Source: Eubacterium sp. (GTDB lineage Bacteria > Bacillota > Clostridia > Oscillospirales > Acutalibacteraceae). Taken from it: a DNA stretch of 55,220 nucleotides. Location: NCBI GenBank assembly GCA_017445905.1, contig JAFSRX010000013.1, positions 79,815-135,034 of the forward strand, written 5' to 3'. Within the stretch, counting starts at the first letter, position 1. Every line of letters starts with the position of its first letter. Shown here piece by piece: positions 1-55,220 of the stretch. Both the position numbers and the translations under genes were made by a program. The notes below the pieces were generated by a model. That model was not told the origin of the DNA, made no database searches, and saw only the letters and a program-made list of their open reading frames with translations.

Positions 1-3000
1 CATGAGTATTCAAACGCAAGACTTGAAGCTGAGGGATATATCAATAACTACGAAAAAACAGAGGTTGAAAATGTATATCTTGAAAATCTGCAGAATAAGT
101 ATAACGCACTTGGAAGCGTTGCTGATTATTCAGCACTTATAGCAGCAATCAGACAGGCAGAAAACGCAGTAAATACTCCGGAGATATATACAGATACGAA
201 TTCGTTGAAAGAAAAGCTTACAGCAGTTAAAACAGCAGCCTTCAGCGACGGAACAGTTGAGGGAACACATCTGCTTGATAATCAGAACGTTGTTGATTCA
301 AAAACAATGGAGCTACAATTTGAATACAGTGAAACCGTAACAAAGAAATCAAATGTTGAAGTACAGTTCAGTGTATATCTTGACGGAGAACTCAAAGGAA
401 CAAATAACATATCAGCAGAGTACAACAAAACCTTGCTGCTAAACTCAGCAGATATATTTGCAAATTCACAGAACTACAGCATAGTTAAGTGGACAAACGG
501 CGGAACAACGGTATCAACAAAGGGATATCAGTATAATTTAGTACCGACCCAGAAATGCAGAATAAGCTGTTATCTTGTAAGCAAACCTGAGCAAGAAGAT
601 AATTTCTGTAAGGTTGAGCTCTTTGATATAACCAAGAGAAAGAATACAGAATTCTATGTAAACAAAACAAGCACATATGCCGAGGTAATATCCCAGGCAC
701 AGAGATTGACCTCTGACGTTTTGTATTACGCAATTGACGGCTGGAAGATAAATGATACAACTGATTTCGTTTTAACGGATGTAATAGCGAGCGACAGTCT
801 TAAAGTGTATCCGCTGTACAAACCAACAGTTGAAAACTACAGAGTTAATGTATCGGGCGGCTTTGTCAGCACAGGAGGCGCAGGCTATGCGTTTGATGCA
901 AAGGCAGCGGTAAGCTTTGAGGGTGACGGAAACTTTATATGCTGGGCAGTAAAATATGATAATGATACATATAGAGTTGCAAGCTATTCACCAACATATG
1001 ATTTCTACATTTCGGGAAATACAGAGCTTCTTGCAATAACTGAAGAAAATTATGAAAGCTATTCATCAAAGCTACAGAAGAATTCAACGAGCGATAACAC
1101 CGAAGAGGTAACGCCGAGTCTTGAAGAACTAAAAATGAAAAAGGCAATTCCGTCATTGAGAGGAAGCGCCGAGGATGAAAGCTGTGCAGAATTTAAAGGA
1201 GCATACTGGGATGCGGAAAACAGCAAGCTGATGATAATAGCCCAGGTAGCGGATAAGGCGGAATATGCATCCTGTGGAACAGTTGCGCTGTATAACGGAA
1301 GAACGGTTGTAACTCCTTCTGTATCACAAACAGAGTCAAATCAGTTTATGATTAGCTACAGACTCGGAGAAAGCTTTAAAAACAGAAAGATAAGCATTAT
1401 GGCATTTGCAAAGAAAAGCGCAGAAAACGATGAAATGATTTATTCACCGAAGGAAGAGATAACAATTCCGGCGAAGGACTCAGTCGTTTCAATAGGAAAT
1501 TCGATTTCATCAAAGGTTAAATATGACTTAAAGTCCGGAACATATGATATCATAAAAAACAATACGAATGTTTTAACTAATGTAACAGCGGATTTCTCTA
1601 TGAAAAACGGCTCATATCTTGATGTTACCTGGTATGAAAACCATACTCCGAAGGTAACGAAGATAACCGACAGCATAGGAAACGGAACACAGCTTACAGT
1701 AACCTCAACCGCGTGGGGATGGCCGAATGTTGAACAGATATTCAGAGTTTATGATAACAAGGATTATGTTCTGACAAGGGTAAATATTTGCTACGACGAC
1801 AAGAGAACTGTTGAGTCGAATTATATGTGCCCCGTATTTGTGAGCAAGGCGGGTAATTTCAAGGACGGTAAACAGCCTTGGTCGCAGTTCCTTCACGTTC
1901 CTTACGACAACGATGGATGGTCGATATTTAAGAATTATTCAATTAAAAAGAATAATTATGATACAAGCCATGAATTCAGCGCAATCTATGATAGCGGTAA
2001 TAACAGTGGACTTGTTATAGGCTCAGTTACTCACGATAACTGGAAGACGGGCGTTTATTTTGAAGGCTCCTCAAACGGCGTTAAACAGATTAAGGCGTTC
2101 GGTGGTGCTGCATCAAAAGAGGATGCCTACAGACCCGGTTATGGCTCCAACACCTACAGAGGTCCTGAAACCCACGGCTATGTTAAAGGAAGTAATGTTG
2201 AATCTCCGCTTATGTTCATCGGTGATTATTCCGACTGGAAATACGGTATTCATCAGTTTGCTTCAGCAAACACAGCGATAGTTCCTATGAGAACAGCGGG
2301 TGACCTTGGCGGTGTTCCTTTTGGATGGCAGAGCTGGGGTTCAATAGCTGATTATCTGACATATGAGAATGTTATGGGCAATATTAAGGCGATGAAGGAT
2401 AATTTCCAGTCTGTATGGGAAACCGATGAAAACGGAAATCCCGACGGAACTCCGATAGTTATGAATCTTGATTCGTGGGCAAATGAAATAAAGCTTGATA
2501 ATGGGAATGATGACCCTTGGGATGATAACGATAATGCACTGAGAGCATTTGTCGCTCAGTGCAAGGCAAACGGTCAGATACCCGGAATATATCACACTCC
2601 GTTTACGAACTGGTGCAGCTATGAACAGCTCACAACTGAAGGTGAAGAATGGTGGACGCATCCCGACAGAGTCCTTAAAAAAGACGGCGAATTCGTTAAT
2701 CCGATTGATGGCGGTTATCCGCTTGATCCAACTAATCCCGATGTTATTCAGGATAATATCAACAGAATTAATTATTTCAAATCGCTCGGATTTAAGTATG
2801 TTAAACTCGATTTCCTGAGCCACGGACTTTGTGAAGGCGATTACTATAACAGTAATATAACAACGGGTATGCAGGCGTTTAACTACGGTATGCAGGCGAT
2901 TATTGACGCTGCAGGGGATGATATGTTTATCAACTATTCAATAGCACCTCTCTTCCCATATCAGTATGCAAACGGAAGAAGAATGGGCTGCGACTGCTGG

Positions 3001-3606
3001 TATTCATCAAGTGACGTTGAATATATTCTTAATCAGATAACCTACGGTTTCTGGGAGGGAGATGTTTATCAGTATCCCGATCCCGACCACACTGTCCTAT
3101 ATGCGAGAAGAAATGGCAACGGTAACGATTATTCATCAGAAAACGAAGCCAAAATGATGGTAACTGCAAACGCCATAGCCGGGGCAAATATGCTGCTTGG
3201 TGATTCCTTCTTTAACTATGATTACTATAAAGACGGAAACAAAGTATATTCATACACAGATGCTCAAAACGCAATCCAACGCGCAAATAAATATGCTCTC
3301 AACCGCCAGATTATCGCTCTTGCAAAGAAGGGCAAAACCTTTGAGCCTGTTATGGATGATATCTATCCCTATCACGCAAAAGTTTTCAGAATGGAAGACG
3401 ATAACGGTGATATCTATTATGCAATATTCCGATTTAACGGTGACAGCGAATGGTATTTCAGAGTAAATCTTCCAACAGAGTATAATTATGTCGGAACTGA
3501 GCTCTGGAGCGGCACTCAACTAAGAAACGGCGATTCAATCTGGGCATGGGTTGATATAGAAGTTCCGAATAATGATGCAGTAATTTATAAATTTTCTCGA
3601 GTTTAG
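1..3606 (+). CDS. Secreted clan GH-D glycosidase (alpha-galactosidase-like), 5' end outside window
   Basis: The frame is open from base 1 to the TAG at 3604-3606, so the gene starts upstream of the window; TTG 205 is internal. About 1201 residues are visible. Residues 1-70 resemble a FIVAR-type helical segment. Beta-rich regions follow. From about residue 765 (GVPFGWQSWGS) a TIM barrel like that of GH27/GH36 enzymes begins. In KYVKLDFLSHG, Asp937 fits the clan GH-D nucleophile, and Asp998 in RRMGCDCW is a plausible acid/base. It should release alpha-linked galactose or a similar sugar from host or dietary glycans outside the cell, but the exact family and substrate are not decided. The C-terminus ends in a beta-sandwich with no dockerin, anchor or sortase motif, so any signal peptide or binding module must be in the missing N-terminal part. 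Confidence 0.82.
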   Translation, partial: HEYSNARLEAEGYINNYEKTEVENVYLENLQNKYNALGSVADYSALIAAIRQAENAVNTPEIYTDTNSLKEKLTAVKTAAFSDGTVEGTHLLDNQNVVDSKTMELQFEYSETVTKKSNVEVQFSVYLDGELKGTNNISAEYNKTLLLNSADIFANSQNYSIVKWTNGGTTVSTKGYQYNLVPTQKCRISCYLVSKPEQEDNFCKVELFDITKRKNTEFYVNKTSTYAEVISQAQRLTSDVLYYAIDGWKINDTTDFVLTDVIASDSLKVYPLYKPTVENYRVNVSGGFVSTGGAGYAFDAKAAVSFEGDGNFICWAVKYDNDTYRVASYSPTYDFYISGNTELLAITEENYESYSSKLQKNSTSDNTEEVTPSLEELKMKKAIPSLRGSAEDESCAEFKGAYWDAENSKLMIIAQVADKAEYASCGTVALYNGRTVVTPSVSQTESNQFMISYRLGESFKNRKISIMAFAKKSAENDEMIYSPKEEITIPAKDSVVSIGNSISSKVKYDLKSGTYDIIKNNTNVLTNVTADFSMKNGSYLDVTWYENHTPKVTKITDSIGNGTQLTVTSTAWGWPNVEQIFRVYDNKDYVLTRVNICYDDKRTVESNYMCPVFVSKAGNFKDGKQPWSQFLHVPYDNDGWSIFKNYSIKKNNYDTSHEFSAIYDSGNNSGLVIGSVTHDNWKTGVYFEGSSNGVKQIKAFGGAASKEDAYRPGYGSNTYRGPETHGYVKGSNVESPLMFIGDYSDWKYGIHQFASANTAIVPMRTAGDLGGVPFGWQSWGSIADYLTYENVMGNIKAMKDNFQSVWETDENGNPDGTPIVMNLDSWANEIKLDNGNDDPWDDNDNALRAFVAQCKANGQIPGIYHTPFTNWCSYEQLTTEGEEWWTHPDRVLKKDGEFVNPIDGGYPLDPTNPDVIQDNINRINYFKSLGFKYVKLDFLSHGLCEGDYYNSNITTGMQAFNYGMQAIIDAAGDDMFINYSIAPLFPYQYANGRRMGCDCWYSSSDVEYILNQITYGFWEGDVYQYPDPDHTVLYARRNGNGNDYSSENEAKMMVTANAIAGANMLLGDSFFNYDYYKDGNKVYSYTDAQNAIQRANKYALNRQIIALAKKGKTFEPVMDDIYPYHAKVFRMEDDNGDIYYAIFRFNGDSEWYFRVNLPTEYNYVGTELWSGTQLRNGDSIWAWVDIEVPNNDAVIYKFSRV

Positions 3607-3609
3607 GGG

Positions 3610-3638
3610 TTGAAATCCGGGTTTTGATGTGATATAAT
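3610..3638 (+). promoter_or_regulatory. Sigma-A-type promoter of the 50-codon gene
   Basis: TTGAAA at 3610-3615, a 17-base spacer and TATAAT at 3633-3638. It begins three bases after the glycosidase stop and lies 31 bases before the next start codon. Confidence 0.7.
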
Positions 3639-3669
3639 TACTGATAGTTATTAATGGGAGAGATAGTGT

Positions 3670-3822
3670 ATGAACAAATTTGAGTTCAAAGACGCAGAGT
3701 GGGAAGTAACTCGCTTCTTAAATGTCCCGATCTCAACCGGTATTCTAAGTAACAAAACTGAGGAAGACCTTGGTGACTACGATGAATACGATCTTGGCGG
3801 AGGAGATGGCGGCGACTATTAA
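3670..3822 (+). CDS. Small acidic protein with Gly/Asp-rich tail, 50 aa, unknown function
   Basis: ATG at 3670 follows a good ribosome site (GGGAGAG, 7 bases away) and a consensus promoter, and a hairpin terminator lies after TAA 3820-3822. This makes it a complete one-gene unit. The protein starts MNKFEFKDAEWEVTRFL and ends in a run rich in Asp, Gly and Tyr (DLGGGDGGDY). There is no signal peptide, membrane segment or cysteine. Its form, a K/E-rich start with a hydrophobic 'WEVTRF' core and a Gly-rich acidic end, resembles the many short hypothetical proteins of gut Clostridia; this resemblance is from memory, not a search. A peptide-precursor role is possible, but no modification enzyme is adjacent. 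Confidence 0.6.
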   Translation: MNKFEFKDAEWEVTRFLNVPISTGILSNKTEEDLGDYDEYDLGGGDGGDY

Positions 3823-3852
3823 TAAGCCTTCCCGAAATAATTGAAAATGATT

Positions 3853-3890
3853 AAGCAGAGAGAATGAAAACAGTTCTCTCTGCTTTGTTG
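3853..3890 (+). terminator. Rho-independent terminator
   Basis: A perfect 10-bp stem GCAGAGAGAA (3855-3864) / TTCTCTCTGC (3874-3883), followed by TTTGTTGTGT. It ends the small-gene unit. Confidence 0.7.
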
Positions 3891-3919
3891 TGTCCAATTA
3901 GTGTTATATTATATAATAA

Positions 3920-3946
3920 TATAAGAGAAAGTTTTGCTCTCTCTTA
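3920..3946 (-). terminator. Weak terminator at the end of tmcAL
   Basis: TAAGAGA (3922-3928) pairs with TCTCTTA (3940-3946). On the minus strand the stem begins at the tmcAL stop codon and is followed by a U/A-rich tail. Confidence 0.4.
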
Positions 3947-5008
3947 ATATTTTATATAAATCTGTTTTGTTTTTTCTTCTTCGCTTTGGCGGGGGATTTT
4001 ATAACCGAGGTTATATATATCTGTGAATTTCGATTCCTGTTCGAAAAGCTTCTGAATGATTTCTCCGCTCGACTTTGCATCGCTGTATTTGGATATAACA
4101 GGAAGCTCAGCACTTTTTTTCATTTTTGAAAGCATATCTCTTCCTTTTTCATTAAACGCCAGAATACGCAAGTACTGAGGACTTTTCGGCATATCATTTG
4201 TTATTCCAAGATACGCCCTGAGAATAATTCTTCTTATTCTCGAATGGGTGTATCTTTTTGTTTTTATAAGATCATATAACTCTTCAAGGCTTCTTGCTTC
4301 TTTTACTGCGCTTATAATTCTGTTTTCAAGCCCTTCGCTGACATCGTCTATTCTGAGAAAATCATCTTCCTTCATTGTTCTGAGCTTATATAATACTGCT
4401 TTTTCACAATTCTTCATTGAAGATATTTCGTCGGAATCGAGATGCTTTCTGATTTCGCTTGATGAATATGAAGCGTCTTCACTGTCGTGACCTGCTCCTA
4501 TTCTCTGAATTGCTTTAAAGTCAAGTTTTGTCTGTGAAATATATTCAATAGCAAGAATATTGTTTGCGCCTTCAAGAATCGGGGAGTTGATAACATTTTG
4601 TCTTGCTTTAGGATATGAAAAGCCTTTTGCAAGCTCCTGTTTAATAAATTTGTCCTTTTCTTTGATAAGGCTTGCAACTCTTTTAAGTTCATCTGTATCA
4701 CTGCATTCTGCTCCGAAGGCAAGCGCGTCGCATATTCCTGTTGCTTCAAGAAGGTCAACTCCTGCTTTTGCAAAGCCCTGCGCTGAAAGCGTTGAACAGA
4801 GTGTCGGTATTTCAATAACAAGGTCCGCTCCTGCGTCTATTGCGGATTTAGCTCTTTCGAATTTATCAAAAACAGCAAATTCTCCACGCTGAACAAAGTT
4901 TCCGCTCATCGCACATATTATACCATTATTATCTTCTTTAACGCTATTAATAAGGTATTTATGACCGTTATGAAGGGGATTAAATTCGCAAATTATACCT
5001 AAATTCAT
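3944..5008 (-). CDS. tmcAL: tRNA(Met) cytidine acetate ligase
   Basis: About 354 aa. The N-terminus GIICEFNPLHNGHKYL carries the HxGH nucleotidyltransferase signature of the TmcAL/YlbM family. Known members activate acetate with ATP and acetylate the wobble cytidine of elongator tRNA-Met to ac4C. MSGNFVQRGEFAVFDKFERA, another family hallmark, follows. The frame is open for 25 hydrophobic codons upstream, but ATG 5008 was chosen because the family begins MxLGIICEFNP and AAGAGGAAA lies before it. The gene is divergent from ackA; both use acetate or acetyl groups, but the link is only suggestive. Confidence 0.9.
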   Translation of the reverse strand: MNLGIICEFNPLHNGHKYLINSVKEDNNGIICAMSGNFVQRGEFAVFDKFERAKSAIDAGADLVIEIPTLCSTLSAQGFAKAGVDLLEATGICDALAFGAECSDTDELKRVASLIKEKDKFIKQELAKGFSYPKARQNVINSPILEGANNILAIEYISQTKLDFKAIQRIGAGHDSEDASYSSSEIRKHLDSDEISSMKNCEKAVLYKLRTMKEDDFLRIDDVSEGLENRIISAVKEARSLEELYDLIKTKRYTHSRIRRIILRAYLGITNDMPKSPQYLRILAFNEKGRDMLSKMKKSAELPVISKYSDAKSSGEIIQKLFEQESKFTDIYNLGYKIPRQSEEEKTKQIYIKY

Positions 5009-5026
5009 AAATATGTTAATTTCCTC

Positions 5027-5056
5027 TTGACTTTTTATAATTATGTATATTATTAT
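5027..5056 (+). promoter_or_regulatory. Probable ackA promoter
   Basis: TTGACT (5027-5032), an 18-base spacer and TATTAT (5051-5056), within an extremely AT-rich divergent region shared with tmcAL. Confidence 0.4.
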
Positions 5057-5105
5057 ATATATAATTAAAAATATTTCAAGCATTATTATTCACGGAGGAA
5101 AAGTT

Positions 5106-6323
5106 TTGAAAGTTTTAGTTATTAACTGCGGCAGTTCATCTTTGAAATATCAGCTTATGGATATGGATAATGAATCTGTTTTATGTAAAGGTGCTATAGA
5201 AAGAATCGGTCTTGAGATTAAAGGCGGAGAAGAAAATGTAATCATTAAAAAGGGTGGAGATAAATTCACTTATGATAAAGAGCTTCCCAATCATACAGAT
5301 GCGTTCAACGAAGTAAAGTACATTTTGTCTGAAAGCGAGTATAAAGTTATTGATTCGTTTGATGAAGTTGATGCAATCGGTCACAGAGTTGTTCAGGGCG
5401 GCGATAAATATACTAAATCTGTTCTTGCAACAAAAGAGGTTGTTGAAGCAGTAAAAGAGCTTTCGCCTCTTGCTCCGCTCCATAATCCTGCTAATATCCA
5501 GGGATATGAAGCATGCCTCAATGTTGTTGGTCCTTCAGTTCCTCAGGTATTTGTTTTTGATACAGCATTTCATTCAACAATGCCTGCTAAGGCGTATATG
5601 TATGCTATTCCTTATAAGTATTATGAGAAATACGGCGTTCGCCGCTACGGTTTCCACGGAACATCTCATAAATTTGTTTCAAACAGAGTTGCAAACAGAA
5701 TCGGCAAGGATATAAGCGAACTTAAAATTATAACCTGTCATCTCGGCAACGGCTCATCTCTTGCGGCTGTTAAAAACGGTAAGGTTGTTGACACCTCAAT
5801 GGGCTTTACTCCGCTTGACGGATTTATGATGGGAACCCGTTCGGGCGCTGTTGATCCTTCTGCAGTAACATTTATTATGAAGAAGGAAAACTTAACTCCC
5901 GATGAGATGGATACAATTCTCAACAAAAAGAGTGGCGTTATGGGCGTTTCCGGTATTTCATCAGACGATAGAGATATTTGCAAAGCTCAGAACGAGGGCG
6001 ATGACAGAGCAACACTTGCTCATGAAATGCAGGCTTATGAAATTGCAAAAACAATCGGTTCATATATAACTGCTATGAATGGAGTTGATGCAATTGTATT
6101 CACAGGCGGTATCGGTGAAAACGGATTCTGGCTTCGTTCAACAATCTGCTCATATCTCGGATTTATGGGCGTTAAGATTGATGAAGAATTAAATAAAAAA
6201 ACAGTTAAGGGCGCTGAGGCAGAATTAACTAAGGAAACAGACCGAGTAAGAGTATTCATCCTTGCAACAGACGAGGAGCTTATGATTGCTCAGGATACAA
6301 AAAACGTAGTTGAAAATCTTTAA
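5106..6323 (+). CDS. ackA: Acetate kinase
   Basis: 405 aa. It catalyses acetyl phosphate + ADP to acetate + ATP, the last step of acetate fermentation, in the cytoplasm. The ASKHA-fold motifs are in order: VINCGSSSLKYQL at the N-terminus, GHRVVQGG, FDTAFHSTMP, YGFHGTSHK, HLGNGSSLAAV, MGTRSGAVDP and FTGGIGENG. The start is TTG 5106 (LKVLVINCG), preceded by GGAGG at a good distance; upstream in-frame codons would add an unlikely AT-coded leader. The usual partner pta is not adjacent. It is followed 29 bases later by the YdbC-like gene and probably cotranscribed with it. The usual His of GHRVVHGG is Gln here. Confidence 0.95.
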   Translation: MKVLVINCGSSSLKYQLMDMDNESVLCKGAIERIGLEIKGGEENVIIKKGGDKFTYDKELPNHTDAFNEVKYILSESEYKVIDSFDEVDAIGHRVVQGGDKYTKSVLATKEVVEAVKELSPLAPLHNPANIQGYEACLNVVGPSVPQVFVFDTAFHSTMPAKAYMYAIPYKYYEKYGVRRYGFHGTSHKFVSNRVANRIGKDISELKIITCHLGNGSSLAAVKNGKVVDTSMGFTPLDGFMMGTRSGAVDPSAVTFIMKKENLTPDEMDTILNKKSGVMGVSGISSDDRDICKAQNEGDDRATLAHEMQAYEIAKTIGSYITAMNGVDAIVFTGGIGENGFWLRSTICSYLGFMGVKIDEELNKKTVKGAEAELTKETDRVRVFILATDEELMIAQDTKNVVENL

Positions 6324-6352
6324 TACAAATTTAAAGCAAAGGAGGAGAGAAA

Positions 6353-6568
6353 ATGCCTGAAATTAAGTATGAAATCACAGAGCATCTCGGAGTAATTTCC
6401 GAAACAGCAAGAGGATGGACAAGAGAGGTTAATCTGATTTCATGGAATGGACGCGAGCCTAAAATCGATGTTAGAGATTGGTCTCCCGACCATAGCAAAA
6501 TGAGCAAGGGCTTAACTTTTTCTAAGGAAGAGCTCGACGAGCTTGTTAAGATTGCTGAGAAGCTCTAA
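6353..6568 (+). CDS. YdbC-family PC4-like ssDNA-binding protein
   Basis: 71 aa with a very strong ribosome site (AAAGGAGGAGAG). MPEIKYEITEHLGVISET, WTREVNLISWNG, KIDVRDW and GLTFSKEELDELVKI match the Firmicutes YdbC family, which has the PC4/p15 transcriptional-coactivator fold and binds single-stranded nucleic acid as a dimer. The physiological role in Firmicutes is unclear. It sits behind ackA and is closed by a hairpin at 6581-6619. Confidence 0.85.
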   Translation: MPEIKYEITEHLGVISETARGWTREVNLISWNGREPKIDVRDWSPDHSKMSKGLTFSKEELDELVKIAEKL

Positions 6569-6577
6569 TATTATTTA

Positions 6578-6626
6578 TAAGGGCAACGCATACCGCTTGA
6601 TAACTGGGGTGTGTTGCCCTTGAATT
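6578..6626 (+). terminator. Hairpin between ydbC-like gene and alaS
   Basis: GGGCAACGCA (6581-6590) pairs with TGTGTTGCCC (6610-6619), with one wobble pair. The T tract is weak, so it may attenuate rather than fully stop transcription. Confidence 0.5.
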
Positions 6627-6648
6627 CTGTTCACACGAGGTAACCATT

Positions 6649-9273
6649 ATGGAATGGACATCATTAAATGATTTAAGAGAAAAATATCTTTCTTTTTTCG
6701 AGAGCAAGGGACATTTACGCCTTGAGAGCTTTTCTCTTGTTCCTAATAACGATAAGAGTCTTCTTCTGATAAACTCAGGAATGGCTCCTATGAAAAAGTA
6801 TTTTACAGGTGAGGTTACTCCTCCGAGAAAAAGAGTAACAACCTGTCAGAAATGTATCAGAACTCCTGATATAGAGCAGGTAGGAAAAACTGACCGCCAC
6901 GGAACATTTTTTGAAATGCTCGGCAACTTCTCATTCGGAGATTATTTTAAGAAGGAAGCAACAGCTTGGGCTTGGGAATTCTGCACAGAGGTGCTTGATA
7001 TGCCCGTTGACAAGCTTTATGTAACTATATATGAAAACGACGACGAAGCCTTTGAAATCTGGACGAAGCAAAATGGTGTTGATCCTTCCCATATTGTTCG
7101 TTTAGGCAAGGAGGATAACTTCTGGGAGCACGGCTCAGGTCCCTGCGGTCCGTGTAGTGAGATTTATTTTGACCGTGGCGAGAAATACGGCTGCGGTTCT
7201 CCCGATTGTGCACCCGGCTGCGAATGCGACAGATTTACTGAATTCTGGAATAACGTTTTTACTCAGTTTGATAACGACGGTAATAATAACTATACTCCGC
7301 TTGAGCATCCAAATATTGATACAGGAATGGGTCTTGAAAGACTTGCATGCATAATGCAGGGCGTTGATAATATCTTCGAGGTTGATACTGTTCAGAATAT
7401 AATGAAAAAGATTTCCGATATCTCTGGAGTTAAGTATCATCAGGACAGTAAAAAAGATGTCTCGCTCAGAGTTATAACCGACCATGTTCGTTCGTCAACA
7501 TTTATGATTGGCGACGGGGTTATTCCTTCAAACAACGGCAGGGGATATGTTTTAAGAAGATTAATAAGAAGAGCTTGCCGTCACGGAAGACTTCTTGGTG
7601 TTAATGAGCCGTTCTTATATAAGGTGTGCGAAACCGTTGTTAATGAAAACAAAACTGCTTATCCCGAACTTTCTGAAAAAATTGAACTTATCAGAAAGGT
7701 TATTCTTTCAGAAGAAGAATCCTTTGGAAAAACAATTGATGCAGGTCTTGAACTACTTGATGAATATATCAGGAATACAAAGGGAACTGTTTTCAGCGGT
7801 GAGGATGCGTTCAAGCTTAATGATACATACGGCTTCCCGCTTGATTTAACCAAAGATATTCTTGAAGAAAAGGGAATGAGTGTTGATGAAGAGAAGTTCA
7901 ATGCTCTTCTTGACAATCAGAAAAAAATTGCACGTGCAGCAAGAAAAGATGCTGGCGCAGATGCATGGAAATCCTCAGCTATAAAGGTTGAAGCAGAAGC
8001 AACTGAGTTTATTGGCTACACTGATTTTGAATGCGAAGCAAAGGTCATCGCAGTTATCAACAGTGATGGCGAAGAGGTTGATATGCTCGGTGCAGGAGAA
8101 AAGGGAATAATTGTTCTTGATAAAACTCCTTTCTATGCTCTTTCTGGTGGTCAGGTCGGTGATACAGGCTGCATCTATACCAACAGCGGAAAGTTTGCAG
8201 TAAGTGATACAGTTAAGAACGCTGATTCAATCTATCTCCAGAGCGGAGAAGTTAAAGAGGGTATTATTTCGAAAAATGATACCGTTAAGGCTGAAATTGA
8301 TAAAGACAGAAGACGAGCTATTATGAGAAATCATACCGCAGCTCATCTTCTTCAGCATGAACTCAGAAATATTCTCGGAACTCATGTTGAGCAGGCAGGT
8401 CAGCTCGTTGATGAAAGCGTTGTTCGTTTTGACTTTACACATTTCAATGCTCTTACAAAAGAAGAAATTGAAGAAGTTGAAAATAGAGTAAACAGCGTTA
8501 TTATGTCCGCTATCGGTGTAACAATGAAAGAAATGCCGATTGAAGAGGCTAAAAAAATCGGCGCTATGATGCTCTTCGGTGAAAAATACGGCGATGTTGT
8601 AAGAGTTGTAACAGCGGGCGATTCAATAGAATTCTGCGGCGGTACTCATGTTGCTAACAGTGGTGAACTTGGCTTGTTTAAAATAGTTAGCGAAGCATCA
8701 GTTGCAAGCGGAGTGAGAAGAATTACCGCAGTAACAGGCACAAATGCCTATAAAATGTTTAACGACAGTGTTGAAACATTAAAAGCACTTGCAGGCAAGC
8801 TCAAGGGCGCAGAAAATGAAATCGAAACAAAGGTTGACGCTCTTATTTCTGAGAATAAAGATTTCGCTAAAAAGATAAATAATCTTGAAGCGCAGATAAC
8901 AAAACTCAAGAGTGCTGATATGTTCTCAAAACCCGAAACAGTCGGCTCCCTTGAAGTATTTACCGCTATAATTGATGGCGCAACACCCGATGCGCTCCGT
9001 TCAATGGGCGATGAGCTTAAAGCGTCAAACGATAATGCTGTTGCGATAATTGCCACATCAAACGCTTCAAAGGCAACAATTCTTGCAGTTTGCGGTAAGA
9101 ATGCAATAGCAGCAGGCGTTAAAGCAGGAGATGTTGTTCGCGAGGTTGCAAAGCTTGCAGGAGGCTCCGGTGGCGGAAGACCCGACAGTGCTATGGCGGG
9201 CGCCAAGGATGTTTCAAAACTTGATGAAGTGGTTTCAAGCACTGCTTCAATAGTTAAGAATATTTTAGAATAG
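6649..9273 (+). CDS. alaS: Alanine--tRNA ligase
   Basis: 874 aa, the normal length. The class II catalytic core is at the N-terminus (SGMAPMKKYFTGE, RTPDIEQVGKTDRHGTFFEM, SGPCGPCSE). The editing domain has the zinc site HTAAH (562-566) and CGGTH (663-667). The C-terminal DHHA1/C-Ala region ends GGSGGGRPDSAMAGAK. It charges tRNA-Ala and clears Ser/Gly mischarges. Start ATG 6649 follows ACGAGGTAA. No T-box leader fits in the 80-base upstream gap. The HIT-protein gene follows after 10 bases and the phosphoribosyltransferase gene overlaps that, so this is an alaS-hit-prt operon. Confidence 0.97.
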   Translation: MEWTSLNDLREKYLSFFESKGHLRLESFSLVPNNDKSLLLINSGMAPMKKYFTGEVTPPRKRVTTCQKCIRTPDIEQVGKTDRHGTFFEMLGNFSFGDYFKKEATAWAWEFCTEVLDMPVDKLYVTIYENDDEAFEIWTKQNGVDPSHIVRLGKEDNFWEHGSGPCGPCSEIYFDRGEKYGCGSPDCAPGCECDRFTEFWNNVFTQFDNDGNNNYTPLEHPNIDTGMGLERLACIMQGVDNIFEVDTVQNIMKKISDISGVKYHQDSKKDVSLRVITDHVRSSTFMIGDGVIPSNNGRGYVLRRLIRRACRHGRLLGVNEPFLYKVCETVVNENKTAYPELSEKIELIRKVILSEEESFGKTIDAGLELLDEYIRNTKGTVFSGEDAFKLNDTYGFPLDLTKDILEEKGMSVDEEKFNALLDNQKKIARAARKDAGADAWKSSAIKVEAEATEFIGYTDFECEAKVIAVINSDGEEVDMLGAGEKGIIVLDKTPFYALSGGQVGDTGCIYTNSGKFAVSDTVKNADSIYLQSGEVKEGIISKNDTVKAEIDKDRRRAIMRNHTAAHLLQHELRNILGTHVEQAGQLVDESVVRFDFTHFNALTKEEIEEVENRVNSVIMSAIGVTMKEMPIEEAKKIGAMMLFGEKYGDVVRVVTAGDSIEFCGGTHVANSGELGLFKIVSEASVASGVRRITAVTGTNAYKMFNDSVETLKALAGKLKGAENEIETKVDALISENKDFAKKINNLEAQITKLKSADMFSKPETVGSLEVFTAIIDGATPDALRSMGDELKASNDNAVAIIATSNASKATILAVCGKNAIAAGVKAGDVVREVAKLAGGSGGGRPDSAMAGAKDVSKLDEVVSSTASIVKNILE

Positions 9274-9283
9274 GAGAAAAAAT

Positions 9284-9616
9284 ATGTGCGTTTTTTGTGA
9301 AATTATAAACGGTAATATTCCGAGCACCAAGGTGTATGAAGACGATATGATGATGGCATTTAAGGACTTGAATCCCGTTGCTCCTGTTCATATTCTTGCT
9401 GTTCCAAAAAAGCATATTGAATCAGTTAATGATATAAATAGCGAAAACAGCAAATATGTTGCTCATATTTTTGAAAAGCTTCCTGAAATCGCAAAAGAAC
9501 AGGGTATTACTTCATACAGAATTATCAATAACTGCGGTGAGGATGCAGGTCAGAGCGTTATGCACCTTCATTTTCACCTTATAGGAGGAACTAAGTTAGG
9601 AGAAAAAATACTATGA
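9284..9616 (+). CDS. HIT-family nucleotide-binding protein (HinT-like)
   Basis: 110 aa. The N-terminus CVFCEIINGNIPSTKVYEDD and the C-terminal histidine triad HLHFHLIGG define a HinT-type purine nucleoside phosphoramidase, which hydrolyses AMP-amine adducts. Its place behind alaS is sensible, because HinT proteins act on aminoacyl-adenylate-type products. The stop overlaps the next start (ATGA). Confidence 0.93.
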   Translation: MCVFCEIINGNIPSTKVYEDDMMMAFKDLNPVAPVHILAVPKKHIESVNDINSENSKYVAHIFEKLPEIAKEQGITSYRIINNCGEDAGQSVMHLHFHLIGGTKLGEKIL

Positions 9617-10179
9617 TTATTAATGGAATGGAAAGAAAAGACGATGAATTTTATGAGCTTCATATAGCAGGGCTCACAAGATATCTTCAGAAGTTTTCTG
9701 TATCGGATAATCTTGATATTGCGGCATTTATTCTTTTCGGTGATGTTGAACTTGCAGAGTGCTGTGCAAGAGACCTTCTTAAAAAGGTTCCGGAATTTGA
9801 TTATATTGTTACTCCGGAGGCTAAATCAATTCCTCTTGCATATGAGATGAGTAAGCAGAGCGGCAAGAAATATATTGTTGCAAGAAAAGGCGTTAAGGTT
9901 TATATGGATAATCCTGTTAAAGTCAGCGTTCGTTCAATAACAACTCAGAAAGAACAAACCCTTTATCTCGGCCACGAGGACGGAGATTTACTCACAGGAA
10001 AAAGAGTTCTAATCGTTGATGATGTTATTTCAACCGGCGAAAGTCTTAAAGCGGTTGAAGAGCTTGTTAAGAAGTTTGACGGAAATATTGTTGCAATGTG
10101 TGCGCCTCTTGCAGAGGGCGACAGCGCATCAAGAAAAGATATTGTTTTCCTTGAAAAACTTCCTTTATTCTTTAAATAA
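9613..10179 (+). CDS. Phosphoribosyltransferase (adenine PRTase-like)
   Basis: 188 aa. The PRPP-binding loop VLIVDDVISTGES is clear, with a DYIVTPEAKSIPLAYEMS segment before it as in APRT/xanthine-PRT-like type I phosphoribosyltransferases. It should salvage a purine base with PRPP. The N-terminus is longer than in classical Apt and the base-specificity residues are not diagnostic, so the base is uncertain. ATG 9613 overlaps the HIT stop by four bases, implying translational coupling. A strong palindromic terminator follows. Confidence 0.82.
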   Translation: MIINGMERKDDEFYELHIAGLTRYLQKFSVSDNLDIAAFILFGDVELAECCARDLLKKVPEFDYIVTPEAKSIPLAYEMSKQSGKKYIVARKGVKVYMDNPVKVSVRSITTQKEQTLYLGHEDGDLLTGKRVLIVDDVISTGESLKAVEELVKKFDGNIVAMCAPLAEGDSASRKDIVFLEKLPLFFK

Positions 10180-10217
10180 AAAAATTTCCAACTCATATGA
10201 GTTGGATTTTTTTATTT
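10180..10217. terminator. Bidirectional terminator
   Basis: A 20-base perfect palindrome at 10187-10206 (TCCAACTCAT and its complement) is flanked by A and T runs. It serves both the alaS operon and the convergent XRE gene. Confidence 0.85.
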
Positions 10218-10622
10218 GTTTTCAAGTAAATCAGAAATGCATTTTCCGACTTTTCTTTTATCCTCATTAGTCAGTCTTCTGATTTGCATAACAAGTTGTT
10301 TTTCATATGCGTCAAGATCGGTTATTTTGCTCTCCCCGTAAATGCTTTTGTTGAAGCTGTCTGATTTGTTTGCAACAGTGAGATTTCCTTTTTTATCTGA
10401 TTCAATGCCACATAAATCATCAACAGATACCCTGAATATTTTTGAAAGCTCATAAAGAGCCGATATGCTGGGTGTTGATCTTTCGTTTTCCCAGTTTCTG
10501 TATGATGAGGCGTCTATTCCGAGAACATCTGAAACATTTTTCTGAGTTATATCATATTCTTTTCTTAACTTTTTAAGATTATCTGCTATATTTTTTCTTA
10601 CCTGAGAATTATTTATATCCAA
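10212..10622 (-). CDS. XRE-family transcriptional regulator
   Basis: 136 aa. A Cro/CI helix-turn-helix fills the N-terminal half (NLKKLRKEYDITQKNVSDVL, then YRNWENERSTPSISALYELS), with a short acidic/basic C-terminal region of unknown role. The start is TTG 10622, placed six bases after GAGGG; no ATG is available near it. The gene has its own consensus promoter and is divergent from the glucosaminidase gene, the most obvious candidate target. Confidence 0.85.
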   Translation of the reverse strand: MDINNSQVRKNIADNLKKLRKEYDITQKNVSDVLGIDASSYRNWENERSTPSISALYELSKIFRVSVDDLCGIESDKKGNLTVANKSDSFNKSIYGESKITDLDAYEKQLVMQIRRLTNEDKRKVGKCISDLLENK

Positions 10623-10654
10623 ATTAAACCCTCTTTTCGACTTCTTTCACTTGA

Positions 10655-10683
10655 ATTATACACAATAATATAATTAATATCAA
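10655..10683 (-). promoter_or_regulatory. Promoter of the XRE gene
   Basis: On the minus strand: TTGATA (10683-10678), 17 bases, TATAAT (10660-10655). Confidence 0.65.
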
Positions 10684-10698
10684 GAAATATAAAGATAT

Positions 10699-10727
10699 TT
10701 GACAAAAATATTACAAAATGTTATCAT
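10699..10727 (+). promoter_or_regulatory. Promoter of the glucosaminidase gene
   Basis: TTGACA (10699-10704), 17 bases, TATCAT (10722-10727), 33 bases before the start codon. It lies back to back with the XRE promoter, so one operator could control both. Confidence 0.7.
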
Positions 10728-10760
10728 TAATTAACAACACTTTAATAGGTGGGATAAATA

Positions 10761-12857
10761 ATGAAAAGAATTGCATCTTTAATTATGTGTTTAGTAATGG
10801 CGCTCAGTATTTTTGCTGTGCCCATTGATTCATATGCAAAAACTTATAAACAGCAGCTCCTCGACAAAGGCTTCCCGAAAAGTTATGTTGATGACCTTGT
10901 TGAACTACACGAAAAATATCCAAACTGGGTTTTCAAACCGTTTAGAACGGACCTTGACTGGCAGAGTGCTGTAGATGGAGAACGCTCTCCACGCTCTAAC
11001 CAGATGGATGGAGGCTACGCTGCTTCTGAATCAACTGTTAAGTATTATATGGACCCAAGAAACTGGCTTGATGAAAAGCATATTTTTCAGTTTGAGTCTG
11101 TTAAATATAACTCTTCTCAGACAAAAAGCGGAATTGAATCAATCATCTCAACAACCTGGATGAAGGATTCATACATAAAATATAAAACAACCGAATTAAA
11201 GGATAAAACATATTATAATTCCGACGGAAATAAGGTAAAATATTCAACTGCAATAAAAAAAGCAGCTGAAAACAGCGGACTCAGTTCGTATTATCTGGCA
11301 GCGAAAATTGTTCAGGAGGTTGGCTCAACAACTCCATCAGTGGGCGGAACCTGCGGAACAAGAGAGCCTTTTTACGGAATATATAACTACTATAGTATCG
11401 GCGCTTATTCAACCGCGAGCGACGGACTTCACTGGGCAAGCGGATGTATGACTGCCGCTAAAAAAACAACCCTTTATTCTGAATATGATTCAACAAATAA
11501 AAAAGGAACAGGGGACAAGACTTCTGTTTCTGCCGGCCATAATATGTGCTATATTTCTTCAAAGGGTAAATACTATAAGGTAAGACTTTATAATAAATAT
11601 TCGGGAACTTATACAAAGGGCGGAGCTGTAGGATATATTCTTAAAGAAGATTGTAATACAAGATATTTGAATTATGGCAGGCCGTGGACTAATCCATATA
11701 AAACAATCTACTATGGCGCCGAGTTTATTGCTGACGGATATCTTAAATATCAGTTTACGGGATATCTTCAAAAATTCAATGTCAACAAGGAATCTCCGTC
11801 GCTGTATGGACATGAATATATGACCAATGTCAACGGTGCTGAAAATGCTGCTGCGATTTTGTATAGAGCATATAAAAATGCCTCTGTTATCAAGAGTAAG
11901 AAAACCTTCTATATTCCTGTATTTAAAAATATGCCTGCGAGCAGATGTAAAAAGGGAGAAGCTGAATCCTCTGAGAGAGAATCATATCCCGATGTTATTG
12001 ATAGCGGCGATGATGAGAATGAAAACGCAGTTAAGGGCTTAGTCCTTACAAAGAGAACGAAAACAACTCTTTCATATAAGTGGAAAAAGTTTTCAGGCGC
12101 TACAAAATACTATATAGATATTAAGAATTTAACCAAAGGAACAACGTTTGATAAAACTGTTACAACCAACAGTGCAACGCTTAGAAACCTCTCGCCGGGA
12201 AATAAATACAGAGTCAGGGTCAAGGCTTATTCTTCAAAAAAATGGAGGGATTATTCAAAGAAGAGTTCAAGATTTACTCTTCCCGAAAAAGCAAAGAATC
12301 TTCAAGTCAGCTCATACGGTGCGAATAGTGTAAAACTGAAGTGGAATACGGTTGAAGATGCTGTCGGATATAAAATATATAGTTATAATTCTGCTAAGAA
12401 AAAGTATATATTAAGGAAAACCGTTAAAGGAGTAAATAAGAATTCAGCCACTGTTAAAAATCTTATCAGCGCGGCTAAATATGCCTTTGTTGTTCGTGCG
12501 TATGTTTCTGACTCAAAGGTTAAACTTGGAGCAAAGAGCAATACTGCAACAGTAAGACTGAAACCAGGAAAGGTTACTCTGAAATCACTTTCTTCACCGT
12601 CAGCAACAAAAATCAAGGCGGTATGGACTTCGGCAGACGGCTTTGAGGATGGATATGAAATCTGGTATTCAAGGGATAAAGCATTCAACAATGTTGTAGC
12701 AAAAAAGATTATCTCTTCGAAAAAGAAAACGTCCTATGTAGGCAAAAACTTCACAAAAGGCGTAACTTATTATATTAAAGTCAGAAGTTATAAGAAAGTT
12801 GGAGACAGCAAAAAACACAGCTCCTGGAGCAATGTTAAAGCAGTAAAAAGTAAATAG
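10761..12857 (+). CDS. Secreted GH73-type endo-beta-N-acetylglucosaminidase with fibronectin III repeats
   Basis: 698 aa. It has a signal peptide (MKRIASLIMCLVMALSIFA, cleavage near Ser-Tyr-Ala). The LHEKYPNWVFKPF segment and the glucosaminidase core around residue 190 (SYYLAAKIVQEVGS, then FYGIYNYYSIG) are typical of Clostridia autolysins that cut the glycan strands of peptidoglycan. Residues about 420-698 form three fibronectin type III-like repeats rich in Lys/Ser/Thr (YKWKKFSGATKYYIDI; VKLKWNTVEDAVGYKIY; DGYEIWYSRD), probably wall-binding or spacer modules. It is secreted and acts in the cell wall. The gene has its own promoter and terminator and is divergent from an XRE regulator. Confidence 0.85.
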   Translation: MKRIASLIMCLVMALSIFAVPIDSYAKTYKQQLLDKGFPKSYVDDLVELHEKYPNWVFKPFRTDLDWQSAVDGERSPRSNQMDGGYAASESTVKYYMDPRNWLDEKHIFQFESVKYNSSQTKSGIESIISTTWMKDSYIKYKTTELKDKTYYNSDGNKVKYSTAIKKAAENSGLSSYYLAAKIVQEVGSTTPSVGGTCGTREPFYGIYNYYSIGAYSTASDGLHWASGCMTAAKKTTLYSEYDSTNKKGTGDKTSVSAGHNMCYISSKGKYYKVRLYNKYSGTYTKGGAVGYILKEDCNTRYLNYGRPWTNPYKTIYYGAEFIADGYLKYQFTGYLQKFNVNKESPSLYGHEYMTNVNGAENAAAILYRAYKNASVIKSKKTFYIPVFKNMPASRCKKGEAESSERESYPDVIDSGDDENENAVKGLVLTKRTKTTLSYKWKKFSGATKYYIDIKNLTKGTTFDKTVTTNSATLRNLSPGNKYRVRVKAYSSKKWRDYSKKSSRFTLPEKAKNLQVSSYGANSVKLKWNTVEDAVGYKIYSYNSAKKKYILRKTVKGVNKNSATVKNLISAAKYAFVVRAYVSDSKVKLGAKSNTATVRLKPGKVTLKSLSSPSATKIKAVWTSADGFEDGYEIWYSRDKAFNNVVAKKIISSKKKTSYVGKNFTKGVTYYIKVRSYKKVGDSKKHSSWSNVKAVKSK

Positions 12858-12865
12858 TAATAATA

Positions 12866-12896
12866 AAATGCGCTGTCAAACAGCGCATTTTTTATA
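12866..12896 (+). terminator. Rho-independent terminator
   Basis: AAATGCGCTG / CAGCGCATTT stem with a short loop and a T run, just after the glucosaminidase gene. Confidence 0.8.
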
Positions 12897-13006
12897 TAAT
12901 AGCTTCATTTCTAATGTTATTCTAATTTTTTAGATATATAATGCAAGTGACATAGGGGAGAAGAATCCTCATATGACAAATGATATATTCTGAAAGGAGA
13001 AAAATT

Positions 13007-13621
13007 ATGAAAAAGAAAATGAAAAAAACTATATCCGCTATTATTTCAACTGCATGCGTTGCTTTAACAGTTTTTTCAAGTACTGTCGCATTTGCAACAA
13101 CTCCGAAAAAAGAGGATGTTGAATATAAAGGCTCGGGCAAGGTTGAGGTTGAATTTATCGGAGATGTCTCGTGGAAGGGAACTCCGAAAGTAACTGTCAA
13201 GGATACTTCGGGAAAAACCTATAAAACAAGCATTATTTCCTACGACGATGATGAAATAAACTTCAAAATCAAGAGTTATAAAACAGGGAAGAAGTATAAT
13301 TTCCGCATCAGCAAAGTCCGTAAAAAAGGAACTAAAGAATACGGAACCGTTAAAGGCTCAGTCAGTATTCCGAAAAAAGCAAAAAATCCGATATCCAAAG
13401 CAAAGGCAAAGAGCATTGCTTTGAATCACGCAGAAAAGACTTATAAGATTAATAAATCCAAGATTTATGATTATGAAATTGAAAAGGATACTTATAAAGG
13501 TAAATCTGTCTGGAATATTGAATTTGAAGCAAAGAAAAACGGCAAAAAATACAGCTATGAATATAAAATTCAGAGAAGCTCAGGAAAAATTCTTTATCAC
13601 GAACAGGAACTGGATGATTAA
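13007..13621 (+). CDS. Secreted PepSY-domain protein
   Basis: 204 aa. ATG 13007 was chosen over an in-frame codon 27 bases earlier because GAAAGGAG lies at the right distance and the product then begins with a classical signal peptide (MKKKMKKTISAIISTACVAL, cleaved near AFA). The mature middle part is a small Lys-rich beta domain. The last 75 residues (ISKAKAKSIALNHAEKTYK, YEIEKDTYKGKSVWNIEF, YEYKIQRSSGKILYHEQE) form a PepSY domain, which in other proteins inhibits or chaperones extracellular proteases. It could restrain a secreted hydrolase, though no partner is adjacent. Confidence 0.8.
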   Translation: MKKKMKKTISAIISTACVALTVFSSTVAFATTPKKEDVEYKGSGKVEVEFIGDVSWKGTPKVTVKDTSGKTYKTSIISYDDDEINFKIKSYKTGKKYNFRISKVRKKGTKEYGTVKGSVSIPKKAKNPISKAKAKSIALNHAEKTYKINKSKIYDYEIEKDTYKGKSVWNIEFEAKKNGKKYSYEYKIQRSSGKILYHEQELDD

Positions 13622-13626
13622 TAATT

Positions 13627-13666
13627 TAAAACCTCACATCTTCAAATGAGATGTGAGGTTTTTTTA
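13627..13666. terminator. Bidirectional terminator
   Basis: A 12-bp stem AACCTCACATCT (13630-13641) / AGATGTGAGGTT (13649-13660), with A and T runs on the two sides. It is shared by the convergent PepSY gene and the rex operon. Confidence 0.85.
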
Positions 13667-14338
13667 ATTATCAAAATATAATCCGTCGCTGCAACAGATA
13701 ATCGAAACATCTTTGAATCTGTAGAACCTGTTGAGATTTGGATAATAGTCATTGATATCGTCAACAATCAGGGATTGCTTGTCTATTCTTCTGACTCGAT
13801 TACCGCAACAAACATAAACATATTTTTCATCAGCTGAAAGAAAGATTGGCTGAGCGAAGGTCTGAGCCTCTTTTGAGCCGATTCTGATATCAACGGTGAA
13901 ATTATCCGTCGAGTATCGCATAACGCTGTTTTCGTCCTTGCAAACGCACCAGAAGGCGTCTTCATCCTCGGCAAGCGAGAATACAGGAGAATTATTGTAG
14001 CTGAGTTCTTTATTCCACATCAGATTGCCTTCTCCGTCAAAAAGACCGATTTGCCCGTTAGGAAAAACAACCAAAACAGATTTATCCTTTAAAATCATCG
14101 CCTGGCATTTGATAAAATCACTTATCGTTTCACAGATTTTTTCGTGCGCCGCGCCGAACTTTTTTAAGAGATAGGCTTTCTTTGTTACAACTTCTCTGAC
14201 TCCTGTTGAAAAATTGATTATGTAGTAATCAGCTTTGAACTGTGTTGGATCGCTCATAGGATTTCGCTGAACAAATATCAATTTGTCGTCGGAAAACTTA
14301 ACAACATCAATTATTTCTTTATTAGTTATCTTTTCCAT
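13664..14338 (-). CDS. Hypothetical beta-propeller-like protein downstream of rex
   Basis: 224 aa, no signal peptide or membrane segment. The sequence alternates short beta strands and turns (LIFVQRNP, ADYYIINF, VLVVFPNGQIGLFDGEGNLMW, FWCVCKDENSVMRY, KYVYVCCGNRVRRID) in a pattern like WD40/PQQ-type propeller blades, but no family was recognised. Its start lies two bases from the rex stop, so it is the last gene of the acn-icd-rex operon and may be coregulated by redox state. Function unknown. Confidence 0.6.
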   Translation of the reverse strand: MEKITNKEIIDVVKFSDDKLIFVQRNPMSDPTQFKADYYIINFSTGVREVVTKKAYLLKKFGAAHEKICETISDFIKCQAMILKDKSVLVVFPNGQIGLFDGEGNLMWNKELSYNNSPVFSLAEDEDAFWCVCKDENSVMRYSTDNFTVDIRIGSKEAQTFAQPIFLSADEKYVYVCCGNRVRRIDKQSLIVDDINDYYPNLNRFYRFKDVSIICCSDGLYFDN

Positions 14339-14340
14339 GC

Positions 14341-14979
14341 TTATTCCTCGTCTTTGCTGTTGGCAAGATAGCTGAGCGTCATCAAAGAATCAGATAAATG
14401 AACGCTTTCAACAAGCACCTCGGGATGAGCCATGGCAATATCATAGTTTGAAAAGTTCCAAAAGTATTTTATACCGAGCTTGCAAAGTAAATCAGTAAGC
14501 TCCTTCATATCGTTTGAAGGAATACAGATTATTGCACATTCGGGAGCATTATCAATACAGAAGTTTTCAAGATAATTGATATGCCTTACAGGGATTCCTT
14601 TAATAACCTTACCCGAAATCGCTTCGTTTTTGTCGAAAATCCCAACAAGTTTGAAGCCTCTGTCTCCGACGAGAACCTTTGAAGCAATAGCTTTTCCAAG
14701 GTTTCCTGCGCCAATAAGAATGGTTTTTGTTTCGCTATCAATACAAAGAATTTCGCCGATTCTGTTGTATAATTCGGGAACATTATATCCGTATCCCTGC
14801 TGACCGAATCCGCCGAAACAGTTAAAATCGTGGCGAATCTGGGAAGCAGTCAGCCCCATTCTTTCAGCAAGCTCCTTAGAGCTTATTCTGACTATGCCGT
14901 TGTTTTTTAAGTTTTCAAGAAATCTATAGTAACGCGGGAGTCTTTTTATAACGGAAATAGATATATCATTTTTTTCCAT
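14341..14979 (-). CDS. rex: Redox-sensing transcriptional repressor Rex
   Basis: 212 aa. The N-terminal winged helix (SVIKRLPRYYRFLENL, ISSKELAERMGLTASQIRHD, FGGFGQQGYGYNV) and the C-terminal Rossmann domain (ILIGAGNLGKAIAS) are diagnostic. Rex binds TTGTTAA-N4-TTAACAA operators and leaves DNA when NADH/NAD rises. It is the third gene after acn and icd on the minus strand, with 36 bases from the icd stop. The operator found upstream of acn suggests that it controls its own operon. Confidence 0.95.
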   Translation of the reverse strand: MEKNDISISVIKRLPRYYRFLENLKNNGIVRISSKELAERMGLTASQIRHDFNCFGGFGQQGYGYNVPELYNRIGEILCIDSETKTILIGAGNLGKAIASKVLVGDRGFKLVGIFDKNEAISGKVIKGIPVRHINYLENFCIDNAPECAIICIPSNDMKELTDLLCKLGIKYFWNFSNYDIAMAHPEVLVESVHLSDSLMTLSYLANSKDEE

Positions 14980-15015
14980 TTTATCATCACCTATAAATTA
15001 GTTTAGGGACTTGGC

Positions 15016-16194
15016 TTATTTCATTATTTTGGTTATTGTATCCATAACATAGTTACCGAATTCTTCGCAGGTGCAGCCTGTATCTCTTCCTGTAATAACA
15101 AGCTTTTTCTCTTCGAACATACAAATGTCGAGAGCTTTTTCAAGTGCATCTGCTTCCTTCTGATATCCTATGTGAGAGAGAAGCATAACAGTTGCTCTGA
15201 GCATTGAGCATGGGTCGGCATACTGACCTCTTCCTTCGCTGATCATTCTCGGAGCTGAGCCGTGAATTGCTTCAAACATAGCGTATTTCTTACCGATGTT
15301 AGCTGAACCCGCAGTTCCGACGCCACCCTGGAATTCAGCAGCTTCATCAGTTATGATATCGCCGTAGAGATTAGGAAGAACGAAAACTTTGAAGTCGCGT
15401 CTTCTTGCAGGGTCGATAAGTTTTGCAGTTGTTATATCAACATACCAGTCATCAGTTACGATATCGGGATATTCCTCGCCGATTTTCTTAGCAGTGTTGA
15501 GGAATTTTCCGTCTGTGGTTTTGATGATATTTGCTTTTGTTATGATTGAAACCTTGCCCTTGTTATTTCTCTGAGCATAGTCATATGCGAGCTTTGCAAT
15601 TCTTTCGCAGCCTTCCTGGGAGGCAACTGTGAAATCAACTGCAAGGTCATCTGTAATGTTTACACCGTGTGAACCAACAGCATATCCGCCCTCGGTATTC
15701 TCACGGAAGAAGGTCCAGTCAATTCCTTCCTCAGGAACTTTAACAGGACGCATATTAGCAAAGAGGTCAAGCTCTTTTCTCATTGCAACATTTGCTGATT
15801 CAACATTTGGCCACGGATCACCCTGACGTGGAGTTGTTGTTGGACCTTTAAGAATAACGTCGCATTTTTTAAGTTCGGCAAGAACATCATCGGGAATTGC
15901 CTTTCCGACTGCAGCACGGTTTTCAATGGTGAGTCCATCGATAACCTTGAACTCAATCTTACCGCTTTCAACTTTATCCTTTAAGAGAAATTCAATAACT
16001 CTCTGGCTCTCTTTGGTGATGATGGGACCAATGCCGTCACCGCCGCAGATACCGATAACAATTTTATCAAGTGAATCGAAGTCTTTGAAATCCTTGTCCT
16101 CTTTAATTCTTTTTGCTCTTTCAAGCTGAGTTTCCATAAGTGAACGGAATTTAGCAACAGCTTCCTCTATTGCCTTGTTTTCAATATCAGTCAT
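15016..16194 (-). CDS. icd: Isocitrate dehydrogenase (isocitrate/isopropylmalate dehydrogenase family)
   Basis: 392 aa. GGDGIGPIITKES, SANVAMRKELDLFANMRP (substrate Ser/Arg cluster), RENTEGGYAVGSHG and DIITDEAAEFQGGVGTAG give the beta-decarboxylating dehydrogenase fold. The upstream aconitase makes isocitrate the likely substrate, giving 2-oxoglutarate for glutamate synthesis. Isopropylmalate dehydrogenase is less likely, as no leu genes are near. Cofactor choice (NAD or NADP) cannot be read safely. Start ATG 16194 follows AAGGAG. The 84-base gap to acn holds a dispersed repeat (16228-16271). Confidence 0.87.
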   Translation of the reverse strand: MTDIENKAIEEAVAKFRSLMETQLERAKRIKEDKDFKDFDSLDKIVIGICGGDGIGPIITKESQRVIEFLLKDKVESGKIEFKVIDGLTIENRAAVGKAIPDDVLAELKKCDVILKGPTTTPRQGDPWPNVESANVAMRKELDLFANMRPVKVPEEGIDWTFFRENTEGGYAVGSHGVNITDDLAVDFTVASQEGCERIAKLAYDYAQRNNKGKVSIITKANIIKTTDGKFLNTAKKIGEEYPDIVTDDWYVDITTAKLIDPARRRDFKVFVLPNLYGDIITDEAAEFQGGVGTAGSANIGKKYAMFEAIHGSAPRMISEGRGQYADPCSMLRATVMLLSHIGYQKEADALEKALDICMFEEKKLVITGRDTGCTCEEFGNYVMDTITKIMK

Positions 16195-16227
16195 TTTTAA
16201 ACTCCTTATTAAACTATTTTATTTTTC

Positions 16228-16272
16228 GAGCGAAGCGAGTAACCAACAGCTCGGAACTCGGAACTCGGAACT
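16228..16272 (+). repeat. Intergenic repeat GAGCGAAGCGAGTAAC plus CTCGGAA triplet
   Basis: GAGCGAAGCGAGTAAC (16228-16243) recurs exactly in reverse at 20951-20966 and with one change at 23996-24011. It is followed by three tandem CTCGGAA units (about 16251-16271). Confidence 0.75.
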
Positions 16273-16278
16273 TGCAAC

Positions 16279-18216
16279 TTATTTATTCATCTCTCTTGTA
16301 TAATCGAGAAGTCCGCCGCAGAGAAGCATTGCTCTCTGTCTTACTGATAAGTGAGAAGAATCAAGTTTGTATTCTTCATTCTTTGTTATATTTTTAAGAA
16401 CAACCTGCTTGTTATTTTCAATGCAGTCTCTGATATCTGCAAGCTCAAGCTCGTCGCCCTGAGAAATCTTATCATAATCCTCTTCATTTGCAAATGTGAA
16501 AGGAAGAATACCTGCATTAACAAGGTTTGCAACGTGGATTCTTGCAAAGCTCTTTGTTATAACAGCCTTAACTCCGAGATAAAGCGGAACTAATGCAGCA
16601 TGCTCTCTTGATGAGCCTTGTCCGTAGTTTGCACCGCCGATAACAAATCCCTTGCCCTCAGCCTTGATTCTCTCAGGGAATGTTTCATCGCATACTCCGA
16701 AGCAGTACTGTGAGAGGTGAGGAATATTTGAACGGTAGGGGAGTATTTTTGCACCTGCGGGCATAATGTGGTCGGTTGTTATATTGTCGCCGACTTTTAA
16801 GACTGCCTTAGCAGCAATGCTCTCGGGAAGCGGCTCAGTCTTCGGGAAAGGCTTGATGTTTGGTCCTCTTAAAACTTCAACATCCTTTGCCTCTTCCGGA
16901 GTTGCCGGAGCTTCAATCATATTATCATTGATAATGAAGTGCTCTGGCATTGAAATTGAAGGAGCTTCGCCGAGGTCTCTCGGATCGGTTAAATATCCTG
17001 TTAAAGCAGAAGCAGCTGCAACCTCGGGAGATACAAGATATATCTGACCGTCCTTTGTTCCGCTTCTTCCTTCAAAGTTTCTGTTGAAGGTTCTCAGTGA
17101 AACACCTGCGCTGTTCGGACTCTGACCCATGCCGATACAAGGTCCGCATGCTGATTCAAGAATTCTTGCGCCGGCATTAATCATATCTGAAAGTGCTCCG
17201 TTGAGTGCGAGCATATTAAGAACCTGTTTTGAGCCTGGTGCAATGCAAAGGGAAACTGTAGGACAGACTGTTTTGCCCTTGAGGATTGATGCAACCTTCA
17301 TCATATCAACGAAGGATGAGTTTGTGCATGAACCGATAGCAACCTGGTCAACCTTGATTTTTCCGATTTCATCAGTTGTTTTAACGTTATCGGGCATATG
17401 AGGACATGCAGCCATAGGAGTTAATGAGCATAAATCTATGTCGATAACTTCATCATATTCTGCATCGGGGTCTGAAACAAGCTCTACCCAGTCATTTTCT
17501 CTTCCCTGTGCTTTAAGGAAAGCAAGAGTTATTTCATCAGATGGGAAGATTGAAGTTGTTGCGCCGAGCTCTGCGCCCATATTTGTTATTGTTGCCCTTT
17601 CGGGAACTGAAAGAGTTTTAACGCCTTCGCCTGCATATTCAACGATTTTTCCTACTCCGCCCTTAACGCTCATAATGCGAAGAACTTCAAGAATAACGTC
17701 TTTTGCAGAAACCCAGGGTTTTAAATAACCTGTTAAGTTGATCTTTGTCATTTTCGGCATAGGAATATAATATGTTCCACCGCCCATTGCAACTGCAACA
17801 TCAAGTCCGCCGGCACCCATTGCAAGCATTCCGATACCGCCGCAGGTTGGGGTATGGCTGTCCGAGCCGATTAAGGTTTTGCCAGGAATACCGAATCTCT
17901 CAAGGTGAACCTGGTGACAGATTCCGTTACCCGGACGAGAGAAATATATTCCGTGTTTCTTTGTTACAGTCTGAATGAATCTGTGGTCATCAGCATTTTC
18001 AAAGCCTGTTTGAAGAGTGTTGTGGTCGATATAAGCAACCGAACGCTCTGTTTTAACTCTGTCAACGCCCATGGCCTCAAATTCGAGATATGCCATAGTG
18101 CCTGTTGCATCCTGAGTAAGTGTTTGGTCAATGCGAAGTCCGATTTCTGATCCGACTTTCATTTCACCTTCAACAAGATGCGCTTTAATAATTTTTTGCG
18201 CTATTGTAAGTCCCAT
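16279..18216 (-). CDS. acn: Aconitate hydratase (short, about 645-aa type)
   Basis: 645 aa. This is the shorter aconitase type with a swivel domain at the C-terminus. The 4Fe-4S cluster cysteines are in GSCTNSS and SACGPCIGMGQSPNS. SDSHTPTCGGIGMLAMGAGG and GGANYGQGSSREHAALVP are family hallmarks. It isomerises citrate to isocitrate, feeding icd next to it, in an incomplete oxidative TCA arm used for glutamate supply. GTAGGAGG precedes ATG 18216. Upstream are a perfect promoter and a Rex operator, so expression should follow the NADH/NAD ratio. Confidence 0.92.
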   Translation of the reverse strand: MGLTIAQKIIKAHLVEGEMKVGSEIGLRIDQTLTQDATGTMAYLEFEAMGVDRVKTERSVAYIDHNTLQTGFENADDHRFIQTVTKKHGIYFSRPGNGICHQVHLERFGIPGKTLIGSDSHTPTCGGIGMLAMGAGGLDVAVAMGGGTYYIPMPKMTKINLTGYLKPWVSAKDVILEVLRIMSVKGGVGKIVEYAGEGVKTLSVPERATITNMGAELGATTSIFPSDEITLAFLKAQGRENDWVELVSDPDAEYDEVIDIDLCSLTPMAACPHMPDNVKTTDEIGKIKVDQVAIGSCTNSSFVDMMKVASILKGKTVCPTVSLCIAPGSKQVLNMLALNGALSDMINAGARILESACGPCIGMGQSPNSAGVSLRTFNRNFEGRSGTKDGQIYLVSPEVAAASALTGYLTDPRDLGEAPSISMPEHFIINDNMIEAPATPEEAKDVEVLRGPNIKPFPKTEPLPESIAAKAVLKVGDNITTDHIMPAGAKILPYRSNIPHLSQYCFGVCDETFPERIKAEGKGFVIGGANYGQGSSREHAALVPLYLGVKAVITKSFARIHVANLVNAGILPFTFANEEDYDKISQGDELELADIRDCIENNKQVVLKNITKNEEYKLDSSHLSVRQRAMLLCGGLLDYTREMNK

Positions 18217-18230
18217 AATAAGCCTCCTAC

Positions 18231-18248
18231 TTGTTCAATTTTTAACAA
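18231..18248. promoter_or_regulatory. Rex operator upstream of acn-icd-rex
   Basis: TTGTTCAATTTTTAACAA matches TTGTTAA-N4-TTAACAA at 13 of 14 specified bases. It lies 4 bases downstream of the -10 box, over the predicted transcription start, where bound Rex would block initiation. Confidence 0.8.
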
Positions 18249-18252
18249 AGTT

Positions 18253-18281
18253 ATTATATTATATTAATATTTTACTGTCAA
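18253..18281 (-). promoter_or_regulatory. Consensus promoter of acn-icd-rex
   Basis: On the minus strand: TTGACA (18281-18276), exactly 17 bases, TATAAT (18258-18253). Both boxes are perfect, as suits a promoter limited by a repressor. Confidence 0.82.
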
Positions 18282-18310
18282 CAAAAATCAAAGATTGTTA
18301 ATATTTTTCA

Positions 18311-19075
18311 TTACTTTATACAAAAATACGTTAAGTATAACTTATGCTTTATTTCAAACTCATAAGGATAATTTTCAAGCATTTTTATATGAGCACTGTT
18401 CCATTCCTCGAAAGTTTCCCTGTCCATTGAAGCAAGAGTTCCTCTGCAGGCGCACATCCTTCCGTGCCAGCTTTTGCGGTTGAATGAAATTGAGCAGTCA
18501 AATTCCTTTGTAACTCTGCCCTCAAATAAATCGTCAAACATATCCCTTGAGCCGCTTTTACCCGGAGTCCACGAACGGTTGTATTCTTTAATCAGTTTAT
18601 GGCTTTTATATGCGATTTCATCATCAAGAGTATAGGTTAAATAAACCTTTATGAACAGTCCTTTGGGTTTCAGAAGTCTTTGAATTTCGTTTTTAATTTT
18701 ATCTCTGTCAAAATACCAGAAGCACTGCGCTGCGGTTATGAAATCAAAACTGTTATCTTCAAATCCTGTTTCTTCAGCAGGGCAGGAAATAAACTGGATT
18801 TTTTGATTGTTTTCTTTTGCGAGCTTTTTAGCGAATTTTATCTGCTCTTCTGAAATATCAACGCCAAAGATTTCAGAATTCTCATTATACAAATTCTTTG
18901 GCAGCACTCCCGTACCAGTGCCGATATCAAGCCATGATGTTCTGTTTGAAGCAACGCCGAGTTTTTTTAGTTCATCATATAAAACTGAGGGATATATATC
19001 TCTGTATTTAGCATAGCTTTCGGCAGTTAGGCTCCAGTCAAAAGACTTGCCATTATCAATTTTTTTAACTTTCAT
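18311..19075 (-). CDS. Class I SAM-dependent methyltransferase
   Basis: About 254 aa. SWLDIGTGTGVLPKNL (motif I, SAM binding), IFGVDISEEQIKFAKKLA and FDFITAAQCFWYFDRDKI (motif post-I/II) show the Rossmann methyltransferase fold of the UbiE/BioC-like type. The substrate is unknown. ATG 19075 was chosen; an in-frame TTG at 19090 is possible, and neither has a clear ribosome site. The gene ends 62 bases before the acn promoter box. Its 5' side touches a dispersed repeat element, so its promoter may be borrowed from that element. Confidence 0.8.
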   Translation of the reverse strand: MKVKKIDNGKSFDWSLTAESYAKYRDIYPSVLYDELKKLGVASNRTSWLDIGTGTGVLPKNLYNENSEIFGVDISEEQIKFAKKLAKENNQKIQFISCPAEETGFEDNSFDFITAAQCFWYFDRDKIKNEIQRLLKPKGLFIKVYLTYTLDDEIAYKSHKLIKEYNRSWTPGKSGSRDMFDDLFEGRVTKEFDCSISFNRKSWHGRMCACRGTLASMDRETFEEWNSAHIKMLENYPYEFEIKHKLYLTYFCIK

Positions 19076-19122
19076 ATCATCAGTATTCAACTTTTAAGTT
19101 TTCTTCAGCTTCGGCGACCTGA

Positions 19123-19396
19123 GGTTGCCAAATTTGAACACAATAAGGTTTTGTCCGTCCCTTTTTTTACAAATACTGCGTTAAAGCGCCTTGCAAGGCG
19201 CCAGCCTTGCTGCACCGCTTTGCCTTGTCTTTATAAAAAATGAACAGGGCAAAACTGCTAAGCACTTTAAATCTTATAGTTTGCGTTCATTTTTTCGCTT
19301 TTTGGCGCAAGCATACTATCGTATGGTAAGACAAAAAGCGGGAAAAGGGGCGTGAAATATAGGATTTAAGGCTTGTTGTGTTCGAATTCGGCAACC
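19123..19396. mobile_element. MITE-like element with 25-bp terminal inverted repeats, overlapping the SCIFF maturase 3' end
   Basis: The sequence at 19123-19147 is the inverse of 19372-19396 with 22 of 25 positions equal; both read GGTTGCC, then a purine, then AATT from the outside. The 274-bp element has no transposase. Inside are GC-rich palindromes such as GCGCCTTGCAAGGCGC (19171-19186). The right terminal repeat encodes the last residues of the radical-SAM protein. No obvious target duplication was found. Confidence 0.55.
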
Positions 19397-20751
19397 TTAA
19401 GCATTATTGCACACTCAATACGCTTTCTGTGGAGTTCGCAGCCGAAATCATAAACGCCGTTAACGCTTCCTGTTGTATGATAAGCATTTGCAGCGCATCC
19501 TCCTGAGCAGTAGAGCTTTGCAAAACAATCCTTGCACTCCTTATGAGAATAAACATTGCAGGATTTAAATTGCTCAAGAACTTCTGGATTTGTTACTCCG
19601 TCAAAAATAGTTCCGAGTTTAAAGTTTTCGTCACCAACAAACTGATGGCAGGGATAAAGTTCACCGCTTGGAGTTATTGCCATATATTCGCATCCGACTC
19701 CGCAGCCGCTTACTCTTTTAACAATACAGGGTCCGCCGTCTAAATCAATCATATAGTGATAGAAGGTGAAGCCGTTTCCTTTTCTGTATCTTCTGAGCAT
19801 TTCGTTTGCAAGAATTTCATACTGCTCTTTGAGTATCGGCAAATCATCTTGTTTGAGTGCATAGGGCTCATCAGGGGAACAAACAACAGGTTCAACGGAA
19901 AGCTCTTTGAAGCCGAGGTCTGCCATATGGATTAAATCCTTTGAAAAATCAGTGTTAAAGTGAGTGTATGTTCCTCTTATATAATAGTTTTTCTGTTCTC
20001 TTGAATCGGCAAATTTTTTGAATTTGTCAACGATTAAATCATATGAGCCTTTGCCGTTTGGCGTTTTGCGCAGGTTATCGTGAATATCTTTTCTTCCGTC
20101 AAGCGATAAAACAACATTACCCATTTCTTTGTTACAGAAATCAATAACCTCGTCATCAACTAAAACGCCGTTTGTTGTTAAAGTAAAACGGAAATTTTTG
20201 TTATGCTTCTTTTCAAGCTCACGACCGTATTTAACAAGCTCTTTGCAGACCTCCCAGTTTAAAAGAGGCTCGCCGCCGAAAAAGTCAACTTCAAGATTTT
20301 TTCTTGTTCCACTGTTTTCAACAAGGAAATCAAGCGCCTTTTTGCCAACCTCAAGGCTCATTAAACCTTTATCGCTTCCGCCGTATTCGCCCTTGCCTGC
20401 AAAACAGTATTCGCAGTTCAAGTTACAGCCGTGGGCAACATGAAGGCATATTGCTTTGATAACGCTCTGGCGCTGTTTAAATTCAGCTGCAAGCGGCTCA
20501 AAGGTATCTTCTGCAAAGAGTCTTCCTTCTTTTTTCAGCTCTTCAATATCCGAAAAGCAGTCATTTATATCCTCTTTTGTAACATCTGCTCTGTCAGCGT
20601 ATTTTTTAAGAATAAAAGAGGTTATTTCTTCTTTAGTTTTTTCTTCAAACATATTGATAATATCAAAAGCAACCTCATCAACACAGTGAACGCATCCGCT
20701 GTTCTGGTCGATTATGATATTATATCCGTTCATTTTATATGAATGTATCAT
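19366..20751 (-). CDS. Radical SAM/SPASM SCIFF-peptide maturase
   Basis: 461 aa. The N-terminal precursor-recognition region (MIHSYKMNGYNIIIDQNSG) is typical of SCIFF maturases. The radical-SAM cluster is CNLNCEYC (Cys109/113/116), with FFGGEPLLNW after it. The C-terminal SPASM/twitch region has many cysteines (VSGCGVGCEYM, LYPCHQF, CKDCFAKLYCSGGCAANAYH, FGCELHRK). Such enzymes form Cys-to-Thr thioether links in the SCIFF peptide. ATG 20751 was chosen over TTG 20763 because GGAG lies just before it and family members start MIHxYKMNGYN. The final residues VAEFEHNKP come from the inverted repeat of an inserted element, so the original C-terminus may have been replaced. Confidence 0.92.
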   Translation of the reverse strand: MIHSYKMNGYNIIIDQNSGCVHCVDEVAFDIINMFEEKTKEEITSFILKKYADRADVTKEDINDCFSDIEELKKEGRLFAEDTFEPLAAEFKQRQSVIKAICLHVAHGCNLNCEYCFAGKGEYGGSDKGLMSLEVGKKALDFLVENSGTRKNLEVDFFGGEPLLNWEVCKELVKYGRELEKKHNKNFRFTLTTNGVLVDDEVIDFCNKEMGNVVLSLDGRKDIHDNLRKTPNGKGSYDLIVDKFKKFADSREQKNYYIRGTYTHFNTDFSKDLIHMADLGFKELSVEPVVCSPDEPYALKQDDLPILKEQYEILANEMLRRYRKGNGFTFYHYMIDLDGGPCIVKRVSGCGVGCEYMAITPSGELYPCHQFVGDENFKLGTIFDGVTNPEVLEQFKSCNVYSHKECKDCFAKLYCSGGCAANAYHTTGSVNGVYDFGCELHRKRIECAIMLKVAEFEHNKP

Positions 20752-20770
20752 TATTATCTCCAAACCTATT

Positions 20771-20966
20771 TGCCTCCCTTGTTAAAGGGAGGGGGACCGC
20801 TTGCGGTGGAGGGATGGTCACACAAGTTTCGAACACCTATCTGCAACCCATACTAAAGGCAACGACCATCTCCTCTGTCGTCCAAAAAGCTGTTAGTCAT
20901 TTCTTATTACCAGTGGACGACATCTCCCCTTTGGCAAGGGGAGCAATTAAGTTACTCGCTTCGCTC
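20771..20966. repeat. Palindromic intergenic repeat between SCIFF peptide and maturase genes
   Basis: The left end has hairpin CCTCCCTT-N4-AAGGGAGG (20773-20792) and palindrome ACCGCTTGCGGT (20796-20807). The right end has CTCCCCTT-N4-AAGGGGAG (20924-20943). GTCGTCCA (20877-20884) pairs with TGGACGAC (20914-20921) inside. GTTACTCGCTTCGCTC (20951-20966) is the reverse of the 16228 repeat. No coding capacity is visible. A shorter relative is at 23143-23184. Confidence 0.65.
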
Positions 20967-20980
20967 AATCAATTTATATA

Positions 20981-21008
20981 GAAAAACGGCGGTAAAACCG
21001 CCGTAAAT
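20981..21008 (-). terminator. Terminator or attenuator after the SCIFF peptide gene
   Basis: ACGGCGGT (20986-20993) / ACCGCCGT (20997-21004), followed on the minus strand by a T run. It should give abundant short peptide mRNA and limited read-through into the maturase gene. Confidence 0.75.
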
Positions 21009-21017
21009 CCGGATTAG

Positions 21018-21164
21018 TTATTTGCTCTCATGCTCGCATTTCTGATTTGCAACTGAGCAAGAAGTTTTGCTTGCTGACTGGCAAGAAGTCTGGCACTCAC
21101 CGCAGCCGCCCTTCTTTGCTGACTCGCAAAGATTCTTTGAGCTTAAAGTTTTAATTCTCTTCAT
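21018..21164 (-). CDS. SCIFF ranthipeptide precursor (six Cys)
   Basis: 48 aa. The start MKRIKTLSSKNL, the core GGCGECQTSCQSASKTSC and the tail SVANQKC match the SCIFF (six cysteines in forty-five residues) family. Cysteines are at 13, 21, 24, 28, 36 and 43. AGGAG precedes ATG 21164, and a perfect promoter lies just upstream. The next minus-strand gene is its maturase, 267 bases away, after a terminator and an inserted repeat. SCIFF peptides occur widely in Clostridia, and signalling or redox roles have been proposed. Odd point: residues 32 and 37, the Cys and Thr joined by a thioether in the C. thermocellum peptide CteA, are both Ser here. Confidence 0.9.
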   Translation of the reverse strand: MKRIKTLSSKNLCESAKKGGCGECQTSCQSASKTSCSVANQKCEHESK

Positions 21165-21195
21165 TGGTATCACTCCTAATATTTATTTCGCTTGT

Positions 21196-21224
21196 ATTAT
21201 AATTTATCTGTTTAATTTTGTCAA
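21196..21224 (-). promoter_or_regulatory. Consensus promoter of the SCIFF gene
   Basis: On the minus strand: TTGACA (21224-21219), 17 bases, TATAAT (21201-21196). It lies inside the last codons of the decarboxylase gene and about 32 bases before the SCIFF start. Confidence 0.8.
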
Positions 21225-22529
21225 TATCTTATCGGGGAATAAACCGCTGTCACTTATAACATTAACGTTAAAGCGCTTTAGTTCTTTTATGTAGCTTTCA
21301 ATCTCTTTCGTTATAATCTCACCGGGAACAATAAGCGGAATATCGGGCGGATATGCAAAAACAAATTCGTTTGCAATTTTGTTTATTGATTTATCAAAAT
21401 CGGTTTGCTCTGAATCATCATCAATGCTGATAATCATAGCTTTGTCAGGGCAGGGGGGCTTTTTGAACGGAATAGACTCAGCACTTACAACCTCATAATT
21501 TGCATCGTCTATTGTTAAAAGCGCTGTTTTAAGATTTCTGAAAGCTTTTTCGCTGTCTGCAACAGAAGACATTAGTATAACATAGTTCTTGCTGTACGCC
21601 TCAACTTCAATCTTAAAATCATCTCTGAGCATTTGAGCAAGGCGTTTGCCCGAAATTGTTGAAGAAGCAGTTGAAACAATAATCTTTGATTTATCGTCAG
21701 TCTTTCTGATTTTAAGTTTACTGAGCTTTAGTGAATGAAATGAAGAAAGCCTGTTATAATAATCATCAAATTCGCTTTTGTTATTCTCAATAAAATCGCA
21801 GCATTTTTCAACTGAATTCATTAAAACATAACTCGGTGAGCTCGTTTCAAAGATATCGAGATAGAGCTTTGCCTTTGATATGTAGTTATCATTATAAACA
21901 TTTAAAACTGCCGTCTGTGTAAGCGCAGGAAGGGTTTTATGAAGGCTTGAAACAACAATGTCGCCCTTTGGATATTTCGGGAATTTACCGAGCGAAAAAT
22001 GCGCTCCGTGTGCCGCATCAATTATAAGCGGAATTGAAGAGTTTATTTGAGAAGCATATCCCTCATATGTCGGCGAGGTTACAATAAGCGCCTTTGCTTC
22101 GCTGTGGTTTTTTATTGCCTCATCAACAGCGCTTTGAGTTATTCTTTTATAAAATCCGTTTTCCTCGTCGAATTCAGGCTCGATATAAACAACTTTGAGC
22201 CTTCTCAGCATACAAGCGTTAAAAACACTTTTATGGCAGTTTCTCGCAATTATTACCGTATCTCCCTCGCTGCACACTGCGAAGATTGCCGAAAGAATAC
22301 CAACAGTTGAGCCGTTGACAAGCATAAAGGATTTTTTGCTTTTATAAATATTCTTCAAATTGTTTTCAATATCAAGCAAAACACCCTTTGCATCGTGGAG
22401 ATTATCAAAGCCCTCAATTTCGGTTATATCAATTTCACTTCCTGTTATATCGAATTTTTCGTTTCTCTTATGCCCCGGCATATGAAAGGGATAATTATTA
22501 AGATTATTTAGTTTATCGTTTAATTTCAA
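21204..22529 (-). CDS. Orn/Lys/Arg decarboxylase-family PLP enzyme
   Basis: 441 aa, fold-type I PLP enzyme without the N-terminal wing domain of the large inducible forms, so similar in size to B. subtilis YaaO/SpeA-type proteins. The N-terminus has the PFHMPGHKR signature. DAAHGAHFS (Asp171, His174) and SSLHKTLPALTQ (Lys198, Schiff base) form the cofactor site. It would decarboxylate arginine, lysine or ornithine to a polyamine precursor; the substrate is not decided. The start is TTG 22529 with GGGAGG before it. It overlaps the upstream membrane-protein gene by 17 bases, so translation is coupled. Its 3' end contains the SCIFF promoter. Confidence 0.85.
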   Translation of the reverse strand: MKLNDKLNNLNNYPFHMPGHKRNEKFDITGSEIDITEIEGFDNLHDAKGVLLDIENNLKNIYKSKKSFMLVNGSTVGILSAIFAVCSEGDTVIIARNCHKSVFNACMLRRLKVVYIEPEFDEENGFYKRITQSAVDEAIKNHSEAKALIVTSPTYEGYASQINSSIPLIIDAAHGAHFSLGKFPKYPKGDIVVSSLHKTLPALTQTAVLNVYNDNYISKAKLYLDIFETSSPSYVLMNSVEKCCDFIENNKSEFDDYYNRLSSFHSLKLSKLKIRKTDDKSKIIVSTASSTISGKRLAQMLRDDFKIEVEAYSKNYVILMSSVADSEKAFRNLKTALLTIDDANYEVVSAESIPFKKPPCPDKAMIISIDDDSEQTDFDKSINKIANEFVFAYPPDIPLIVPGEIITKEIESYIKELKRFNVNVISDSGLFPDKILTKLNR

Positions 22530-23067
22530 CCTTATCCCTCCCTAAATTTACAATAGAAAGCATAATATATCCTGCAAAAATCGGCAGCGATTCAATGAGT
22601 GCATTTTCTTTGAATATCAAAAGCATTAATAAATCAATGAGAAGAACTGCTGCACTTAGATATGTAAAAATCATAAATACTTTTTCTTTTTTATAACACA
22701 GAAGAAAAAGCAAAAACAGAGTTGTTCCCATAGTGATAGAAAATATAAGCGAGCCTGCGCAGTGCAAAAAATAATTAAGCCTTACATCATAATCAAAATC
22801 AAAAATAAGAAATGCCGCCATACCAATGCCTGAAACAATCAGCAGGGGAACATATACTTTTGTTTTTAAATATCTTTTATATGCGAGAGTTACTGAAAAC
22901 GCCAGCGCTGAGAATGTCAGAACGCCCCAGATAACAAATAATCCCTTATGCTCAATTCCAATAGTTGAAAGCGCTCCGCTGTTTTTATATGGCGTTCCGA
23001 AATGCATATACCAGATAGTATATATAAATGCAGCGGCGCATAAAACAACTGAAATAGTTTTTCTCAT
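22513..23067 (-). CDS. Polytopic membrane protein, unknown function
   Basis: 184 aa with about six hydrophobic segments (ISVVLCAAAFIYTIWY, GLFVIWGVLTFSALAFSV, VYVPLLIVSGIGMAAFLIF, FLHCAGSLIFSITMGTTLFL, IFTYLSAAVLLIDLLMLLIF, FAGYIMLSIVNL). AGGTGA precedes ATG 23067. No family was recognised. The overlap with the decarboxylase gene suggests a linked role, but it is too small for an amino-acid antiporter. Confidence 0.7.
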   Translation of the reverse strand: MRKTISVVLCAAAFIYTIWYMHFGTPYKNSGALSTIGIEHKGLFVIWGVLTFSALAFSVTLAYKRYLKTKVYVPLLIVSGIGMAAFLIFDFDYDVRLNYFLHCAGSLIFSITMGTTLFLLFLLCYKKEKVFMIFTYLSAAVLLIDLLMLLIFKENALIESLPIFAGYIMLSIVNLGRDKVEIKR

Positions 23068-23142
23068 CTAATCACCTATAAAATAATAACACATTGAAAA
23101 GGTTTTATCAATGTGTTATATTAATGAAAAAAGGTGTTTTAT

Positions 23143-23184
23143 TCCTCCGACGGCTTTGCCGCCACCTCCCTTAAGCAAGGGATG
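23143..23184. repeat. Short palindromic intergenic repeat
   Basis: CGGC-TTT-GCCG (23151-23161) and TCCCTT-AAGC-AAGGGA (23167-23182). The arrangement is the reverse of the left end of the 20771 repeat, with one hairpin rich in C/G and one CCCTT/AAGGG hairpin, so it is probably the same family. Confidence 0.55.
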
Positions 23185-23205
23185 CAGAAAGGTTTGGTGA
23201 TTATA

Positions 23206-23961
23206 ATGAAATGTATATCCTGGAATGTTAACGGCCTCAGAGCCTGTATAACAAAAGGGTTTAATAATTTTTTTAATGATATAGATGCAGACATATTCTG
23301 CCTTCAGGAAACGAAGCTCAACGATGGTCCTGCCGTATTTACTCCCGAGGGATACTATTCATATTGGAATTATGCCGAAAAAAAGGGCTATTCGGGAACT
23401 GCGATTTTTAGCAAAAAAGAGCCCATCTCCGTAACCTACGGTTTAGGCATTGAAGAGCACGATAAAGAGGGAAGAGTTATAACCCTTGAATTCGAGGATT
23501 TTTATTTTATAACTGTTTATGTTCCCAATTCAAAAAGAGAACTTCTCAGACTTGATTACAGAATGGTTTGGGAGGATGATTTTCTTTCATATATAAAGGC
23601 GCTTGATGAAAAGAAACCGGTTATCTATTGCGGAGACCTCAATGTTGCCCATAAGGAAATAGACCTTAAAAATCCGAAAACTAATCATTTTAACGCTGGT
23701 TTTACCGATCAGGAAAGAGAAAAAATGAGCAATGTTTTAAACAGCGGTTTTACCGATACATTCAGATTTTTCTATCCTGATAAGGAAAGCATCTATTCCT
23801 GGTGGTCATATATGTTTAAATCCCGCGAAAAGAACGCAGGATGGAGAATTGATTATTTCATAACATCTTCTTCTCTCAATGATAAACTTGTTGACGCAAA
23901 AATACATACTGAAATAATGGGCTCAGATCACTGCCCCATAGAACTTGATATTAATCTCTGA
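23206..23961 (+). CDS. xth: Exodeoxyribonuclease III / AP endonuclease
   Basis: 251 aa. SWNVNGLRAC, FCLQETKL, YCGDLNVAH, GWRIDYF and SDHCPIELD are the EEP-superfamily catalytic motifs. The enzyme cuts abasic sites and trims 3' ends in base-excision repair. ATG 23206 was chosen over an ATG 72 bases upstream because the family begins MKxISWNVNGLRA and the upstream extension would be encoded by an intergenic repeat. The ribosome site (GGTTTGGTGA) is modest. The stop codon lies in the loop of a perfect hairpin. Confidence 0.93.
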   Translation: MKCISWNVNGLRACITKGFNNFFNDIDADIFCLQETKLNDGPAVFTPEGYYSYWNYAEKKGYSGTAIFSKKEPISVTYGLGIEEHDKEGRVITLEFEDFYFITVYVPNSKRELLRLDYRMVWEDDFLSYIKALDEKKPVIYCGDLNVAHKEIDLKNPKTNHFNAGFTDQEREKMSNVLNSGFTDTFRFFYPDKESIYSWWSYMFKSREKNAGWRIDYFITSSSLNDKLVDAKIHTEIMGSDHCPIELDINL

Positions 23962-23976
23962 GGAGATTAATATCAA
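23945..23976. repeat. Perfect 14-bp hairpin with the xth stop codon in its loop
   Basis: TTGATATTAATCTC (23945-23958), loop TGAG, GAGATTAATATCAA (23963-23976). The loop holds the TGA stop. There is no T tract, so this is not a classical terminator. Confidence 0.75.
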
Positions 23977-23995
23977 AGTGCATAATTAATTGTTT

Positions 23996-24050
23996 GAGCG
24001 CAGCGAGTAACAAATATTATTCATTCTTAAGTTTTAAGTTTTCAGTATTC
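23996..24050 (+). repeat. Dispersed intergenic repeat
   Basis: GAGCGCAGCGAGTAAC (23996-24011), then an AT-rich TTCATTCTTAAGTTTTAAG-type tail. A related tail follows the 41743 copy, and a GTATTCAACTTTTAAG-like tail appears at 19083. Confidence 0.6.
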
Positions 24051-24054
24051 ATTA

Positions 24055-24090
24055 AAAAACTCCCGACAAAAATTGTCGGGAGTTTTTGTT
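24055..24090. terminator. Bidirectional terminator
   Basis: A 14-bp stem AAAACTCCCGACAA / TTGTCGGGAGTTTT (24056-24086) with loop AAA. It is shared by xth and the convergent pyrophosphatase gene. Confidence 0.9.
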
Positions 24091-26128
24091 AGAAGTGAAT
24101 TATTCCGTTTCCGCCGTTGACCTTGATGAATGCAACTGCAAAAACAAGGGAAACGATTGTCATAAGTTTAATAAGAATGTTGATTGAAGGTCCTGAAGTA
24201 TCTTTGAATGGATCGCCTACGGTATCTCCGACAACTGCCGCCTTATGGGCTTCGCTGCCTTTTCCGCCGTCTTTAAGGCTTTCTATGTACTTCTTGGCAT
24301 TATCCCATGCACCGCCTGAATTAGCCATAAAGATTGCCATCATAACGCCCGAAACAAGTGAACCTGCAAGAAGTCCGCCAAGGCTTTCAACGCCGAGGAA
24401 GAAACCAACAAGAATAGGAGTAACGATTGCCATAATTCCCGGAAGCACCATTTCGTGAAGTGCGGCTTTTGTTGAAATAGCAACGCATTTTTTATAGTCG
24501 GGTTTTTCTGTTCCTTCAAGAATACCGGGCTTTTCTCTGAACTGAGAACGAACCTCTTCAATCATTTTGTTTGCTGCCTTTCCAACGCTGCTCATTGTGA
24601 AAGCAGAGAAGAGGAAGGGAAGCATTCCGCCGATGAACAGTCCAACAACAACCTTTGCATCAAGTATGCTCATTCCGCTTGAACTGATTCCTGCAGACTG
24701 AGCATATGAAGCGAAGAGAGCAAGCGCTGTAAGCGCAGCAGAGCCGATTGCAAAGCCTTTACCGATTGCAGCAGTTGTGTTACCGACTGAATCAAGCTTA
24801 TCGGTTATCTCTCTTACTTCTGGCTCAAGCTCACTCATTTCAGCAATTCCGCCTGCATTATCTGCAATAGGTCCGTATGCGTCAACAGCAACTGTTGTTC
24901 CGGTTGTTGAAAGCATACCAACTGCGGCAAGCGCAATACCGTAAAGTCCAAAGCATTTATATGAAATAAGAATACCGATTGCGATGAAAATTATCGGGAA
25001 TGCGGTTGATCTCATACCTGCTGAAAGACCGCTGATGATATTTGTTGCAGTTCCTGTTTTTGAGGATTCTGCAATATCTTTAACTGTTTTATATTTTTCT
25101 GAGGTATAAACCTCGGTTAATTTTCCGATAAGCGTTCCGACAGCAAGTCCTGCAAAAACGCACCAGAAGCCGCGAAAACCGCCGAGCATTACTTTGCTTA
25201 AAATACAGCTTGAAATCAAAACGAATGCGGTTGTAAAATATTCGCCGATATTGAGAGCTTTCTGGGGATCTTCGCCCTTTGAATTTGCAACAATGAAGGT
25301 TGAGAAAACAGAAGCAAAGATTCCGATTGAGCAAAGAATAAGGGGATACAGTGCAGCATTAATTCTGCTTGAATCAACGAATGAAGCAAAAGCGAGGGTT
25401 ATAGCTGATATAATTGAGCCAACATATGATTCGAATAAGTCTGCGCCCATACCAGCAACGTCACCAACGTTATCTCCAACATTATCTGCGATTGTAGCAG
25501 GGTTTCTCGGGTCGTCCTCAGGAAGACCTGCCTCAACCTTACCTACAAGGTCGGCGCCAACATCTGCAGCCTTTGTATAAATTCCTCCGCCAACTCTTGC
25601 AAAAAGAGCTATTGAAGAAGCACCGAGGCTGAATCCTGTTAAAATGCTGAGTGCGGTTGAATCGCTGACAAGGTTTGTTGTTTTATAGAGAATAAGGAAG
25701 ATAAGGCTTATGCCAATAACACCGAGACCAACAACGCTAAGTCCCATAACTGCGCCGCCGCCGAATGCTATTTTAAGAGCTCCGCTGAGTCCCTTAGTTT
25801 TAGCAGCCTGAGCTGTTCGAACATTTGCTTTCGTTGCAACGCTCATTCCAAAGTAGCCTGCAAGAGTTGAGAAAAGTGCGCCTACAAGGAAGCATACCGC
25901 AGTTGCGAAATTTATCAGTATTGATATAAGGATAAACAGAACCGCTGCAAAGATAACGAGAATTTTATATTCAGAAAACAGAAAGGCTTTTGCACCTGAG
26001 GCAATGTTTTCCGAGATTTCTCTCATTTTTTCGTTTCCGGCATCTTGTTTGTTGATGAATAGCGCAGTATATAATGCAAACCCTACTGCAACTAATCCAG
26101 AAACAATTGTTAGGATGAATGGTGCCAT
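24089..26128 (-). CDS. hppA: Membrane-bound ion-pumping pyrophosphatase, K+-dependent type
   Basis: 679 aa with about 16 membrane segments. [20 protein letters not shown] and [18 protein letters not shown] are the PPi/Mg sites, and the third conserved segment [14 protein letters not shown] is near the C-terminus. PPi hydrolysis drives H+ or Na+ export. [16 protein letters not shown] has Ala where K+-independent enzymes have Lys, so K+ dependence is inferred. The pumped ion cannot be read safely. It recovers energy from PPi released in biosynthesis, which is useful to a fermenter. AAGGAG precedes ATG 26128. Confidence 0.93.
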
Positions 26129-26160
26129 AAAATTTTCTCCTTATTGTTAATAGTTCTTAA

Positions 26161-27699
26161 TTATTCAGCATCGCCCGAGAGCTCTGACTGTAATTTATTC
26201 TGTTCGTGAAGTCTGTTTGCTCTGATGTCGGCAAGCTCAACAATCATTTCCTGTTGAAGCTGTCCGTGAATTGGGTAGAGAATAAACATAACTCCGTAAA
26301 GTCCTCTTGCAAGTGCGGGAAGAATACAGAAAATTGCCCATATTCCCGTAAGCATTGATGGGTCTGTCTGAGGAATTGCGTTTCCGATTGAGTCAGTAAG
26401 CGGAACATAGTGAATCCAGGTTAAAACCATACCTGAAAGCCATCCTGTAACAGAGGTTGCAAGCTTTGTGAAATAGCCCTGAACAGTTGTAACAAGAGCT
26501 TCATTTCTCATTCCGTGTTTCCATTCCATCCAGTCAAGCGCTTCCGCACTTAATATCGGATTGGCAACAGTAATAATTTTATTCGGAAGTCCGCAGATTG
26601 TAAGTCCGAAAATAACAAATGCAAGATTGAGAATTTTATTATCTTCAAAGGTCTGTCCGAAAGGATGATATCCAATAAAGAATAGTCCCATATATGCAAT
26701 AAAACCGAAAAGACCTGCACCGATTGCCGTTGCTCTTGCTCCGAATTTCTTAACGAGCTTTGCAGCAACGGGAACCATTATGTAGTTCGGAATACCTGTA
26801 AACAGTCCGCAAACTGTCTGATTTAAAAGAGAGCCTGTATTGTTGAGCCAGAAATACTGCTCCGAGGAACCGCCGACTGATTTGAAGGAGTTGAAGAACT
26901 CCGCAAAAATAATAGCAAAAAGCGGTCTGTTAGTGAATATGTTTTTAATTGATTCAAGAACTGAGGTTTCTCTCATTTCCTCTCGGCTCATCAGCGGAAC
27001 TCTTTCACGCATATTGAAGAATCCGAAAACCGAAAATGCAGCGGCAAGAATAAGCATAAAGTAAGCAAATCCGCTGTAAACGCCCTTCATTGTTATTTTA
27101 CTGTTTACTTTCGGAAGAAGGGTAACAAGAACGGGAACAAGCGAGGGAAGCCATGTTCCGAAAAGCTCAAAGAACTTTGTTATTGTTATAAGATTGTTTC
27201 GCTCGTTGGTGTTTGGGGTTATGTTATATATCATCAGTCCCCATGCGCCGAAATAACTCATTCCAAGTCCGTAAATGACTATGGCAACCGTTGCCCAAAT
27301 GGTTTTCTGGGTTGAACTGAAGCCCGAGGGCGCTGTAAACATCATATATCCGCCGAGAACCCATAGGGGCAGGGGAAGTATGAAAAACGGTCGTATTCGT
27401 CCCCAACGGGTACGCGTTCTGTCGATAATGAGTCCGGAGATAGTATCATCAACAGCATCGTAAATTGAAGCGAAAAAATTTATGTTTGCATATGCAGTTG
27501 TGTTCAGTTTTAAAAACTGAATCATAAAGAATTCTTTGAAGGCACCAATAAACTGGCTTAAATTCTTCTGACCGAAATTAACCAGAACATATGCGGCAAT
27601 TTCTTTTGGAGTCAGATAATTCTTTTTTGTATAGGCAAGTTTATCCAGTACTTCAAGTTCTTCGGCAGTAACTTGATCATTAACAATGGATTCAGCCAA
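26161..27699 (-). CDS. GPH-family sugar:cation symporter (MelB-like)
   Basis: 512 aa with about 12 membrane segments. After a 45-residue cytoplasmic start, YDAVDDTISGLIIDRTRTRWGR is the family's N-terminal Asp-rich helix and loop, and the MEWKHGMRNEALVTTVQGYF segment is typical of the glycoside-pentoside-hexuronide group. It should import a glycoside with Na+ or H+. The start is TTG 27699 with GAGGG eight bases before it. It ends 32 bases before hppA, and cotranscription is possible. The sugar is unknown; a second member lies at 30405-31883. Confidence 0.85.
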   Translation of the reverse strand: MAESIVNDQVTAEELEVLDKLAYTKKNYLTPKEIAAYVLVNFGQKNLSQFIGAFKEFFMIQFLKLNTTAYANINFFASIYDAVDDTISGLIIDRTRTRWGRIRPFFILPLPLWVLGGYMMFTAPSGFSSTQKTIWATVAIVIYGLGMSYFGAWGLMIYNITPNTNERNNLITITKFFELFGTWLPSLVPVLVTLLPKVNSKITMKGVYSGFAYFMLILAAAFSVFGFFNMRERVPLMSREEMRETSVLESIKNIFTNRPLFAIIFAEFFNSFKSVGGSSEQYFWLNNTGSLLNQTVCGLFTGIPNYIMVPVAAKLVKKFGARATAIGAGLFGFIAYMGLFFIGYHPFGQTFEDNKILNLAFVIFGLTICGLPNKIITVANPILSAEALDWMEWKHGMRNEALVTTVQGYFTKLATSVTGWLSGMVLTWIHYVPLTDSIGNAIPQTDPSMLTGIWAIFCILPALARGLYGVMFILYPIHGQLQQEMIVELADIRANRLHEQNKLQSELSGDAE

Positions 27700-27799
27700 A
27701 GATATTCCCTCATTTCATTAATTAATATTAATACTATATTATCATAGGAAAAGATTTAAATCAATAGTTATAAGTGAAAATTGATTTATTAGTTTTTTG

Positions 27800-27828
27800 T
27801 TGACAATATACAAAAAACAATATAAAAT
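27800..27828 (+). promoter_or_regulatory. Promoter of the zinc-ribbon membrane-protein pair
   Basis: TTGACA (27800-27805), 17 bases, TAAAAT (27823-27828), 32 bases before the start codon. Confidence 0.65.
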
Positions 27829-27859
27829 GATAATGAATAATTATGAAGGAGCGCTCAAT

Positions 27860-28789
27860 ATGGCAAGCACCTGCCCTAACTGCGGCAAAAAACTGAAATG
27901 GTATAATATGAAAGCCGAATGCTCTGAGTGCGGAGTAAGCATTCCCAATTTCAACTGGGAGGGAAGGCTTGAAGAAGATGCCGAAAAATCGGAGAAAAAA
28001 TTTGCTTCATTTTATAAATCAATGAATATCTTTTCATATTCTATATGGGGAACAAAGCTGAGAAGACTTAGAATAATACTTTCATTTCTTCCTGCAATCG
28101 GATTTATTCTTCCGTGGGCATATCTCAAAAGCGATACAAATAGCATTGGTATTGATTTATTAGGTTTGTTTACAGACGGAAAATCGCTCATTGATGTTAT
28201 ATCAGACTTTTTTGCAAATAAGAGTTTGTATTTCACGAATATGGCTTATGAATCAAATAGCGGATTACTGACATTTTCAATGTTGGCGATAACCTTTATG
28301 CTACTAAGTTTAGTATTTATCGTTATTGCATTCTTTTTGATTCTTTTTACATTTAAGCATCCTAAAACAAAGGCAATGGTTGTTTTTGATGCACTGAGTA
28401 TTGCATTTGCTGTTGCAAGTTCAGTTATGTTCCTTGTCGGACTGGGCAATGCAGATTCTCAAACGGCTGTCAATTTCGGAACTATCTCGCTGTATAATAT
28501 CAGCGGCGGTATTTCCTGGGGAATATTTGTTGCAATAGCGCTTCTTGTTGTTGCTCTTGTTTCAAATATTCTTGTTGTTAAAGCACCTGCAAAGAGCGAT
28601 GAAGAGCTTGAAGCAGAGCGCCTGAAAAAGAAAGCTGAAAAAGAAGAAAAAGAGCGCCAGGAAGATATTAGAAAAGAAAAAGAACGTGAAGAGGCAGAAA
28701 AGAATGCTGCCGAGGAGCAGGAGAGAATTGTTGCCGAGGCTAAAGCAAAACTCGAAGCAAAGAAGAAAAAGAAAGAAAAGAAGGATTAA
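27860..28789 (+). CDS. Zinc-ribbon membrane protein with charged coiled-coil tail
   Basis: 309 aa. ATG 27860 follows GAAGGAG; the open frame upstream runs into the promoter and is not coding. The N-terminus has a zinc ribbon (CPNC at 5-8 and CSEC). Four hydrophobic segments follow (IILSFLPAIGFILPWAYL, LTFSMLAITFMLLSLVFIVI, FDALSIAFAVASSVMFLVG, WGIFVAIALLVVALVSNIL). The last 60 residues are a Lys/Glu/Ala-rich coiled coil (EKEEKERQEDIRKEKEREEA). The family was not recognised. The next gene begins six bases later, so the two probably work together at the membrane. Confidence 0.72.
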   Translation: MASTCPNCGKKLKWYNMKAECSECGVSIPNFNWEGRLEEDAEKSEKKFASFYKSMNIFSYSIWGTKLRRLRIILSFLPAIGFILPWAYLKSDTNSIGIDLLGLFTDGKSLIDVISDFFANKSLYFTNMAYESNSGLLTFSMLAITFMLLSLVFIVIAFFLILFTFKHPKTKAMVVFDALSIAFAVASSVMFLVGLGNADSQTAVNFGTISLYNISGGISWGIFVAIALLVVALVSNILVVKAPAKSDEELEAERLKKKAEKEEKERQEDIRKEKEREEAEKNAAEEQERIVAEAKAKLEAKKKKKEKKD

Positions 28790-28794
28790 ATTCT

Positions 28795-29322
28795 ATGGCA
28801 AAGGATAAATCGGAAAATACTCCTAAAACTACTCAACAAAAGCTTCCAATCGTATTCGGAATTACTCTTTTAGTATTATTTGTATTAGTTCTCGGAACAA
28901 AACTTGCTATAAGTCCGAATATGCCCTCGTATAATAACTATGTGCTTATGCTTATGCCGAAGTCAATAGACACAGTTTTTGACGATAAAGATTTAACTCT
29001 TTATGTTGAAAAAAATAAGGATTTTGATAAAACGAAAAATGAACCACTCGAAGCATATAAGGTTTATTACTATAAGGATAATGATACTTCAACAAAAAAG
29101 ATTTATCTGAAAAACGGAAAAACTCTTAAGGGCGAAAAAGAAGAATCAAATATGATGGTGCTTCAGTTTTTGGGAAACGCAACAATAACTGATAGCATTA
29201 TCAGAAATATTCTGAATAAAGCGCTGATTATTCTCTTCGTATTACTTGCATGTTATCTTATCTACATCTGGTATCTTGATTGGTGCAGAAGGCAGGATAA
29301 GAAAAAAGAATTAAACAGATAG
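28795..29322 (+). CDS. Bitopic membrane protein with extracytoplasmic domain
   Basis: 175 aa. One membrane helix near the N-terminus (VFGITLLVLFVLVLG), a polar region of about 100 residues predicted outside (MPKSIDTVFDDKDLTLYVEK, YKVYYYKDND), and a second helix near the C-terminus (ALIILFVLLACYLIYIWYL) followed by a basic tail. No family was recognised. It directly follows the zinc-ribbon membrane protein. Its last 12 bases overlap the convergent gene. Confidence 0.68.
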   Translation: MAKDKSENTPKTTQQKLPIVFGITLLVLFVLVLGTKLAISPNMPSYNNYVLMLMPKSIDTVFDDKDLTLYVEKNKDFDKTKNEPLEAYKVYYYKDNDTSTKKIYLKNGKTLKGEKEESNMMVLQFLGNATITDSIIRNILNKALIILFVLLACYLIYIWYLDWCRRQDKKKELNR

Positions 29323-30282
29323 TAATATAAAACTCTGCCGTGTATATCGGCAGAGTTTTAATATTATAGGAAAAATTATACTCAGTATCATCAATATATG
29401 AGATATAAACGATAAGTCGGAAAACGGTATAAGAAAAGCAAAGAATAAAATAACTCTTAAAACCGCATAAAAGATTATCAGAGCATTCAGAAAAATTGTT
29501 ATTTTGCTTCTGATTTTAAGTACTGAACAAAGAAAAGCCGAAACGAAAACACCGAGTAATGAATATAAAGATTTTTGCAGAATGTATCGGGTTATATCAT
29601 TGCTGAAAACAAACTGAGATATATCGTTTTGGGAAAATACTATGATGCCGATAATTGCAGTAAAAAGCGAAAAATAAAGCATTTTCGGTGCTGATTTATC
29701 TCTTTTAATTAACTTTATAATTCCAATAATAAATGATGAAATAACCATTATAAAAATGAGAATGAAAAGAAATATTGCTTTTTGATTTTTTAAGATAAGG
29801 TCAAGCAAAAAATCGTTGTTTGAGGATAAATAAATACTGTTTTCAATTCTTCCTTTTTCGTTTTTTACAGGACTTAAAAGAAGGTATAACTGAGCATTCT
29901 TTTTTAAATCGCTTATGTCGATTATATGTATGTGTTTACCGTAGCCGCTGAATTTTTTATCGGTGTTTTTGAATATGATTTTTCCGTCAGTAAATAGCGA
30001 AAAGCGAAGATTATTTGTTTTAATGATAAACTTGGTCTGGGAAAAGGGAATGCGCTTGAGCTTTGTCTGAACGAGCGTTTGTTTTTCAATATCGGTGAAA
30101 ACTATATCTGTTTTTCTTTTGTTTTTACCAATCCATTTCGTTAAAACAATGTGCGACGGAGAAGGGGAAAGAACTTCACTGCTGCTGAAAAAATCAAATG
30201 AAATAACTATCAGAACCAAAAGAAAAGCAACAAAGCATATGAGCGCTTTACTGCTTTTAAAAATCTTTTTTATTTCAACCAC
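29311..30282 (-). CDS. 7TM receptor-like membrane protein (7TMR-DISM type) without output domain
   Basis: 323 aa. One N-terminal helix (ALICFVAFLLVLIVISF), an extracellular beta-rich domain at about 45-165 (IHIIDISDLKKNAQLYLLLS resembles the 7TMR-DISM extracellular part), then six to seven helices to the C-terminus. In relatives a GGDEF or kinase domain follows, but here the chain ends after the last helix. The start is uncertain: GTG 30282 lacks a ribosome site, while AGAGGTGG just after it points to a rarer codon (ATA) nearby. The 3' end overlaps the convergent gene by 12 bases and contains its terminator. Confidence 0.6.
   Translation of the reverse strand: MVEIKKIFKSSKALICFVAFLLVLIVISFDFFSSSEVLSPSPSHIVLTKWIGKNKRKTDIVFTDIEKQTLVQTKLKRIPFSQTKFIIKTNNLRFSLFTDGKIIFKNTDKKFSGYGKHIHIIDISDLKKNAQLYLLLSPVKNEKGRIENSIYLSSNNDFLLDLILKNQKAIFLFILIFIMVISSFIIGIIKLIKRDKSAPKMLYFSLFTAIIGIIVFSQNDISQFVFSNDITRYILQKSLYSLLGVFVSAFLCSVLKIRSKITIFLNALIIFYAVLRVILFFAFLIPFSDLSFISHILMILSIIFPIILKLCRYTRQSFILLSV
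29327..29362 (+). terminator. Terminator inside the convergent gene's 3' end
   Basis: AAAACTCTGCCG (29329-29340) / CGGCAGAGTTTT (29348-29359), a 12-bp perfect stem. It serves the plus-strand pair while being coding on the minus strand. Confidence 0.8.
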
Positions 30283-30360
30283 CTCTGTAATAATATGCAG
30301 AGCTTTTTTTATTTATTCTTATGTTCAAATACTAATATTAATGCTGTTTTAGGCAAAAGA

Positions 30361-30388
30361 AAAAGCATCGAAAATTCGATGCTTAATC
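30361..30388 (-). terminator. Terminator of the second GPH symporter gene
   Basis: AAGCATCGAA (30363-30372) / TTCGATGCTT (30375-30384), with a T run on the minus strand. Confidence 0.78.
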
Positions 30389-30404
30389 TGTTTGTTAATG
30401 AAAA

Positions 30405-31883
30405 TTATGCTTCTATTTCAATTCCTTTTTCAGCTCTCTGCTGAGCAAGTTCAGCTTCCATTCTTTCCTTTGTTTCTCCGGTTAATTTATAGAAGAACAT
30501 AGGAATTGTGCAAAGTGCAAGAGAAATTGCGGGAATAAGTGAAACGATTGAGAACATGCCTGTTCTGACAAGATGAGTCTGTTCAATAGGATTAGCTGTA
30601 ACAGAAGCAGAAATTGAAGCAACATCCAGTTTAACAACCATATACATAACGATTATTGCCGAGGTTGCTATTGCGTTTCCGAACTTGGTAACAAAGCTCT
30701 GGATTGCTGAGCCGAGACCTGTTAAGCGAATTCCCTCTTTCCATTCCATATAGTCAAGGCAGTCACCGGTCATTGCGAAAGCGCAAACGTTAATTGTTCC
30801 GCAGGGGATTGTTGAAATAAGAATACAGGGAACGCATGCCCAGAAATGATCGTATCCGATAAACCACATTGCAAGAGATGATGCTGAGCCCATAAGGGAT
30901 GAAACAATGATAATCTGCTTATATGAAAACTTTTTGATAAGCGGCGTTGTAACAACCATTGCGCCAAACATACCTGCAGCACTTGCAAGTGACAGAATAA
31001 GCGAAACCTTTGATAGGTTACCCTGGAGCGCAGCTTCAAGGTCTGCGCCTGTTAAGCCTGTTAAGTCTTTTCCAATGTAGAATGAGTATCTTGCAACGTG
31101 AATTGCGCCCGCCTGGAAAAGATATCTTGCAGCAGAGAGAATACCCATAAGCGCTGTAAGCATAAGCGGTTTGCATGAGAAAATGATTTTAAGTGAGTTT
31201 GGCTGATTTTTATCTTTTTTAGCAGGAACGGGGAGCTTAACTCTTTCTTTTGTTTTAAAGTAAGATATAACGAGTAGCATAGTTCCGACTATTGCGCAAA
31301 TGAATGAAATAATTGTATATTTTCTCTGTTCAAGTTCAACTCCGGCAAGATTGTTCTTGGCAAGAATTGGACCGAGAAGCATAAAGAGTGCCATCGGAAT
31401 TGCGGCGCCGACACCGTTAACAGTTCTTCCCAGAGAAATGATTGAGCCTCTTTCCTGAGCGTTGGGTGTTAACGCATTGGGAAGACTCCAGAAAGGAACG
31501 TCGCACGCAGTGTAGGTCATACCCCAGGCAACGTATGTAACAGTTGCATAGATCATCTTTTGAACAGTTCCGACATTCGGAGCAAAGAACAAAAGAAGTG
31601 TTAAAATTGCAATGGGGAGCGGAGTATAGAGCAAATATGATTTTATTTTGCCCTTCTTTGGATTTGAGTGGTCAACAATGTATCCCATAATCGGGTCGTT
31701 GATAGCATCCCATATTCTTGCAAAAAACATTAAAAGCAAAACAAAAATGGGTGATAAAAGCATTACATTGAGATAGAAGTCGGATATGTAGGAACTCATA
31801 ATTCCGTAAACCATACCCTGCCCGCATGCAGCGATGCAATAGGCAATCGTTTCCTTGGTAGGAACATATTTTTTGTTTTCCAT
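30405..31883 (-). CDS. GPH-family sugar:cation symporter
   Basis: 492 aa with about 12 membrane segments. ARIWDAINDPIMGYIVDHSN is the family's N-terminal cation-site region, and DYMEWKEGIRLTGLGSAIQS matches the loop seen in the paralogue at 26161. ATG 31883 was chosen because AGGAGAG lies before it, although the frame stays open for 29 more AT-coded codons upstream. The substrate is unknown and there is no glycosidase next to it. It is divergent from the subtilase gene. Confidence 0.85.
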   Translation of the reverse strand: MENKKYVPTKETIAYCIAACGQGMVYGIMSSYISDFYLNVMLLSPIFVLLLMFFARIWDAINDPIMGYIVDHSNPKKGKIKSYLLYTPLPIAILTLLLFFAPNVGTVQKMIYATVTYVAWGMTYTACDVPFWSLPNALTPNAQERGSIISLGRTVNGVGAAIPMALFMLLGPILAKNNLAGVELEQRKYTIISFICAIVGTMLLVISYFKTKERVKLPVPAKKDKNQPNSLKIIFSCKPLMLTALMGILSAARYLFQAGAIHVARYSFYIGKDLTGLTGADLEAALQGNLSKVSLILSLASAAGMFGAMVVTTPLIKKFSYKQIIIVSSLMGSASSLAMWFIGYDHFWACVPCILISTIPCGTINVCAFAMTGDCLDYMEWKEGIRLTGLGSAIQSFVTKFGNAIATSAIIVMYMVVKLDVASISASVTANPIEQTHLVRTGMFSIVSLIPAISLALCTIPMFFYKLTGETKERMEAELAQQRAEKGIEIEA

Positions 31884-31988
31884 AAAAACTCTCCTCAGGA
31901 TTTTATATTTATAAAATAACATATTTTTATGGAATAAGTCAATAAAATATGTTATAATTAAGCAAATCACTTAAATGGGGGATAAAAA

Positions 31989-34928
31989 ATGAAAAAACGT
32001 ATTGTTTCAATATGCCTTGTTTGTGCGCTTTTTATCTCTCTTTTTGCGCTTTTCGGAGGTAAAACAAATCCTGAAAAAAATGATTTTGCAGAGAAATTAA
32101 TCAGTATTTATCAGAAATATGACGGCGATATCAAGAGCAATTCTGAGTTTGCACTTAAAAGGCTGATGCTCTCGGATTATAAAGGTAATAATACCTACTC
32201 AGCTGATGATTATGCTTTTGATAAGGAGCACTCCTTTGCTGTTTTGCAGTATAAAAGCGAAGAAGCAGCCAAAAAAGCATATAAAAAAATAAAGAGTGAC
32301 GGTATTCCCGTTGACTGTGATTCAAAAGCTGAGCTTGATTCGGTTGAAAAGGGAAGCGTTTATCCTTTGGGAAGCAATACCATCGGTACTCCTTCATATA
32401 TTTCAAAATTTAATATGACGAAGGAAGACGTTGTTGTTGCCGTTGTTGATACAGGCGTTATGTATGACCATGAACTGATGGCTGATCGCTTTGTTTCAAG
32501 GGGCTATGATTTTTCGGATGACGGAAGAAGCAACGCATATTATGATATTCAAAAAAGGGGCGCTTATTTTGGTCATGCAACTTTCGTTTGCGGAATAATA
32601 GCTGATAATACTCCCGACAATGTTAAAATTCTTCCTTATAAAACAGTTGCTTTCGGCGACAGCGAGGCGTCAAACTCTGCAATGGTGGCTGCAATTTACG
32701 ATGCAGTTGATAAGGGCGCAAATGTTATCAATGTTTCAATGTCGGCAACATCGGGAGCAAATGCATTTAAATATGCAGTTCAGACCGCGCTGAAAAATAA
32801 TGTTTGCATATGCGCCAGTGCGGGCAATAACTCTAAAGAGATAAAATACAGATATCCGGCAGCAATAGAGGGCGTTATAACTGTTTCTGCTGTTGAAAGC
32901 GATATGGAAACCTTTGCTGATTTTTCAAATTTCGGTACAGCAGTAGATTTTTGTGCGCCCGGCAGATCGGTTGTTTCAGCCTGTCCGTATAAGAGCGGTG
33001 AGGAAAAGTATGTTAAAAACAGCGGAACATCGTTCTCTTCTCCCTATGTTGCCGCTGTATGCGCTGATATTAAGAGCATAAACACATCTTTCTCAAAGGA
33101 CGATGTGTATTCCATAATATGTGATTTTTCGCGTGATCTTGGTGCATCGGGTTATGATATTTACTGCGGTAACGGAATGCCCGATATTGGGAATATGGTT
33201 TATACTGACAGCGAAAACTATGCTTTCAGTATCCCCGAGGGCGAACTTCTTGTTAATAACAGTATTGATTATACTCAGAGCACTCAGCCCTGGCGACTTT
33301 TTGCAGACAGAATGCTCAGCGTCAGTATAGATGAAAATGTTGAAACGATAGGCTCATATGCTTTTTATAATATGAAAAAAGCGCATTTTGATATGCCCGT
33401 AAATTTTAAGAAAATCGGCGAATATGCTTTTTATTCCTGCGCTTTAATTGATGAAATAAGCTTCGACGAAAACGTCGTTTCAATAGGCGATAACGCATTC
33501 AAAGGGCTTAGCGACGATTTTTGTATATACGGCTATCGCAATACCGCTGCTGAAACGTATGCGCTTAAAGAAAAAGTTAAATTTGAAAAGCTCGGATGCA
33601 AGCACAATTATGTAGCAGATGTTGTTGACCCGACTGATGAAGAAGAGGGTTATACTGTTTATACCTGTGCTGTTTGCGGTGATTCTTATATCGGTGATTA
33701 TATTCAGCCACCCGAATATTATGAAGGCGAATGCGGAATGGGTGTTTCATGGAGATATTTAACTAAAGAAAAAATTCTTGAAATAAACGGAACTGGATAT
33801 ATGAATGCATATACCAGCGAGCTTGATGTTCCGTGGCATATGTTTATGAGCAAGATAAAAGAGGTAGTAATATCTGAAAACATAAGTTTTATCAGTGATT
33901 ATATTCTTTATAATGCTCAGAATGCCGAAAAACTAACAATATATTCGAAATCAGCCGAAATTAATGATAAAACAGTTGTATTTGATACTGAATCAAAACT
34001 CAGAATCTATGTTTATGATGATTCCTCAGCGAAGGATTATCTCAGTGATAAGGGTATAGAATATATTTCTCTTGGCTGTGCTCATTCAAGATATATTGAT
34101 TTCAGGGAAGAGCAACCCTCCTGTTGTTATGACACTTATGAAATATATACCTGTAAGGACTGTAATTATGAGTACAGAGAGTATGTCAGCAATGAAAACA
34201 AGGGGCATTATTTCAGCGGAACACTTAATACTCTTAATCATAATGCCATAGAAAATGCTGATGTATATATTGACGGAAAACTCAGCGCAAAGACCAACGA
34301 AAAAGGAAAATTCATAGTTTATCCTGTTCTGTGTGCAAATCATAATGTTGAAATAAAGCTGGGTAACAGGGTCATTTATGAGTTTGAAATAAATCCAAAC
34401 AGAAGCAATATCAGAAGTGATGTTGAGTATTGTTTCGGTGATTATGATAATAACGGATATATCAACGCAAAGGATTATTCTTTTGCGCTGAAAAACGGAT
34501 TTGATAAGTCAGATATACTTGATTTCGGAAAAACAGCAGAAAACAGTATTAGTTTTGAAAAATACGATAATCAGGAGCTTCCGTTTGCTATCAGAGTTTA
34601 TAACGAGCCGAACGATGATACTGATTATATGAGGGATTTTATCGGCATTATTGAAAACAACAGCGAGTATGTAATCAAGGAATGCGGATTTATCTACGGA
34701 AAGAATATGAGCGATGATGTGCTTTATCTTGATAGGGTTGGATATGTTAACGATGAAGGACTCGTTGTTAAAAAGAGGTCAACAACCGACAGCACTAAAT
34801 ACGAAAAAGTCCTGACCTACGGCTCAAAATCAAAAGAAGGAGTTTTGAGCGCAAGATTTTTCATTATTTATACCAATGGAGTAACGGATTGTACTTGCTA
34901 CAGTGATGTTACAACATACGAGTATTAG
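31989..34928 (+). CDS. Secreted subtilisin-family (S8) serine protease with BspA-like repeats and dockerin-like loop
   Basis: 979 aa. Signal peptide at 1-22 and a propeptide-like region at about 30-125. The S8 domain has the catalytic triad Asp154 (VVDTG), His196 (GHATFV) and Ser348 (NSGTSFSSP), with oxyanion Asn280. Residues about 430-520 hold BspA/LRR_5 repeats (ETIGSYAFYNM, KKIGEYAFYSC, VSIGDNAFKGL). Two small Cys-pair segments (YTCAVCGDSYIGDY; YTCKDCNYEYREY) and a carboxypeptidase-regulatory-like beta domain (GTLNTLNHNAIENADVYIDG) follow. CFGDYDNNGYINAKDYSFAL is an EF-hand-like dockerin loop. It is probably an extracellular protease with adhesive modules. A domain-related protease lies at 46222-49002. 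Confidence 0.85.
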   Translation: MKKRIVSICLVCALFISLFALFGGKTNPEKNDFAEKLISIYQKYDGDIKSNSEFALKRLMLSDYKGNNTYSADDYAFDKEHSFAVLQYKSEEAAKKAYKKIKSDGIPVDCDSKAELDSVEKGSVYPLGSNTIGTPSYISKFNMTKEDVVVAVVDTGVMYDHELMADRFVSRGYDFSDDGRSNAYYDIQKRGAYFGHATFVCGIIADNTPDNVKILPYKTVAFGDSEASNSAMVAAIYDAVDKGANVINVSMSATSGANAFKYAVQTALKNNVCICASAGNNSKEIKYRYPAAIEGVITVSAVESDMETFADFSNFGTAVDFCAPGRSVVSACPYKSGEEKYVKNSGTSFSSPYVAAVCADIKSINTSFSKDDVYSIICDFSRDLGASGYDIYCGNGMPDIGNMVYTDSENYAFSIPEGELLVNNSIDYTQSTQPWRLFADRMLSVSIDENVETIGSYAFYNMKKAHFDMPVNFKKIGEYAFYSCALIDEISFDENVVSIGDNAFKGLSDDFCIYGYRNTAAETYALKEKVKFEKLGCKHNYVADVVDPTDEEEGYTVYTCAVCGDSYIGDYIQPPEYYEGECGMGVSWRYLTKEKILEINGTGYMNAYTSELDVPWHMFMSKIKEVVISENISFISDYILYNAQNAEKLTIYSKSAEINDKTVVFDTESKLRIYVYDDSSAKDYLSDKGIEYISLGCAHSRYIDFREEQPSCCYDTYEIYTCKDCNYEYREYVSNENKGHYFSGTLNTLNHNAIENADVYIDGKLSAKTNEKGKFIVYPVLCANHNVEIKLGNRVIYEFEINPNRSNIRSDVEYCFGDYDNNGYINAKDYSFALKNGFDKSDILDFGKTAENSISFEKYDNQELPFAIRVYNEPNDDTDYMRDFIGIIENNSEYVIKECGFIYGKNMSDDVLYLDRVGYVNDEGLVVKKRSTTDSTKYEKVLTYGSKSKEGVLSARFFIIYTNGVTDCTCYSDVTTYEY

Positions 34929-34936
34929 GATAATAT

Positions 34937-35386
34937 ATGAAGCCAAGAATAATTATAAGCGCCTGTTTAATGGGTGAAAACTGCAAATATAACGGAAAAA
35001 ACAATATAATTGATATCTCTCAACTTAAAGAATGCTTTGAACTGATACCCGTTTGTCCTGAATGTTTCGGAGGGCTTCCGATACCGAGAGAGCCTGCTGA
35101 AATGAAAAATGGGAGAGTTTATCAGAAAAACGGCAACGATGTAACTGATGAATTTATATACGGAGCAGAACAAACGCTTTATATTGCCGAGGAAAAGAAT
35201 TGCGTTGCAGCTCTATTGAAAGAAAACTCACCTTCCTGCGGCTATGGGAATATTTACGACGGAAGCTTTTCGGGAAAACTGATATCGGGAAACGGGATAA
35301 CCGCCGAGCTGCTTAATTCAAAGGGAATCGCTGTTTTTGGCGAAAGCAGGATTAATAAGCTGATTGAGCTTTATTCAATGTGTTGA
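34937..35386 (+). CDS. DUF523-family protein
   Basis: 149 aa. IISACLMGENCKYNG, LIPVCPECFGGLPIPREPAE and LLKENSPSCGYGNIYDG are the three Cys-containing motifs of the DUF523 family, a widespread small cytosolic family of unknown biochemistry. Conserved cysteines suggest metal or cluster binding, which is not shown. It follows the subtilase gene by 8 bases and is probably read through from it. Its stop codon overlaps the start of the next promoter repeat. Confidence 0.85.
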   Translation: MKPRIIISACLMGENCKYNGKNNIIDISQLKECFELIPVCPECFGGLPIPREPAEMKNGRVYQKNGNDVTDEFIYGAEQTLYIAEEKNCVAALLKENSPSCGYGNIYDGSFSGKLISGNGITAELLNSKGIAVFGESRINKLIELYSMC

Positions 35387-35425
35387 CAACATTAAGTTGA
35401 CAACATTAAATCAATATTTTATAAT
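35382..35425 (+). promoter_or_regulatory. Consensus promoter within a tandem 14-bp repeat
   Basis: GTTGACAACATTAA occurs twice in tandem (35382-35395, 35396-35409). The second copy's TTGACA (35397-35402) lies exactly 17 bases from TATAAT (35420-35425). The first copy begins in the DUF523 stop codon region. Confidence 0.75.
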
Positions 35426-35458
35426 ATTATTTATAAAAAATTTCAGGAGTATAAAAAT

Positions 35459-35962
35459 ATGAAAAAGGTTTTAATTTTTGTTTTATGTGCTGCTATGACT
35501 GTTTGCGTTTTTGGCGCATGCTCTAAAAAAGACAGCAAAGAAACAACTGCTGCAAAAAGCACAACTGTTAAGATGACAACCGACAGCGCAGTTATCAAAG
35601 AGGCTGACGCTATCAATCTTATTCAGAGTTATTCTAATGAGGAGCTCGGACTTACTAAAAAAGAAAGAAAAAAAGCGTCATTCATGGTTGCAGGAAGTGG
35701 CGTTGAAGTTGAAGGCGATAACTATATCGAGGTTGTTGCAACTATTAAAAATGAGCATAAAGACGGTGACAAGGTTTCATATACTTTTGACCATCTCGGA
35801 ATGTATTATATCAGATACGACGGCAAAAAGATTATGAGAAAAGATATGAAATCAAAAGAAGCAAAATATATTGATATGAAGATTAAGGCAGTTCCGTCAA
35901 CAACTGCCGCTCACGAGCACAAAGAGACTTCTGAGAAAACAACCGCCAAGGAGAAAGAATAA
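35459..35962 (+). CDS. Putative lipoprotein
   Basis: 167 aa. Lipoprotein signal MKKVLIFVLCAAMTVCVFGA followed by Cys21, then a Ser/Thr/Lys linker (KETTAAKSTTVKMTT). A single beta-rich domain occupies about 45-145 (FMVAGSGVEVEGDNYIEVVA, KVSYTFDHLGMYYIRYDGKK), and the C-terminus is Thr/Glu/Lys/His-rich. No family was recognised. AGGAG lies before ATG. TAATG joins it to the next gene. The same style of Thr-rich lipoprotein recurs at 49605. Confidence 0.72.
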   Translation: MKKVLIFVLCAAMTVCVFGACSKKDSKETTAAKSTTVKMTTDSAVIKEADAINLIQSYSNEELGLTKKERKKASFMVAGSGVEVEGDNYIEVVATIKNEHKDGDKVSYTFDHLGMYYIRYDGKKIMRKDMKSKEAKYIDMKIKAVPSTTAAHEHKETSEKTTAKEKE

Positions 35963-36918
35963 TGAACAAAAAGATTATCGGCGCTCTTGCCGCTCTCGGC
36001 GGAGTTGCGCTTGCAGCTGAATTTGCTGTTCACGGATATCTTGACGTTATGTATGCCGAAAGAATTCCTATGGGACTTATGAAAAGACGCGGCAACAGAA
36101 AAAGCGATAAGAATCTCAGAGAAATTCATAAGTTTAATGCACGTGAAAACGAATGGGCTCAAACAAAGGATATCGAAGTTATCGATTTGAAAAATGATAG
36201 AGATATAAACCTGAAGGGTTATTATCTTCCCGCTCAGGAAGATTGCAATGTTTTTGTTTTGTTTGCTCACGGCTACCGCTCAAGCCACAGCGGAGACCCG
36301 TATAATTTCATTCGCTTTTATCATGAAGAAATGAAATATAATTTTATGTCCGTTGACCATGTAACAGCGGGGGATTCAGAGGGCGATTATCTCGGCTTTG
36401 ACTATTTTGAATCTGAAGATATGTTTCACTGGATTAATTATCTTACCGAAAGATTCGGAAAGGATATAAAAATCATTCTCCACGGAGTTTCAATGGGCGC
36501 TGCAACAGTTTGTAAAATGGCTTCCCGTGTGCCCGAACAGGTTAAACTGATTGTTTCAGACTGCGGATATACAAGCGCAGAGGACGAGCTGATAAACGTT
36601 GTTAAATCAGCTGGAATAAATAATGCTGCTCAGCTTGCGTTTGATTTGTTCAACAGAATGAATAAGCGCTTTGCAAAATTCGACCTTAAAGATACTGATG
36701 TTCGTGACAGCGTTAAAAACTCGAAAGTTCCGATGCTCTTTGTTCACGGCGATGCAGACGATTTTGTTCCGACAAGAATGGCTTTCGAACTCTTTGATAT
36801 TTGCGGCAATGAAAAAGATTTGCTCATTGTTGAGGGCGCTGCTCATGCAGAGAGCATCTTAATCGGCGCAGATGTCTATAAAGCAAAACTTAAAGAATTT
36901 ATTGCCAAATATATCTGA
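35962..36918 (+). CDS. Alpha/beta hydrolase with N-terminal membrane anchor
   Basis: 318 aa. A hydrophobic N-terminal segment (IIGALAALGGVALAAEFAV) is followed by an alpha/beta-hydrolase fold: FAHGYRSSHSG (oxyanion loop), HGVSMGAA (nucleophile Ser), FVHGDADDFVP (acid Asp) and EGAAHAES (His). Relatives are serine aminopeptidase S33/BAAT-like hydrolases of unknown substrate. It overlaps the lipoprotein stop by one base (TAATG), so both form an operon continuing into the AI-2E-type permease. Confidence 0.85.
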   Translation: MNKKIIGALAALGGVALAAEFAVHGYLDVMYAERIPMGLMKRRGNRKSDKNLREIHKFNARENEWAQTKDIEVIDLKNDRDINLKGYYLPAQEDCNVFVLFAHGYRSSHSGDPYNFIRFYHEEMKYNFMSVDHVTAGDSEGDYLGFDYFESEDMFHWINYLTERFGKDIKIILHGVSMGAATVCKMASRVPEQVKLIVSDCGYTSAEDELINVVKSAGINNAAQLAFDLFNRMNKRFAKFDLKDTDVRDSVKNSKVPMLFVHGDADDFVPTRMAFELFDICGNEKDLLIVEGAAHAESILIGADVYKAKLKEFIAKYI

Positions 36919-36933
36919 TTTACGGAGGGCATT

Positions 36934-38109
36934 ATGGAGGATAAGAGCATTAATAAAAGAAGAATTATTGAAGCGATGGCTCTGATAGTTTTTTCAGGGA
37001 TTGTTCTTTTTATTGTTCTTAATACAAATGAGGCAAAAAAATTACTTAGTTATATTTTAATTGTTTTTAATCCTTTTATTTACGGCTTTTGTATTGCCTA
37101 TGTTTTAAATCTTATGGTTAAGATTATTGATGGCGGATTCCTTAAGCATGCGCAAAAGAAGGGCAAGAATTATAATATTAAAAAACACAGAAAACTGTCG
37201 ATAATCATTTCAATTCTTATTCTTGTTGCGTTTATTGCACTTTCTTTCGGTCTGATTATACCGAATTTAAGAGATACGATAGTAAAACTATATAATCAGG
37301 CTCCTGAAATCTGGGATAAATTTCTATCATTTCTTGATAAGACGAAAGTCGAACAGCCAAAGCTTGCAAAGTATATAACATCTGCAGAAAACAGTCTTAG
37401 TAATTATTATGATAAAACTGTTGATTATCTGAAAAACAATGTTTCAAATATCGCAAGCACGGCTCTGAGCAAACTCAAAGACGCATCCAATGTTATAATC
37501 AATTTCGGACTTGGATTTATTATCGGATTTGCAATGCTTGTTTATAAAGAAGAGCTTCTTCGTGAGTTTAATGCAATTCTTAATAAAATTTTCCCGTATA
37601 AGCACTACAACAGAATTTCATATGTTCTTCGCCTAACTAACAAAAAGTTCCAGATATTCCTTAAATATAACATAGTTCAGGCAGTTATAACTGGCGCAGG
37701 AACCCTTCTGGTTATGCTCATATTCAATATGCCTTATAAGTTCTCGATTGCACTGCTCATAACGGTAACTCAGCTTGTTCCCGTTATCGGCGCCATTGTT
37801 GGAACAGTTATTTCGACTCTGCTTATTATTCCGCAAAGTCCGATAAAGGCATTAATGTTTGCAGTTCTTTGCACATTAGTTCAGCAGCTTGTTGAAAAAC
37901 TAATTAATCCACATCTTATGGGCAAGGAACTTGAAATGCCGGGAATAATAACCTTCCTTGCAGTAATGCTTGGCGGTAAGGAATTCGGACTTATGGGATT
38001 AATCTGCTCAGTTCCGCTTATCTCGGTAGTTTATGATATCTATACTATTAAACTCCGACCGAGAATATATGCTAAAAAGAATAACAAAAAAGAAAAATGC
38101 AGGGATTAA
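36934..38109 (+). CDS. AI-2E (TqsA/PerM) family permease
   Basis: 391 aa with about seven to eight membrane helices and a central soluble-looking stretch (about 110-175). SIALLITVTQLVPVIGAIVG and EKLINPHLMGKELEMPGI match the conserved C-terminal region of the AI-2E transporter family. Members export varied small molecules or ions; autoinducer transport should not be assumed. CGGAGG lies before ATG. The TAA overlaps the stop of the convergent gene. Confidence 0.87.
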   Translation: MEDKSINKRRIIEAMALIVFSGIVLFIVLNTNEAKKLLSYILIVFNPFIYGFCIAYVLNLMVKIIDGGFLKHAQKKGKNYNIKKHRKLSIIISILILVAFIALSFGLIIPNLRDTIVKLYNQAPEIWDKFLSFLDKTKVEQPKLAKYITSAENSLSNYYDKTVDYLKNNVSNIASTALSKLKDASNVIINFGLGFIIGFAMLVYKEELLREFNAILNKIFPYKHYNRISYVLRLTNKKFQIFLKYNIVQAVITGAGTLLVMLIFNMPYKFSIALLITVTQLVPVIGAIVGTVISTLLIIPQSPIKALMFAVLCTLVQQLVEKLINPHLMGKELEMPGIITFLAVMLGGKEFGLMGLICSVPLISVVYDIYTIKLRPRIYAKKNNKKEKCRD

Positions 38110-38124
38110 TTCCTTGCATTTTTT
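38093..38124. terminator. Bidirectional terminator built from two overlapping gene ends
   Basis: AAAAATGCAGGGA (38093-38105) pairs with TCCTTGCATTTTT (38111-38123), with one wobble. Both convergent stop codons (38107-38109 and 38106-38108) sit in the loop. Confidence 0.75.
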
Positions 38125-38570
38125 ATTCTTTGGCTTAGCTCTTCTTCAATTTTTTTCAGCTTCTTTTTTGTTGTTATTCCAAGCTCAAGAGTAACTGACG
38201 AGTTATCATCAAGATTAAGAGTAATTCTTGAATATCTGTCAACAAAATTCTTTTTCAGGCTTGCTTTTGTGTCGATATATGTTTCAATGCTTTGGATATC
38301 GTCATATCTGAAAAAATTGTTTTCATCAAGAAAGGTTATCTCAAACTCATTCTCAGAAAATCTTATTCCGTGGCGGATTACTTCTCTTGAATAGAATATT
38401 GCAAGAATAAGTGAAAGAAAAGCAATTATTGCAAATAATATATTTATTGCAGAGAGCTTTTCTTCGAGCTTATTAAATGCGTAAATTATATAGTAAATAA
38501 CCGCTGTATCCAGTATTATCGCCATAGCCAGTGACATCGGCGATATTATTCTTATAAATTTATTTTTCAA
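38106..38570 (-). CDS. Small membrane protein with PH-like domain
   Basis: About 154 aa. Two adjacent membrane helices (SLAMAIILDTAVIYYIIYAF, LFAIIAFLSLILAIFYS), then a beta-rich C-terminal domain (GIRFSENEFEITFL, YDDIQSIETYIDTK, SRITLNLDDNSSVTLELG) that resembles bacterial PH/YcxB-like domains. TTG 38570 is preferred because GAGGAAA lies nine bases before it; TTG 38585 is the alternative. It overlaps the rluA-like stop, so it is translated with it. Function unknown. Confidence 0.65.
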   Translation of the reverse strand: MKNKFIRIISPMSLAMAIILDTAVIYYIIYAFNKLEEKLSAINILFAIIAFLSLILAIFYSREVIRHGIRFSENEFEITFLDENNFFRYDDIQSIETYIDTKASLKKNFVDRYSRITLNLDDNSSVTLELGITTKKKLKKIEEELSQRIKNARN

Positions 38571-39510
38571 GCTTTGTTTCCTCAAATTTTCTTAGTATTT
38601 CACAGTCTTTGATTTCAAATTCTTTGCCCGAAAGATATGAAAAACTGCCTTCTTCGTTGAAATCAAACCTAACCTTGTACGAACAAAGCTCCTGAGAAAA
38701 TCTTCCGTGCTTTTTGCCGTATTTTCCGTCGTTCATAAGCGGGTGTCCGATTGATGCAAGGTGAGCCCTAATCTGATGTGTTCTTCCCGTTAAAAGCTCA
38801 ACTTCAACAAGTGAATAGCCATTTGAATAGTCGAGAACATTGTATTTCGTGAGAATCTTTTTGGCGCCTTGAGTTTCATTTTCTGAAACGGATACAATGT
38901 TTTTTTGCTCGTTTTTAGTGAGATATCCTTCAAGAAGGTCACTGGTCTTATCAAATTTGCCTTCGCAGATTGTTAAATAAAACTTTTTAATCTTTCTGTT
39001 TTTGATTTTATCGCCAAGAAATTTCAGCGCTTCGAAGTTTTTCGCACCGAGAACAATGCCCGAGGTGTTTCTGTCTATTCTATTTGCAATAGCGGGGGAA
39101 AAGGAGTTTTCATTTTCAGGATTCCATTCGCCATTTTCATAGAGATATCTTTTAAGGGAAGATGTCAGCGTGTTAACATATTCGCCCTTCATAGGATGAC
39201 AGAGAACGCCGCTTTTCTTATTTAGAATAATGATGTTTTTATCCTCATAGATAATGTTGAGCTCTTTGGGAGCTTTAAGAAAATCATAGTGCTTTTCCTT
39301 TTCTTTCAGAACATCATCTGGGAGATATAATTCAATAATATCGTCCTCTTTTATCTCTTGTTCGGGATAACATCTTTTTTTATTAACTTTAATATTTTTC
39401 TTTCGTATTTGTTTAAACATCAACGACTTTGGGAGCGACTCAAAAGTCTTTAGAAGAAATTTATCAAGCCTCTGATTTGCGTCGTTACTTTTAACTTCTA
39501 TTCTTTTCAT
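38560..39510 (-). CDS. RluA-family 23S rRNA/tRNA pseudouridine synthase
   Basis: 316 aa. An S4 RNA-binding domain occupies about 1-65 (NQRLDKFLLKTFESLPKSLM). The catalytic domain has NRIDRNTSGIVLGAKN, with Asp146 in the usual RxDxxTSG motif, and GRTHQIRAHLASIGHPLMND. It isomerises specific uridines in structured RNA; which RluA/C/D site is modified is not clear. ATG 39510 is divergent from uvrB, with about 118 bases between. Confidence 0.9.
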   Translation of the reverse strand: MKRIEVKSNDANQRLDKFLLKTFESLPKSLMFKQIRKKNIKVNKKRCYPEQEIKEDDIIELYLPDDVLKEKEKHYDFLKAPKELNIIYEDKNIIILNKKSGVLCHPMKGEYVNTLTSSLKRYLYENGEWNPENENSFSPAIANRIDRNTSGIVLGAKNFEALKFLGDKIKNRKIKKFYLTICEGKFDKTSDLLEGYLTKNEQKNIVSVSENETQGAKKILTKYNVLDYSNGYSLVEVELLTGRTHQIRAHLASIGHPLMNDGKYGKKHGRFSQELCSYKVRFDFNEEGSFSYLSGKEFEIKDCEILRKFEETKLEK

Positions 39511-39554
39511 AGTCTTATTATAGATTAATAAAAGATTATTGTCAATTTTGACAG

Positions 39555-39583
39555 TTGCATTAATTTTTATAATATTGTATAAT
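39555..39583 (+). promoter_or_regulatory. uvrB promoter
   Basis: TTGCAT (39555-39560), 17 bases, TATAAT (39578-39583). A TTGACA at 39548-39553 has only poor spacing. No LexA-type CGAAC-N4-GTTCG box was seen. Confidence 0.5.
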
Positions 39584-39628
39584 ACTTTGAATAAACTTTT
39601 TTATACAAATCATTATGGGTGCTCATAT

Positions 39629-41581
39629 ATGGATAAATTCAAACTTGTAAGCAATTTTAAACCTACGGGAGATCAGCCTGAAGCTATTGACGCTTTGGTA
39701 AAAGGCGTTCTTCGAGGCGATAAGGAACAAACCTTAATGGGTGTTACAGGCTCGGGTAAAACCTTTACAATGGCAAATATCATTGAAAAGGTCAACCGAC
39801 CAACGCTTGTTCTTGCCCACAACAAAACTCTTGCTGCTCAGCTCTGCAGTGAATTCAAGGAGTTTTTCCCTGAAAATGCAGTTGAGTATTTTGTTTCATA
39901 CTATGATTACTATCAGCCCGAGGCATATGTTCCAACAACTGATACCTATATTGAAAAGGATAGCGCTGTAAACGATGAGATAGATAAACTCCGTCACAGT
40001 GCCGCTTCCGCATTGGCGGAAAGACGCGATGTTATAATCGTTGCTTCTGTTTCCTGTATTTATTCCATAGGTGACCCTGTTGATTATCAGAATATGGTTA
40101 TTTCTCTGCGTCAGGGAATGACTAAGGAGAGGGACGAGCTTATTAAGAAGCTTGTTGAAATTCAGTATGAGAGAAACGATATCAATTTTGTCAGAAATAA
40201 GTTCAGAGTAAGAGGGGATACCGTTGAAATTTTTCCTGCGGGAAGCAACGGCTCGGCAATAAGAGTTGAATTTTTCGGCGATGAAATAGATAGAATTTGT
40301 GAGATTGACCCGTTAACCGGAAAAGTTCAGGGCGTTTTGAGTCACTGCGCTATCTATCCTGCTTCTCTTTATGTTGTTTCTCAGGACAAGATGAAAAAAG
40401 CCATAGAAGAGATTTATCAGGAAATGGTTGAAAGAGTTTCTTATTTTGAATCCAAAGGAAAACTTCTTGAAGCGCAGAGAATCAAAGAGCGAACTATGAA
40501 CGATATCGAAATGCTTCAGGAAACTGGCTTTTGTAAGGGAATTGAAAACTATTCAAGAATTATGGCGGGAAGAAAACCGGGAGCAGCTCCGTTTACTCTC
40601 CTTGATTATTTTCCTGATGACTTTCTTATGTTTGTTGATGAAAGCCACGTTATGTTGCCCCAGGTGCACGGAATGTACGGCGGGGATTATTCAAGAAAAA
40701 AGAGCCTTATTGATTTCGGCTTCAGGCTTCCTTCTGCCTTTGATAACAGACCGCTTAAATTTGACGAGTTCTATTCAAAAATCAATCAGGTTATATTCAC
40801 ATCTGCAACGCCTGCTTCATTCGAAAAAGAAAAGTCAACTCAGGTTGTTGAGCAGGTTATCAGACCAACGGGACTTCTCGACCCGAATATAACCGTTAAG
40901 CCAACTGATGACCAGATGGACGACCTTGTTTCTGAAATCAATCTCAGAAGTGAGAGAGGCGAAAGAGTTCTTGTAACAACTCTGACAAAGAAAATGGCAG
41001 AGGATTTAACCGCCTATCTTGAAGGCTTTGAAATCAAGGTCAGATATATGCACCACGATATTGATACTATCGAGAGAATGGAAATCATCAGAGATTTGAG
41101 ACTTGGCAATTTTGATGTTTTGGTTGGAATCAACCTTCTTCGTGAGGGACTTGATATACCCGAGGTTTCTTTGGTTGCAATTCTTGATGCAGATAAAGAG
41201 GGCTTCTTACGAAGTGAAACCTCTCTTGTTCAGACAATCGGACGAGCTGCAAGAAATGCAAACGGTGAGGTTATTATGTATGCCGACTCCGTAACGCCTT
41301 CAATGGAAAGGGCAATCAGCGAAACGCTTCGCCGCCGTTCTATTCAGGAGGCATATAACAAAGAACACGGAATAGTTCCTCAGACAATAAAGAAGGATGT
41401 TCGTGATATTATCGAAATAACAAGTAAGGATAATATTGATAAGAATATAAGAATGACTGCAAAAGAACGCAAGGTTATGATTGAGAAACTAAAGCGCGAA
41501 ATGAAGGAAGCAGCCAAGATGCTTGAATTTGAGCATGCAGCCTTCTTGAGAGATAAAATTAAAGAATTATCTGAGGGATAA
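39629..41581 (+). CDS. uvrB: UvrABC system protein B
   Basis: 650 aa. [14 protein letters not shown] (Walker A), [20 protein letters not shown] (beta-hairpin that inserts at damage), [20 protein letters not shown] (Walker B), [16 protein letters not shown] and QTIGRAARN (helicase motifs V/VI) and a C-terminal UVR motif. It verifies lesions with UvrA and recruits UvrC in nucleotide excision repair. ATG 39629 was chosen because UvrB proteins start near [17 protein letters not shown] and the 30 upstream codons are promoter DNA. A MATE gene separates it from uvrA. Confidence 0.97.
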
Positions 41582-41826
41582 ATCGGTTTATTCACCTGAA
41601 GTGAAGAGAAAGCGCCTATTCGTCCGCCTCGTCCAAACATATTACGGGATTAAAGAATTTTGCGAGCAAAATCCTAACAATCCCTTCATATGTTTCTCCT
41701 CTCAAATCAAAATGTTTTGCATTTTGATTTGTATTATAATTAGGAGCGCAGCGACCCGAAATTCTTCATTCTTAAATCTTAATTCTTAATTATTCTGTCC
41801 CCGTGTGCTGATGAAGGAACGACCTT
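41582..41826. repeat. Intergenic region with palindrome and dispersed repeat
   Basis: A 245-base gap after uvrB. CAAATCAAAATG (41703-41714) and CATTTTGATTTG (41720-41731) form a perfect 12-bp hairpin without a T tract. GGAGCGCAGCGACCCGAAAT (41743-41762) recurs in reverse at 46054-46073. A TTCATTCTTAA-rich tail follows. No gene is visible. Confidence 0.6.
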
Positions 41827-43230
41827 ATGATTAAACTTCTAAACGATAAAAAATTTTGGAAAAAGACTTTGAAAATCGCTCTGCCGATTGCAATTCAGAA
41901 TGCGCTTATAAGCTCGTTCACTCTTGTTGATACTGTTTTTGTCAGCTCTCTGGGTGATGTATCGCTTTCAGCTGTCGGAATGTGTTCGCAGTGGAGCTTT
42001 CTTATGAATCTTGTTATTTTTGGAATATGCTCCGCAACAGGAGTTTTCGTATCTCAGTACTGGGGAGTTAAGGATGAGAAAAGAATTCATAAAACTCTTG
42101 GAATTGCGCTGAGCTTCGGAATTATTGTTAGCCTTATTTTTGCTTCATTTTCGTTTTTTGCTCCGCATTTTGTTATCGGCTTATTTAACAAAGACGCCGC
42201 AGTTATAAGAGAGGGAACAAAATATCTTGTTACAATCGGATTTATGTATCCTGCATTTGCAATAGACGATATATTAAACGCTGTTTTGCGTTCCTGCGAG
42301 AAACCGCGACTTCCAATGATTGCAGCAGGAGTTACAACAGTGGCAAATATCTTCCTTGATTATTGCCTTATTTTTGGTAAGCTCGGATTTCCTGAGATGG
42401 GTGTTCGCGGAGCGGCTCTTGCAACCGTTATTTCAGCCTGGCTCGGAGTAGCAACCGTTGTAGGCGTTTCATTTGTTCAGAGAAACATTATTATTACTAA
42501 GTTTTCAAATGTCTTTAAATATACTAAAAAAGATATAAAAGTATTTCTTAACAAAGCGACTCCTGTTATTGTTAACGAGAGTCTTTGGGGACTCGGAATA
42601 TTTATCTGCAATCTTGTTTTTGCAAATATGGGATATGAATATTATGCCGCAGTAAGCATTCTGAAAACTATTGAAAACTTAACATTTGTTTTCTTTGTCG
42701 GTTTTTCAGCGGCTTGCTCGGTTTTAATCGGAAACTCAATCGGAGCAGGGAATATAAAAAGAAGAATAGAAGATTCAAAGCGTTTTATTATAATAATTCC
42801 CGTTGTTTCAATAATTGTCGGAATAGTTGCAATAATTCTTCGTGCGCCGCTGGTCAGCCTTTTTGATATGGGCGAAAACCTTAGCGCGCTTACCTTGAAT
42901 ACTGCAAAAACGCTTATTCTTATTTATTCGCTGACAATGCCTGCGAGAATGCTTGGCTTCACATTCATTGTCGGTATTCTCAGAAGCGGTGGAAATACCT
43001 TTGCAGCGGCAAAATTTGATCTTTCATCAATATGGCTTTCCTCGCTCCCTGCAGTATTAATTTCAGCATATGTTTTAAAACTGCCGTTTTTGGTCTGCTT
43101 TACATTTATGTATATTTTTGAAGACGTTCTTAAACTGATTTTGTGCATACCGCATTACAGAAGCCTTAAATGGATAAAACCTGTTACCGATGAGGGCAGA
43201 GAAGCTCTGGAGGTGTTTAAAAATGAATAA
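41827..43230 (+). CDS. MATE-family efflux transporter
   Basis: 467 aa with 12 predicted helices in two halves. [20 protein letters not shown] and [20 protein letters not shown] in the N-terminal half and [17 protein letters not shown] in the C-terminal half are typical MATE sequences. It probably exports drugs or metabolites in exchange for Na+ or H+. It sits between uvrB and uvrA and overlaps uvrA by eight bases, so it is translated with uvrA. Confidence 0.9.
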
Positions 43231-46051
43231 AAATATTATTGTTAAAGGCGCAAGAGAGCATAACCTGAAAAACATTGATATTGAAATACCCCGCGATAAA
43301 CTTGTTGTTTTCACAGGGCTTTCAGGCTCGGGTAAATCCTCTCTTGCTTTTGACACAATCTACGCCGAGGGACAGAGAAGATATGTTGAATCGCTTTCAT
43401 CATATGCGAGAATGTTTCTCGGTCAGATGGAAAAGCCCGATGTTGATTATATTGAGGGGCTTTCTCCTGCAATTTCAATCGACCAGAAAACAACGAGCAA
43501 AAATCCCCGTTCAACAGTTGGAACAGTAACGGAAATATATGACTATCTCCGTCTGCTTTGGGCGAGAATAGGTATTCCTCACTGTACTGTTTGCGGACGT
43601 GAAATAACCCAGCAGACAATCGACCAGATTGTTGATAAGATAATGAGGCTTGAAGAGGGAACAAGAATTCAGCTTATGTCTCCGATTGCAAGGGGCAAAA
43701 AAGGTGAATTTGTTAAAGAGCTCGCCGATGCTCAGAAGCAGGGCTATGTCAGAGCAAGAATAGACGGCGAAATCTATGATTTATCGGAGGAAATAAAGCT
43801 CGAGAAAAACAAAAAGCATAATATTGAAATCGTTGTTGATAGACTTGTTATTAAAGACGAGATAAAATCAAGGCTTTCCGACAGTATTGAAACTGCAACA
43901 AAGCTTTCAAAAGGAATAGTTCTTGTTGATGTTATAGGTCAGGGCGAAGAGCTCTTTTCGCTTAATTATTCCTGCCCTGAGCATGGCGTTTCAATCGAAG
44001 AGATGAGTCCAAGAATGTTCTCTTTCAATAATCCCTTCGGTGCTTGTAAGAAGTGCGACGGACTCGGAGTTTTCAAAGAAATTGATGAAGAGCTGATTAT
44101 CGCCGATAAAAGACTTTCAATCAATCAGGGCGCTATTAAAGCAAGCGGCTGGAATGTTTCAGAAGGCGGCTCCATTGCAAAAATGTATATGGAAGCGCTT
44201 TCAAAAGAATATGGCTTTTCACTTGATATGCCGATTGAAATGCTTCCTCCTGAAGCGATTGACGCAATTCTATTTGGAACAAGGGGAAAGAAAATCAAAA
44301 TGACCCGAGTAACCTCATATGGCTCGGGAACATATTCAAACGATTTCGAGGGCGTAATAAATAATCTCAAAAGAAGATATGCAGAAACTAATTCCGACTG
44401 GGCGAGAGCTGATATTGAGAGCGTTATGCGAGACTGCAAGTGTAACGACTGTAAGGGCGCAAGATTAAAACCCGAATCGCTTTCAGTAACCGTAGGCGGT
44501 TATAATATCTATGACTTCTGTAAAATGTCAATTAATGAAGAAATCGAGTTTATTGATAATCTGAAACTGACTGAAAAAGAACAGATGATTGGTAATCTGA
44601 TTATCAAGGAAATCAAGGAAAGGTTAACCTTTCTCAATTCAGTTGGTCTTGATTATCTCTCGCTTGCGAGGGATTCGGGAACTCTTTCGGGCGGCGAGGC
44701 TCAGAGAATACGCCTTGCAACCCAGATAGGCTCTTCTCTTATGGGAGTTTTATATATTCTCGATGAGCCTTCAATCGGACTTCATCAGAGGGATAATGAT
44801 AAATTGCTTGAAACTCTGCGCCACCTTCGTGACCTCGGCAATACGCTTATCGTTGTTGAACACGATGAGGAAACAATGCTTGCTGCTGATTATCTTGTTG
44901 ATATCGGTCCCGGTGCCGGCGTTCACGGCGGTGAACTGATTGCAGCAGGAACTCCACAGGAGGTTATGGACTGCGAAAACTCAATAACAGGTCAGTATTT
45001 AAGCAAAAAAAGAAGCATTCCCGTTCCTAAAAAAAGAAGGCGGGGCAATGCTAAAAAGCTGACCGTTTTCGGAGCAAAGGAAAACAATCTTCAGAATATT
45101 GATGTTGAATTTCCTCTCGGAAAGTTTATTGCTGTAACAGGTGTTTCGGGCTCGGGTAAATCCTCCCTTGTCAACGAAATTCTGTATAAGCATCTTGCAA
45201 ATAAACTCAACAGAGCTAAAAAGCATACGGGTAAATTTGATAATATGAAGGGCATTGATGCGCTTGATAAGGTTATCAATATCGACCAGTCCCCGATTGG
45301 AAGAACTCCCCGTTCAAACCCTGCAACATATACGGGCGTTTTCAACGATATAAGGGATTTATATGCCCAGACAAGTGAGGCAAAGAAAAAGGGATATAAG
45401 GCAAACCGCTTCTCCTTCAATGTTAAGGGCGGACGCTGTGAAGCCTGCCAGGGCGACGGTATTGTTAAGATCGAAATGCATTTTCTCGCCGACGTCTATG
45501 TTCCCTGTGAGGTCTGTAAGGGAAAGCGATATAACAGAGAAACTCTCGATGTAACCTTTAAGGGAAAGAGCATTTATGATGTTCTTGAAATGACTGTTGA
45601 TGAAGCGCTTGAATTTTTCGAGAGCCACACAAAGATAACAAAGAAACTTCAAACTCTTTCAGATGTCGGCCTCGGCTATATCAAACTCGGTCAGAGCGCA
45701 ACAACTCTTTCAGGCGGCGAGGCTCAGAGGGTTAAGCTCGCAACCGAGCTTGCAAAACGCTCAACGGGAAGAACAATCTATATCCTCGATGAGCCGACAA
45801 CGGGACTTCATACCGCCGATGTTGCCCATCTTCTAAATGTTCTCAATATCCTTGTTGATTCAGGAAATACGGTTGTTGTTATCGAGCATAATCTTGATGT
45901 TATCAAAACTGCAGACCATATAATCGACCTCGGTCCCGAGGGCGGAAAGGGCGGCGGAACAATCGTCGCTCAGGGAACACCCGAAGAAGTTGCAAAGGTT
46001 GAGGAATCATATACGGGACAATACCTTAAAAGAATTTTGAATGATGAATGA
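43223..46051 (+). CDS. uvrA: UvrABC system protein A
   Basis: 942 aa. Two ABC ATPase halves: [20 protein letters not shown] and [15 protein letters not shown] (Walker A), two signature/Walker B regions ([16 protein letters not shown], then [30 protein letters not shown]), and zinc fingers ([27 protein letters not shown]). It scans DNA for bulky lesions and loads UvrB. ATG 43223 follows GGAGGTG and overlaps the MATE stop. Confidence 0.97.
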
Positions 46052-46053
46052 TA

Positions 46054-46180
46054 AATTTCGGGTCGCTTCGCTCCGATTATAAAAAAAGTGTGATTTTTTG
46101 GGACAACTGGGGACGATCCCCGGTTGTCCCAAAACTCTATGTGTATATTTTTTTAAAATTTTTGAAAAAAGTGTGACGTT
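46054..46180. repeat. Intergenic repeat with long GC-rich palindrome
   Basis: AATTTCGGGTCGCTTCGCTCC (46054-46073) is the reverse of the 41743 repeat. GGGACAACTGGGGA (46100-46113) pairs with TCCCCGGTTGTCCC (46117-46130), with one wobble. AAAAAAGTGTGA occurs on both sides (about 46083 and 46164) as a direct repeat. The T run precedes the stem on the plus strand, so it is not an ordinary terminator. Confidence 0.65.
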
Positions 46181-46221
46181 TTGGAGTATGAAAAGTACAT
46201 ACATATAGAGGGAGTGATAAA

Positions 46222-49002
46222 ATGAAGAAAATTATATCCATATTTCTTTCAATATGTATCATTTTAGTTATAATACCTTTTTCGGATTATGCATTAAGTA
46301 AAACTCCCAATATTGCGCTTGATGAATTTACAGAAGAGCTCAGTGAAATGCAGGAAAAATATGAAGATGAGCCTGTTATAAACAGGCTCATCGTAAAATC
46401 AAAATATAAAATCAATGAACTTGATAGCGTTGATGTTGTTGAGGGTTACAATGATTTGCATATTGTTCAGTTTGATGATTCAGATAGTGCATCAGAAGCA
46501 CTTGAATACTACGAAAACAATCGGCTTATTGAATATGCAGAGGAAGATGCACTTGTAACAATCTTAGATGAACCGGCTGTTTTAGATAATCAGTTGTTTG
46601 GTTATGGAAATCATTTGTCATGGGGCAGCGATTTTATAGGAACAGATGATTACATTGATTGTTTAGAATCGGATTCAGAACTGCCTGAAATAATTGTTGG
46701 AATAATTGATACAGGAATTGATCTTAATCATGAATTTATAAAAGACAGAATAATTAAAACCAACTTTAATATGAGTGACACAGGAATTGAAAACAGCGAG
46801 AATGACGATAAAGGTCACAGTACACATGTTGCAGGAATTATTGTTGATAACACTACCGATAATGTTAAAATAGAGGGATATAAAGTTTTGAACAGCAAAG
46901 GCGCGGGCACTGTGTCTACAGTATCAGTAGCAGTTGAAACGGCGGTTGCAAATGGTGTTGATGTTATTAATATGAGCCTTGGTGCTAAAGGTCAAAGCCA
47001 AATGCTTGAAGAATCAGTAAACGCTGCGGTTGAAAGTGGGGTAACTGTTTGTGTTGCGGCTGGAAATAGCGGAGTCGATTGTTCAAAACATACACCAGCA
47101 AATATTGAAAGCTGTATTACGGTTGCAGCAACAGGACAGGATTATTCGATTCCCGTATGGTCAAACTGGGGAGAAGGAATAGATGTTATTGCACCCGGAG
47201 TTTTAATTTACAGTTCTTATTTGGATAACTCTTACAAAAACTCAAGCGGGACTTCTATGGCTAGCCCATTTGTCGCAGCAAGTGCTGCGCTTCTACTTAG
47301 TGCGGATTCAACATTAACAAGCGAAGCAATAATCAGCTGTTTTGAGGAGTACGGTTACTATCCTGAAATAAATACTCATTATAATAATCCATATGATACA
47401 TATTTCCACCGAAGACCTTATCTATATATTGGAACGGTTCATCACCTTGAAAAAGAAAGAACTAAAAAACCTGTAATAAGTGTAGAAAGCGGCTATTATT
47501 CAGACGAAATAACAGTAGAAATAACATGCGAAGAGGAAGCAGATATTTATTATACGCTTGATGGTTCACGCTGTACTGAGGAAAATGGTTTTCTCTATAC
47601 AGAACCTATTTTAATTCATTCCGCAACACATTTACGAGTGATAGCCATTGCTCAAAATAAAGTGAAAAGTTTACAGGCAACTGCTGATTATTATATGACA
47701 AGTACCGACCCTGAATCTAATTTTACAATAGATGAAAATGGAATTATAACCGAGTATAAGGGCAATAATGATTATTTAAACATACCTGATTCAATTAATG
47801 GAATAACGGTTAGGGGCATTGGCGATAATGTTTTCAGAGGTTCTTCTATTGTCATGATTAAACTTCCTGACACTTTAAATACTGTAGGCTACAGGGCATT
47901 TCGAAACTGTACTGATTTATATAGTTTTGAGTGTGAGAATTTGAAAAAAGTAGGGAAAGAAGGTTTCTATTTCTGTAAAGCACTTGCAAAAATTGATTTA
48001 TCAAATCTTGAAGAAGTTGGGGATTACGGCTTCTTGGATTGTAGCAGTATTAATGAATTGAATAATGACAAATTAACAGTAATTAATAAATACGCTTTTT
48101 CACGTTTAACTGATGCAGTAAGCATTAATCTTCCAAATGTTAAAAGAATTGAAATGAACGGTCTTGACCAAAACTTAATGGCAAACTCATTAATTATTCC
48201 AAGTGTTGAATTTTTGGGAAGAAGTGCAATACGAGGACTGTATCTTGTTCAAGAGCTTGAAGTGCCAAATTTAAAAGAGATGAGTGATTTAGGATACCAG
48301 TTCTGGAGTATGAGTTCTTTAACAGAAGTTGCTTTGCCTGCCTTTGAAGGAATAATACCAAAGGAAGCTTTCGCATATTGCACTTCGCTCAGCAGTGTTA
48401 ATATCTCAAAAGCAACAGAAATAAAAGAAAGTGCTTTTATAGGTTGCAATAGTTTGAAAAGTATTGATTTAGACAATAGTCTTTCCAGTGTTGGCGTAAA
48501 TGCGTTTAAAAGTTGTTTAAGTTTAACAGACGTATTTTATGACGGTATTGAAAACGAATGGAATAGTATTCAAATTGAAAAAGGAAACGATTATCTGAAA
48601 TCTGCAACAATTTATTATTCTCTGGACAACACAGTTTTACTTGCAGCGATTGCACAAGCAAAAGCCTGCTCAAACGCTGAGTACACAAAAGAATCTCTTG
48701 AAGCTTTATATGCTTTTGCAGATAGTTTTATTTCATTAGCAAACAGCCACGCTGAGCAAAGCGAATATGATGCAACTGTTGCGCAGATACTTGATGCTAT
48801 TGGGCGTTTAGATTCGCTTTCAAATTATGAAATAACTTCTTTTGACGGCACAGTTATAACCTTAACAAATAAATATGAAAAGACAACTGCATTAACATTT
48901 TCGGATTTTGTGAATAAAAATTGTAAATCACTTGATGTTGTTTCCGATGGAGTTGTTAACGCAAAGGACTATGCATATCTTATCAAGAATTATTCTGAAT
49001 AA
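46222..49002 (+). CDS. Secreted subtilisin-family (S8) protease with BspA-like repeats and half-dockerin tail
   Basis: 926 aa. Signal peptide at 1-26 and an inhibitor-I9-like propeptide at about 30-115. The S8 domain has Asp163 (IIDTG), His199 (GHSTHVAG), Asn282 (AAGNSG) and Ser345 (SSGTSMASP). Residues about 415-495 look like a chitobiase C-terminal/CHB_HEX domain (GYYSDEITVEI, YYTLDGSRCTE). About 510-790 are BspA/LRR_5 repeats (IGDNVFRGSS, YRAFRNCTDL, GVNAFKSCLSL). A FIVAR-like helical part follows, then a single EF-hand-like dockerin loop (DVVSDGVVNAKDYAYLIKNY). It acts outside the cell. GAGGGAGTG precedes ATG. Confidence 0.87.
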   Translation: MKKIISIFLSICIILVIIPFSDYALSKTPNIALDEFTEELSEMQEKYEDEPVINRLIVKSKYKINELDSVDVVEGYNDLHIVQFDDSDSASEALEYYENNRLIEYAEEDALVTILDEPAVLDNQLFGYGNHLSWGSDFIGTDDYIDCLESDSELPEIIVGIIDTGIDLNHEFIKDRIIKTNFNMSDTGIENSENDDKGHSTHVAGIIVDNTTDNVKIEGYKVLNSKGAGTVSTVSVAVETAVANGVDVINMSLGAKGQSQMLEESVNAAVESGVTVCVAAGNSGVDCSKHTPANIESCITVAATGQDYSIPVWSNWGEGIDVIAPGVLIYSSYLDNSYKNSSGTSMASPFVAASAALLLSADSTLTSEAIISCFEEYGYYPEINTHYNNPYDTYFHRRPYLYIGTVHHLEKERTKKPVISVESGYYSDEITVEITCEEEADIYYTLDGSRCTEENGFLYTEPILIHSATHLRVIAIAQNKVKSLQATADYYMTSTDPESNFTIDENGIITEYKGNNDYLNIPDSINGITVRGIGDNVFRGSSIVMIKLPDTLNTVGYRAFRNCTDLYSFECENLKKVGKEGFYFCKALAKIDLSNLEEVGDYGFLDCSSINELNNDKLTVINKYAFSRLTDAVSINLPNVKRIEMNGLDQNLMANSLIIPSVEFLGRSAIRGLYLVQELEVPNLKEMSDLGYQFWSMSSLTEVALPAFEGIIPKEAFAYCTSLSSVNISKATEIKESAFIGCNSLKSIDLDNSLSSVGVNAFKSCLSLTDVFYDGIENEWNSIQIEKGNDYLKSATIYYSLDNTVLLAAIAQAKACSNAEYTKESLEALYAFADSFISLANSHAEQSEYDATVAQILDAIGRLDSLSNYEITSFDGTVITLTNKYEKTTALTFSDFVNKNCKSLDVVSDGVVNAKDYAYLIKNYSE

Positions 49003-49024
49003 ATATTTATGGAGAATAACAATT

Positions 49025-49222
49025 ATGTTTCAATTTAAACCTGAAATAATAAAAATAATTATTGTGATATCAATGGCTTTTGTTGTTTTATTCGGTATTG
49101 TTTTTTTGCTGAAACGAATAAGACTCAAGAATAATATTAGTACAAATAAAAATGAAAAAGTGTTTAACAATACTGAAGAAAGCGAAATCATTGTAGTATT
49201 TCCAAATGACAATCAAAGATAA
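49025..49222 (+). CDS. Small single-pass membrane protein, 65 aa
   Basis: ATG 49025 follows GGAGAATAAC and lies 22 bases after the protease stop. One strong membrane helix (IIIVISMAFVVLFGIVFLL), then a basic patch (KRIRLKNNIS) and an acidic C-terminus (NNTEESEIIVVFPN). No family was recognised. It is probably cotranscribed with the subtilase and might anchor or assist it; this is inference. Confidence 0.6.
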   Translation: MFQFKPEIIKIIIVISMAFVVLFGIVFLLKRIRLKNNISTNKNEKVFNNTEESEIIVVFPNDNQR

Positions 49223-49266
49223 CTATTTTGAATACTTAAATAGTATTGAAATTTGGTGATTAATAT

Positions 49267-49383
49267 ATGAATAATCCAAAAGAAATCTTTTATAAGATTT
49301 TTGAAGATGATTTTGAAAGTGAAGCTATAGATATATTAAAGCAAGATTTGAAACGAGAACTAAAAAACCACACGATGAAATAA
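49267..49383 (+). CDS. Very small ORF, 38 aa
   Basis: ATG 49267 is preceded by GGTGATT. The product MNNPKEIFYKIFEDDF... is a helical, charged peptide with no signal or membrane helix. It lies between the small membrane protein and a dockerin-like remnant, so it may itself be a remnant. Support is only the start, ribosome-site likeness and position. Confidence 0.35.
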   Translation: MNNPKEIFYKIFEDDFESEAIDILKQDLKRELKNHTMK

Positions 49384-49389
49384 ATTATT

Positions 49390-49476
49390 GTGAATGAAAA
49401 ATGTGAATCGCTTGATGTTGTTGATGACGGAATAGTAAACGCAAAGGATTATGCTTATTTAATCAGAAATTACTAA
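49390..49476 (+). pseudogene. Orphan dockerin-like fragment, remnant of a duplicated protease end
   Basis: Frame 49390-49476 reads ESLDVVDDGIVNAKDYAYLI then RNY-stop, nearly the same as the C-terminus of the protease just upstream (DVVSDGVVNAKDYAYLIKNY). It has only a possible GTG start and no signal peptide. It is best read as the leftover 3' end of a lost neighbour gene or a duplicated module. Confidence 0.65.
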
Positions 49477-49511
49477 CGGTCTTAACAGTTTAACTGATAA
49501 GATATAGGGCA

Positions 49512-49556
49512 GCAAAAACGAAGGAAGTCGCGAAAGCGACTTCCTTCGTTTGTCAT
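49512..49556. terminator. Strong bidirectional terminator
   Basis: A 16-bp perfect stem from AAACGAAGGAAGTCGC (49516-49531) to 49551 with a GAAA tetraloop. It lies between the convergent protease cluster and lipoprotein gene. Confidence 0.8.
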
Positions 49557-49604
49557 AATTGCAGACCGCAGGTCCCGAAATTTTCAATTTTGCATTTTCA
49601 ATTA

Positions 49605-50219
49605 TCAATTATCATCTTCAGCAGGGTAGTGCGCTTCTTCAAACTGCTCACCTGTATCGTTGTCAATAACACTGACGTCAACTGAAAGCTTATCAATCGG
49701 TGTTCCGGTATATGCCTGATACATCTGACCTAATAAGCCAGCCTGAAAAACAGCCATAAGATTGGTAGAATTCTCATAATCTTTTTTAACAACATATAAT
49801 TTTATGTCTGAAAAGTCTTTGTTATATTCAATTTTCTTAACGTAGGAATAATCCTCTTTCATATTGTCAAGAGAGTCAGCAATATCGGTTTGCATCGTCT
49901 TTTTAAGCTCTCTGAATGCCTTTTTGCTCATAGTATAAGTAACTGAGCCGTCTTCGTTGAGCTTTGCTTTTTTAAAGCCCCTTTCTTTCTGATCCTCAGT
50001 GAGCTTATCCGTTGCCGGGTCATCCTCATTAAAGAATGATGCGGGAACTGTGAATTCAACATCAATAAGATTTTCATCAACAATCTGAGTTGTTGTCTGG
50101 GTTGTTACTTGTGTAGTCGCTTTTGTTGTGGTTTTATTATCTGAATCAGCTTTTCTGCTGCAGGCAGCAAATGATAGAATGATGATGCTTGCAAGTAATA
50201 TGGAAACTATTTTTTTCAT
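49605..50219 (-). CDS. Putative lipoprotein
   Basis: 204 aa. Lipoprotein signal MKKIVSILLASIIILSFAA then Cys20, followed by a Thr/Lys/Gln linker (TTTKATTQVTTQTTTQ). The folded region from about 50 contains VEFTVPASFFNEDD, YTMSKKAFRELKKTM and IKLYVVKKDYENST, a pattern seen in Clostridia lipoproteins of unknown role. It starts within the stop of the HAD gene (ATGA), so both are cotranscribed. Confidence 0.75.
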   Translation of the reverse strand: MKKIVSILLASIIILSFAACSRKADSDNKTTTKATTQVTTQTTTQIVDENLIDVEFTVPASFFNEDDPATDKLTEDQKERGFKKAKLNEDGSVTYTMSKKAFRELKKTMQTDIADSLDNMKEDYSYVKKIEYNKDFSDIKLYVVKKDYENSTNLMAVFQAGLLGQMYQAYTGTPIDKLSVDVSVIDNDTGEQFEEAHYPAEDDN

Positions 50220-50911
50220 AGTTCTTCCTCCTTTAATACGCTTTTGATTTCGGTCAATGATTTGATTTCATAATCAATTCTGATATCATCAGGCTTAGTC
50301 TTTTCGTTCGGATTATACCAACAGCATTTGATATTTGCATTATTTCCGCCCCTTATATCGCTTGTTAATGAATCGCCGATAATAAGTATTTCGTCTTTTT
50401 CACAGGGAATTATCTGCTTTAAAACGTAGTCAAAAAACTCTTTGCTCGGTTTTTCATATCCTATTATATCTGAGATAAAAACTCCGTCGAAAAGTTTATC
50501 AAGCCTTGAAATTTTAAGGCGGTCAAGCTGAACGTCCTTTCTTCCGTTTGTAACGCAGTATTGCTTATATTTTCCTCTGAGAGAGGCGACTATATCATAT
50601 GAGTTTTCAATAAATGAAATAGTATCGCAAATTCCTCTTTCATAGTATTCGTTGAGTTCGAGAGGGTCTGCATCCTTACCAATAACCTTTAAAAACTCAA
50701 TAAACCTGAGACGGTAAACATCCTTCTTCTTTATCTCTCCTCTTTCCAGCATTTCCCAATGCTTAACATTGATTGAGGAATATGTTTTAACCATTTCATC
50801 TGTGCACTGCCCAAGGTTTAATGCTTTGAAAGCCGCTTTCAGCGAGTTCTTTTCAGCTAATAGAAAATCGAGAACAGTATTATCAAGATCCCAAAAAATA
50901 ACCTTAATCAT
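50216..50911 (-). CDS. HAD-superfamily hydrolase (YjjG-like)
   Basis: 231 aa. FWDLDNTVLDF (nucleophile Asp and acid Asp), YCVTNGRKDVQLDRL (motif II region), a Lys in GYEKPSKEFF (motif III) and IIGDSLTSDIRGG (motif IV). The closest style is the YjjG/YfnB nucleotidase group, which dephosphorylates small nucleotides. Substrate not certain. It follows the sigG fragment on the same strand with 56 bases between. Confidence 0.88.
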   Translation of the reverse strand: MIKVIFWDLDNTVLDFLLAEKNSLKAAFKALNLGQCTDEMVKTYSSINVKHWEMLERGEIKKKDVYRLRFIEFLKVIGKDADPLELNEYYERGICDTISFIENSYDIVASLRGKYKQYCVTNGRKDVQLDRLKISRLDKLFDGVFISDIIGYEKPSKEFFDYVLKQIIPCEKDEILIIGDSLTSDIRGGNNANIKCCWYNPNEKTKPDDIRIDYEIKSLTEIKSVLKEEEL

Positions 50912-50967
50912 TCTTCACCGCCAGTATAATTACTACAACTATATCTTAGCAGAGAAAAAACAAAAAA

Positions 50968-51513
50968 TCAACTTTGCTTTATCCTGTTCAGCGCATTCTT
51001 TTCAAGACGGCTTACCTGAGCTTGTGAAATGCCGATTTCCTCGGCGGTTTCCATCTGTGTTTTTCCCTGCATAAAGCGCATATAGAGTATTTTGTGTTCG
51101 CGTTCATCAAGTGATTTCAGCTCGTCCTTAATCATTATTTCATCAATCCAGTCAGTGTCGGAGTTGTTGTCGCCAAGCTGATCCATAACATAAATCGTAT
51201 CTCCGCCATCGTTATATACCGGCTCATAAAGGGATACGGGGTCAACAATCGCCTCAAGCGCTATAACAACATCGCTTTTTTTCATATCAAGTTCTTTAGC
51301 AATCTCTTCAACGGTTGGTTCGCTCCCTCTTTCATTGGTCAGCTTTTCTTTAACCTGCATTGCCTTATATGCCGTGTCCCTCATAGACCTGCTGACTCTG
51401 ACAGGGTTGGAGTCCCTTAAAAATCTTCTGACTTCGCCGATGCACATTGGCACAGGGTGTACCTTGGGGAAAAACGTGTTATTTTTATTAACGAAAGCCC
51501 TGAAATCCAGCAT
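50968..51513 (-). CDS. sigG: RNA polymerase sporulation sigma factor SigG, C-terminal part only (interrupted gene)
   Basis: The ORF has 181 codons, of which about the last 160 are SigG. GEVRRFLRDSNPVRVSRSMR (end of region 2.4/3.0), DPVSLYEPVYNDGGDTIYVM and GKTQMETAEEIGISQAQVSR (region 4.2) are diagnostic of SigG rather than SigF. Intact SigG has about 257-260 residues. Regions 1.2-2.3 and part of 2.4 are missing. The first 18 or so codons (MLDFRAFVNKNNTFFPKV) bear no likeness to the expected FDLxxNVKFSTYA and are supplied by foreign DNA. ATG 51513 abuts the recombinase stop (TAAATG) and has no ribosome site of its own. The fragment cannot bind core polymerase or melt a promoter, so SigG should be inactive unless the element is removed. 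Confidence 0.9.
   Translation of the reverse strand: MLDFRAFVNKNNTFFPKVHPVPMCIGEVRRFLRDSNPVRVSRSMRDTAYKAMQVKEKLTNERGSEPTVEEIAKELDMKKSDVVIALEAIVDPVSLYEPVYNDGGDTIYVMDQLGDNNSDTDWIDEIMIKDELKSLDEREHKILYMRFMQGKTQMETAEEIGISQAQVSRLEKNALNRIKQS
51436..51451. other. Candidate recombination core at the sigG junction
   Basis: On the sigG sense strand, GCCAATGTGCATCGGC: arms GCCAATG and CATCGGC are inverted repeats at 6 of 7 positions around a central TG, the layout of serine-recombinase crossover sites. It falls in the VPM-C-IG codons, just where homology to SigG ends going upstream. Exact crossover not proven. Confidence 0.4.
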
Positions 51514-52938
51514 TTAAGCCGCTTTTTCCGATTTGCTTTCGTTTGCGTTTATAAATGTATAGTAAATTTTAACTTCATCTTCTCCGATTACAACCTTTTC
51601 AACACAAGAACGTATCATTGTCTGTCTTTCAAGGTCGTTCATCGTTTCCCAAGTGTCTTTAATGTTGACTACTTCGTTAACAATGAAGTCGATTGTATTG
51701 TTTGTTCTTTGTGTTTCTTCTTCAAATGCATAATCATCTTTAAGCATTGAAAGCTCTTGTTCAAACTCTGCTTTCATATTAATAAAAGTGTTTTCGTCAA
51801 TTATTCCGCTTGTAAAAGCACGAACAAGATTATTAATCTGGTTTTCTTTGAATTTGATTTGCTTTTCTAATTCTTTTAACGGATTAACAATAGTAGGTTC
51901 CTTGTACCCTTTATTTGCGTTTTTAAGATTAACTGAAATGTTGAACAAATCATTGATAACAATGTCTTCTATTTCCGTCGCCCATACAGGACTATTATTG
52001 CAATTATCCGACTTATGCATATATTTCTTGTCTTTATGGCGAGTATAGCAACAAAGCTTATATTTTCCTTTTCCCCAATTCATATATCGCATTCGGGAAC
52101 CGCAACTGCAATATATCAATCCTGATAATAAATGATTCTTTGTTGTTGCTCTCGCGCCCGTTGAGCGTCGCTTCATTTCCTCTTGCACAAGGTCATACAA
52201 TTCCTGTGTGATGAGTGCTTGATGTTTTCCGTTATACACCTCGCCCTTATGCTCTATCAATCCGAGATAGACCTTGTGGGTAAGTATTCCAATTACGAGT
52301 CTATCATATTTCAAATCAAGTATATTAGCAATTCTCTGAGGTGAGTATCCCTCTAAATACATTTTATATATCTTGATTACATTTTCTGCCTTATCGTTTG
52401 GCACCAATATTTTTTGTGACGGATCATAATCATATCCGTAAGGCGTTGTGCCTCCGCCTCTCCAATATCCTTGTTTTATAATCTCGGTTAAACCGATTCT
52501 TGTTCTTAAATAAATGTTTTCTCTTTCTAACTGAGCAAATACAGATAATATACCTATAAATGCTTTTCCCATAGGGGTTGACGTATCTAAATTCTCGTTT
52601 AAGGATGAAAAAGAAACGCCATTTTTCTCAAAAACATCCTCAATCAGATACATAACATCTTTTTGACTTCTTGAAAGTCGGTCAAGCTTAAATACTATGA
52701 CGCGCTTTATTAATCCCGCTTCTACATCTAATATTAACTGCTGAATATTAGGTCGGTTTAACGAGCTACCTGAAAAGCCGCCGTCAACATAATCCTTTAT
52801 GTTATCCCAACCCTTTATTTCGCAGAAAGAGTGAAGCTTTTCTAACTGCGCAGGAATAGAGTGACCTTCTTCCGCTTGAAACTTTGTTGAAACACGCACG
52901 TAAATCGCGGTGATTTCTTTTTCCGTTTTCTTGTTCAT
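51514..52938 (-). CDS. Large serine recombinase (site-specific)
   Basis: 474 aa. Resolvase/invertase catalytic domain at 1-150 with Ser17 in AIYVRVSTKF, DGGFSGSSLNRPNIQQL, FKLDRLSRSQKD and an ERENIYLRTR end. The recombinase DNA-binding domain follows (GYWRGGGTTPYGYDYDPS), then a zinc ribbon (IYCSCGSRMRY, CCYTRHK) and a coiled-coil insert (about 340-400). Such enzymes integrate and excise phages, ICEs and skin elements, and SpoIVCA is the sigK example. Its stop codon directly touches the ATG of the sigG fragment. GGAGG before ATG 52938 overlaps an inverted repeat that may control it. Confidence 0.94.
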   Translation of the reverse strand: MNKKTEKEITAIYVRVSTKFQAEEGHSIPAQLEKLHSFCEIKGWDNIKDYVDGGFSGSSLNRPNIQQLILDVEAGLIKRVIVFKLDRLSRSQKDVMYLIEDVFEKNGVSFSSLNENLDTSTPMGKAFIGILSVFAQLERENIYLRTRIGLTEIIKQGYWRGGGTTPYGYDYDPSQKILVPNDKAENVIKIYKMYLEGYSPQRIANILDLKYDRLVIGILTHKVYLGLIEHKGEVYNGKHQALITQELYDLVQEEMKRRSTGARATTKNHLLSGLIYCSCGSRMRYMNWGKGKYKLCCYTRHKDKKYMHKSDNCNNSPVWATEIEDIVINDLFNISVNLKNANKGYKEPTIVNPLKELEKQIKFKENQINNLVRAFTSGIIDENTFINMKAEFEQELSMLKDDYAFEEETQRTNNTIDFIVNEVVNIKDTWETMNDLERQTMIRSCVEKVVIGEDEVKIYYTFINANESKSEKAA

Positions 52939-52947
52939 TTTCGACCT

Positions 52948-52999
52948 CCGTTATACATTTTATTTGGTAATGCTATACTATCCGAAATATGTATAACGG
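52948..52999. promoter_or_regulatory. Inverted repeat over the recombinase leader and ribosome site
   Basis: CCGTTATACAT (52948-52958) and ATGTATAACGG (52989-52999) are perfect 11-bp inverted repeats. In the minus-strand mRNA the downstream arm ends in the GG that opens the GGAGG ribosome site. Confidence 0.65.
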
Positions 53000-53016
53000 A
53001 CAATGATGCGATTTTT

Positions 53017-53166
53017 TTAATCGCATTCTTGACAATCTTCGTCTTGATTAGTCAGTCTTAATACAATATTATTCATTAGCTGTATCGCAGCCGGATTTTC
53101 AATTTCTATGTTTTGTAAAGCATCATCTTTTATCTCCTCATCATTCACATAACGCACGATTTTCAT
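53017..53166 (-). CDS. Small acidic protein upstream of the recombinase, 49 aa
   Basis: MKIVRYVNDEEIKDDALQNI begins the likely product; GGAAGGA lies about 12 bases before ATG 53166, and ATG 53178 is an alternative start. The C-terminus is acidic with two Cys (QDEDCQECD). No family was recognised. Position next to the recombinase suggests an accessory or directionality role, but this is guesswork. Confidence 0.5.
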   Translation of the reverse strand: MKIVRYVNDEEIKDDALQNIEIENPAAIQLMNNIVLRLTNQDEDCQECD

Positions 53167-53230
53167 TAACAAACACATTCCTTCCAATTTGAGTATTAAC
53201 ACATTGAGAGAAATATAATCATATATTATA

Positions 53231-53500
53231 GAGAGCGCCACATACTGCAGCGCTCTCCATTATTTAGGGAATAAATGTATGTTTGCTATTTGTCCTCTCA
53301 CACCCTATACATACGAATAGGCATATAGTAAAGCAAGGTGGTCAGCCTTGTCCATAGGAGTTTCACCTGCTATCTTTGGCTTGCTTTCGCAAAAGTATCA
53401 TTGTCCCTTACTGCCTGTCGTCGCATACCCATCGTAACCCTTGATGGCTCGTAGCATGGCATATAGCCACTACGGCTGCTTGTTCATTTGAACAACAGAA
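53231..53500. ncRNA. Hairpin-dense non-coding region (candidate structured RNA or transfer origin)
   Basis: Part of a 585-base stretch (53167-53751) without a convincing gene. Hairpins in order: GAGAGCGC/GCGCTCTC (53231-53257), CCTAT/ATAGG (53304-53321), CAAGG/CCTTG (53334-53350), TTGC/GCAA (53381-53392), CCATC/GATGG (53429-53447), CGTAG plus TGGC with GCCA plus CTACG (53450-53474) and TTGTTC/GAACAA (53480-53495). Strand is unknown. Bases 53500-53713 show nothing clear. Confidence 0.45.
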
Positions 53501-53710
53501 GGAAAGTTTTACTATACGGATATTCAGTTATCAAGGTGCATTGTTTCTTTCCGGCGAAAGATAACAACCTTATTAAACACCCTGAAATACACAAAGTAAA
53601 TACAACGGGTGGCAGAATTAAAACCGCGAAAAATTAGGCATATCAGACAAAATGAGCATTAAGCATTTGTATATAATCAATAAAAAAATGAAATTAAATA
53701 TTGATTATCA

Positions 53711-53745
53711 AGAAAAAAGCGGCGTATTAAATACGCCACTTTTCT
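53711..53745 (-). terminator. Terminator of the HTH-like gene
   Basis: GGCGTAT-TAA-ATACGCC (53721-53737), with a T6 run on the minus strand. Confidence 0.75.
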
Positions 53746-53751
53746 TTGTTT

Positions 53752-54174
53752 TTACTGCTTTCCAAGCTGCTTATATCCGTAATGCTTCAAAACTATATTG
53801 CAATCGGGAATATATGTAAAGCCCGTAATCAGCATCTCTGTTAGTAGCTCTCTGTACATATCTTGAGGTGAAACAGGGACTAAACTATATCTGCCTTTTT
53901 GGAGCAAGCAGCTTGCCTCTGCAAAAGATAATTGCAAGCCAAAGCATATTGTATATGCCGTGTTTTCTCTCGGAACATAATTGCGATCAGCTTTGAGCCG
54001 GTTAAATATATCCTTATTCAAAAAGGTACACATAGAGAACACTCGGCTTGTTGTAATGTTCTTACTTTCGCATAATCTTATTGCCATTTCTGCAAAAGTT
54101 TCACTATTGACCAAGCTTGTGTCCTTATACTTTTTATTGCTTATTAAATCTAAAATTCTTTCTTGATTTTTCAT
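53752..54174 (-). CDS. Helix-turn-helix-like protein of the mobile element
   Basis: 140 aa. ATG 54174 was chosen because AAGGAG lies seven bases before it. The middle part has an XRE-like helix pattern (TTSRVFSMCTFLNKDIFNRL, ENTAYTICFGLQLSFAEASC), followed by LLQKGRYSLVP...YRELLTEMLITGFTYIPDCNIVLKHYGYKQLG. That layout is seen in small Firmicutes HTH proteins which end in a 'long-cycle' helical repeat. No enzyme motif. A perfect inverted repeat (54197-54218) just upstream could be its operator. Confidence 0.55.
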   Translation of the reverse strand: MKNQERILDLISNKKYKDTSLVNSETFAEMAIRLCESKNITTSRVFSMCTFLNKDIFNRLKADRNYVPRENTAYTICFGLQLSFAEASCLLQKGRYSLVPVSPQDMYRELLTEMLITGFTYIPDCNIVLKHYGYKQLGKQ

Positions 54175-54196
54175 CTTAAACTCCTTAATTTTGAAA

Positions 54197-54218
54197 TTCT
54201 TGTTTTTCAAAACAAGAA
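54197..54218. promoter_or_regulatory. Perfect inverted repeat before the HTH-like gene
   Basis: TTCTTGTTTT / AAAACAAGAA (10-bp arms, 2-base centre), 22-44 bases before the start codon. It is a candidate autoregulatory operator or leader hairpin. Confidence 0.55.
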
Positions 54219-54264
54219 GTTATGGATATTCTGCTATAAAAGGTTGCCACTCGAATTTCATTTT

Positions 54265-54389
54265 ATCCTCTTTAATAAAATCAAGAGGATAGTTATAATT
54301 AAAAAACGGTGCATCAAAACAAGGCTACCATAATTCAGAATTAAAAAAAAATCTGAAATATACTATCCTCTGTAATGTGCACGCGTGCA
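54265..54389. repeat. Nested inverted repeats in a gene-free stretch
   Basis: ATCCTCTT (54265-54272) / AAGAGGAT (54283-54290). AGAGGATAGT (54285-54294) also pairs with ACTATCCTCT (54362-54371), so two folds exclude each other. TTCAGA/TCTGAA lie between. TGCACGCGTGCA (54378-54389) is a perfect 12-bp palindrome. No gene seen from 54219 to 54510. Confidence 0.55.
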
Positions 54390-54508
54390 GAATATTTTTT
54401 TATTGGTGTTCTTGCAGTAAATCATTGAATAACGGCAAGAAACGCCCTATGTTAGATTATAATGCAATAAAACCGTATAATTAAGAGAACAATGTCGATG
54501 ATAATAAA

Positions 54509-54544
54509 AAATTCCCCGATACTTGTTAAAGTATCGGGGATCCG
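54509..54544 (-). terminator. Terminator of the 54581 gene
   Basis: TCCCCGATACTT (54513-54524) / AAGTATCGGGGA (54529-54540), a 12-bp perfect stem with a T run on the minus strand. Confidence 0.85.
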
Positions 54545-54580
54545 AAAGAACGGCGAGGAATGTGAAACAAAGTAATTAAA

Positions 54581-54991
54581 TTAGAAATTCTTTATGTTAC
54601 CGTTCTTCCGTAGAAAGCGATTTAATTTTTTCTTATTGCTACGCTTTGAAAAAAGAAAATTATCCTTCGGCATAGCTGCATTAATGTGTTCGTCAAAATC
54701 ATCCGTATCCAAGTCGGTGAGTTTTCCGAGCGCAAAGCCCACGCCGAAAGCGGCGAACGCATACTCGGATTGATAGTCCAGAAGCGCCATATTAATTTCC
54801 GAATCATCATTACCAAGTACTTCCGGATTTTCCCTTACTGCATCAATGAAATTTGTAAACACATTCGAGCCTTTATTTATTGCATCAAGGTTAGGCAAAT
54901 ACCTTGTAGTTGCATCCTCATAAAAGCGCTCAAACAGTTTTCTCAGCTGAGCAAGGTCAATTTTGTTTGATATATCCTTTTTGTTATTCAT
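54581..54991 (-). CDS. Hypothetical protein of the mobile element, about 136 aa
   Basis: Mostly helical and acidic (LAQLRKLFERFYEDATTRYL, NPEVLGNDDSEINMALLDYQ), with a short Gly/Ala-rich segment (YAFAAFGVGFALGKL) and a strongly basic C-terminus (SKRSNKKKLNRFLRKNG). It resembles small accessory genes of ICEs and plasmids in size and style, but no family was recognised. ATG 54991 was chosen; TTG 55006 is possible, and neither has a good ribosome site. A clear terminator follows. Confidence 0.55.
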   Translation of the reverse strand: MNNKKDISNKIDLAQLRKLFERFYEDATTRYLPNLDAINKGSNVFTNFIDAVRENPEVLGNDDSEINMALLDYQSEYAFAAFGVGFALGKLTDLDTDDFDEHINAAMPKDNFLFSKRSNKKKLNRFLRKNGNIKNF

Positions 54992-55065
54992 ATCTCTAAA
55001 CAGCAACCTAATTCATCTTACCATTGATTTTATAGATGTAGGTTAATATACCTTTCTTCAATCTT

Positions 55066-55122
55066 TTTGATTCAAATCACAGCATTTGAAAGAACGAAAA
55101 AGGCGCAATGCTCTGAATCAAA
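55066..55122. repeat. Two-part inverted repeat
   Basis: TTTGATTCA (55066-55074) / TGAATCAAA (55114-55122) encloses AGCATT (55081-55086) / AATGCT (55107-55112), giving a bulged cruciform of 57 bases upstream of the minus-strand gene. Confidence 0.5.
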
Positions 55123-55160
55123 TATACGCACTGCACCTATTAATACTTTTACAAAAAGGG

Positions 55161-55189
55161 TTGACAAAAGAAAAGGACAGAATTATCCT
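55161..55189 (+). promoter_or_regulatory. Possible rightward promoter before the TGAC repeat
   Basis: TTGACA (55161-55166), 17 bases, TATCCT (55184-55189). It would transcribe out of the window. Confidence 0.4.
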
Positions 55190-55220
55190 TGACTGACTGA
55201 CTGACTGACTGACTGTCTGA
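55190..55220. repeat. Tetranucleotide repeat (TGAC), cut by the window edge
   Basis: Six perfect TGAC units at 55190-55213, then TGTC and TGA to the end of the window. Confidence 0.9.

Follow-up and report, generated by a model that had tools for sequence, protein, structure and literature searches.

The sigG gene, which a table in PMC3416734 lists as a forespore gene, is split in the bacterium studied here by foreign DNA that encodes a large serine recombinase. Sequence comparison establishes the same split in many relatives, together with a fixed break codon, a common att architecture, selection on the halves, association with a recombinase, a small ORF in front of it and a particular type of promoter. 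It is probable that this serine-recombinase module, itself likely to be driven by sigma-F, rebuilds sigG in the forespore by recombination. Since the gene of a forespore regulator is split beside a DNA-rearranging enzyme, spore formation would probably need a DNA rearrangement in the cell of the next generation.

The divided gene and its element

The window (the whole stretch of 55,220 nucleotides that was analysed) ends with the end of contig C63, inside the foreign DNA that splits sigG. The features at this end are as follows.

50968..51513, minus strand: chimeric ORF of 181 amino acids, the first 20 residues of which are foreign and encoded by the element
50968..51453, minus strand: 3' half of sigG, from VPM onward, region 2.4 to the C-terminus (TIGR02850/PRK08215 columns 89-252)
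51449..51455, minus strand: core CTGTGCC of the right att half-site, shared with the 5' sigG half of contig C59
51456..51477, minus strand: attP-type arm, an inverted repeat (16/22 positions) of the arm at the opposite end of the element
51514..52938, minus strand: large serine recombinase of 474 amino acids (Resolvase, Recombinase and Zn-ribbon domains; PHROG integrase; tree)
53017..53166, minus strand: RYxNG-type small protein of 49 amino acids, a candidate recombination directionality factor (profile, alignment)
53191..53220, minus strand: candidate for a weak promoter of the sigma-F type, GATTA-N15-GTTAATACTC, ahead of the small ORF, score 8/11
53752..54210, minus strand: ORF of 152 amino acids inside the element, no Pfam match
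54581..55006, minus strand: ORF of 141 amino acids inside the element, no Pfam match

The original prediction that SigG homology starts abruptly at VPM, behind foreign codons, is borne out by the 20 foreign residues and by the match of the chimeric ORF to the SigG profile TIGR02850 (E = 2.6e-74, columns 89-252). The recombinase gene indeed ends directly before the ATG of this ORF. The N-terminal half, which was expected to end in FSTYA, is located in a consistent orientation at positions 144328-144633 (plus strand) of contig C59, about 0.9 kb short of the contig end; it reads ...FSTYAVPM, after which foreign DNA follows. The orientations of C59 and C63 are compatible with a single insertion that bridges both contig ends. 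Because the middle of the insertion is not assembled, we infer this bridge, and the description of the foreign DNA as one skin-like element rests on its two matching ends. The element is incompletely assembled and measures at least about 4.7 kb.

When the halves are joined at the shared core, a frame of 256 codons is obtained that aligns without gaps with four intact sigG genes of the same genus. Both halves are thus kept in frame around the foreign DNA, as in sporulation genes split by skin-type elements, and the element of the window encodes a site-specific recombinase of its own and is flanked by att half-sites where sigG is broken. A second intact sigG elsewhere in the genome, considered beforehand as an objection, was sought among the sigma-factor matches of the assembly and is not present there. 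The remaining matches correspond to SigF, SigE and SigK (checked) and to two others, which we read as a 374-residue SigA-like frame and a SigH-like protein.

In the recombinase, the Resolvase, Recombinase and Zn-ribbon domains all score above cut-off and in the order of a large serine recombinase, and the catalytic Ser17 is invariant in an alignment of four recombinases. Known phages and plasmids were rejected as carriers of this protein: all 908 phage records found, and all of the best-scoring 5000 plasmid records, are less than 60% identical. Of 20 relatives on viral contigs, one has a sigG half within the stretch fetched.

Recurrence of the split in relatives

A sigG half is present at 61 of the 80 named loci that encode the closest relatives of the recombinase. 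In 56 of the 80 it lies within 150 bp of the recombinase 3' end, with the break 18-94 bp away, and at 19 no sigG half lies near the recombinase. At the junctions of the named loci, all 32 N-halves and all 42 C-halves exit sigG at the identical codon, and the arm motifs are found at 30/32 N junctions and 40/42 C junctions. Since the same break by a related recombinase recurs in many genomes, the concern raised with the original prediction, that assembly made a chance join at 51.45 kb, is very unlikely to apply; an assembly chimera is likewise rejected by this recurrence and by the 19 genomes that have both halves on one contig. The halves are separate, and no intact SigG is seen, in 29 of the 30 split-locus genomes examined, and 11 Flavonifractor-type species constitute one split clade. 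In two genera, the recombinase is missing from all 11 intact genomes and present in five of six split ones, which ties it to the split.

Both halves are under strong purifying selection as judged from pN/pS. The median is 0.047 for both halves in ten Flavonifractor-type loci and 0.075 for 16 Agathobaculum-type C-halves; across the tested groups the medians lie between 0.047 and 0.115, and the halves tested contain no internal stops. Matches to spoIVA and gpr are present in 29/30 and 26/30 split genomes, respectively. Of the three readings offered at the outset, these values disfavour a lineage that no longer sporulates at the level of the family. A reversible switch fits the clades that keep the split through speciation. 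A parasite best fits the origin of the window's copy, because the proposed comparison with related genomes revealed an intact sigG in four genomes of the same genus. Within the family of sigG-splitting modules, this copy seems to be a mobile one of more recent origin.

If the element were merely a mobile parasite at a conserved sigG site, sporulation would be blocked and the gene would be dead until the element exits. The intact relatives within the genus, the presence of split sigG in just a few genomes of the window's family, the ParA-like gene carried by the element and the long branch of its recombinase in the tree all agree with this, and it may hold for the window's own strain. Nevertheless, we regard it as distinctly unlikely, given that both halves evolve under purifying selection where clades inherit the split, that most split genomes retain spore genes, and that sigG's own promoter type occurs ahead of the module in many lineages.

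The layouts differ between genomes. Where both halves are on one contig, 13 of the 19 genomes have a contiguous, excision-type layout spanning 0.42-170 kb, five have an inverted layout spanning 3.7-757 kb, and one (G300) has a permuted order over 112 kb that is hard to reconcile with forespore rebuilding. Among isolates, Flavonifractor sp. AGMB03687 and An82 have a direct layout of 6.4 kb, and Pseudoflavonifractor phocaeensis An507 has an inverted one of 3.7 kb. The 0.42 kb insert (in G324) contains no recombinase; for this insert, and for the 19 of the 80 loci that lack a nearby pairing of recombinase and sigG half, action in trans must be assumed. These arrangements imply that in some lineages sigG could be restored by inversion alone and not by excision.

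Agathobaculum-type genomes have two conserved halves, which either lie on different contigs or are separated by at least 112 kb. As many loci also have an in-frame ATG where the C-half is broken off, one could suppose that the halves give two separate translation products that cooperate, like SigO and RsoA of Bacillus subtilis, which form a two-part sigma factor. We consider this highly improbable and reject independent translation on a sequence test, in which a Shine-Dalgarno-like motif precedes a start near the break in one of 42 C-halves. Moreover, the cut falls in the conserved region 2 helix, and the att arms and the adjoining recombinase would be left unexplained.

The small protein, its promoter and rebuilding in the forespore

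The small protein of the window is matched with E = 1.4e-7 by a profile built without it. Of 86 loci, 66 encode such a protein ahead of the recombinase, and 44 of these 66 proteins are seeds of the profile; the other 20 loci have no match, and three of these have less than 100 bases of upstream DNA. Locus L019, whose recombinase is of group B, has no small protein, and L027 has a marginal match only. The predicted fold is of modest confidence (mean pLDDT 75.5, pTM 0.43). Its position and conservation make the protein a candidate directionality factor.

The promoter candidate of the window is not significant when taken alone, as 792 of 2000 shuffles score as high. A sigma-F-type promoter before the small ORF is nevertheless found in 15 of 25 lineage representatives, versus a mean of 1.4 and a maximum of 5 in shuffles. 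The same type precedes sigG itself in 25/30 cases; among 288 control gene starts, 25% attain the score. The L076 group is without it. In many lineages, the promoter type ahead of the module points to the forespore.

Recombination as such, the cell that would host it, the part played by the small protein and the way back to a split gene are all inferred, and the proposed course is as follows. Sigma-F would turn on the small protein and the recombinase in the forespore, and the small protein, acting as directionality factor, would allow recombination between attL and attR. Excision of the DNA between the halves, or its inversion in some lineages, would form an intact sigG, after which SigG would be produced and the late forespore genes expressed. 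As the chromosome of the forespore is passed on, the joined form must be undone after germination or the module lost; sigG could be split again because the recombinase, when its partner is absent, would favour attB x attP. In a more far-reaching version, several genera would carry a sigG that is broken in growth, rebuilt under sigma-F in the forespore (with inversion of about 757 kb of chromosome in one lineage) and broken again after germination, an obligatory and reversible rearrangement of the germ line in each spore generation, which we hold to be possible if somewhat doubtful.

Further points count against rebuilding in the forespore. With excision from a chromosome that is passed on, the element could be lost, and the expected 'on' state, a recombinase together with an intact sigG, is absent from the 11 intact genomes of the two genera compared. 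This absence also bears on phase variation, in which sigG would flip at low frequency during growth and a few pre-switched cells would sporulate, with no control in the forespore. Serine recombinases are able to drive inversions, and the five inverted layouts among the 19 would suit such flipping. It is unlikely, however, as no joined form with a recombinase is seen in those genomes, 13 of the 19 layouts are of the excision type, from which a lost circle could not come back, and most lineages have sigG's own promoter type before the small ORF.

Relation to known rearrangements

A search of the literature gave no case of a gene-splitting element in sigG, in line with the original prediction, which knew of none. 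The closest known systems are the sigK skin elements, one of which also splits sigK of B. subtilis. In Clostridioides difficile, according to passages of PMC5025042, the sigK skin encodes a large serine recombinase, a separate directionality factor is used and the gene is rejoined in frame. The likeness to that account is a sporulation sigma gene interrupted by DNA that carries the gene of a site-specific serine recombinase. However, the mother cell, where sigK acts, dies, whereas the forespore, where sigG works, is inherited. Further differences are that the recombinase is immediately preceded here by the candidate small protein, which in many lineages has a promoter of the sigma-F type, and that some lineages need inversion rather than excision. 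To our knowledge, the programmed rearrangements of sporulation all take place in the mother cell, where heritability is no issue because this cell dies.

A split forespore sigma gene would shift the rearrangement into the next-generation cell and would place a further checkpoint, at the level of DNA, between sigma-F and sigma-G. The undoing of a germ-line rearrangement in each generation would become directly testable, genome surveys could wrongly score split species as lacking sigG, and pairs of small protein and recombinase may provide tools for DNA switches.

Other sporulation genes are also interrupted. Passages of the respective papers describe SP-beta in spsM (PMC4191935) and gin in gerE (PMC5595907), both rejoined during sporulation, and yin in yabG (PMC10747680). 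In these passages, inversion-type or chromosome-scale layouts such as those of split sigG are not mentioned for the three elements. Unlike sigG, none of the three genes encodes a forespore sigma factor.

The flagellar switch of C. difficile turns a function on and off by site-specific inversion, as stated in parts of PMC8890394 and PMC5386303. There a segment upstream of an operon is inverted, whereas in split sigG the division runs through the coding sequence of a sigma factor, and inversion is implied by the layouts. In heterocyst elements, a gene is made whole by programmed excision while the cell differentiates. Such elements of cyanobacteria are mentioned in a passage of PMC5025042. The heterocyst is a terminal cell, whereas the forespore of species with a split sigG is not. 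A likeness is also found in the recombinase of the window, which is matched by the XisF model, far below the cut-off of that model.

The interrupted sigG of the window's genome

The forespore sigma factor gene sigG is interrupted near the right end of the window (G000:C63:79815-135034, where G and C numbers denote genomes and contigs and G000 is the window's own genome), which is also the end of contig C63. Two features, in window positions, define this side of the break:

50968-51513, minus strand: chimeric 181-aa ORF, SigG from VPM onward preceded by 20 foreign residues
51514-52938, minus strand: large serine recombinase gene, its 3' end directly abutting the ATG of the 181-aa ORF

The original prediction called for a separate SigG 5' half, and this was found on contig C59, about 0.9 kb short of the contig end. 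Here the sequence ...FSTYAVPM is followed by foreign DNA that holds an ORF of 185 aa and, truncated by the contig end, a ParA-like gene. The orientations of both halves are compatible with one single insertion, the middle of which is unassembled. The core CTGTGCC is common to both junctions, and the element arms (the attP-type flanks of this core) are inverted repeats at 16 of 22 positions. When the flanks are joined, 256 codons are obtained that align gap-free with the sigG of four same-genus genomes. The gene is intact in all four, the comparison that had been proposed, and the insertion in the window's own strain is therefore probably recent. SigF, SigE and SigK are all present in this genome, as are spoIVA and gpr.

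Within the element, a pemK RNA motif (Rfam RF02913, 40.4 bits) occupies part of the gap separating the small ORF from the next gene (window 53352-53404, minus strand). Outside it, a subtilisin-like protein (window 46222-49002) apparently ends in a dockerin-type repeat. Another dockerin-like fragment lies just 3' of its gene (49400-49475); both are our readings.

Recombinases and layouts at a common sigG break

Among 300 genomes of the window's own family, the closest relatives of the recombinase belong to other genera, where they adjoin sigG halves. Scanning the genomes of named species yielded 206 relatives, of which the best 80 were retained; at 61 of these 80 loci a sigG half was identified with a 50% identity filter. 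The 3' end of the recombinase lies 18-94 bp from the break in 56 of these 80 loci (beside the C-half in 38 and the N-half in 18), while the half is further away in five and absent in 19. The exit codon from sigG is the same in 32/32 N-halves and 42/42 C-halves, and a GAAA/TTTC arm motif stands at the expected distance in 30 and 40 of these, respectively.

For 30 of the 80 loci the source genomes were examined, with isolates, long contigs and loci lacking a sigG half being favoured in the choice. Both halves are present but apart in 29 of them, with no full-length SigG-level match; the C piece is partial in one (G327), and G326 is the sole exception. Full-length matches with 28-45% identity do occur in these genomes and, by analogy with the window's genome, are presumably SigF and SigA. 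In G317, G318, G323, G325, G328 and G329 (loci L127, L132, L151, L093, L128 and L139) the recombinase may act in trans, since sigG is split there and yet no half lies near the recombinase in the fetched locus. G316-type genomes are grouped with these, G316 itself being excepted from this combination of split gene and distant recombinase.

Large clades of the recombinase tree track host groups. The window's recombinase falls inside sigG-associated Oscillospiraceae rows (support 98/86 when grouped with its five nearest rows and 99/89 in a group with 19), its exact place being uncertain because its branch is long (1.19). The recombinases of G075 and G186 (group B) are 27-29% identical to it and are also found at the same sigG break. 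A related recombinase with a sigG half also occurs in a contig assigned to an archaeal bin (L122, labelled Candidatus Methanovirga); the assignment is most likely erroneous.

Of 160 genomes sampled in the window's own family, 138 give a SigG match at E <= 1e-46: 130 near full length (two listed with one in-frame stop), four split (G000, G075, G097, G186) and four partial. G094 gives no match at this threshold, but has an N-half with the cut in the same position. Two more genomes, G083 and G136, are likewise split. Eleven of 20 genomes in the genus of Flavonifractor sp. AGMB03687 (Flavonifractor-type) are split and nine intact, while among 25 in the genus of Agathobaculum massiliense (Agathobaculum-type) both halves are apart in 20, only one half shows in three, and sigG is intact or nearly so in two. 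The named strains were assigned to their G numbers through identical coordinates. In these two genera the recombinase (E <= 1e-60) occurs in 0/11 intact-sigG and 5/6 split genomes; the sixth (G539) shows just an N-half. One Flavonifractor-type genome (G515) has two full-length sigG copies, on C48 and C167, and no recombinase, possibly a contaminated bin.

Among the 30 examined genomes and those of the two genera, both halves share a contig in 19. Rejoining requires excision in 13 (0.42 to 170 kb) and inversion in five (3.7 kb in three genomes, 26 kb in one and 757 kb in a single-contig genome of 4.0 Mb). The remaining layout, from Agathobaculum massiliense, is permuted:

G300/G523:C2, N-half at 296939 and C-half at 408916, both minus: same strand, wrong order

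Rejoining these halves would place sigG on a 112-kb circle, and the order is possibly a scaffolding error. The 0.42-kb insert (G324) lacks a recombinase gene, which is found elsewhere in that genome. In three Agathobaculum/Butyricicoccus genomes an amidohydrolase and a purine nucleoside phosphorylase gene lie 3' of the N-half. In the two of these with an annotated C-side, a phosphate acetyltransferase gene accompanies the recombinase 5' of the C-half (names read from translations). An acetyltransferase homologue adjoins sigG in the two intact relatives, so the N-half has probably moved away. A 6.4-kb element separates the halves in L080 and six similar Flavonifractor-type loci; its cargo beyond the recombinase reads to us as apparent alcohol dehydrogenase, ferredoxin, aldehyde ferredoxin oxidoreductase, MoaD and ThiF-type genes.

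Small protein, its candidate promoter and a second element protein

Directly 5' of most recombinases a small protein of pattern M..[IV].R[YF].N is encoded, a candidate directionality factor. A profile from 44 seeds that excluded the window's copy matches 66 of 86 loci at E <= 0.05, including the 44 seeds, and retrieves the window's protein at E 1.4e-7; the remaining sequence of these loci gave no further match. No match was found in Pfam, NCBIfam or PHROG. At the group-B loci the protein is absent at one and a marginal match at the other.

The sigma-F-type promoter consensus is GYWTA N14-16 GGNNANANTR. With this consensus, 32/45 small-ORF upstreams (75 bases) score at least 9 of 11 (shuffles: mean 4.7, maximum 12, n=200). 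With position restricted, 15 of 25 hand-chosen lineage representatives reach 9 (shuffles: mean 1.4, maximum 5, n=500). The same score is reached upstream of sigG itself in 25/30 loci, but 25% of the 288 gene starts used as controls reach it too. Taken alone, the window's own site falls short of significance. A sigma-A match 5' of the small ORF slightly exceeds shuffles (as high in 7/500). Epulopiscium sigma-F promoters, including that of sigG, have the same form (PMC3416734).

Several elements encode, at the end opposite the recombinase, another protein of about 185 aa that mostly begins MTRK or MTRN. It occurs in 4/249 other genomes of the window's family, each time next to a split sigG, and at further loci outside the family (11/109 loci searched); its match to a homing-endonuclease repeat is below the cut-off.

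Age, selection and relation to skin elements

In a C-half tree all 11 split rows of Flavonifractor type group in a single clade (100/99), within which the three inverted rows are a subclade (97/92). A 16-row clade (100/100) of Agathobaculum-type rows contains two intact ones among 14 split ones, which suggests loss of the split, but branching within the clade is weak. The median pN/pS of either half stands at 0.047 in 10 Flavonifractor-type loci; it is 0.075 for the C-halves of 16 Agathobaculum-type loci and 0.115 for five N-side loci, all groups being of split-sigG loci. The halves in these groups contain no internal stops.

The sigG family resembles skin in parts and logic, but the split gene acts in a non-terminal cell. 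In the C. difficile skin element, according to PMC5025042, expression is constitutive for the recombinase and specific to the mother cell for the directionality factor; the terminal nature of that cell is emphasised by the authors. For sigG, the simplest mechanism would be recombination driven by sigma-F within the forespore. A plausible route back to the split form would be that the recombinase without its small partner prefers attB x attP. Flavonifractor plautii came from an endospore-former screen (PMC10655253).

Searches of open-access full text found the skin, SP-beta, gin and yin elements; none turned up a sigG that is split. With this search scope, a split sigG is likely, rather than certainly, new to the literature.

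The mother-cell gene spoIVA is likewise apparently split, near profile column 400, in 3/35 genomes:

G319:C6:21962-40629 (L238): split spoIVA
G507:C13:22670-70494 (L239, L240): split spoIVA
G322, contigs C3 and C24: split spoIVA

At the far end, G319 and G507 carry another serine recombinase, which is in frame with the SpoIVA C-terminal piece or lies directly 5' of it.
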